Under the pieces are notes generated by a model that was not told where the DNA came from, made no database searches, and was given only the letters and a program-made list of their open reading frames with translations. Shown here piece after piece: positions 1 to 39,193 of a stretch of 39,193 bases of DNA. Origin of the DNA: Thermoanaerobaculia bacterium (GTDB lineage: Bacteria > Acidobacteriota > Thermoanaerobaculia > Multivoradales > JAIOJS01); the NCBI GenBank assembly GCA_019911795.1, contig JAIOJS010000440.1, positions 1-39,193 on the forward strand, read 5' to 3'. How positions within the stretch are numbered: the first letter of the stretch is position 1; each line of letters starts with the position of its first letter. The position numbers were made by a program, and so were the translations under genes.

Positions 1-285
1 GAGGTGATCCACGACGTGGGCAGCCCGACCGGAGCGCACATCCACGAGGGTCCGCACGGCACCAACGGGCCCGTGATCTTCGACCTCGGCGACTCCACCA
101 GTCCGATCTCGGTCGAGGGCTTCTCGCTGAGCGCTCCCCAGATCGAGGTCCTCTACCACGGAGGGCTGTACGTGAATATCCATTCGACGGCCTTTCCGAA
201 TGGTGAGATCCGCGATCAGCTGATGGCGGCGAATCTCATCTTTGTCGATGGATTCGAGTCAGGCGACCTTTCGTACTGGCAGTAG
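1..285 (+). CDS. C-terminal part of a CHRD-domain secreted protein ending in the DGFESGDxxxW tag (5' truncated by window)
   Basis: Open frame from base 1; GAHIHEGPHGTNGPVIFDL...GGLYVNIHSTAFPNGEIRDQL is CHRD-like; ends FVDGFESGDLSYWQ*. Confidence 0.8.
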   Translation, partial: EVIHDVGSPTGAHIHEGPHGTNGPVIFDLGDSTSPISVEGFSLSAPQIEVLYHGGLYVNIHSTAFPNGEIRDQLMAANLIFVDGFESGDLSYWQ

Positions 286-634
286 TGGTCGAGGCCCTGC
301 CACCCTGACGCGGTCCTCGATACCGACGCCCAAGGGACATCCTGCCCATCTCGGCGACCCATTCGGTGCCTGGCGCCCTTCGACCTTTCCTTTCGACCCT
401 TGACCGGGTACAGCTCTCTGCCGCGAGCGAAGATGCCGATATCAGACGGTTGAGCTGCGGCGCCTATTCCGATGAATCCGACCGTCCATTCCGATCCAAT
501 CTGACCGTTTCCGGTGGAAACCACGTTGGTAAGTAGACCCACGGCACTAGAGAGAGGTTCCAGAGAGTGAGCACCTCGAACTGCAGTAGAGTCGAGCGCT
601 ACCGGAGAACAACCCGGAAAGCGCTAGGAGTCAA

Positions 635-1255
635 ATGAGTACGGACACGTTCGAGTTGTTTGGCGTCGAGACCGATGCTCTGGCGGAGCATGGGTGGGTT
701 GTAGTCCCGGATTTTCTCGCTCCGTCCTCTCTGGATTCCCTACGCGAGGAGGCGCGCAGGCTATGGAGCGAGGGCCAATTCTCTAGCGCCGAAGTAGGTC
801 AAGGAAAGTCGCTGCAGGTCCGACCGGAGATCCGAGGCGACCTAACCTGCTGGATCGAACCAACTTCCGCATCGCCAGGGATCGCGACCTACTTCGCCGC
901 GGTCGAAGAACTGCGACAGGCGGTCAACCGTCGCCTCTTTCTTGGCTGCTTCGACTTCGAAGCCCACCTGGCCGTCTATCCTCCAGGTGCGTTCTACCAC
1001 AAGCATCTCGACCGCATCCCCTCGGTGGCGCATCGCCTAGTCAGTGTGATCCTCTATCTCGAACCGGATTGGCGTGGCGAAGACGGTGGTCAATTGCGTC
1101 TCTATCTCGGCGAAGGTGGGGTGGGACCCACTCACGATGTACTCCCGGCGGCCGGCTCCTTGGTGGCGTTTCTGGCTGGTCAAGTTCATCACGAAGTGCT
1201 GCCCACGAACCGTAGCCGATGGAGTATCACCGGTTGGTTGCGTGCCCGCACCTAG
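635..1255 (+). CDS. 2OG-Fe(II) oxygenase / prolyl 4-hydroxylase-like protein
   Basis: FYHKHLDRIP (HxD), RLVSVILYLEPDWRGEDGGQLRLYL, GSLVAFLAGQVHHEVLPTNRSRWSITGWLR (distal H and R) match the Fe/2OG double-stranded beta-helix pattern. Confidence 0.85.
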   Translation: MSTDTFELFGVETDALAEHGWVVVPDFLAPSSLDSLREEARRLWSEGQFSSAEVGQGKSLQVRPEIRGDLTCWIEPTSASPGIATYFAAVEELRQAVNRRLFLGCFDFEAHLAVYPPGAFYHKHLDRIPSVAHRLVSVILYLEPDWRGEDGGQLRLYLGEGGVGPTHDVLPAAGSLVAFLAGQVHHEVLPTNRSRWSITGWLRART

Positions 1256-1393
1256 GTCGATGTGGAAATCTGACGAGCCATGACCCACGTAGGTGCCACG
1301 AATTCTCGAAAGGCCATTGTCCCCAACCCTGCGGAGCTGAAGAGAGACCCGAGAAAGAGGCCTCAACCGCGTGGTTGGTTTCGGAGAAACGCT

Positions 1394-1419
1394 AGCCTGA
1401 AAAAGCGCCCGACTTGGTC
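1394..1419. repeat. 26-bp direct repeat, copy 1 (agcctgaaaaagcgcccgacttggtc)
   Basis: Exact match to 3610-3635; the pair flanks the CDS 1750-3495. Confidence 0.9.
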
Positions 1420-1749
1420 TGCCAGAATGTACCTGGCACCGAGATGGCCGAGATGTGGCCGAGATGTGCCGCCCTTGGTAGAGATGTCAGCGCGGTCTCC
1501 GAGAAGCCAAATTGGAACTCCGTTGGTCTCTGGAACCAGATCAGCGGTCGGTTCGGACTCGAACTCTCTTCAAATCGGGTGGGGTGTCCCTTGGGAGCCG
1601 GGAGGAGACACCAGCTCTCCGAGAGCGCCAAGACTCATCGGCCATAGCATCTCGACGGCCGAACCGTAGCAGGGCAGCGCCCGACTCCGCGCAGTTCACT
1701 CCAGTTTTTGTAGTAGCCACCGCCGGAAGACGGTTGGTACTGTCCTTTC

Positions 1750-3495
1750 ATGAACTCACTCGATGCCCAACCCGGGGTTCCAGATCGTTTCGGATGGCTC
1801 GCCTTCGCAGACAAATGGCTGACCGGCCGCTCGAGGCGCCTTGGCGGCACCGCTCTGGCCACCCTCCTCCCCTTCCTCACTACGACGGCAGGACATCCCC
1901 AAGACCTTCCCGTCCCTCGCAATGCCACGTGGCAACCCAACGGCCCGACGGATCCTACTCAGGAAGTCGAGCACGAGGGGACACCACTGGAGGGTGGGGG
2001 TTCGTCGCTGGTCATCCCCGCAGCGCAGTTCGCAGACGACGGCGGCCTCCCAAACTCTGCGAACTTCGAGTTCGTGACGGGGAGGCTCGCAGGGACGCAG
2101 CTCGGCTATGGCTGTGTGATGGCGCCGGTCTATCTGCCCAACGAGGTGACAGTAGAGGGTCTGGTGGCCACCGTCATCGATGTCGATACCCAGAACAACA
2201 TCGAAGTGTCGCTGCGGAAGGTCGATAGCTTCAGCGGGGAAACAGCCCTCATGGCATCGGCCATCTCCAATGGCAGCCCGGGCCTCACAACGATTGGGGA
2301 CACCACGATCAATGACCCATCGGTTGTCCACCCTGACGACGCCCTCTACGTGGAAACCTGCCTGCCTTCGTCCGACATCAGCATTCTATCGGTCCGCATC
2401 GACTACATCGCTTCCGCAGCGCCTCCGGCTCGAGACGACAACGTCGTCCCAAACCCGATGGCTGCCCGGCCAATCGAACTGACTAGGCTGGCCGGCGGTG
2501 CTGTCTCCGTAGTTCCGGCGGCCGCGTTCACTTCGGACGGAATCGAGCCACAGTCCCAGCTTTTCGGCCAGACGGCGGGCCTCATGAGTGGGAACAACAG
2601 CGGCCTGGGATGCGTCAAGGCCAGAGTCCACGTTCGGGATCGCTTCGACATCAGCCACTTCAGCGTCAGCGTGGTCGACGACAATCCCAAGAGCGACCTC
2701 TTCTTCAATCTCTATCGTGTCGACAACTTCCACAGTGGATCGCAGGTCCTCGCGTCCGTAGTGAGTTCCGGAAGTTCGGAAGATCTTCAGGTCCTCAGTG
2801 ACTCGACGATCCTGAACCCAACGATTGACCAACTGAACTACTCCTATTACATCGCGGGCTGTTTCCAAGGCCCATTTCTCAGCATTCTCAGTGCCCGGGT
2901 GTTCTACGAAATCCTGTTCGAAGACGGGTTCGAAAGCGGGGATCTAGCCGGCTGGGACTCGGCAAGTGGAGGTTCTTTCTCGATGCGAGACCCCGGAGAC
3001 GCCAGCGTTTTGGGTGCGACGAAGGTCTCCGTGATCTCGACCGCGGACTTCAGGGACGATGGCCTCAATCCGGACTCCTCATTCTTCTCGTTCCTGACCG
3101 GAACGCTTCAGGGAACAGCGGAATCCGATGGCTGTTCGATGGCGCCGGTCTATCTACCAGATGGAGTCACCGTCACCAAGGCATCCGCCACCCTCGTCGA
3201 CAACGATTCAAACTTCAATGCGATCGTCCGCCTCCGCAAAATCAATGCTTCCACCGGCGATGGCGTCACCATGGCGACAATAACCACAAGCGGAACCCCC
3301 GGTCTCCTTACCTCCACCAGGTTCGACATTACCGATCCCTCTGTCTCCCTGCCGGATGACGTGCTGTATCTGACCTCTTGTGTGCTTTCGCCGAACGTAA
3401 AGATCGTCTCAGCTCGCGTCTTCTTTGAGGTCGACAGACAGCCCCGCCTCAGTTTCGCACGGGATTCCGTACTTCCGTACTCCCCAGCACGATGA
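1750..3495 (+). CDS. Exported protein with three tandem ~150-aa repeats; tag motif internal between repeats 2 and 3
   Basis: Repeat units share xVIPAAQFxDDG...GCxMAPVYLPxxVTV...VxLRKVDSxSG...LYxxxCxxSxxISILSARxxYE; internal LFEDGFESGDLAGWD at about 2914-2958. Confidence 0.75.
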   Translation: MNSLDAQPGVPDRFGWLAFADKWLTGRSRRLGGTALATLLPFLTTTAGHPQDLPVPRNATWQPNGPTDPTQEVEHEGTPLEGGGSSLVIPAAQFADDGGLPNSANFEFVTGRLAGTQLGYGCVMAPVYLPNEVTVEGLVATVIDVDTQNNIEVSLRKVDSFSGETALMASAISNGSPGLTTIGDTTINDPSVVHPDDALYVETCLPSSDISILSVRIDYIASAAPPARDDNVVPNPMAARPIELTRLAGGAVSVVPAAAFTSDGIEPQSQLFGQTAGLMSGNNSGLGCVKARVHVRDRFDISHFSVSVVDDNPKSDLFFNLYRVDNFHSGSQVLASVVSSGSSEDLQVLSDSTILNPTIDQLNYSYYIAGCFQGPFLSILSARVFYEILFEDGFESGDLAGWDSASGGSFSMRDPGDASVLGATKVSVISTADFRDDGLNPDSSFFSFLTGTLQGTAESDGCSMAPVYLPDGVTVTKASATLVDNDSNFNAIVRLRKINASTGDGVTMATITTSGTPGLLTSTRFDITDPSVSLPDDVLYLTSCVLSPNVKIVSARVFFEVDRQPRLSFARDSVLPYSPAR

Positions 3496-3609
3496 TCCCG
3501 CGGATCAGGGTGTTGAGCTCCTCAGAGGGTCAGAGAAGGAATCGGTTCGCATCGCTCGCGAGGCCGTTTCGTAGAGCGGGGAGAGGCCTCACCCTAGCCC
3601 GCGCTAGAC

Positions 3610-3635
3610 AGCCTGAAAAAGCGCCCGACTTGGTC
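3610..3635. repeat. 26-bp direct repeat, copy 2
   Basis: Exact match to 1394-1419. Confidence 0.9.
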
Positions 3636-3673
3636 AACGTCCTCATCCACGGGGACCGACAGCTCCATCGGAA

Positions 3674-4753
3674 CTACAGTTCGGAACGCTTGACCACTCG
3701 GTGGATTCCGCTACGACGTCCTACCTTCTCCTCGAGGTGGGCCTTTCGTCGGGACAGAAGGTTCTGTTCCATCTCTATCTGGGTGTGCAGAAGCAGTAGT
3801 TCCAGTCTCTGACTCGACTCCATCACGCGATCCGTACCGCCATCATCTCCGTAGAACACAGCTTGTACCTGCCGGCCGATGGTCATCGGAATGATCAGAA
3901 TCTGATTCGGTTGCGGGTCGCCCAAGGCGGCGAGGATGGCGTCGTTCTCCCGAATCTCGGGTGGAACACCGCAGTAGATCTCGTTGCGCTCCGCGATGCG
4001 GGCGATGAAGGAGTTGCCCGACAGGGGTAGTGAGAGGGTCGACAGCCGCCGAGGTTCCTTGACTCCGAAGTGTGCCCGTGTCTTGAGAAGACCTTGGTGG
4101 GCGGTGAACAGAATACCCCGCTCCACGGTCCCACAGCCGACGCTGACGATTTCGGACAGCAGCTCACCGGTGAGTTCCGGAGGTTGTACCTCATTGAGCA
4201 TTCGGCCCAGGGATGCACTGGTCGCACCGGCACCTATCGGGTCGCCATCGAACAGGGCTCCGGCCCTGGTGTCGAGGAGCAGGCGGTCGGTGGTAATGCC
4301 CTCGGGCACCAAGAAATCCTCCACATCGACCTCGATCTCGCCATGGCTCGATATCTCGACTCCCTCGAACTTGAAGAACCCGCGTTCCCAGCTGATGAGT
4401 TCGCTGATGATCTGTTCGATCTGCCAGGTCACCGCCTCCCGGAGGACCTTCTCGTCGATCGCCCCTATACCGATGAGAACACTGCCGAGGCGCACCTCAC
4501 GACTGGCTTCATGCTGCAGGGCCAGGGCTTTTCGCAGAACGTCGCTCGTCACCAGACCACGCGCCACCAGAATGCTGCCCAGAGTATCCCGCACCGAGGA
4601 CGAGACCGCATAGATGATGCGCCCCTCCCGTACCACCAGAAGACCCTGACGATCTGATCGGGTCAGGCTTAGTTTGCCGCTTGCCTTGAGGCTCGAAAGA
4701 AGCTGCAACACTTCGGGCAGCGTGACCTCTTCGAGAAGCCCGGTAAGACTCAT
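3674..4753 (-). CDS. DUF4388 (PATAN-like) protein with C-terminal GAF-like region
   Basis: MSLTGLLEEVTLPEVLQLLSSLKASGKLSLTR...GLLVVREGRIIYAVS is typical of DUF4388; followed by GAF-like LILIPMTIGRQVQAVFYGDDGG-type segment. Confidence 0.75.
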   Translation of the reverse strand: MSLTGLLEEVTLPEVLQLLSSLKASGKLSLTRSDRQGLLVVREGRIIYAVSSSVRDTLGSILVARGLVTSDVLRKALALQHEASREVRLGSVLIGIGAIDEKVLREAVTWQIEQIISELISWERGFFKFEGVEISSHGEIEVDVEDFLVPEGITTDRLLLDTRAGALFDGDPIGAGATSASLGRMLNEVQPPELTGELLSEIVSVGCGTVERGILFTAHQGLLKTRAHFGVKEPRRLSTLSLPLSGNSFIARIAERNEIYCGVPPEIRENDAILAALGDPQPNQILIIPMTIGRQVQAVFYGDDGGTDRVMESSQRLELLLLHTQIEMEQNLLSRRKAHLEEKVGRRSGIHRVVKRSEL

Positions 4754-4910
4754 TACTGTTTTCCTTCACGTCATGTTCGGTCGTAGCGAAATGCATGGTA
4801 ACTGATGGGGAACACGCGGCGCCATGTCGGTGCCCTGTCAGTCTTGACGGGGAGCATCAGGCGTCTCCTCGACCCCGGGGAGAGGTCTCACCCCCCTGCC
4901 TCGCTTCCGA

Positions 4911-5766
4911 ATGGCACCTGGGGTTAGCCGCGGCGAACCGGGTTGGCAGGACAACTGGGCACTCTCCGGTGCAACGACCGACAGTGCACTGGCATCTGGG
5001 CAGGACACCGGCGTCGCCGCTGGCGCTCTCGAGCGCGACGTTTCCCATGTCGTGATCCGCCTCGGCGGCAATGACTTCTTACCCTGGGCCGGAGCCTACG
5101 ACGAGATCTACTTCGAGGTCTGGGATCAGCCAACGATCGACCTCTGGATCGCCGGGCGGATAGACAACCTACGCACGATGCTCGAGGTCATCGTTCCGAC
5201 GGGTGTCGGCGTCGTTCTGCTCGACGTTATCGACTACTCGATCATGCCCGCGTTGAATCAGGGGAGCTATGGCGATCCACTGCGCCGTGAGTTGGTAGCG
5301 ACCGCAGTCGGCCAGTTTAGCGATGCGGTTCGCGATCTGGCTGACGAATACGATCTGGTGTTCCTTGACACCTTCGCGCTTGGGCGAGCCATCTTCGGCA
5401 CCAACCTGACTCCACGCCCGACTCTGTTGGTGGGCAACGTTCCCGTCGACTTGACCGACACCGACACGTCTACCGGCGAGGATCCGACCGCCGCATTCGT
5501 CCACGATGGGATCCACCCCAATACGGTCCTTCAAGGGATCTGGGCGAACGCGGTCGCCGCCGCCCTCAACTTGGGCTACGCCACTGGGATCGCTCCTCTG
5601 TCGGAAGAGGAGATCCTCGCTGCGGCAGGTCGCCTATGGCGGCAGTGACACATTGAACGGAGAGATTGGGCCGCTGGCCACCTTTGCCACCGACTTCGGC
5701 CCACAGATCTTTGTGGATGGCTTCGAGACCGGCAATACCAGCGCCTGGACCGCAGTGGCCCCGTAG
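4911..5766 (+). pseudogene. SGNH/GDSL hydrolase remnant, N-terminally truncated, with the C-terminal tag in a +1 frame
   Basis: NWALSGATTDSALASGQ...HVVIRLGGNDFLPW (block III) and HDGIHPN (block V) present; block I GDS absent; frame stops at 5648 while the adjacent frame reads ...IFVDGFETGNTSAWTAVAP* to 5766. Confidence 0.65.
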
Positions 5767-5917
5767 ACGGCCCGGCAGAGACGTTGGCTCCGGCCGGGGG
5801 CTTCTTGAAGAGGCGTTCTCGGGAAACGAAAGATACGGAGCTAATCAGGGCGGGGTGGCATTCCCCCGCCCTGCGTTTCGAGCAGCTAGACTGGCCTCGA
5901 GCGGAGGAGACGCCAAG

Positions 5918-6715
5918 ATGCAATACAAGACAGGGATCGTTCTTTCCGGTGGCGGTGCGCGCGGCATCGCTCATATCGGCGTTCTGAAGGGACTCCGCGA
6001 ACTTGGTGTCGAGGTCGACTGCGTCAGCGGAACCAGTTCGGGGGCGATCGTCGGCGCCTTTTACGCGGCCGGCTACTCGGCCGAGGAAACTCTGGAGTTC
6101 TTTCGCACCGAGAGCCCCTTTCGCCTGGCCAACTTCGCACTGGGAAAACCAGGGTTCATCGACACCGAGAAGGTCCTGGAGAGTTTCTACCGCTACTTCC
6201 CAAGAGACTCCTTTGAAGCCCTCGAGCGTCGGCTGTTCTTGACGGCTACCGACATAGCCGAGGGCCGCTTGGAGATTTTCACATCGGGCCCCTTGGTGAA
6301 GCCGATTCTCGCGTCGTCCTCTCTTCCCCTGGTCTTCACACCAACCCAGATCGGTGACCGCTGGTTCTGTGACGGCGGCATAATCAACAACTTTCCGGTC
6401 GAGCCACTCGCCTCCCTATGCGATGTAATTCTAGGGGTTTACGTGAGCCCTCTGCTGGCCATCGACGCATCTGAGCTGAAGAGTTCACTCGACGTCACCC
6501 AGCGCGCCTTCGAGGTCGGGATGCATAGCGTGTCCCGCCCCAAGTTTCACCGGTGCGATGTGCTGATCTGCCCACCCGAACTCGGTCAGTACAGGATCTT
6601 CGAGACCAAGGACCTCGATGAGATCTGCGACATCGGCTATCGAGCGGTCCTCAGTCGAGCGGACGAGATTCAGGAGGTCTCGAGGGCAGCCGGCGGCGAG
6701 CCGACCTCTCGATGA
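5918..6715 (+). CDS. Patatin-like phospholipase
   Basis: GGAGGAG upstream of ATG 5918; SGGGARGIAHIGVLKGL oxyanion loop, GTSSG (GxSxG), DGG motif. Confidence 0.92.
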   Translation: MQYKTGIVLSGGGARGIAHIGVLKGLRELGVEVDCVSGTSSGAIVGAFYAAGYSAEETLEFFRTESPFRLANFALGKPGFIDTEKVLESFYRYFPRDSFEALERRLFLTATDIAEGRLEIFTSGPLVKPILASSSLPLVFTPTQIGDRWFCDGGIINNFPVEPLASLCDVILGVYVSPLLAIDASELKSSLDVTQRAFEVGMHSVSRPKFHRCDVLICPPELGQYRIFETKDLDEICDIGYRAVLSRADEIQEVSRAAGGEPTSR

Positions 6716-6749
6716 AGCGAGACCTCGAGGAGGTCAGCAGAGTCTCGCT
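6716..6749. other. Inverted-repeat structure just downstream of patatin CDS (possible processing or termination element)
   Basis: agcgagac (6716-6723) / gtctcgct (6742-6749) outer arms and overlapping inner GACCTC-gag-GAGGTC stem; no U tract. Confidence 0.35.
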
Positions 6750-7058
6750 AGTCTGGCAGCGGCACGTCCAACTCGATCGCCGCCAACTGTTCGGGGGCGC
6801 TACCGAGGAATCGAGTGGGTCATGTGGGTCTCCTTGCAGTGGGTTATCGATGGTCCCATCCTCGATTCCCTGACCAGCTTCTGACCTGTAAGACTGCTGA
6901 GGCGTTTCTCCGAGAGTTGTGAGAGATCGCGGGAGCACCGTCGCCACACGTTCCTCCAGATTACGGCTGCCGTGAGGATCAACCACGTACCGAGGGATAC
7001 CTCTACCGCTCGCCGGAGGAGGCTCGCCAGTCTCTGCCTCCGCGCGGACTCCTGGCCC

Positions 7059-9728
7059 CTATTCGCCGACACGCATCGGTTCGAGACACTCGATCATCGC
7101 CTGAGCAGCGGCAGCGGTCCTATCGGTATCCGATCCAAACTGTTCTTCCATCACCTTGATACCTGCCTCGAGCATCGGCAGCGCATCCGTGCAAGCACCA
7201 CGCCTCGCCCAGTGGGTGGCCAGCAACAGCTCGCACTCCGCGATCTGCCAGGGAGCTGCGCCAAGTTCCCGTCGGATCTCGATCGCCTCGCGCACGAGAT
7301 CCTCCGAAGCGGGTGTGCCGTTGAAGCCCAGCATCGATCGACCCTGGTTGAACAAGGCGATGCTCACCCAGTAGTGCCGCTCACCGAGCGTGCTTCGGTA
7401 GATAGCAACCGCCCGGGAGAAGAACTCGGCGGCCTCTGCATCGCGCCCTTCGGAGTGAAGCAGGCTCCCCAGATTGTTGAGGGTGGTCCCGACGCTCGAA
7501 TGCGCTTCACCATGAACGCCGATCTGGCCGGCGAGGGCCTCACGATAGAGCGTTTCGGATCGCTCGAGGCTTCCCATCTGTTGGTACAGGTTGGCGAGGT
7601 TGGTGGTGAGTTCTAGGCGCAGAGGATGCTCAGCGGCAAGGTGGCGCTCCGCGATGCTCTGCGCCTCGAGCAGGTAGCGCTCAGCCTCGTCGTAGAGTTT
7701 GGAGGAGCGTAGCCAGCGCCCGAGGACGATCAACGGGGTGATGAGACTAGGATGATCGGCGCCGACCAGTCGCCTTAGCCCCACGACCGTGTCCCGAAGA
7801 GGCGCCTCCGCCTCGGCCATCCGATTCTGGTTCATCAGGTAAGTACCATAGCTCCGCAGCGTGGCGATCCGGTCCAGGCCACTCGACTCGACATCGCCGT
7901 CGTAGATCTGGAGCGCTCGCTGATAGAGAGTGTCCGCCTCGTCGTAGCAACCGATTTCGTCGCAGAGTCGCGCGATCTCGGTCATCGCCTCGGCCACTCC
8001 AGTTTGGTCGGCGGTCGGGCTCTCGGTGCGAAGCCGGAGCGCTTCGCGTAGCAGACGTTCGGCTTCGCCGTGTTGGTCTCGATCTCTCAGCAGGGCTCCC
8101 AATGCCAGCGAGGCGGTGGCCACGAGACCCGACGTCAGAGGTTCCACCGACTCCGCCCCCGCAAGGCTCTGCCGCAAGTGTTCTTCCGCCGAGTCGAGTT
8201 CACCGATGGACCGATAGGCCTGCCCCACCGCCAGGTGCATCTCTGCCGCGGCTCCGGGCAGGTCGATCAACTCCACATCGATGCGCGAAGCTGCATCGTC
8301 GAGAACCTGGCGAAGTATCGACAGATCACGACCTCGCGCGTAAGCAGGATCGACGGAGGTCAGCACCGAGGTCAGGAAGTTGTTCAAGGTGACGGCAGTA
8401 GCCCGCTGTTCCTCACTCTCCCGGTTGGCCTTGTCGGCGCGGAGAAACATGATCGTACTGACCCCAGTGGCCGAGAGGAGCCCGAGAAAGAGGAGCGCTC
8501 CAGCCGCTACCCACTGCGCGTGCCGCCGAGCCAGCTTGCTGACGCGATAGGTGAGAGAATCCGGTCGCGCTAGAACCGGACGCCCCTCCAGGTAACGCCT
8601 TAGATCATCGCTGATCTGCTCTACTGACGAGAAGCGTCGTTCCGGCTCCTTCCGCAGAGCTTTCAACACGATGTGGGAGAGATCACCCCGCAGTTCTCTC
8701 CTCAGTCTCGATGGGTCACACCCTCGCTGCTTCGCGATGGCAGCGATCTCCGTGGTGATCGGCGACAAGCGGTGCTCTGGCCGAATGGGGACTGTCTCCG
8801 CTACGAGCCGCCACGTCTCGGCGGGTCCAGCTCCCTGAATCGCTTCGCGGGGGATAGGCAGTTGGCCGGTGAGCAGCTCATAGAGCACGACACCGAGCGA
8901 GTAGACATCGGCGCGGGTGTCGATGGAACGACTACCACCTCTCATCTGCTCCGGACTCATGTAGTCCGGTGTGCCAACTACCTCACCCACCGCAGTGAGA
9001 TCCGACCTGGTCCCGATCTCGTCGAGGAGCTTGGCGATACCAAAGTCGATGACCTTCACATGTGGACGCCCCTCGTACTCCGTGACCAGGAGGTTCGCCG
9101 GTTTGAGATCCCGATGCAGGACACCTTTCTGATGAGCGTGCTGTACCGCTCCGCAAACCTGCAAAAAGAGCCCGATTCGATCGCGAATCGGAAGGGACTG
9201 GGCGTCACAGTAGCGCAGGATCGGAACACCTTCCACCAGTTCCATGACGAGGAAGGGGTGGTCGCCGCGGGTACCGGCATCGAAGATGGTCGCGATTGCA
9301 GGGTGATCCAAGCGGGCCAGGCTGTCGCGTTCCGAATCGAAGCGACTCAATGCGCGAGGCCCCTGGAAGCCCCAGCGCATGATCTTGAGTGCGACACGAC
9401 GTTGTAGAGGAGCCTGCTGCTCGGCTTCGTAGACGATCCCCATTCCCCCGGCTCCCAACTCGCGCAGGATTTGGTACGGTCCAACGGTCTCCCCGGGCTC
9501 GATCCCTAGAGTCCTGTCGTCGACTAGTAGGTGGTGCAGCGGACCGGCCATCGAGGGAAAGGCGGACCCGTCGCGATCCCGTTCGAGAAGGGCGGCAAGT
9601 TGATCAGCCAGGACGGGGCGAGACTCCCGCAACCGAGCCAGCGTTTCCGCCTGCCGCTCCGGGGTCTCGTTCAGGAGGTTGTGGAAAAGGCCCTCGAGCT
9701 CACGGAACTGCTGTCTCTCCGACTCCAT
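7059..9728 (-). CDS. Ser/Thr protein kinase with TM segment and C-terminal TPR repeats
   Basis: VGPYQILRELGAGGMGIVYEAEQ, VLHRDLKPANLLV, VKVIDFGIAK, SPEQMRGG; many TPR-like units (ETLYREALA...). ORF extends to a TTG at 9779; ATG at 9728 preferred. Confidence 0.92.
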   Translation of the reverse strand: MESERQQFRELEGLFHNLLNETPERQAETLARLRESRPVLADQLAALLERDRDGSAFPSMAGPLHHLLVDDRTLGIEPGETVGPYQILRELGAGGMGIVYEAEQQAPLQRRVALKIMRWGFQGPRALSRFDSERDSLARLDHPAIATIFDAGTRGDHPFLVMELVEGVPILRYCDAQSLPIRDRIGLFLQVCGAVQHAHQKGVLHRDLKPANLLVTEYEGRPHVKVIDFGIAKLLDEIGTRSDLTAVGEVVGTPDYMSPEQMRGGSRSIDTRADVYSLGVVLYELLTGQLPIPREAIQGAGPAETWRLVAETVPIRPEHRLSPITTEIAAIAKQRGCDPSRLRRELRGDLSHIVLKALRKEPERRFSSVEQISDDLRRYLEGRPVLARPDSLTYRVSKLARRHAQWVAAGALLFLGLLSATGVSTIMFLRADKANRESEEQRATAVTLNNFLTSVLTSVDPAYARGRDLSILRQVLDDAASRIDVELIDLPGAAAEMHLAVGQAYRSIGELDSAEEHLRQSLAGAESVEPLTSGLVATASLALGALLRDRDQHGEAERLLREALRLRTESPTADQTGVAEAMTEIARLCDEIGCYDEADTLYQRALQIYDGDVESSGLDRIATLRSYGTYLMNQNRMAEAEAPLRDTVVGLRRLVGADHPSLITPLIVLGRWLRSSKLYDEAERYLLEAQSIAERHLAAEHPLRLELTTNLANLYQQMGSLERSETLYREALAGQIGVHGEAHSSVGTTLNNLGSLLHSEGRDAEAAEFFSRAVAIYRSTLGERHYWVSIALFNQGRSMLGFNGTPASEDLVREAIEIRRELGAAPWQIAECELLLATHWARRGACTDALPMLEAGIKVMEEQFGSDTDRTAAAAQAMIECLEPMRVGE

Positions 9729-9807
9729 GGATATCGACTTTCTATCCCTGAGGCTCGTGGTGTCAACCTGGATTGACAACCAAGTACTAGCTTGGCAACC
9801 CCAAATA

Positions 9808-10407
9808 CTAGGCTTTCAACCCAAGGCGCTCAGCGAGCCAAGAACGTGAGAAGCGCCAATCCCGCACCACCGTCGGTTCAGAAACCTCGAGTAAGCGAGC
9901 CACTTCAGGGACCCCCATTCCCCAGATCACCCGCAACCGAACCACGTTCGCCTTTCTATGATCGAGGGCTTCTAGCCGATCGAGGACTTCTCGGAATGCC
10001 AGGATGTCTGGTAACGGTGCCTCCCCTCTCTTCTCGTCGAGCAGGCTCAATGTCACCCGCACCCACTCACCTCCGCGCTTCTCCGCAAAGCGTCGTCGCT
10101 CGTAATCGATCAGCGTATCGAGCATTACCTTGCTCGCGAAGGCGAGGAAGTGTTGCCTTCCCTCGAACCCGGTGGGTTTCTCGAGCAGCTTCAGAAAGGT
10201 CTCGTTGACCAGAGCGCTCGGCTCGAGGGTGGGGCTGCCCGACCGGTTCCTATACTGCCGCCGCAAGCGATTGGCGGCCAGCCTCTCAAGGTCGGCGTAG
10301 GCCCAGCTGCTCACTCGGGCAAAGGCCTCTTCGTCTCCGTCGGCCGCTAGACGGAGCCAGCGCGTGACATCGAGTGCTTCGCGTGAGCGCGCGTTAGCGT
10401 CTGAGAT
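9808..10407 (-). CDS. ECF-family RNA polymerase sigma factor (ECF linked to the downstream Ser/Thr kinase); start codon uncertain
   Basis: AYADLERLAANRLRRQ...LVNETFLKLLE...HFLAFASKVMLDTLIDYERRRFAEKRGG...VVRLRVIWGMGVPEVARLLEVSEPTVVRDWRFSRSWL; ORF track start is GTG 10314 but the frame is open and sigma-like to 10407. Confidence 0.82.
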   Translation of the reverse strand: MSDANARSREALDVTRWLRLAADGDEEAFARVSSWAYADLERLAANRLRRQYRNRSGSPTLEPSALVNETFLKLLEKPTGFEGRQHFLAFASKVMLDTLIDYERRRFAEKRGGEWVRVTLSLLDEKRGEAPLPDILAFREVLDRLEALDHRKANVVRLRVIWGMGVPEVARLLEVSEPTVVRDWRFSRSWLAERLGLKA

Positions 10408-10612
10408 TGGTGTCTCCTCTTTTCGAACGCAAGCCTAGCACTCCGGGTCCGAGGGCTCCGAACTCCGGCACGGGCTCACAACCGTCACCTTCCACCGTCA
10501 AACGGAGTCACCGGACGAGGGTCGCTTCCAGAATGGTTGATCGCGATTGCGACCGGAATACGGAGTACTCGATGACGGCCCAATTTCCTGGTGCCCTCGT
10601 TCTGGAGAGACC

Positions 10613-11278
10613 ATGCGATACACCTTGTCCTTAGCCTCGATAGCCTCAACCTCGATTGCTCGAGAAGCAGAAACCACCCGACTGACCAGGCTCCTCACCG
10701 GCGTGGTCTTCGCGGTCGTCCTGGCCACGACCGGGACGCCGGCCAGTGCGCACGATGTCGCCTTTGACCGCGAAGGCACGGAACAGCGAGTGATCACCCA
10801 ACCGGAGCCCGGCCAAGTGACGGAAGCGGATCTCGAAATGTTCAAGGACGCCCAGGTCCTGGCCGGTAACGTTGTCGAGTACGAGCTGTTTGTCGCCAAC
10901 AACGGCCCCGATGTGGCGCAGGGAACCACCGTGGTCGACGATCTGCCGGCTTGCATGGCTCTGATGTCGGACAGTTGCGGAGGCACGAACCTACCGCCTT
11001 GGACCTGGGAGATCGGAGATCTGCCGGCCGATGATGAGGCCAGTTGCATCCTGACGCTGGATGGCTCTGGGTGCTCCGGACTGATTGTCAACACAGCCAC
11101 CGTTAGTAGCCTGGCGATCGATCCCTCGCCGGGTGACGAGACCGACACCGCGGAGGTCCTCCTCGAAGGGTCCGGCGCCACGGACATCCCCACCGTACCC
11201 GCTTCCGGGCTAGTCCTCCTCATCGCCATCCTGACGGTTGTCGCCACGACCCGACTCAGGACGCGAGTCCATCGATGA
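10613..11278 (+). CDS. DUF11-like exported protein with IPTL-CTERM-like C-terminal anchor
   Basis: ATG 10613 after GGAGAG; signal peptide; VEYELFVANNGPDVAQGTTVVDDLP is DUF11-like; ends DIPTVPASGLVLLIAILTVVATTRLRTRVHR (IPT + TM + basic tail). Confidence 0.75.
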   Translation: MRYTLSLASIASTSIAREAETTRLTRLLTGVVFAVVLATTGTPASAHDVAFDREGTEQRVITQPEPGQVTEADLEMFKDAQVLAGNVVEYELFVANNGPDVAQGTTVVDDLPACMALMSDSCGGTNLPPWTWEIGDLPADDEASCILTLDGSGCSGLIVNTATVSSLAIDPSPGDETDTAEVLLEGSGATDIPTVPASGLVLLIAILTVVATTRLRTRVHR

Positions 11279-12705
11279 CGACGTCCAGGAAAGCAGGAAG
11301 GCAGGCGCTCCTCGCCCCCGCACTCCTAGCCCTAGCTCTCATCGTAGGGCCAGCCGTGGGTGCGAGGACGACCGACCACCACCAGGCCGATGGGATCGAA
11401 GAAGACCAGCGAGGGGATCTCGGTACCTTCGACGAGGTGCCTTCCCCCTCTTTCGAGCCCAACCCCCTAGGCGGGACCGTTCGCCGAGTAGACCTCATTG
11501 TGCAGGAGGGAGACCTGCTCCCGGATGAGGACTTTGCCATTGGAACCCTCTACTATCCTCGGACCAACAGCAACGGAGTCCTGGGCTTTGTTGGCCTCTA
11601 TGAGGCCGCGGCCGGCAACGATGCCTTCGTATGGTGGAACGATCGCATCGTCTGGCGCAACTCGGATGCTGCGGGTGTCTCCCTCACCAACATCGAGCCA
11701 TCGATGGGACTCTCCGACTCGGGTCAGTACATCTACAGCGTGTATGTCGATGGCGACGATGCGGTTTGGTCGCGGACGGGACTCGTGACGAAGGCCGGAC
11801 AGCAAGCCCCACGTCTTCCAACGGGAGTCCTTTCGACGTTTCACAGTCGACCCAGCATGCTGCCCAACGGTGATGCGTACTGGGTGGCGGGGTTCAACGA
11901 GAGCGGCGGTTCCTCGACCGAGGGTCGAGTGCTCTACCTCAAGCGGGCTTCCCCTCCCGGCACCTTCGTCGTCTTGCGTTCCGACCAGCTGATCGGCGGC
12001 TTGCCCATCGATCGGCCGAACGGGGTTGGCTACGACTACGCCATCTCCCAGGACGGTAGCCATCACATTCATGAGCTGATACTGCGAACCGATGACCCCT
12101 CGAATGACGCCCATGTCGTCGTTGACGCATTGCCGGTCGCCCGAGAATCTGACCCTACCGGCGACGGCGACTCATGGGCCACCTTCGGGCTCGAAGCGAT
12201 CAACAACCAGGGCGACTACCTGGTCTCCGGCACCACCGATGCTCCCAGTTCCCAGGACCACATCCTCGTCTACAACGGTTCCGTGGTGGTTCGCGAAGGC
12301 CAGCAATTGGGCGGAATAACCTTAAACGCCGACTCCTTCGTTGATGGGCTGGCCCTCAACAATCTCGGTGAGGCGGTCGTCCTTTGGAGATCCCCAGGGA
12401 AGGAACTGCTCTACCACTCGTGCTCGGCCTCGAACTTGGCGGGGGCGAAGATCTTGGCTCGCACCGGCGACCCATTGGATTTCGACGGCGATGGCGTCGA
12501 GGATGCCACTCTCACCGATTTCGTAGCGAATACAGTCCTCGGGCAGGGCCTTGCGCTAACCGATCTAGGTCGCGTTTACGTCGCGGCAAGAGTTGCCTAC
12601 GGTGGCCCCTCTGTGGACGCCATGCTTGGCTTCCATCTTCCGGGCTGCCTCTTCTCGGATGGATTCGAGTCCGGCAACCTGGGCGCCTGGGGGGATAGAC
12701 CCTAG
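11275..12705 (+). CDS. Secreted protein with C-terminal DGFESG tag
   Basis: Start overlaps previous stop (ATGA); signal-like N-terminus; ends LFSDGFESGNLGAWGDRP*. Confidence 0.85.
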   Translation: MTTSRKAGRQALLAPALLALALIVGPAVGARTTDHHQADGIEEDQRGDLGTFDEVPSPSFEPNPLGGTVRRVDLIVQEGDLLPDEDFAIGTLYYPRTNSNGVLGFVGLYEAAAGNDAFVWWNDRIVWRNSDAAGVSLTNIEPSMGLSDSGQYIYSVYVDGDDAVWSRTGLVTKAGQQAPRLPTGVLSTFHSRPSMLPNGDAYWVAGFNESGGSSTEGRVLYLKRASPPGTFVVLRSDQLIGGLPIDRPNGVGYDYAISQDGSHHIHELILRTDDPSNDAHVVVDALPVARESDPTGDGDSWATFGLEAINNQGDYLVSGTTDAPSSQDHILVYNGSVVVREGQQLGGITLNADSFVDGLALNNLGEAVVLWRSPGKELLYHSCSASNLAGAKILARTGDPLDFDGDGVEDATLTDFVANTVLGQGLALTDLGRVYVAARVAYGGPSVDAMLGFHLPGCLFSDGFESGNLGAWGDRP

Positions 12706-12801
12706 CCGATGAGTCCAGTCGAGACCCCGACCAAACAGCTCGTCGAACAGCTCGTCTCGCCCGGCCCGCGGGAGACTCGCCAGGAAGCTCAGCTGGAGCC
12801 T

Positions 12802-13647
12802 CTACTCCGGATCGAACAGAAGGAGTGCGGTCGCGGCGAGGGCTACCTCCTGTCGGAGCGCCGGAGAGAGGCCGGGAGCGAGGTAGACGTACCCGGCATC
12901 GAGCAGATCGACGCTGCCTACCACTCGCGAGCCCTGACGCAGCTCGTACCCGACCACTCCTGGCAAGGTGCGGGGACGCCCGTTGCGGTCCGGTACCTGG
13001 CGCAGACTGGTGATCGTCAACCGGCCGTCGCCGCGCCCCATTGAGCCGGTCATGTTTACACCGGTGCCTGCGAGCGACAATGTCTCGATACCACCGGCAG
13101 CCCCACGCACCGCACAGGTGAGTCGGGTCTTCCCCATCGCCACCTCCCAGGAGCTGTCGTCGTCCTCGTGGCGCAGGATCGGCGTGCGCGAGCGGCACTC
13201 GACCTCCCGCTCTCCGCCGTCGTCAGCGACAAACACGAACCGGTAGGGTTGGGTGCGGACTCCCGCCTCGACATCGAACACACCGGCGCTCCACGCGAAG
13301 CTTTCCCCCGTGCGCGTCTGCCGGGTCGAGAAGCCGCCGAACTGCAGGGGCTGACGCCAGTGGCGCGACGTCGCGCCACGGACTGCGTAGACCTCACCCG
13401 CCGCGAGGGTGGGGTCGACCAGCACCCGCAGGGACACGCTACTGCAAGCTACCGCGCCCAGCACGACGAAGGCGAGAGTGCACTTCGAGACGGTGACCGC
13501 CGGGCCACCAGCGAGGATCGGCGGGCCCGAAGACTCCCGTCCCCTCCGTCCGTCGAGAGCGACCTTGACCGAGGACACCGCCCCCCGAACCCAACGATCC
13601 AGGATCTTCACAAACCGAAACGAGTTGGCTGACCTGACGTAGTTCAT
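12802..13647 (-). CDS. Putative lipoprotein / envelope protein of unknown function
   Basis: ATG 13647 with GGAGAA upstream; hydrophobic CTLAFVVLGAVAC lipobox-like; long uninterrupted frame. Confidence 0.6.
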   Translation of the reverse strand: MNYVRSANSFRFVKILDRWVRGAVSSVKVALDGRRGRESSGPPILAGGPAVTVSKCTLAFVVLGAVACSSVSLRVLVDPTLAAGEVYAVRGATSRHWRQPLQFGGFSTRQTRTGESFAWSAGVFDVEAGVRTQPYRFVFVADDGGEREVECRSRTPILRHEDDDSSWEVAMGKTRLTCAVRGAAGGIETLSLAGTGVNMTGSMGRGDGRLTITSLRQVPDRNGRPRTLPGVVGYELRQGSRVVGSVDLLDAGYVYLAPGLSPALRQEVALAATALLLFDPE

Positions 13648-13960
13648 CGTTTGTTCTCCTTGGTTGGCCGCGAACATTTAGCACGAGACGTGCCAGCGGC
13701 CAACTGTGGCTACGTGGAGGCGTCCCTTGGGGGTAGTGGTACCTCTTGTGGATGGCCGCTTGTCTGGTCGCGTCGCTGGTCAGGCTCTCCAAGCGGCTGA
13801 GGTCTCGCCCCGCCGCCCCGCCGGGACGGGGCGGCTCGGGTGGGACCTCATGGCTGGTGAAACCGATCCGCATGACGGAGAAACGGTGTCGTATGGCGAA
13901 CCACAGCACCTCTCGGTACTCTGCCCACTCACGCCAGCACAACAACGGAGGACGAAGAAG

Positions 13961-15460
13961 ATGCGGTTACTCGACAGCGTTACTGGGGCACGCATGGGTC
14001 TGGGGTTCAGTTGTAAGGCTCGATCGGTTCTCGTGGTGGGATTCCTGGCGTCTCAAGTGATCTTGGGTCCGGCGGTTCATGCTGATGAAGCCGCTCCGAA
14101 GGCGGTGTCTCCGGTGGGCGAATCGGGGGTGGCTCTCGTCGAGGCACAGTGTCCGACCTTCAGCTGGACCACGATCGAGGGCGAAGGTGGATATGAGCTG
14201 GTCGTGTACCGAGTGCGTCCGGAGACCCACGAAGCCACGCTCGATGAGAAGCCCGCGCTTTGGGTTGGTGTACCCGACGGGGCCAACAGCTGGACTCCGG
14301 GCCTGGAACGCTGCCTGGATCCGGGGCAACGCTACGCGTGGTCAATTCGAGCGATCAGAGAGGGTGATCCCAGTTGGTCGCAGCCCAGCGTGTTTGAGAT
14401 AGTGCCCCGGGCCGCCGCCGAAGACATTCGGCAGGCAGTGGAGATTCTGCGTCGGGAACTAGCGTCACAGAGTGCATCTCAGATTGAGAGCAGGACCCAG
14501 GAAAGTGACAGGACCCAGGACAGGACCCACTCGACTCAGACGAGTAGCCCTCGCCGCAGCCGTTCACCGTCTCCGGCTGGGCAAAGCGCTACCCAAGGTG
14601 GAAGTTCTTTCGACGTCGATGGTTCCGGAAACGTCGTAGCGAACTCCTTCACCGGAAGCGGCGTCGGTTTGACGGGGGTCGCGGCCGACACGGCCACGAC
14701 CGCAGACTCAGCCGCTTCGGCGACGACCGCCTCGGCCCTGGCGGTCGATCCGCAGCGTTGCTCCGCGACGGACGCAATGAGCGGGATCCTTGCCAATGGA
14801 GATCCCTTCGGATGTATCGACGTCGTCGATGCGAGTGAGCTGGCAACGCAGCTGGCAACGCATAGTGCCTCGTCGGACCACGACGGGCGCTACGCCCCGT
14901 TGACCGGTCAACAGGTGACGGGCAACCTGTCGGTGAGAGCGACTCCCGGTACCAGTGACCCCGGAGTCACCGTCGATGGCAGTGACAATCAAAGCAACGG
15001 ACCTGCCCTTCGAGTGGTGGGCGATCTCCAAGTCCAGGGAGCAGCTACCAATTCGATCTACGTCGACGGTGTAATCCGCGGCGAGTGTCGCAAGGACTCA
15101 TTGGGAAGGCCCTGGGACGAGGTGGGAATCTGGTGTATCGATCCGGTGGCGCGGGCTGGCGCAAACGGTTTGTCATCGATCCAGACGTGCCACGCGGAAC
15201 GCGCCATGCTCTGCCCTCTCGAGGCGATCTTGACCTGCGATGCGGCCAATCTGGGTGATCCAACTCTCAATTCCTGTGGAGTCGTTACTGATACACCGGC
15301 CCCCGTGATGGTGCTTCGCACCTTGGGCCACGATGGAAATGCTAGTGGAAGTGCCTTCGATGAACTCCTCTCCTACAATGGGAGCGGCAATTTGGTAGCG
15401 CCGGTCGATGACTCCGTCACCTTGCCCTTTTTCTGTTGTTCGCTGGCCGCGGGGCTCTGA
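13961..15460 (+). CDS. Surface protein paralog A: beta-sandwich-like N-terminus, tail-fibre-like GSGNVVANSFTGSG segment, Cys-rich C-terminal module ending PFFCC
   Basis: ATG 13961 after GGAGGACGAAGAAG; aligns end to end with 21267-22682 by eye. Confidence 0.85.
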   Translation: MRLLDSVTGARMGLGFSCKARSVLVVGFLASQVILGPAVHADEAAPKAVSPVGESGVALVEAQCPTFSWTTIEGEGGYELVVYRVRPETHEATLDEKPALWVGVPDGANSWTPGLERCLDPGQRYAWSIRAIREGDPSWSQPSVFEIVPRAAAEDIRQAVEILRRELASQSASQIESRTQESDRTQDRTHSTQTSSPRRSRSPSPAGQSATQGGSSFDVDGSGNVVANSFTGSGVGLTGVAADTATTADSAASATTASALAVDPQRCSATDAMSGILANGDPFGCIDVVDASELATQLATHSASSDHDGRYAPLTGQQVTGNLSVRATPGTSDPGVTVDGSDNQSNGPALRVVGDLQVQGAATNSIYVDGVIRGECRKDSLGRPWDEVGIWCIDPVARAGANGLSSIQTCHAERAMLCPLEAILTCDAANLGDPTLNSCGVVTDTPAPVMVLRTLGHDGNASGSAFDELLSYNGSGNLVAPVDDSVTLPFFCCSLAAGL

Positions 15461-15462
15461 GA

Positions 15463-16653
15463 ATGTCTGGCTCAGACTACTCTCGGAAGTTCGTCGGTGC
15501 TCTACTCCTGGGCTCGTTCTGCCTCGGATCCGCAGCCTGGGCAGATCCCTGCTCCGTCCCGGGAAGCCACCTCACGCTGGCTGAGGCGATCGCCGATTCG
15601 GGCTGCGATCCCATCACCCTCGGTGTCGGCAGCTTCACCGCATCCGTAGCGATCGACCGAAGCCTTTCGCTCCTCGGGAGCGGTGCCGATCTGACCCAAC
15701 TCGTTGGCCTCCTGGACGTCGGTGTCCTCTCTATCGGCAGTGCAGCTGACGTCGAGCTTCAAGGACTCGCGCTCTCGGTTCACGCAGACTCGGTACAGGA
15801 TCAGGCCTTGACCAAAGCAGCCGGCGCCACGGTGTCTCTTTCGGAGGTCAGGGTTTCCACCGCGCCGCCCGTCGTTCCCCCTCCACCCCTCGATGACGCG
15901 GTGGCGCTCTGGAACTTCGCCAACGAGGCAGACAGTCTGGGACGCGAGAGCGATTTCGCAACCACGGGCACGTTCTCGGTCGGCAACGTGGCCTCCCTCA
16001 GTCCCACGTTCGCGGCCAACGCCGATGGCTTCGTGGGCCAGGAAGGTGCCGCCCCCAACTGCAGCCCGAGTTGGGGTTCGATCTTCGACGTTCCCGGGAA
16101 CCATGAACTCTCACAAGTTGCCGGTGGCTCGATGACGATGTGGGCCAGATTCAAGATGGCGGCCTTCGATGGAATTGACGATCTCTTCCGCTTCGGGAGT
16201 ATCGCTGACGCCGACCAGGGGACGTACGAACTGGAGCTCGATACTCAACGGGCCCTCTTTTCTGTCCTGGGGTCCGGAGACACGGTCGAGACGTCGTTGC
16301 AGCATGGTACGCAGCTCTCCCCGGACAGTTGGTACGACGTAGCCGGCATCTTCGACGCGGACGCTCACGCGCTGTTCATCCTCGTTCACGATCCTGAGAC
16401 CGGAGGAGCGGTTGGCAGCCCGGTAGCCGAATTTGTGTCCTTTTCTACGCTGCAGCTCCCCGAGGATCTCATCCTGCTCTTTCTAGAGGCGCCGTTCAAC
16501 GCCAATGGATGCAACACGGGTGGGCAACTGGAGATGGCGGCGGTGTGGAATCGAGCTCTCTCCTTCGCAGAGGTTCGCCAACTCTCGATCGATCCGCTGG
16601 CCGGTGCACTCTTCGTCGACGGCTTCGAGAGCGGTGACACCACTGCATGGTAG
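15463..16653 (+). CDS. Tagged partner protein A: beta-solenoid-like N-terminus + LamG/concanavalin-like domain + DGFESGDTTAW*
   Basis: ADPCSVPGSHLTLAEAIADSGCDPITLGVGSFTASVAIDRSLSLLGSG matches 23183-23653; WARFKMAAFDGIDDLFRFGS...LAGALFVDGFESGDTTAW*. Confidence 0.85.
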   Translation: MSGSDYSRKFVGALLLGSFCLGSAAWADPCSVPGSHLTLAEAIADSGCDPITLGVGSFTASVAIDRSLSLLGSGADLTQLVGLLDVGVLSIGSAADVELQGLALSVHADSVQDQALTKAAGATVSLSEVRVSTAPPVVPPPPLDDAVALWNFANEADSLGRESDFATTGTFSVGNVASLSPTFAANADGFVGQEGAAPNCSPSWGSIFDVPGNHELSQVAGGSMTMWARFKMAAFDGIDDLFRFGSIADADQGTYELELDTQRALFSVLGSGDTVETSLQHGTQLSPDSWYDVAGIFDADAHALFILVHDPETGGAVGSPVAEFVSFSTLQLPEDLILLFLEAPFNANGCNTGGQLEMAAVWNRALSFAEVRQLSIDPLAGALFVDGFESGDTTAW

Positions 16654-16684
16654 ACCGCCTAGGAGCAGTACGGACGGGCCCCAA

Positions 16685-16736
16685 CAAGCTGATCTAGCAA
16701 ATTGGTCTAGCAAGTTGATCTAGCAAACCAATCTAG
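16685..16736. repeat. Four-copy 13-bp tandem repeat in a convergent intergenic region
   Basis: CAAGCTGATCTAG / CAAATTGGTCTAG / CAAGTTGATCTAG / CAAACCAATCTAG, contiguous 13-mers. Confidence 0.95.
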
Positions 16737-19700
16737 ATCGCGTCGGCCGTCTCGATTGTCGTGTCGTCATGGAGGACCTTCGACGGTCGAACTTGGTAGC
16801 GTTCTCGAAAACAGTTCGAGAAGTGGGCGGTGCTCTTGAATCCCACGGCGTAGGCAACCTCGTTCACCGTTCCTTCCTGCTGGGATAGGAGCCGGTGGGC
16901 TCGTTCGAGGCGAGCCTCGCGAATCAGATCGCTGGCCGACACGCGCAACAGGCGCTTCAGGTGACGGTAGAGGGAGACACGGCTTTGAAAAACAAGAGTC
17001 GCCAGCTTGTCGACGTTGAAGTCTTCTTCGTGAAGGTGAGTCTCAATCGCATGGCCGACGCGTCGTAGATAGTCTCGGTCGGTGGGACCAACCGTCTTCT
17101 CCTCTGCGCTGAGGGCTTGCCCTGGGCTCGAAGCGTCCTCGACGGCGCCGGACTGCGTTGGACCGGACTGCGTTGGACCGGGCTGCGTTGGACCGGCAGA
17201 GTACAGGTCAGCGAAACGGTCGCGCAGCCGTTGGCGAGACGAGATCAGGCCGGCGACGGTAGCTCGCAAGACGTCGCCGTGGAAGGGCTTCGCAAGGTAG
17301 GCGTCGGCGCCCTGTTCCAGACCCTCTACCCGGCTCTCGGGCGAGGCCCTGGCCGTCAGGAGAACGATGGGGATGAAATCCGTTTCGGGATTCTTCCGAA
17401 CCGCCCTACACAGTTCGTAGCCGTCGAGCCCAGGCATCATCACATCACTGAGGACCAGATCGGGCAGCTCGTCTTCGATCATCGAGAGGGCTTGGCTTCC
17501 GTCCGAGGCTTCGAGGACCTGATAGCGCGGGTGAAGCTGTCGGCGAACGAGGCGTCTCAAGTCGGGATGGTCGTCCACTATCAGTACCGTGGTGCGTTCC
17601 TCGCCTGGGCCTTCCCCGTCGCTCGCCTGGGTTGCGGCAGAAGCCTCCGGTAGGACCGAGAGAGGCGAACCCGAGGACTCGTCATCGAGAATCAGGCTTG
17701 GTTTCTGCAGTGGGGCCCCATGACGGTCAAACGGTGCCAAGTCCCCATCCTGAATGTGGTCGCGGCCTTGCCGAAGACGGACCACGAAACTGGTTCCTTC
17801 GTCGCCCGTTGTGAGCTCGATCGATCCACCATGCCGTTCGACCACCTCGCGAACCAGCGACAAGCCGAGGCCGAACCCTCCCTCAGAGTTTTGGCTGGAG
17901 GCGCGGCCCCGATAGAAGCGCTCGAAGAGCTGAGGTACTTCAGAAGCCGGGATCCCGGGACCATCGTCTCTGACCTCGAGAAGGACATCGCCATCATCAC
18001 CCTCGGACACTCCGAGCGACACCTCGACCGTGCTGCCCTGGGGGGTGTGCTTGATGGCGTTGGCGATCAAGTTGATCACCACCGATTCGAGCTGAAGTTC
18101 GTCGAACCAAACCGGACACGGCCCTTCGGGAGGGATCACCCGAAGGGTTGTCGAGCGTCTCTCGGCTAACGGTTGAAGCTCTTCGACCAGCCGCTGCAAG
18201 AAGACAGCTAGGTCGTGCTCGCGGCAGTGCAGACGGGTCAGTTCCGCTTCACTGCGGGCCGCTCCGAGCAGTCGGTCGACCAGGCGATGCAACCTTTCAG
18301 CGTTGCGGAGTGTCGTGGAAACCTCTTCGCTCGCGGCGGCTGGTAGCCTACCGAGTCGGTCCTCGCTGAGGTCCTTCAAGGGGCCCAAAATCAAGGTCAG
18401 CGGCGTTCTTAGCTCGTGGCTAATGCCGGCCATGAATCGGGAACGCGATTCCGCCAGGTCGCCGAGGCGGATCGCCTGCCGCTTGACCACATCTCTCTCG
18501 GTAGCCAGAGCCGCCGTTCGCTTTCTGACCGCCAACTCGAGGAGACGAGAGCGTCGGCGCAGCTGTCGGGTGGAGAGACTCCAGCCAATGCCGATCGTGG
18601 CCAGAGCCAGGACGGCCAACAGTAGGTCAAAGGCCCAAGTCTCGCGAAAGCGAGGAAGGACGATGACTCGCTGTTCGGCCACGGCCTCGCTCCAGGCTTT
18701 CCCGGAGTGGCGTGCTTGGACTTGAAAACGGTAGTCACCGGGTGGTGGGTCCCGGTAGGTAGCGATTCGGCGGCCAGTGCCGAGAATCCACTCCTTATCC
18801 AGGGGCTCGAGGCGGTAGCGGAACGATAGGAGTTCGGGCGCGGTGAGGTGGATGGCGCTAAAGGCAAAACCCAAATCTCGGGTAGCCCGACGGGGAATAG
18901 TGATCCGAGGCCCGGGCCTCGAGCCCTCCTGACTGGAGTGGACCTCGGTGATGACCACTTCAGGTAGGAACCGTTCTCGCCTGGCCACCGCGCTGGGGTC
19001 CACCGCGATGACGCCACCAAACGTGGAGAACCAGAGACGACCATCTGGACCGGCGACGGCCGGTCGGCCGGTTGTCTCTGGATTGGCGAGACCGTCGTCA
19101 CGTCCGAAGGAGAGGACTTGAAGGTGGTCGCTCTCGCCGGAGACCAGCGCCTCGAGGTCGCTGGAACGAACTCGGTGGATGCCACGGTTGCCCGCGAGCC
19201 AATAGGCGCCGAAGCGATCGGCGACGATACTCGAAACCACCGCTTCGGGCAGACCCTGGTTGGTCGAGATCGCAGTGAAGGACTTGCCATCGTAGTGGAC
19301 CAGGCCCCCACCATAGGTTCCCAACCACAGTCCGTTCTTTCCGTCAGGGTGGATCGCGCGCACGTTCTCTACCGGCAGTCCCTCGGCCTTTCCGAAGCGC
19401 TCGAGGCGATCTTGACGCAATCGATAGAGCCCGTCGGCGGTGCCGATCCAGAGTCCTCCATCGCCATCGCTGGCCAGTGCAGGATTGACCGCCAGGGGCC
19501 AGTCGCCGGTGACGCGAGGACCCTCGGCGAGCCGGGCATCGACACGCTGCAGACTTCGCTCGGAGGCGACCCAGAGGATTCCATCGTCGACTGGATCCTC
19601 GGTGATCCAGGTACCGTCCATGTCCAGGCGGTGGAAGGAGGATGGATTCGGGACCCGGTTGGCTCCCGGCCCACCGAAGGTCCAGCTCCGCCCCCGTCGG

Positions 19701-20893
19701 TCGGTCATCAACCAGGACCTCGCGCCGTCGATCACGGCGCCGTCGAGACGATACAGCGATTGACCCGGCAGCCTGGGGGCCGGCTCCACAAAGACCTCGC
19801 CGTCGGCGAAGATGCCGACCGAAGCTGGGAGCGGGACTCCCTGCTCGAGCCCCCAACTACGCAGCGGGCTCTCGGAAACTCGAACCACGCCTCGAGTTGT
19901 CGTGCCGAGCCAAACGTTGCCCTCACGATCCTCGGTGGCGTACTTGATATGGGTTCCTACCTCGAGGGTAGCGAGTTCCACCGAATCTTCGGCCCGCTGA
20001 AGGTGGATGCGATCCTCTCCATCCACGAGCCAGATGCGCCCACGTCGGTCGACCAGGAGGGGACGACGGTTCTGGCGCGGAAACGAGCCAATGTGGACCA
20101 TGGCTTCGTCGTATACCTCGACCCGTTCCCCCAGGAGCCGAGCGAAGACGGTGCGACCGGAGATCGCGAAAGCCCGTTCGAAGGGCTCACCGGGAGGCCC
20201 CGTATTGCCGTCGCGGAGCCGCACCTGCCGTCCCCGCCGAATCTGGCCCCAGGCGTTTCCATCGGTGTCTTGCGAGAGGTAGACCACCGCCATGGCATCC
20301 GCTGCCAGCGGGATCGCATCACCGTCGTAGGTCAACACTGCCGCTTCGTTCTTTGCGGTATCTTTCACCCAGAATAGGTCGAGATCCTTGCGGGGCACGA
20401 GTTCGTCCTCGACGAGTTGCCAGACCAATGCGTGGCCAGGATTCAAGGGGTCGGTATAACGACTCGCCCAAAGCGTTCCATCGGCGTCCTCGACCAGACT
20501 AGCGATTCGGCTTCTCGGATACGGAGGGTCGCTGATTCGCTCGAACTCGCGCCCTCGGTAGGCGATCAAGTGTCCCTGCTCCGTACCGATCCACAACGTT
20601 CCGCTCGCCCCGAAGTGCAGGGCCGTGATTCGGCTGCCCGTCAGAATCCCTTCGGGGTCGTCGAGTTGCTCGAACTCGAGACCATCGAATCGAACGAGTC
20701 CGGTGAGGGTACCGATCCACAGAAACCCTACATCGTCTTGCACGATCTGGTTGACATGAGTGCCAGGTAGCCCTTCCGCGACTCCCCAAGCGGTGGCCTG
20801 AAGGGTCGGAGCCGGTAGAGGTCCGGTGGCCATGCCCACCGCACTGGTCGTCAGCCATCCCAAGAGCCAGAGAGTGGCATGCAGGGGTCGCAC
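16733..20893 (-). CDS. Hybrid two-component system protein (Reg_prop propeller, Y_Y_Y, TM, HisKA, HATPase, REC, AraC HTH)
   Basis: GVAEGLPGTHVNQIVQDDVGFLWIGTLTGLVRFDG repeats; GISHELRTPLTLILGPL H-box; LEVRDDGPGIP; LIVDDHPDLRRLVRRQL...LVLSDVMMPG; VNEVAYAVGFKSTAHFSNCFRERYQVRPS. GTG 20893 gives a signal peptide VRPLHATLWLLGWLTTSAVG; ORF-track start 21466 overlaps gene B antisense and is unlikely. Confidence 0.92.
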   Translation of the reverse strand: MRPLHATLWLLGWLTTSAVGMATGPLPAPTLQATAWGVAEGLPGTHVNQIVQDDVGFLWIGTLTGLVRFDGLEFEQLDDPEGILTGSRITALHFGASGTLWIGTEQGHLIAYRGREFERISDPPYPRSRIASLVEDADGTLWASRYTDPLNPGHALVWQLVEDELVPRKDLDLFWVKDTAKNEAAVLTYDGDAIPLAADAMAVVYLSQDTDGNAWGQIRRGRQVRLRDGNTGPPGEPFERAFAISGRTVFARLLGERVEVYDEAMVHIGSFPRQNRRPLLVDRRGRIWLVDGEDRIHLQRAEDSVELATLEVGTHIKYATEDREGNVWLGTTTRGVVRVSESPLRSWGLEQGVPLPASVGIFADGEVFVEPAPRLPGQSLYRLDGAVIDGARSWLMTDRRGRSWTFGGPGANRVPNPSSFHRLDMDGTWITEDPVDDGILWVASERSLQRVDARLAEGPRVTGDWPLAVNPALASDGDGGLWIGTADGLYRLRQDRLERFGKAEGLPVENVRAIHPDGKNGLWLGTYGGGLVHYDGKSFTAISTNQGLPEAVVSSIVADRFGAYWLAGNRGIHRVRSSDLEALVSGESDHLQVLSFGRDDGLANPETTGRPAVAGPDGRLWFSTFGGVIAVDPSAVARRERFLPEVVITEVHSSQEGSRPGPRITIPRRATRDLGFAFSAIHLTAPELLSFRYRLEPLDKEWILGTGRRIATYRDPPPGDYRFQVQARHSGKAWSEAVAEQRVIVLPRFRETWAFDLLLAVLALATIGIGWSLSTRQLRRRSRLLELAVRKRTAALATERDVVKRQAIRLGDLAESRSRFMAGISHELRTPLTLILGPLKDLSEDRLGRLPAAASEEVSTTLRNAERLHRLVDRLLGAARSEAELTRLHCREHDLAVFLQRLVEELQPLAERRSTTLRVIPPEGPCPVWFDELQLESVVINLIANAIKHTPQGSTVEVSLGVSEGDDGDVLLEVRDDGPGIPASEVPQLFERFYRGRASSQNSEGGFGLGLSLVREVVERHGGSIELTTGDEGTSFVVRLRQGRDHIQDGDLAPFDRHGAPLQKPSLILDDESSGSPLSVLPEASAATQASDGEGPGEERTTVLIVDDHPDLRRLVRRQLHPRYQVLEASDGSQALSMIEDELPDLVLSDVMMPGLDGYELCRAVRKNPETDFIPIVLLTARASPESRVEGLEQGADAYLAKPFHGDVLRATVAGLISSRQRLRDRFADLYSAGPTQPGPTQSGPTQSGAVEDASSPGQALSAEEKTVGPTDRDYLRRVGHAIETHLHEEDFNVDKLATLVFQSRVSLYRHLKRLLRVSASDLIREARLERAHRLLSQQEGTVNEVAYAVGFKSTAHFSNCFRERYQVRPSKVLHDDTTIETADAI
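17149..17193. repeat. 15-bp x3 minisatellite coding (GPTQ[S/P])n linker between REC and HTH of the HTCS
   Basis: cggactgcgttggac x2 + cgggctgcgttggac. Confidence 0.9.
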
Positions 20894-21266
20894 GCCACGT
20901 GACGACCAATTCTGGGCGGGATCCGAGTCCCTCAAGGCACGCCCCTCCGTTCGAGGTCCAAAGGGTAGCGGCGGGGACTCTTGGTGGTCAGTCCTTTCCT
21001 CTCCAGCATCAGTTGTTCGGAGTCTAACCTCCAACCGCAATGTCTCGAAGGTCGAGATGAGGTCGGAATGGGTCGGAATGTGCCTGCAGCGACGTCGGGC
21101 CCCTTCTGAAGGTCGTCGAGCCAACTGGTTGCGTCGACCGACCGACAAACCGCCCGTCCCTCGAGGTTGAAACGAATCCGCAAGCCAGAGAAACGCACCG
21201 GCATTCTCACCTAGGTATTGCCCTGGTACCTTGAGTCCTTCACACCGACAACATGGAGGACGAACG

Positions 21267-22682
21267 ATGCGGAACAAGGCGATCTGTACACTGACACCGT
21301 TACATTGGGGATGGAACCACCGGGTTCTGGCAGTCTTTCTTTCGAGTTTGACGGCCTCCTGGGCACTCCATGCCGATCTAGGAGCCCCGCTTCCCGTGTC
21401 TCCCGTCAGCGCGTCGGAGGTCGCCATGGTCGAGGCACAGTGTCCGAGCTTTAGTTGGACCACCACCGAAAATGGCGGGAGCTACGAGCTGGTCGTGTAT
21501 CGGATCAACCCAGACTCTCTCGAGCAAGCCCTCGACGAGAAGCCGGTACTCTGGGTGACCGTGCCGGGGGCAGCCAACAGCTGGACCCCAACGCTGGAGA
21601 GCTGTCTATCACCTGGACAGCGCTACGTGTGGTCGATCCGCTCCGGGGGCGATGAGAAGGCGCCCTGGTCGGAACCGAGCGTCTTCGAGATCGCTTCACG
21701 AGCCACCGACTCAGGATTCGAACGAGCGGTTGAAATCCTTCGCCGAGAGCTCGGCGTTCAGAGCGCAGATCAGCGAGTTGGATCCGCGCCAGCGGAGACC
21801 AACGAGCGAAGTCCTGCCGTTTCGTCGCGGCCCGGACCCGCCGCTCAGCCGGCAACTCAAGGCGGCGCCTCCTTCGACGTCGACGGGTCAGGGAACGTGG
21901 TTGCGAACTCGTTTAGCGGGAGTGGAGCAGGTCTCAGCGGAGTGGCGGCTGACACCGCCACTACGGCGTCGGCGCTAGCCGCAGATCCTTCGCGCTGTAA
22001 CGCTGGTGATGCCATGAACGGGATCCTTGCCAACGGTAGCCCCTCTGGCTGCCTCGATGTCGTGAGTGGCGCAGAGTTCCAGACGCACAAGACCTCGGCC
22101 GACCACGACGCACGCTACGCTCCCTTAACCGGGCAGCAGGTCACAGGTAACTTGAACATCAGGGCAACCCCGGGAAGCACCCTCTCTGGGGTCTTGATCG
22201 ATGGCGCATCGAACCTCAATTTTGCTCCGGCCATGACGGTCAAGGGTGTCATCGAGGTCGAGGGCGCCGTTGTCAACGCAATCTCCGTCGACGGTGTCGT
22301 CCTCAGCAAGTGCCGCTACGACTCGCAAGGGCGGCGATGGGACGAAGTCGGGATCTGGTGCGTCGATCCGACGGTCCGCAGCGCAGAGACCGGCCCGAAC
22401 GCCATTGAGATCTGCCACAACAAACAGGCTGTTCTCTGCCCACTGGAGGCCATCATGACTTGTGACCAAGCCAACGTCGGGAGCAGTTCGCTAAATTCTT
22501 GTGGCACGGTCACCGACTCCGCCGGCGCCATGGTCATTCGGACTTTCGGTCACGACGGTGACGGCTCGGGAAGCGCTTTCAATGAGCTTCTGTCGTACGA
22601 CGGCAGCGACAATTCGGTCGCACCGGTGAACAACGCCACGACGCTGCCCTTCTTCTGTTGTGCACTGTCGGCGGGGCTCTGA
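21267..22682 (+). CDS. Surface protein paralog B (same architecture as 13961-15460)
   Basis: ATG 21267 after GGAGGACGAACG; VSPVSASEVAMVEAQCPSFSWTT...LPFFCCALSAGL*. Confidence 0.88.
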   Translation: MRNKAICTLTPLHWGWNHRVLAVFLSSLTASWALHADLGAPLPVSPVSASEVAMVEAQCPSFSWTTTENGGSYELVVYRINPDSLEQALDEKPVLWVTVPGAANSWTPTLESCLSPGQRYVWSIRSGGDEKAPWSEPSVFEIASRATDSGFERAVEILRRELGVQSADQRVGSAPAETNERSPAVSSRPGPAAQPATQGGASFDVDGSGNVVANSFSGSGAGLSGVAADTATTASALAADPSRCNAGDAMNGILANGSPSGCLDVVSGAEFQTHKTSADHDARYAPLTGQQVTGNLNIRATPGSTLSGVLIDGASNLNFAPAMTVKGVIEVEGAVVNAISVDGVVLSKCRYDSQGRRWDEVGIWCVDPTVRSAETGPNAIEICHNKQAVLCPLEAIMTCDQANVGSSSLNSCGTVTDSAGAMVIRTFGHDGDGSGSAFNELLSYDGSDNSVAPVNNATTLPFFCCALSAGL

Positions 22683-22799
22683 AAGCGTCGCAGCTGAGAT
22701 TGGAAGGTATCCGCAAGCGAATGAATCGCACCGACACGGGCACCTGGATCTTGTCTTGGTACCTTGGATTCAATGCATCACAACATGGAGGATGAAGCG

Positions 22800-23186
22800 A
22801 TGCGAAACAAAGCAATATGCAAACGGTCGCGGCAACACTGGGGATGGCACCATCGGGTCCTGGCGATTTTTCTCTTGGGCCTGACGGCCTCCTGGGCACT
22901 GTATGCCGATCTGGCGGCTCCGCTTCCCGTGTCTCCCGTCAGCGCGTCGGAGGTCGCCTTGGTCGAGGCACAGGTGGCCTGCGACTCGTCCAACGTCGGC
23001 AACGGCACCGACAATTCGTGTGGTCACTACACCGACACTGCGGGTTTTGTGCAGCGAACTGGCGGCAAGATCCTTGCCGGCACGTCCAGCGATCAGCTGC
23101 AGTACGACGGAACCGACAACGGGGTCTCTGAGGTACTCGCCGGCTCTTTCCTGCCCTATTTCTGCTGCAAGGCGGTGACGCCGTGA
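22800..23186 (+). CDS. Mini-paralog C: signal peptide/N-terminus of B joined to the C-terminal Cys module
   Basis: MRNKAICKRSRQHWGWHHRVLAIFLLGLTASWALYADLAAPLPVSPVSASEVALVEAQ + VACDSSNVGNGTDNSCGHYTDTAG...LPYFCC. Confidence 0.85.
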   Translation: MRNKAICKRSRQHWGWHHRVLAIFLLGLTASWALYADLAAPLPVSPVSASEVALVEAQVACDSSNVGNGTDNSCGHYTDTAGFVQRTGGKILAGTSSDQLQYDGTDNGVSEVLAGSFLPYFCCKAVTP

Positions 23187-23653
23187 GCTGGAAGCGGTTG
23201 GACCTCGGTATCGGGCTCGGAGTTACTGTCGGGTTGCTCCTGGCGACGGGCGCGCTGGCCGACCCCTGCAGCGTCCCCGGGGACCACGCCAGTCTGTCGG
23301 AGGCCGTCGCCGACGTCGACTGTGATCCCATCACGCTCGGGGTCGGCGAGTTCCCGGCCTCCGTGCCGATCGGTCGATCGGTGTCGATCGTTGGGGCAGG
23401 CTCAGGGGTTAGCCTCCTCTGTGGGGCGGTCGATGAGCCGGTCATTGCGGTCCAGAGTCCTGCCGCGGTGACCCTCGAGGGCCTCGGTCTCCTCGCCTCT
23501 CCGGACTCTCTGCTGACCTCGGCCGCACTGACCCAAGAGGTCGGTGCCAGCCTCTCGATGGTGGACGTCACCGTCGGCGTGGACGTCTGTGGCTTCGACG
23601 GCATCTTCCGCGACGGCTTCGAGTCCGGCGACACGACCGCCTGGTCTCCATAG
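23183..23653 (+). CDS. Tagged partner protein C (beta-solenoid-like N-terminus + DGFESGDTTAWSP)
   Basis: GTG start overlaps previous TGA (GTGA); ADPCSVPGDHASLSEAVADVDCDPITLGVGEFPASVPIGRSVSIVGAG...IFRDGFESGDTTAWSP*. Confidence 0.85.
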   Translation: MSWKRLDLGIGLGVTVGLLLATGALADPCSVPGDHASLSEAVADVDCDPITLGVGEFPASVPIGRSVSIVGAGSGVSLLCGAVDEPVIAVQSPAAVTLEGLGLLASPDSLLTSAALTQEVGASLSMVDVTVGVDVCGFDGIFRDGFESGDTTAWSP

Positions 23654-23661
23654 TAGGGGAA

Positions 23662-23723
23662 CTCCTCCCCGGGGTTCTGCCCTACGAAGCCAACGGGCGC
23701 TTCGCGCTGAATCCGGGGAGGAG
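23662..23723. other. Long nested inverted repeat (possible structured RNA or terminator-like element)
   Basis: ctcctccccgg (23662-23672)/ccggggaggag (23713-23723) outside, cgaagc (23685-23690)/gcttcg (23699-23704) inside; competing GGGGA-actcc-TCCCC at the 5' side. Confidence 0.6.
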
Positions 23724-23800
23724 GGACAGGCGGGAATCGGACCGGTCGCAACGCGGCGCCGCTAACCCCGGGACCGACTACACCCTCCCGGAGCCTGAGA

Positions 23801-23825
23801 CGCCCCCAACATCGGGGGCGTTTTT
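23801..23825 (+). terminator. Rho-independent terminator
   Basis: CGCCCCC-aacatc-GGGGGCG followed by TTTTT. Confidence 0.88.
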
Positions 23826-24133
23826 CTTTGGCCACACCAGAGAGCGCAACCACGGCCGCGACCCTTTCGCAAGCGGGCCGTCGGCAGGGTCTCGCCTCCG
23901 CGGGGAGACCACGGACCGGTCCGCTGACCTCGACTCCGGGCGTCTCTGATTTCGCAGCGTTGTGCAGGTTCCGATCGTGGGTATCGGCGCGGGAATGTCG
24001 TGTCCTGCACCCAGACGTCGTGTTGATAGATAGGGAGCAGCGAGAAACGGGTCCAACGAGACGCTCTTGCTTGGCTGTCCACTTCGCGGGTGCATCAGTG
24101 AGTCCCGCCCACTATTCCAACAGGAGATCGGAA

Positions 24134-25276
24134 ATGAGCATCAAGACTCTTGGATCCTTCGTACTCGTCGCAGTTCCGCTGCTGCTACCTCAGCTCGCCC
24201 AGGCGCAGACCCCCTTCATCCTCGATGACTTCGAGAATCATGTCGTCGGGCAGCCTCCCGGTTTCCCCCAAGAGGGAAGTCGACTCGACTTCGGTGCGGG
24301 AGTGTTGACCGTCGTAGATACCCTCGGCAGCCAGAGACTTCAAAGCGTCGACAACCATCCGGACAGTGGCTTTGCTCACCAGTGGGTTGCTTCCAGTTCC
24401 TCCCAATCCTTTGTGTTGACCTATGACTTCAGGATCGAGTCCTCGACGACCACTAGCAACTCTCCCATCGCCGATCAGGACCTTCGGGGAAATACCGCCG
24501 GCTCGACCACGGCCGTCGTGCTCCAATGGCTTGGCAACGGAGATGTCGACGTCACTACCGCCGGACTCAGCACCACCGTGGCGACTTGGACACCGCAAAC
24601 GACCTACTCCGTCCGTCTCGGGCTCGACTGCTCGTCGGACACCTTTGACGTGAGCGTCAACGGAACGATGTTCTATTCTGGCCAATCTCTTGGGGCGGAT
24701 TGTCTTACCTTTCACAGCGCCCGACACGCGAGCTACTTTGAAGCCATCGTCACGACCACCATCGACGATGTGACGGTGGCCCCCGAGACTCCCCCGCTCT
24801 TCGCCGATGGTTTCGAATCGGGAGATCTCACCGCATGGGGAGGGCCCCCAAGCCCTCCCGGCGACTCTTGCGCGACCGCACCTTCGATCATGGCTGGAGG
24901 CACCCTCATCGGGGATCTTGCCCAGTATGGAGCCAGTACGGTCTCCGATAGCTGTGGCACGGGAAACACCATCGATGCCTGGTACACCTACGTGGCGCCC
25001 TGCACCGGCACCACAGAAGTGACGACATGCCATCCGGGAACCACGTTCGATTCGATCCTCTCGGTGTGGGACAACTGCCCAGCCACGAACGAGGTAGCTT
25101 GCAATGATGACGACGTGATGGCGCCGCCAGAGTGTGGCCTCGCGGGACTCAATCGGAAGTCGACCGCGGTCTATGCCGTCACGGCAGGATCCACGTACTA
25201 CTTCCGTGTCAGCGCCTTTGGCAACCCGCCAGGCAATCCCTCGAATTTCGAACTCTCAGTGACCTGCACACCGTAG
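24134..25276 (+). CDS. Secreted two-domain protein; tag motif internal, followed by a PPC-like domain
   Basis: AGGAGATCGGAA-ATG 24134; signal peptide ...LAQAQT; LamG-like FILDDFENHVVGQPP...; LFADGFESGDLTAWGGPP; then CATAPSIMAGGTLIGDLAQYG...SILSVWDNCPATNEVACNDDD...AVTAGSTYYFRVSAF. Confidence 0.82.
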   Translation: MSIKTLGSFVLVAVPLLLPQLAQAQTPFILDDFENHVVGQPPGFPQEGSRLDFGAGVLTVVDTLGSQRLQSVDNHPDSGFAHQWVASSSSQSFVLTYDFRIESSTTTSNSPIADQDLRGNTAGSTTAVVLQWLGNGDVDVTTAGLSTTVATWTPQTTYSVRLGLDCSSDTFDVSVNGTMFYSGQSLGADCLTFHSARHASYFEAIVTTTIDDVTVAPETPPLFADGFESGDLTAWGGPPSPPGDSCATAPSIMAGGTLIGDLAQYGASTVSDSCGTGNTIDAWYTYVAPCTGTTEVTTCHPGTTFDSILSVWDNCPATNEVACNDDDVMAPPECGLAGLNRKSTAVYAVTAGSTYYFRVSAFGNPPGNPSNFELSVTCTP

Positions 25277-25384
25277 CGCAGCCTGCCGTCACCGACTTCG
25301 GCGGATCCCCTGACGGAAGCTGGAGACGGAAGCTAGAGAAGCGAAGCGTCGGCCTTGAAGGACCCCGTAGACTACGACAGCAAG

Positions 25385-25878
25385 TAAACGTGGAACACGC
25401 CTGCCACCACTGTGTCACCGCCCACACCGGGATCGCCAAGAGCATGGGCGTGAACGACGAACTGACGGAAGCACTACGCAACGAAGCGCCACTGCCAAGC
25501 GCGCGCGCACCTGGAAGCACTGCGCAGCTTCACCCTCGACGTCGTCCGTGGCCGAGCACGGTGTCAAAGTGTCCAAGGCGTTTTACATGGGCCTGGGCGC
25601 GAATGCGGCGCTACAAACCGTGTTCGGCGCCCTGCAGGTTCTGCTGGGACTGCTGTTGGTCACCGGGCTGTTCCGCCGAATCGCGTATCCGTGCAGACTT
25701 TGTCGCTGCCGCTACGGCTCGAGGTGTCTGGAAATCGATTGTCGACCCATGGGGCTGGTTCCTCGAGGGAAGCAATGTCCTGCTCTATCCTTCGTTGATC
25801 GTCCTCGCCGCGGCGCTGGTGCTGCAGACGTTCCAGGAAGAGGACCCACTCTCCCTCGACGGTAGGCGAAACCACTGA
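25385..25878 (+). pseudogene. Decayed AhpD/carboxymuconolactone decarboxylase-like fragment followed by a frameshifted DoxX-like fragment
   Basis: NVEHACHHCVTAHTGIAKSMGVNDELTEALR (CxxC-xxxH), then LEALRSFTLDVVRGRA in another frame; ANAALQTVFGALQVLLGLLLVTGLFRRIAYP then WKSIVDPWGWFLEGSNVLLYPSLIVLAAALVLQTF in a different frame. Confidence 0.7.
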
Positions 25879-25914
25879 CCTCGGACTTCCCCACTGCCTC
25901 GTCCCACTCGCCCG

Positions 25915-26316
25915 CTATTCCTCCAGCTGGAGATCGATCCGTTCAACTTGTCCCTCGATCGCAAGCTCGAGTACCGAGTACTCCCAGCGACCGGCACTCT
26001 TCGTCGCTTCGAGGTAGAGGGTTCCCTTGCCGATCGGTCCGTGCAGCGGAATCGCCAAATCCGCATCGCCCGACGGCCCCGAAACGTTGATCGAGCCGGA
26101 GATGAAGAACCCGGGCTCGATCGGCTCGCCAAGTGCTTCGACCACCGCCGAATCCGCTCGCACCGCATCCAGAGCGTTCTTGTAGGCATCGGACTGCTTG
26201 AGGCTGCCCATGACCAGCGCGACGAGGCCCACCACGGCCACCAAACCCACGACGACCATGCCGAGACAACCGAAAACGACCCACTTGACCCAGGGCTTGC
26301 GTACAGTCTCAGTCAT
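25915..26316 (-). CDS. Small membrane protein resembling the Coa1 family (cytochrome c oxidase assembly factor 1-like)
   Basis: N-terminal TM; SDAYKNALDAVRADSAVVEALGEPIEPGFFISGSINVSGPSGDADLAIPLHGPIGKGTLYLEATKSAGRW; strong GAGGAGGG RBS. Confidence 0.6.
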   Translation of the reverse strand: MTETVRKPWVKWVVFGCLGMVVVGLVAVVGLVALVMGSLKQSDAYKNALDAVRADSAVVEALGEPIEPGFFISGSINVSGPSGDADLAIPLHGPIGKGTLYLEATKSAGRWEYSVLELAIEGQVERIDLQLEE

Positions 26317-26791
26317 CTCTCACCCTCCTCTGCAATCATCAGTTCGACCCCGATGTGTGTCGCGTTGTGTGTCTCACCCACTTAGTCGCAGCTCGTTCTT
26401 TCTGGCGACGCTACCGAGCACTCTGCAAATTGGCTCTGTGAAACGGCTGGGGTATCCCCTGGGGGTAGCAATCGCGGTCGCGCAGCCTGACCGTCGTCGG
26501 CCAGTCGTCGGGTCGATGAGTTTTCCATCAGGAGACTCAATGATAGGGCTTGCGCGCACTGCCGACAAGGCTCGCAGGCCATCGGACCACTCGCCGAGCA
26601 AGGAGCATGGAACACCTCATCCCGCCAGCGCGGACGATCAATCCCACCCTGTTCACCCTCGCGGAGTGGCAAAAGCGACGCACTGGAGGGGACTCCTCCG
26701 CGAGGAGAATCGCAAGGCAAGCCAAACTGATGGTCCGAGCGCCTCTCGCCTGGCTGAACGGGTTGCGCGCTTGTGTCGAATCCGGCTCGAG

Positions 26792-26995
26792 CTAGGGCCA
26801 GACCTCGAATCCGGCCAGCCGGAAGTGATCGAAGGTGAAGGCGCGCTCAACCCTGAGACTCTTCATGACGGCGAACGAGAGGCAGTCCGTGAAGCTCACC
26901 TTCTGATCCGCGTAGACCTCGAAGAGTCCGAGGGCAACCCTTTCGAGTTCGGCTCCTGGCCTCTCGATTCGCAGGAAACGAGAGGCAAAGAGGGA
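26792..26995 (-). pseudogene. C-terminal remnant of a PIN-domain (VapC-like) protein
   Basis: Minus-strand frame: ARSLFASRFLRIERPGAELERVALGLFEVYADQKVSFTDCLSFAVMKSLRVERAFTFDHFRLAGFEVWP*; no full-length frame or antitoxin seen. Confidence 0.65.
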
Positions 26996-26997
26996 CC

Positions 26998-27348
26998 GTG
27001 CCCGACCAGCTCGCTACTGAATTCGGCTACGAGATGCGCCCAGACGAGGATCTCCTGAACAGGGTTGGCTACGAGTACTTGAACGAAACCCAGTTCGACA
27101 GTGCCGTCGAAGTCTTCGAGCTGGCGGTGGCACTCAACCCTGAATCCCCAAATGCCTATGACAGCCTCGCTGCTGGGCTGGCGGAGGCAGGTCGAGGAAG
27201 GGAGTCGCTGGCCATGGCCCGAAAGGCTTGTGAACTGGCACGGCAGTCCGAGGATCCTCGGCTAGAGGACTTTCAGAGTCACCTCACGTTTCTGCGAAGA
27301 GAGCTACTACAAGAAAGGATTCGGTCTTCGGCTGAGGAGTCGGACTAG
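26998..27348 (+). CDS. Short TPR-like protein or fragment
   Basis: LNRVGYEYLNETQFDSAVEVFELAVALNPESPNAYDSLAAGLAEAGRGRESLAMARKA; likely C-terminal fragment of a larger protein. Confidence 0.5.
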   Translation: MPDQLATEFGYEMRPDEDLLNRVGYEYLNETQFDSAVEVFELAVALNPESPNAYDSLAAGLAEAGRGRESLAMARKACELARQSEDPRLEDFQSHLTFLRRELLQERIRSSAEESD

Positions 27349-27486
27349 GGAGATTTCAGTGTCGGGTGTCGCCACTCTTGTCGGACCTCGGTGGTCACAC
27401 CGCTTGTAGACAACCCATTCCGCGGAGGTCGCCCCGTGGACCAGCGGAGCGGGGACCGCTTGGTGTTGACGGGTTCGCCTACGACC

Positions 27487-28848
27487 TTAAAGGGTGCTCG
27501 ACGACCACTTCGCAGTGTCGCCAGATTCGAAACCATCCTCGAAGAGGAACTGTCGCTCGATCGCTCCAATGTCGCATCGGACAAGGCCATCGCCGTTGCC
27601 GTCCTGGGGACGCGGAAACCCGAGCTGCCGTTGGTCGAAATCCGGAGGTGGACAGCCGGAGGTCGTGCCCATCGGATCGTCGACGGCCGGGCTGTCGATT
27701 CGCAACATATGTGATTGGGTATAGCCTCGATTATAGGCCAACGGCAGTAGCCCGGCATCGGCGACGGAGACCTGATCGACGAGCGGGTCGAGCCCGCACG
27801 TGTTCCCGGGGCTTTCGAGATTGCCTCCTTCGGTGCCCAGTACGGTGCTCGCGCCGCAGCTACCGACCAGGAGGGAGTTTGCGAACTGGATCTTTGGGAA
27901 GTCCTCGCTGTCGTCAATGGTGGTGACGGTCGAGAGGGGATCGGCGACGATGGTCGTCCACTCAATGTCCATGTGACCGAAGTTCGTGATGGCGGTGCCT
28001 TCGTCTGTTGGGCTGTCGCCGGTGACGGTGTTGCCGCTCAAGGTTGTATTGGACAGACTCGCGGGAGGGAACTGGACCAGGTTGACAATCCCTCCGCCGC
28101 TGTTCTCGGCGTGATTCCCGATGATCGCACTATTTCTGACGGTGACGAGGTCCGGCTCGATGCCAGTGGGCGCAAAGAGGATAGCCATCCCTCCACCGCC
28201 AACCGCGCTGTTCCCGGTGATCGTCGAGAACCAGACATCCGTTGCGCAGCCTTCGGTGGCCAATCCTCCGCCGACGGCGACCGGGCCATTGCCGATCAGA
28301 ACCGAGGCGGCGAGAAGAAGGTCCCCGTAGTACTCGCAGCGAATCGCACCGCCGGTATACCCAGCGGCTAGTGAGCCTCCGCCCGTGATGGTCAGGAAGT
28401 ACAGGCTGGTTCTCTCCCAGGTCGTCGTCGGCCGGAGGTCAAAGACTCGTTCGCCGAGAGCGCTGGCGTCGATTGTGACTCCGGTACCACCGCCGATCGT
28501 CACCGTGTCCGTAATGTCCAAGTCGCCGCTTTGGTTGAGGTCCTCGTCAGCGCCGGTGAGGGTCAGTTGTATGTTGTCGGCACCGAAACCGAAGTAGATG
28601 TAGTCCAACCCGGGATTCTGGTTCGCTCGCTCGATCGCACCCCGTAGAGTGCAGTCGCCGATAGCGATATCCGAACAGCCCGTGGTCATCGCGTCGACCT
28701 CGGTGTCGACCACGAACGTGTCGGCGCTGGCGGGGGTTGCCAAAGCCAGAAGAGTCAGAAGAACCCCGGCCAGGGATATCCATCGCCAGGGCCGTCGCAC
28801 GCCCGCCACGTTGAGATGCGTCGTACTGCACCGTGATGTCGCCATCAT
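27487..28848 (-). CDS. Right-handed beta-helix (CSLREA-like/polymorphic repeat) exported protein with C-terminal DGFESG tag
   Basis: ADTFVVDTEVDAMTTGCSDIAIGDCTLRGAIERANQNPG...; ITGNSAVGGGGMAI; NSAIIGNHAENSGGGI; ends LFEDGFESGDTAKWSSSTL*. Confidence 0.85.
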   Translation of the reverse strand: MMATSRCSTTHLNVAGVRRPWRWISLAGVLLTLLALATPASADTFVVDTEVDAMTTGCSDIAIGDCTLRGAIERANQNPGLDYIYFGFGADNIQLTLTGADEDLNQSGDLDITDTVTIGGGTGVTIDASALGERVFDLRPTTTWERTSLYFLTITGGGSLAAGYTGGAIRCEYYGDLLLAASVLIGNGPVAVGGGLATEGCATDVWFSTITGNSAVGGGGMAILFAPTGIEPDLVTVRNSAIIGNHAENSGGGIVNLVQFPPASLSNTTLSGNTVTGDSPTDEGTAITNFGHMDIEWTTIVADPLSTVTTIDDSEDFPKIQFANSLLVGSCGASTVLGTEGGNLESPGNTCGLDPLVDQVSVADAGLLPLAYNRGYTQSHMLRIDSPAVDDPMGTTSGCPPPDFDQRQLGFPRPQDGNGDGLVRCDIGAIERQFLFEDGFESGDTAKWSSSTL

Positions 28849-28916
28849 GATGCCTGTGAGAAGGCCTTGGTCTCGGTATCCACGACCAGGGTGTCGGGAA
28901 AAGCGAGTTGGGACAT
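28845..28916 (-). other. Short upstream ORF (23 aa) overlapping the beta-helix CDS start by ATGA
   Basis: MSQLAFPDTLVVDTETKAFSQAS*; PDTLVVDTE resembles ADTFVVDTE of the downstream gene. Confidence 0.4.
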
Positions 28917-29257
28917 GGAGGGAAGGGAACAGAGGATTCCCTTGACGATGGATAGTGCGGACTTCGATGGCTTCACTGAGGGCTCCTACGGATGTGTCTC
29001 ACCACACGATAGAGAAGCTAACTCGCTGGTGGTAGCGCATGTTCATGCTCTGAGCCAAGACTGCCGGGGCCCCTTCCCAACTAGCGCTGGACACCGGCCC
29101 GCATGCGATGGTTGGTAGACTGAGTTCAAGAAGGTGGCTTTCCCACCAGCAAGCACAGTTCCGGCCGAGGCACCCCAGGAAAGGGGACTCAGCCAGCGCT
29201 ATCGGGCAGCGCTATTGATAGCCCCGCCCCTGCGACTCGGGCGCCGGGACCTCCCGA

Positions 29258-29947
29258 TCAGATGAAATCCCGCTTCTTGCTTTGAACAGCAAGGATTCCG
29301 ACCAGGGCGGCAGCGGCCAGGAGTACCTGCATTGTCACGATGCCGATCGCGGTTGTGTTCCAGACTGGGACCGGGCCCCAGACGTTGCTGGCGATCGGCT
29401 CCAGAAAAGCGGCCAGCCAAAGATAGGCGGACGTGGCTAGCTCGAAGAACATGATGCCAAGAATCGTTATGCCAAGGGATTGACTCAGCAGGCTTACCCC
29501 CAGGATATAGAGGTAGGCGACGAAGACACCGAGGAACATCATGGTCATCAGGGGAACGGCTCCCAATGGCAGCAGAGGGAGACCGAAGGCGAACCCGAAG
29601 GCCGAACCGGTCGTCACGAGCCAGAGTAGGCCGAACACCGGAACGTTGAAGAGTAGCTTCGCCAGAGTGAACTCCCTGACCGTCAGTGGCAGACTCATGA
29701 TGAATGGCTGTGTCGATTTCGCCTTCTCGAACACGTTCGACTGAATCAACAGGACGACCCCCAGGGTACCGACGGGAGTGATCAGCAGCGTAAAGCCGAT
29801 GTTCAGTAGGGCCCGGTCTGGAATGCGGCCATAAAGGACGGCAACCAAGGCGATGGTGGCGAGACTCACGCCGTAGAAGATCAGGATAAGCTTGCGCCAG
29901 ATAAGGAGATCCTTCCTGACGAGTTGGGGGATGATTGTATGGGTCAT
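29258..29947 (-). CDS. ABC-2 type transporter permease
   Basis: Six hydrophobic segments; start overlaps ATPase stop (ATGA) at 29944-29947. Confidence 0.82.
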   Translation of the reverse strand: MTHTIIPQLVRKDLLIWRKLILIFYGVSLATIALVAVLYGRIPDRALLNIGFTLLITPVGTLGVVLLIQSNVFEKAKSTQPFIMSLPLTVREFTLAKLLFNVPVFGLLWLVTTGSAFGFAFGLPLLPLGAVPLMTMMFLGVFVAYLYILGVSLLSQSLGITILGIMFFELATSAYLWLAAFLEPIASNVWGPVPVWNTTAIGIVTMQVLLAAAALVGILAVQSKKRDFI

Positions 29948-30858
29948 GACGCAAACTCCTCTCGGGCGGCTCTCTTGGCATGGTGAACGTTGCTTAGAAA
30001 GATCTCTTCCAGCGTGAGCGCTTCGACGTCGTCCAAGGACAGACCGGCACAGATGAACTCGCCGGGTATCGCGTCGTTGTAGTCGTTCACGGTCACGGCG
30101 TACAGACTGCCACTCTGCTGCACCTCCCGAATGTTGGGCAGTTCGGGCAGTGGCCGATTGTTCGCGTTGGTCAGGCGGAGTCTGCGCCAACTGTCCAAGA
30201 AGGTCTCCTTGTCCCGAGACTCGACGATGCGGCCGGCGTAGATGAAGGTGATGTAGTCGGAGATCTGCTCGACGTCCAGGGTGTTGTGAGAGGAGAACAG
30301 GATGGAGCGGGTTTCGTCCTCCAGGGCGTTCATCATCTCGTCGAGGACCTCCTTTCTGACCGCCGGATCTAGTCCCGTGGTCGGTTCGTCAAAGACCAGC
30401 AGATTCGGGCGGTGCGCTAGGGCCAGCAACAGGATGGCTTTCACTCGTTGGCCATGAGATAGCCCTCTAACCCTCTGGTCCTTGATGAGGTCGAGGCGTC
30501 GGAGCAAGGTCGCGGCGTAGTCGTCGTCCCAGGAACTGAAGATGGACTTCATGAATTCCATGTGGAAGGCGATCGTCTCACTTTCGTACAAACGCATGTC
30601 CTCGGCGACAAAGCCGATCTCGTACTTTGCCGCGATCTGGTCGGTCGGCATGGAATGGCCCAAGACTTCGACGCGACCACTGTCGGGCCCGACCAGCCCC
30701 ATGATGATGCGCAGAATCGTTGACTTCCCGGCCCCATTGGGCCCCACCAAGCCCATGACGGTGCCTTGATCGAAGGACAGGTCTACGTCCTGCAATTGAA
30801 AATGCGGATAGCGCTTACAGATGCCCTCGCACTGCACGGCGGCTGGGGTTGTACTCAT
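29944..30858 (-). CDS. ABC transporter ATP-binding protein
   Basis: GPNGAGKST Walker A, LSHGQR signature, LLVFDEPTTGLD Walker B. Confidence 0.95.
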   Translation of the reverse strand: MSTTPAAVQCEGICKRYPHFQLQDVDLSFDQGTVMGLVGPNGAGKSTILRIIMGLVGPDSGRVEVLGHSMPTDQIAAKYEIGFVAEDMRLYESETIAFHMEFMKSIFSSWDDDYAATLLRRLDLIKDQRVRGLSHGQRVKAILLLALAHRPNLLVFDEPTTGLDPAVRKEVLDEMMNALEDETRSILFSSHNTLDVEQISDYITFIYAGRIVESRDKETFLDSWRRLRLTNANNRPLPELPNIREVQQSGSLYAVTVNDYNDAIPGEFICAGLSLDDVEALTLEEIFLSNVHHAKRAAREEFAS

Positions 30859-30868
30859 CGACTCCTCC

Positions 30869-31237
30869 TTATTGTGTGTGTATCTTCAGTAGATCAAGAA
30901 GTTCATCCGCGGAGATTCCCAGGGACTTTGCCAACTTGCCGGCCCGTTCCAGGTGACGCGTCAGTTCCTCGCGCTGCAGGGTCTGCTGGTCCATTTCTCC
31001 ACTCACCCAGCTGCCCTTACCCTGTTGGGTGACGATGACTCCCTCTCGCTCCAGTTCGAGGTAGGCCCGCTTGACGGTGATGACGCTGACCTTGATCTCC
31101 GTCGCCAGTTGCCGGATGGAGGGCAGTGCCGCATTGGGCAGCCAGTCACCCACCGCGATTCGCTGGACAATCTGTTCCATGATCTGCTGGTACATGGGCC
31201 GCTTGTCTCGCTTGGAGAAGACGAAATTCCAGTTCAT
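30869..31237 (-). CDS. GntR-family (YtrA-like) transcriptional regulator
   Basis: RPMYQQIMEQIVQRIAVGDWLPNAALPSIRQLATEIKVSVITVKRAYLELEREGVIVTQQGKGSWV; first gene of the ABC operon. Confidence 0.9.
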   Translation of the reverse strand: MNWNFVFSKRDKRPMYQQIMEQIVQRIAVGDWLPNAALPSIRQLATEIKVSVITVKRAYLELEREGVIVTQQGKGSWVSGEMDQQTLQREELTRHLERAGKLAKSLGISADELLDLLKIHTQ

Positions 31238-31273
31238 ATACACAGTATACACAGATGATTGAGAAGAGATCAA
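31235..31273 (-). promoter_or_regulatory. Predicted leaderless promoter/operator of the ytrA-like operon
   Basis: Minus strand: TTGATC (31268-31273), 18-nt spacer, TATACT (31244-31249), 6 nt, ATG (31235-31237); 9-bp direct repeat tatacacag-tatacacag at 31237-31254. Confidence 0.65.
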
Positions 31274-31477
31274 CCCTCGCCCGAAATGTGCCCTTCAATC
31301 TCTGAAGATCTCCGTAGATGCTGAGTACGGCCCGAAGAGAAGACACTCGACGTGGCGAGAGAAAGAAGGACAAGGAGAAGAACTCCGTCACCGCCGCGGC
31401 GAAACCCGCTGACGTCAGCTTACGGCGAAGGATTCAGGGTCTACGAGCTGGCGGCGACTGCTCGAGTTGCAGGAATC

Positions 31478-31825
31478 TCAGAAATCGAGGTGGAGCCTCA
31501 GCGCGTCGTCTAGGTCGGACACGAGTGCTGGAGTCAACTGGCCCACTCGAGTCCCCACTCTCTCGACGGCGATCGAGCGTACCTGCTCGGCCTGGGCCTT
31601 GGAATCACGAGGAAGACCCGTCTGTTCTGCGGGGAGCATCACCTGAAACGAGTAGAGACGACTCACATTCGAGGTCACTGGAACGACGGTGATGACTCCT
31701 CGGCCGAGTCGGCTCGCGGTCGCATTGGCGCCGTCGTTGCTGACGAGCACGGCTGGGCGCCGCTTGTTGGCTTCGGAGCCACGGACAGGATCCAGGTCGA
31801 CCAGGCGGATCTCGCCTCGCAACAC
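31478..31825 (-). CDS. MazF/PemK-family toxin, copy 1
   Basis: GEIRLVDLDPVRGSEANKRRPAVLVSNDGANA...VVPVTSN...LPRDSKAQAEQVRSIA; GTG start abuts antitoxin TAG. Confidence 0.9.
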   Translation of the reverse strand: MLRGEIRLVDLDPVRGSEANKRRPAVLVSNDGANATASRLGRGVITVVPVTSNVSRLYSFQVMLPAEQTGLPRDSKAQAEQVRSIAVERVGTRVGQLTPALVSDLDDALRLHLDF

Positions 31826-32059
31826 CTAGCCCTTCTCCCCAACGTCGAATCCGTTGCCAGCCACCGACTCCCAGACCTCCGACGATCCCTCCGCTTCCCA
31901 CTCCGCCCAGGCCTGCTCATAGGCTGGCCCAAGCGCGGTCGCCCGAAGCAGGCGAACCGCCTTCTGGAGGACTGCCGACCGAGATGTGGCGCCCATGGTG
32001 CGGCCGTACTCGTCCAAGAAGGCGATGTCCTCGTCGGGTAGGCTGACACTCACTTTCAT
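31826..32059 (-). CDS. RHH-type antitoxin, copy 1
   Basis: MKVSVSLPDEDIAFLDEYGRTMGATSRSAVLQKAVRLLR ribbon-helix-helix pattern. Confidence 0.88.
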   Translation of the reverse strand: MKVSVSLPDEDIAFLDEYGRTMGATSRSAVLQKAVRLLRATALGPAYEQAWAEWEAEGSSEVWESVAGNGFDVGEKG

Positions 32060-32228
32060 ACTATGATGCTACCGCTATTGATACCAAAGTAGCAAACCAG
32101 AGCGTAACCCCACAGAAGCTTGCCCGACCGGCGCCCGGGTACCGTGATGCACGTCAAGGAGAGGCTCTCGAGCAGGAGTCGACGGACTATTGGGCGACGG
32201 TAAAAACACTGAGTAGCTTGAGAGCAAA

Positions 32229-33446
32229 CTACTCGACGCGCTGCAACCTTTCCCACTGAACCGAGGAGCCAATGTCCGGGTCGAGGTTCGGGTCGAGGTT
32301 CGGGTTGTCGGTGTGTAGATAGTTGCCCCAGCCGTCCGACCAGTGCTGGTCGGCGTAGCCGTGCTGAGAGGTGCCGGTAACCGTCGAAGGGTCGTGGAAG
32401 GTCTCGCGGTCGTGAATCGCGTCGATGTACTTCTCCTGGCTCGAGGTCCCGCTGGACGACCCCGACCCGCCACTATGGATGCCGGCGATGAAGCTCTCGT
32501 GTGCGGTCGTGTCCATCGCCGCCCGGTGCCGCTGCATGATGTTGGCGCGAAAGGCATCGTTCTCCGCGGCGAGCGCACGACTCTGCGCCATGATCGCCTC
32601 TCGGGCTCGGCGGTTGTCGATGAGTTCTCGCTGAAACTGGGCGTCCAGCTGCTGCCGGATGTTCGTGTGGAGTTCAACCCAGGCTGGGTTCGGAGTGCCG
32701 GAACGCACCATGTAGGTGAACATGCTCCGGTGGGCATCGAGCTGCCCTTCTTCGGTGACAAAGCCGTGGACTCTGGAGAGTCCCCACGTCGTCTGGGTGG
32801 TCACGCCGGCCTCGCCCCGTAGGGTAGCGGCACCGATGAGATAGAGCGCGTAGACCTCCTCTTCCATCCGTTTGCCTTCCCAGGGGAACACGGCACGGAG
32901 CCCGACGCCGACGGTGTTGGGGCCGGCCTGGCCCAATGCCGCGGGGAGGCCGGGGACCTCGCGCACCCCGGTGATCTGGAGTCCGGGGAGATCGGCTTGA
33001 TAGATCTGTGTCACGGCGTCTACCAGGGCGGCCTTCGGCTCCATCGGAGCAACGTTGAGCATCCCCATATTCATCTGGCCGGGGTTGTTGAGCGCTGCAT
33101 CGCCCGTAAGCCAATAGCAGGTCAGATCGGGGAAGAATTGGAGACGCTTCGTCTCCTGCGGGTCGGTCAGCGCGGAGGCGAGAGTGACCGGAACGACGTT
33201 GTTGTTGAAGTTCCAACGCACGTCGTACTCCAATGTCCAGTCGACGGGACCACGGATCGCATAGACGGGCATCTGTGCCTGCTCGTCCATGACGTAGTAG
33301 ATCTCCATCGGCGGGTCCGCAGCGCTCGGAGTCGCGGGCGGCTGCACCGGCAGGCCTTCGCTCGTCGATGCAATCTCTGCCTCCCCACAACCGCCCAGCA
33401 TCGAGACTCCGAGCAAGAGTGCGTAGGTCAGAAGTCGCGTCTTCAT
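32229..33446 (-). CDS. Lipoprotein of unknown function with C-terminal (NLDP)n repeat
   Basis: MKTRLLTYALLLGVSMLGGCGEAE lipobox; ATG 33446 after GAGGA; ends DNPNLDPNLDPDIGSSVQWERLQRVE*. Confidence 0.75.
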   Translation of the reverse strand: MKTRLLTYALLLGVSMLGGCGEAEIASTSEGLPVQPPATPSAADPPMEIYYVMDEQAQMPVYAIRGPVDWTLEYDVRWNFNNNVVPVTLASALTDPQETKRLQFFPDLTCYWLTGDAALNNPGQMNMGMLNVAPMEPKAALVDAVTQIYQADLPGLQITGVREVPGLPAALGQAGPNTVGVGLRAVFPWEGKRMEEEVYALYLIGAATLRGEAGVTTQTTWGLSRVHGFVTEEGQLDAHRSMFTYMVRSGTPNPAWVELHTNIRQQLDAQFQRELIDNRRAREAIMAQSRALAAENDAFRANIMQRHRAAMDTTAHESFIAGIHSGGSGSSSGTSSQEKYIDAIHDRETFHDPSTVTGTSQHGYADQHWSDGWGNYLHTDNPNLDPNLDPDIGSSVQWERLQRVE

Positions 33447-33666
33447 GGCATGAATCCTCTCGGGTTCGGGTTGGATCGACACCGCCTAGCGCCAGCGGCC
33501 AAGGGCGGGGTGACCGATCCGCCTATCCTACCGTCCCCCCAGCACCACCGACCGGTAGGCAACGCCAAGCAACCCTCGGTCTCCTCCGCCCGTGCGATTC
33601 CGCTGATGGCCTCGTTTGGATCGTTGACCGATTCCTCCAAAGCCGTCGACCAGATTGGAGCCCCAG

Positions 33667-35061
33667 ATGATCGTAGGAGCCGCCGAACCCAGCTCACGAC
33701 TCGACACCAGAAAAAGCCGCACCACCGCGACCCGCAAGAGTATCCCTCGGCTCGTGCTGTCTGGGGTCCTGCTACTGGCCCACTGCCTCTCAGCCAAGGC
33801 ACAAGTGGACCCCGAGGTCGGCCCCAACGACTTCCAACTGAGCTTCAGCGAGGTCTCGAACCAACACAACGGTACTGGGTACAGCCCCGACCGGCGAGAG
33901 TATCTAGCGAGCTGGCGTGAGTGGGACTACCAGGACATCGTGGTGCAGAGACTGGACCACCTCGGGGCCCCGATCGGGGATCCGATGGCCACAGGCCTGG
34001 GCTACACCGACGATTCGATCGTGGTTACCCACGACTCGGTCAACGACCGCTTCTTGGTGGTGGCCGATCTCGGCGGCGCCATCGCCGGAGTGCTGGTGGA
34101 CTCGACCGGTCTGGTCGGAAATCCCTTTCCAATCACGGGACAAACTTCCACGAGCTTTGATGTCGTGTTCAACCCGGACCTACAAGAGTACGTCGTCTGC
34201 AGGTTTCAAGTGTCCTTGCCAGGGATCAGGCTCCGCCGGGTGACCGCAAACGGCGAAGTGATCGGCCTCGAGGACCAATGGATCGGCATCCTCTCCTCCA
34301 ATGACCGGCCCTATCCGAGCATCACCTACAACTCGATCGAGCAGGAGTACCTCATCGCTGAGCACCACCAGTACGACAATGGCGGTGACGAGGTGTTTGC
34401 CTGGCGCCTCGACCCAACTCTCACCCTGTTGGAAGTAGACGTGATCAGTTCCATATCTTCGTCCAACCAAGGAGCCCGCGGAGTCGACGTCGCACACAAT
34501 TCTCTCGACAACGAGTATCTCGTAGTCTGGCGTCACGGGCAGGGGGACACGGCAACAGACGGCGACGAGGTCTACGGCCAGCGGCTCGGCTCCGAGGGGC
34601 AAGAGATCGGCTTCGATGACTTCAAGATCAGCACGATGGGACGACCCGGCGTGAGCGAAGCGAATGCCTCGAGCCCACGCATCCACTTCAACCCAAGCCG
34701 AGGCCGTTACCTCGTCGTCTGGTCTGGCGATGACTTCACCTCCAACATGGTGGACGATGAGTTCGAAGTCTTCGGACAGTACTTGAATCACGACGGCGGG
34801 CTTCTCGCCCCGGGCAACTTTCGACTGAGCGACTACGGCCCCAACGGGAACGAAGACTATGACGCGTACTACCCGTCGTCGGCCTACAACCCCAACCGAG
34901 ATGAGTTTCTCATCCTCTTTACCGGCGTCGAGGCCTTCCCCTCCAGCCAACGCCACGTGTATGGCCAGAGAATCTACGGAGCACCGACGATCTTCAGCGA
35001 TGGTTTTGAGACTGGCAACGCGAGTCATTGGAGCTCCTCGTCGCCCCTGGCTGAGCCGTAG
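33667..35061 (+). CDS. Exported propeller-like protein with C-terminal DGFETG tag
   Basis: Repeats NEYLVVWRHGQGD...DGDEVYGQRL / GRYLVVWSGDDF...DEFEVFGQYL; ends IFSDGFETGNASHWSSSSPLAEP*. Confidence 0.83.
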   Translation: MIVGAAEPSSRLDTRKSRTTATRKSIPRLVLSGVLLLAHCLSAKAQVDPEVGPNDFQLSFSEVSNQHNGTGYSPDRREYLASWREWDYQDIVVQRLDHLGAPIGDPMATGLGYTDDSIVVTHDSVNDRFLVVADLGGAIAGVLVDSTGLVGNPFPITGQTSTSFDVVFNPDLQEYVVCRFQVSLPGIRLRRVTANGEVIGLEDQWIGILSSNDRPYPSITYNSIEQEYLIAEHHQYDNGGDEVFAWRLDPTLTLLEVDVISSISSSNQGARGVDVAHNSLDNEYLVVWRHGQGDTATDGDEVYGQRLGSEGQEIGFDDFKISTMGRPGVSEANASSPRIHFNPSRGRYLVVWSGDDFTSNMVDDEFEVFGQYLNHDGGLLAPGNFRLSDYGPNGNEDYDAYYPSSAYNPNRDEFLILFTGVEAFPSSQRHVYGQRIYGAPTIFSDGFETGNASHWSSSSPLAEP

Positions 35062-35066
35062 GCCTT

Positions 35067-35312
35067 CTACAAACCCATTTTCTTCACCAGCCGATGCAGG
35101 TAGTTGGGGTGCAGGCCGAGCCTTTCGGCGGCCTGGGTGATGTTGCCGTCGCACGACGCCTTCCTCCCACCTGCTCCTGAGTACGCTCCGGGAGCACCCG
35201 CAGCAGCCAAGCTTGGGACGCCGGTGAGAGATCCCCTACCTCGTCGAGAAAGACCGTGCCGCGGTGGGCGGCCTCGAGCTTGCGCTGATTGGCACTGTCG
35301 ACATTCCTTCAT
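35067..35312 (-). pseudogene. Remnant of a sigma54-dependent (NtrC-type) activator: partial AAA+ segment joined to Fis-type HTH, frameshifted
   Basis: Frame 1 [40 protein letters not shown]; other frame [28 protein letters not shown]. Confidence 0.75.
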
Positions 35313-35383
35313 GCCAACTACCGTGCAGGGGGAGTCCTCACCGGGGTGGCGCCCACTTCATCAGTACCGACCCAGGGGCCTTG

Positions 35384-37804
35384 TTAGGACCCGAGCCTGA
35401 GTGACCCTCGATTCTCACCGGCGACCTTGCCAGGGAAGGCCATCTCATGGAGCAGAGACTGGAACCGAGGCTCGTCACGCAAGCGGTCGAGAGCCGGGTC
35501 GACCGCGAGCCAGACCATCTGTTCGTTGCGTTCGCGGTGGGCGGTCTCGAGCTCGGTCAGGGCCTCATCGATCCTCCCGAGCGACTCCAGGGCGTAAGCG
35601 AAGTAGTAAGGAAGGACCTTTCCACCGTTCCGTCGGTTTGTAACCAGTTCGTCGACAAGTTGGCCCCCCTCCTCGGACCGGCCTGCTCGAACGTAAGCCC
35701 AAGCCTGCCAGGTGGTGTGGATGTTGCCCTTGATTCCCGTGTAGCTGTCAAAGGCCGCGATCGCCTCGTCGAAGCGGCCGGCGAGCACGAAGGCCCTCGC
35801 TTGATAAAGCCGGGCTGGCGCGAAGTCGGGAAAGATATCGAGCGTGCGGCTCGTGGTGTCAATGGCCTCTTCGTAGCGGCGCGCCATAGTCTGATCCCAG
35901 CCGGCGACGGCCTGGACTATTGGGGAGAGAGGATCGAGATTGCGCGCCTCACGGCTCGCCTGTTCGGCCTCGTCGAAGCGTCCGAGCGCGGTGAGCAGCT
36001 CTCCGTACCACTGCCAGCCGGAGGCGTAGCTCGGATTCAGTTCGAGGGCCCGGCGATATTCGCGCTCCGCCGCGACCCAGTCCCACTCCCAATAATGCTC
36101 GAGATAAGCCATCGTCACATGCGCCTCGGGCAAGTCTGGATCGAGCTCGAGGGCACGGGCAGCGGCGGCCCTGGCGCGAGGGAAGGTCTCCGCAGCTGAG
36201 ACCTCGTCGAAATCGTGGAGAATCGCGTAGGTGTCCGCCAGACCCGCGTAGGCGAGAGCGTAGGACGGGTCCACGAGGAGCGCCTGCTCGTACTTCGAAA
36301 TGGCCTCCCGCAGAGCACCCGGTTCGCGCCGATTCCACAGGAGTCGGCCCTGGAGGTAGAGTCTTTGAGCCTCGGGATTCACCGGTCGATGGGTCCGACT
36401 GGTGCCTCCGGACGGCGGGGCGAGATCGAGCCACTGGACGAGATCCTCCAGACTCTGATCGCCAACCTCCAACAGCGTTGAACCACCAACAGCCACGCTG
36501 GTGCCCCACAAGTGCCGGCCGTCGTCGGCTGCGACCAGCTCGGTGCTCAGAACCAGCCCGTCCGGTGTGCCCCGGACTTCCCCGAGTAGGAGCGCGTCGA
36601 CCCCGAGCTCACGACCTACAGCCATCGGATCAGAGACCCCGCCCTCGTAGCGAAAGACCGACGCACGAGAGGTAACCCGGAGCTCACCCAACCCCGACAA
36701 CCTCCTAATCCAAGCTTCGGTCAACCCGTCGACCAGGAACTCGTCACGATCGAGATCGGTGCTCAGTGGAATAACGGCCAACGAGCGGACCGGGGTCGAA
36801 GCGGCCACCGCCCTAGCCTCTGGTGGCGAGGCCCGATTCTGGGCGAGGCGCGTGGCCAAGATGCCGAGCCCCAGAAGCACCGTGAGTACGACGATGGCGA
36901 TGACACCAACGCGCCTGAGAGTCGTCGGATCCACCCGGGGAGATGGACTCAATTGGCTCTCCACCCCTTGCGACTGAAGCCGATGGAGCTCGTCGGCGAC
37001 TTCGCCGGCTGCGGCTGGACGCCCGCCCGGAGCCTTTTCGAGACAGCGTTCGATGACGGCGAGAAGAGCCGGCGGAGCCTCGCTCCTGTCGGGAACCGGT
37101 GGAGTATCTCGGAGCACGGAGCTCAGCGTCTCAGCGACCGAAGGGCCCAGAAAGGGCGCACGACCCTGGAGCATTTCGTAGAGGATGCAGCCGAGTGCGA
37201 AGACGTCGGAACGGGGCGTGGTCGGCTCGCCGCGAACCTGCTCGGGCGATGCATATCCCGGTGTGCCGACGAAGACGCCCTGGGTCGTGAGCATGACTTT
37301 CGTCTCCTCGGTTTCGGCTCGATTGCCCTCGGGAAGGGCCCGAGCGAGGCCGAAGTCGAGCACCTTCACCCGGCCGTCCGATGTGAGAAACACATTCTCG
37401 GGCTTGAGGTCACGGTGAATCACTCCATGGTCGTGCGCGGCCGTCGCGGCCCGAGCGATTCCGGCTCCGATGCGGATCACCTCGGCCACCGGCATGCGGC
37501 CCCGCCCAAGCCCGCTCCGCAGTGTCTCGCCCTCCAGCAGTTCCATGACCACGTAGTCGTGCTTCTCTACTTGCCCGATGTCGAAGATCGACACGAGGTT
37601 CGGGTGCGACAGACTGGCCAGTACGCGCGCCTCACGGCGAAAGCGCTCGAGGGCGTCTTCGTTGTTTGAGAACTCGGAGGGCAGGATCTTGACCGCCACC
37701 GAGCGACCGAGGCGCTCGTCGCGAGCCCGGTAGACTTCTCCCATACCGCCGGCTCCGAGAAGCTCTTCGATCTCGTACGGTCCGAGCCGTGTTCCAGTTC
37801 GCAT
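35384..37804 (-). CDS. Ser/Thr protein kinase with TM, FlgO/TolB-N-like domain and TPRs
   Basis: LGPYEIEELLGAGGMGEVYRARD, VIHRDLKPENVFL, VKVLDFGLAR, SPEQVRGE; SLAVIPLSTDLDRDEFLVDGLTEAWIRRLSGLGELRVTSRASVFRYEG; C-terminal TPRs. Confidence 0.93.
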   Translation of the reverse strand: MRTGTRLGPYEIEELLGAGGMGEVYRARDERLGRSVAVKILPSEFSNNEDALERFRREARVLASLSHPNLVSIFDIGQVEKHDYVVMELLEGETLRSGLGRGRMPVAEVIRIGAGIARAATAAHDHGVIHRDLKPENVFLTSDGRVKVLDFGLARALPEGNRAETEETKVMLTTQGVFVGTPGYASPEQVRGEPTTPRSDVFALGCILYEMLQGRAPFLGPSVAETLSSVLRDTPPVPDRSEAPPALLAVIERCLEKAPGGRPAAAGEVADELHRLQSQGVESQLSPSPRVDPTTLRRVGVIAIVVLTVLLGLGILATRLAQNRASPPEARAVAASTPVRSLAVIPLSTDLDRDEFLVDGLTEAWIRRLSGLGELRVTSRASVFRYEGGVSDPMAVGRELGVDALLLGEVRGTPDGLVLSTELVAADDGRHLWGTSVAVGGSTLLEVGDQSLEDLVQWLDLAPPSGGTSRTHRPVNPEAQRLYLQGRLLWNRREPGALREAISKYEQALLVDPSYALAYAGLADTYAILHDFDEVSAAETFPRARAAAARALELDPDLPEAHVTMAYLEHYWEWDWVAAEREYRRALELNPSYASGWQWYGELLTALGRFDEAEQASREARNLDPLSPIVQAVAGWDQTMARRYEEAIDTTSRTLDIFPDFAPARLYQARAFVLAGRFDEAIAAFDSYTGIKGNIHTTWQAWAYVRAGRSEEGGQLVDELVTNRRNGGKVLPYYFAYALESLGRIDEALTELETAHRERNEQMVWLAVDPALDRLRDEPRFQSLLHEMAFPGKVAGENRGSLRLGS

Positions 37805-37939
37805 GATCCTGCCGTATCGTACTCCAGACCCTAAGAGGCCTGACCGGAGTAGCTGCCATGAAGACTTCGACTTGGACTATCGCCGTTTGCAGGAAGAGGC
37901 CGAGAGCGGCCCGCCGCCTCCATCAGTCCGCGACACGGA

Positions 37940-37987
37940 ACCGAGATCGAGTCGGTGCCTGGTGAAAGTTCGCGTTCCGATCTCGGT
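37940..37987. repeat. 10-bp inverted repeat upstream of the kinase
   Basis: accgagatcg (37940-37949) / cgatctcggt (37978-37987). Confidence 0.7.
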
Positions 37988-38010
37988 GCTCGGCGGTTGG
38001 TAAGAACGGC

Positions 38011-38095
38011 TACTCGACGCGCTGCAGCCTTTCCCAGTGAACCGAGGAGCCTATGTTCGGGTCGAGGTTCGGGTCGAGGTTCGGGTTGTCGGTGT
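38011..38095 (-). pseudogene. 3'-end fragment of the 32229-33446 lipoprotein family
   Basis: actcgacgcgctgcagcctttccca..gaaccgaggagcctatgttcgggtcgaggttcgggtcgaggttcgggttgtcggtgtg matches 32229-32317 and 38944 onward. Confidence 0.85.
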
Positions 38096-38114
38096 GAAGA
38101 CAGTCGATGAACTG

Positions 38115-38462
38115 TCAGAGATCGAGGTGGAGTCTCAGCGCGTCGTCTAGGTCGGACACGAGTGCTGGAGTCAACTGGCCCACCCGACTCCCCACTCCCT
38201 CGACGGCGATCGAGCGTACCTGCTCGGCCTGGGCCTTGGAATCACGAGGAAGACCCGTCTGTTCTGCGGGGAGCATCACCTGAAACGAGTAGAGACGACT
38301 CACATTCGAGGTCACTGGAACCACGGTGATGACTCCTCGGCCGAGTCGGCTCGCGGTCGCATTGGCACCGTCGTTACTAACGAGCACGGCTGGCCGCCGC
38401 TTGTTGGCTTCGGAGCCACGAACAGGATCCAAGTCGACCAAGCGGATCTCGCCTCGTAACAC
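38115..38462 (-). CDS. MazF/PemK-family toxin, copy 2
   Basis: Near identical to 31478-31825 (differs e.g. VEGVGSR vs VERVGTR, HLDL vs HLDF). Confidence 0.9.
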   Translation of the reverse strand: MLRGEIRLVDLDPVRGSEANKRRPAVLVSNDGANATASRLGRGVITVVPVTSNVSRLYSFQVMLPAEQTGLPRDSKAQAEQVRSIAVEGVGSRVGQLTPALVSDLDDALRLHLDL

Positions 38463-38696
38463 CTAGCCCTTCTCTCCAACGTCGAATCCGTCGCCAGCCA
38501 CCGACTCCCAGACCTCCGACGATCCCTCCGCTTCCCACTCCGCCCAGGCCTGCTCATAGGCTGGCCCAAGCGCGGTCGCCCGAAGCAGGCGAACCGCCTT
38601 CTGGAGGACTGCCGACCGAGATGTGGCGCCCACGGTGCGGCCGTACTCGTCCAAGAAGTCGATATCTTCGTCGGGTAGGCTGACACTCACTTTCAC
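38463..38696 (-). CDS. RHH-type antitoxin, copy 2 (GTG start)
   Basis: Near identical to 31826-32059; start codon GTG instead of ATG. Confidence 0.85.
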   Translation of the reverse strand: MKVSVSLPDEDIDFLDEYGRTVGATSRSAVLQKAVRLLRATALGPAYEQAWAEWEAEGSSEVWESVAGDGFDVGEKG

Positions 38697-38943
38697 ACTG
38701 TAATGCTACCACTGTTCCTACCAAAGTAGGAATCCAAAACACTGCTCCACAGAAGCTCGCCCGACCGTCGCCCGGGTACCGTGATGCGCATCAGGGTTGG
38801 CGTGAGCCCGGGAAGACGCCTCACACCTATCCGCCCTCCGGACAGAGGGGAACTCTCCGAAAGAGGGTATCGCGCGGGTAGGGTTTTGAACGAGCCGGAC
38901 TTCTGGGCGACGGCAAGAACACAGTGTAGAACCCGAGAGCAAA

Positions 38944-39193
38944 CTACTCGACGCGCTGCAGCCTTTCCCACGGAACCGAGGAGGCTATGTTCGGGTCGAG
39001 GTTCGGGTCGAGGTTCGGGTCGAGGTTCGGGTTGTCGGTGTGTAGATAGTTGCACCAGCCATCCGACCAGTGCTGGTCGGCGTAGCCGTGCTGAGAGGTA
39101 CCGGTAACCGTCGAAGGGTTCCGGAAGGTCTCGCGGTCGTGAATCGCGTCGATGTACTTCTCCTGCTCGAGGTCCCGCTGGACGACCCCGACC
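38944..39193 (-). pseudogene. 3' part of a second lipoprotein paralog, apparently frameshifted; continues beyond window
   Basis: Homologous to 32229-32470; cctgctcgagg where copy 1 has cctggctcgagg (1-nt deletion near 39164); (NLDP)3 instead of (NLDP)2. Confidence 0.65.

Follow-up and report, generated by a model that had tools for sequence, protein, structure and literature searches.

Copies of a gene pair for a probable exported fibre-like protein and its DGFESG-ending partner beside an HTCS gene of a Thermoanaerobaculia bacterium

Results

Organization of the Locus

The window analysed here, 39,193 nucleotides long, makes up the whole of contig C282 in the metagenome-assembled genome (5.4 Mb, 94% complete) of a Thermoanaerobaculia bacterium. 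All five open reading frames that a preliminary description of this DNA had listed, as well as the gene of a hybrid two-component regulator (HTCS) among them, were confirmed as open frames at the same coordinates. Gene A (P0001; 13961..15460, plus strand) encodes a signal peptide, an FN3/Ig-like domain, a short helix, a fibre-like GNVVANSF..GLTGV region, and a Cys-rich cap ending in PFFCC. It is followed by the gene of its partner (P0002; 15463..16653, plus strand), the product of which comprises a signal peptide, a short beta-helix-like segment, a Laminin_G_3 domain, and the C-terminal sequence DGFESGDTTAW. The HTCS gene (P0006; 16733..20893, minus strand) encodes a propeller sensor, Y_Y_Y, HisKA, HATPase_c and receiver domains, and an AraC-type HTH. 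Behind it lie gene B (P0003; 21267..22682, plus strand), a paralogue of A without a partner of its own, and gene C (P0004; 22800..23186, plus strand), in which a signal peptide and the first ~58 residues of a B-like gene are fused in frame to a Cys-rich cap. The start of the gene for the partner of C (P0005; 23183..23653, plus strand), a short beta-helix-like protein with the C-terminal sequence DGFESGDTTAW, overlaps the stop of C (GTGA).

The gene order had been described as common to A, B, and C. This holds for A and C, which have their partners directly 3' of them, but not for B, which has none directly after it and is followed by gene C and then by the partner of C. On the other side of gene A, the window contains a gene for an ECF sigma factor (9808..10434, minus strand; TIGR02999, with EPSA at the ECF43-type sigma2.2 position) paired with a gene for a Ser/Thr kinase with TPRs (7059..9779, minus strand). 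Positions 11275-12705, between this module and gene A, encode a protein with a DUF7453 match and a DGFESG end.

Genes A, B, and C and Their Common 5' Regions

The products of A and B are full paralogues (59% identity over 475 aa, PFFCC end included), and, judging from this alignment, the two genes are diverged duplicates. The N-terminal EAQCPxFSWTT domain, which had been ascribed to all three proteins, is present in A and B but missing from C. Structure prediction yielded a confident FN3/Ig-like fold for residues 44-147 of B, with a helix next to it (148-171), and poor folding of the distal halves of A and B as monomers. These distal halves had no database match, and the fibre-like GNVVANSF..GLTGV stretch in them was read by eye. 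B had no PHROG match, the Peptidase_S74 domain is absent from A and B, and a search of solved structures for homologues of B returned none.

At the DNA level, genes B and C are 78.5% similar over 279 bp, which cover ~104 bp upstream, the signal peptide, and the first ~58 codons; the match ends at 22973, just ahead of the CPxFSW domain. Over its remaining length, C has a counterpart in B solely in the Cys-rich cap at the end (47% identity over 73 aa), and the FN3 domain and the fibre body are missing. Gene C is best understood as a duplicated gene from which a large internal segment was deleted in frame. It is possibly a mosaic, since the cap has diverged further than the leader.

GGAGGA boxes precede A, B, and C, supporting their starts. 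A MAFFT alignment of the three upstream regions (13860..13960 for A, 21163..21266 for B, and 22696..22799 for C, all on the plus strand) revealed islands common to all of them, namely ATCCGCA..GAGAAACG (at 13866 in A), GGTAC, and ACAACAACGGAGGA; the count of the island pattern was 3, as compared with 0.81 expected. The 5' region of C is a copy of that of B (74-79% identity), and it was the only other BLAST match of the latter in the genome. Promoter and terminator scans gave results no better than those with shuffled sequences. Because the 5' region is common to all three genes, their co-regulation is plausible, and A, B, and C are probably co-regulated through it.

The Fibre-Like Family in Related Genomes

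When 99 genomes of the class Thermoanaerobaculia (Acidobacteriota) were searched with B, matches were found in 15 of them, mostly via the N-terminal part of the protein, and at up to 12 per genome. An alignment of the N-terminal domain contains ten invariant columns, with invariant C, P, F, W, and Y positions. In half of the family members, this domain matches Pfam Ig_Rha78A_N (PF25788) at E < 0.001; in contrast, A and B match it below the curated cut-off, and no glycosidase domain was found. The modules distal to this homologous domain vary. Among 38 members, eight carry S74, four Lcl_C, one collagen, and one DUF1554, and ten family members match PHROG tail-spike/virion families. The distal module of four A-type proteins of relatives (L070, L072, L056, and L062) consists of tandem 'GFPVISYYD..LKVAKCND' repeats. 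Four exported fibre-like proteins (L037, L038, L039, and L053) end in a hydrophobic C-terminal segment, which in three of them lies immediately behind an S74 motif; self-cleavage would release such a fibre from a membrane-held chaperone. By eye, the PFFCC cap looked similar to the Cys-rich end of a relative (L043), but BLASTP did not bear this out (E 3.5), and the similarity was rejected.

A fourth family copy in the genome under study, on contig C401, has a partner upstream but neither an adjacent HTCS nor the 5' region common to A, B, and C. In a wider sample of the phylum, clear further members occurred only in one other genome family, f42. Two of its proteins, L142 and L148, from outside the order, share the N-terminal domain and have long repeats of the head-like type as well, and L142 reads S74-like at its end. 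A scan of genome contigs with a nine-sequence alignment of the domain recovered eight loci, and one with B alone recovered none.

Several family members resemble phage tail fibres and tailspikes with an S74 chaperone in that their FN3 domain is followed by S74 and head-like repeats. However, the family is chromosomal, is exported by means of a signal peptide, and has a constant FN3 base, while A and B are devoid of S74. Moreover, phage records and viral contigs contained no match to the family, and a phage origin was rejected for that reason.

The Partner Protein

The partners of A and C had been taken to be counterparts of each other. They are indeed related (50% identity over 112 aa, plus the DGFESGDTTAW end), but P0002 has an extra Laminin_G_3 domain, which separates its stub from the DGFESG ending and is absent from P0005. 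The AlphaFold model of P0005 has a mean pLDDT of 82, and its best Foldseek matches were right-handed beta-helix enzymes and tailspikes, all at E > 0.02 and none reaching 0.001. NosD-like matches of the partners were far below the cut-off and were discarded.

A partner profile gave 18 full-length matches (E < 1e-20) in the loci examined. In 13 of the 18 cases, the neighbour is a same-strand A-type gene, which may precede or follow the partner gene; the other partner matches adjoin a fibre-like frame that is truncated (L078) or genes of other proteins. No full-length partner was found in f2, a genome family of the order, several genomes of which are rich in A-type genes. The pairing is thus lineage-dependent, and the fibre protein does not require the partner, because many family genes of f2 lack one in the genome.

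The DGFESG Ending

The most surprising element of this analysis is the genome-wide occurrence of the DGFESG ending. A DNA pattern consisting of DGFE, an S/T/W/C codon, and G was found 128 times in the genome, while a control in the reversed form was found 0 times. The same pattern occurs 90 times in a congener, 81 times in another genome (G036), and 0-6 times in the other Acidobacteriota of the sample. Among 41 decoded copies, 37 are located at most 12 residues from the stop, with the consensus [LI]FxDGFE[ST]G[DN][TL][ST]AW. The 39-kb window itself contains nine DGFE[ST]G motifs, at 247, 2923, 5716, 12658, 16618, 23612, 24806, 27537 (minus strand), and 34999, those at 2923 and 24806 being internal rather than terminal. 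This ending does not mark the cassette.

Four DGFESG tails had no meaningful match in NCBIfam, and a search of a literature collection for the string DGFESG found no paper. PEP-CTERM is an example of a C-terminal sorting signal. The DGFESG signature is similar to signals of that type in its location near the C-terminus in 37 of the 41 sampled copies, but it differs from them in having neither a transmembrane segment nor a basic tail, and no NCBIfam match. Its position and repetition hint at a possible sorting role.

Candidate Regulators near the Family Genes

The domain set of the HTCS is complete (Reg_prop, Y_Y_Y, HisKA, HATPase_c, Response_reg, and HTH_18). Its gene is, as had been pointed out, divergent from B, and the two are separated by 373 bp; it is convergent with pair A (ends at 16653 and 16733), and the promoters of the two are ~7 kb apart. 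In Bacteroides, HTCS proteins are presented as one of the major regulator classes for polysaccharide utilisation genes (PMC11253607). As at HTCS-controlled loci of Bacteroides, a full-domain HTCS adjoins the cassette; however, the phylum is different and the HTCS linkage is not conserved. Among the neighbours scanned, no polysaccharide-uptake genes were recognised.

A search with the HTCS protein of the frames flanking 39 other family loci found no HTCS, the sole match, at L045, having a score (78 bits) such as a kinase domain would be expected to give. Conversely, the flanks of 11 other HTCS genes, which include the closest homologue (41% identity) and three paralogues from the same genome, contained neither an A-type gene nor a full-length partner, and one weak match to the partner profile in these flanks was a DGFETG ending alone; at many loci the flanks were limited by short contigs. 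The genome of the closest HTCS homologue (G016) had no family match. With eight Y_Y_Y genes and two family units in the genome, ~0.05 adjacencies within 5 kb would be expected by chance. Thus, the initial proposal of a cassette built around the HTCS is not supported and does not survive the refuting observation that had been named for it: the fibre gene and the DGFESG partner are kept together across genera, but the HTCS is not kept with them, and it is most likely a chance or lineage-specific neighbour of the family.

When all neighbouring frames were clustered, with no family picked beforehand, the main recurrent companions of the family, besides the partner, were kinases and ECF sigma factors. 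In ten genomes, an ECF gene was located within 1 kb of 9 of 35 family units and within 5 kb of 13 of 35, as compared with 0.48 and 1.24, respectively, expected from gene density, where the units were counted by hand and the expectation is a Poisson background that ignores gene clustering. Two of the ten genomes had been chosen via the partner alone, and the excess persists without them. In most of the family-linked ECF sigma factors, residues of the TTA/PTA type take the place of the acidic ones of ordinary ECFs; the one in the window has EPSA. In ECF43 proteins, a phosphorylatable QTTA motif replaces DxxD in region sigma2.2 (PMC13147305). The ECF and Ser/Thr kinase pairs near the family, with their altered sigma2.2 motif, resemble ECF43 proteins and their Hanks-type kinases (EcfK/PknS and EcfP/PknT; PMC13147305), although the assignment here comes from the motif and gene pairing only. 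A Hanks-type kinase gene adjoins the window ECF gene (9808-10434).

The window module is 3.2 kb from A. Its link to the A locus is weak, because two genes lie in between and such modules also occur in the vicinity of other exported genes. On three other contigs of the same genome (C225, C412, and C59), TIGR02999-type ECF genes lie no more than about 200 bp from DGFESG codons, which suggests that ECF modules are linked to tagged proteins in general. It may be that these modules are associated with exported proteins at large and that the enrichment stems from this. Kinase-linked ECF sigma factors are a better-supported regulator class for the family than the HTCS.

Discussion

On balance, we favour the view that the locus consists of copies of a conserved two-gene unit for an exported modular fibre-like protein and a beta-helix-like partner, and that the HTCS next to them is incidental. 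The first gene would encode a Sec-exported modular protein with a constant FN3/Ig-like base, a short helix, and an exchangeable distal part of the phage-fibre type. The second gene would encode a small exported beta-helix-like companion, the end of which is the genome-wide DGFESG signature. Both proteins would be co-produced and exported and would assemble outside the cell or on its surface as a fibre and its companion, and the distal module would give binding specificity. Gene C would have retained a copy of the promoter region and leader of B and lost the FN3 domain and the fibre body. The analysis demonstrates homology, modularity, pairing, and duplication; the surface location, the oligomeric fibre, and the binding role are predictions. 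The earlier notion of surface adhesin-like proteins gains support from the signal peptides, the FN3/Ig-like base, the phage-fibre-type modules, and the occurrence of the pair across genera, but its HTCS-centred part does not.

It is improbable that the locus consists of the decaying remains of fibre genes, duplicated or derived from phages, that no longer serve a function. Two observations point that way, namely the large internal deletion in C and the likeness of the relatives' distal modules to phage fibres. On the other hand, the open frames of A, B, C, and both partners are all intact, ribosome-binding sites precede A, B, and C, and even C has kept its Cys-rich cap. Additionally, the gene pair is conserved in other genera, and searches of phage records and viral contigs gave no match to the family. 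As regards regulation, the HTCS could have B, C, and A as its dedicated targets in this genome: it would sense a ligand outside the cell and switch on the fibre genes via the common 5' region. Such a one-genome link is conceivable because A, B, and C have a common 5' region with conserved islands, and it would fit the divergent arrangement with B and the role of this regulator class in polysaccharide utilisation in Bacteroides, as presented in PMC11253607. We regard it as unlikely, however, given that the linkage is conserved in neither direction, that the family is unmatched where the closest HTCS homologue resides, that the C401 copy has neither the HTCS beside it nor the common 5' region, that pair A is convergent with the HTCS gene, and that the genome has eight Y_Y_Y genes, with ~0.05 chance adjacencies to a family unit expected.

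A tentative but more credible proposition is that the family is under the control of ECF43-like sigma factors that are activated by kinases and whose genes lie nearby. The excess of ECF genes within 1 and 5 kb of family units and the TTA/PTA-type residues in most of them, as in ECF43 (PMC13147305), speak for it, while the hand-defined units, the background that ignores clustering, the modules that adjoin other DGFESG codons, and the two genes that separate the window module from A temper it. We also considered, as a rather doubtful extension, that DGFE[ST]G[DN]..AW might be an undescribed C-terminal sorting or attachment signal on >100 proteins of these acidobacteria, with the fibre-partner pairs as one cargo and the tagged partner docking the untagged fibre at the surface.

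The Thermoanaerobaculia are represented in the collections used mostly by metagenome-assembled genomes, and their surfaces are little known. A multi-copy family with one constant base and exchangeable ends of the phage-fibre type looks like a cell-surface recognition system. The DGFESG ending may mark an uncharacterised route of export or attachment, and the conserved tagged partner, together with the recurrent kinase-linked sigma factors, provides leads to the assembly and control of this system.
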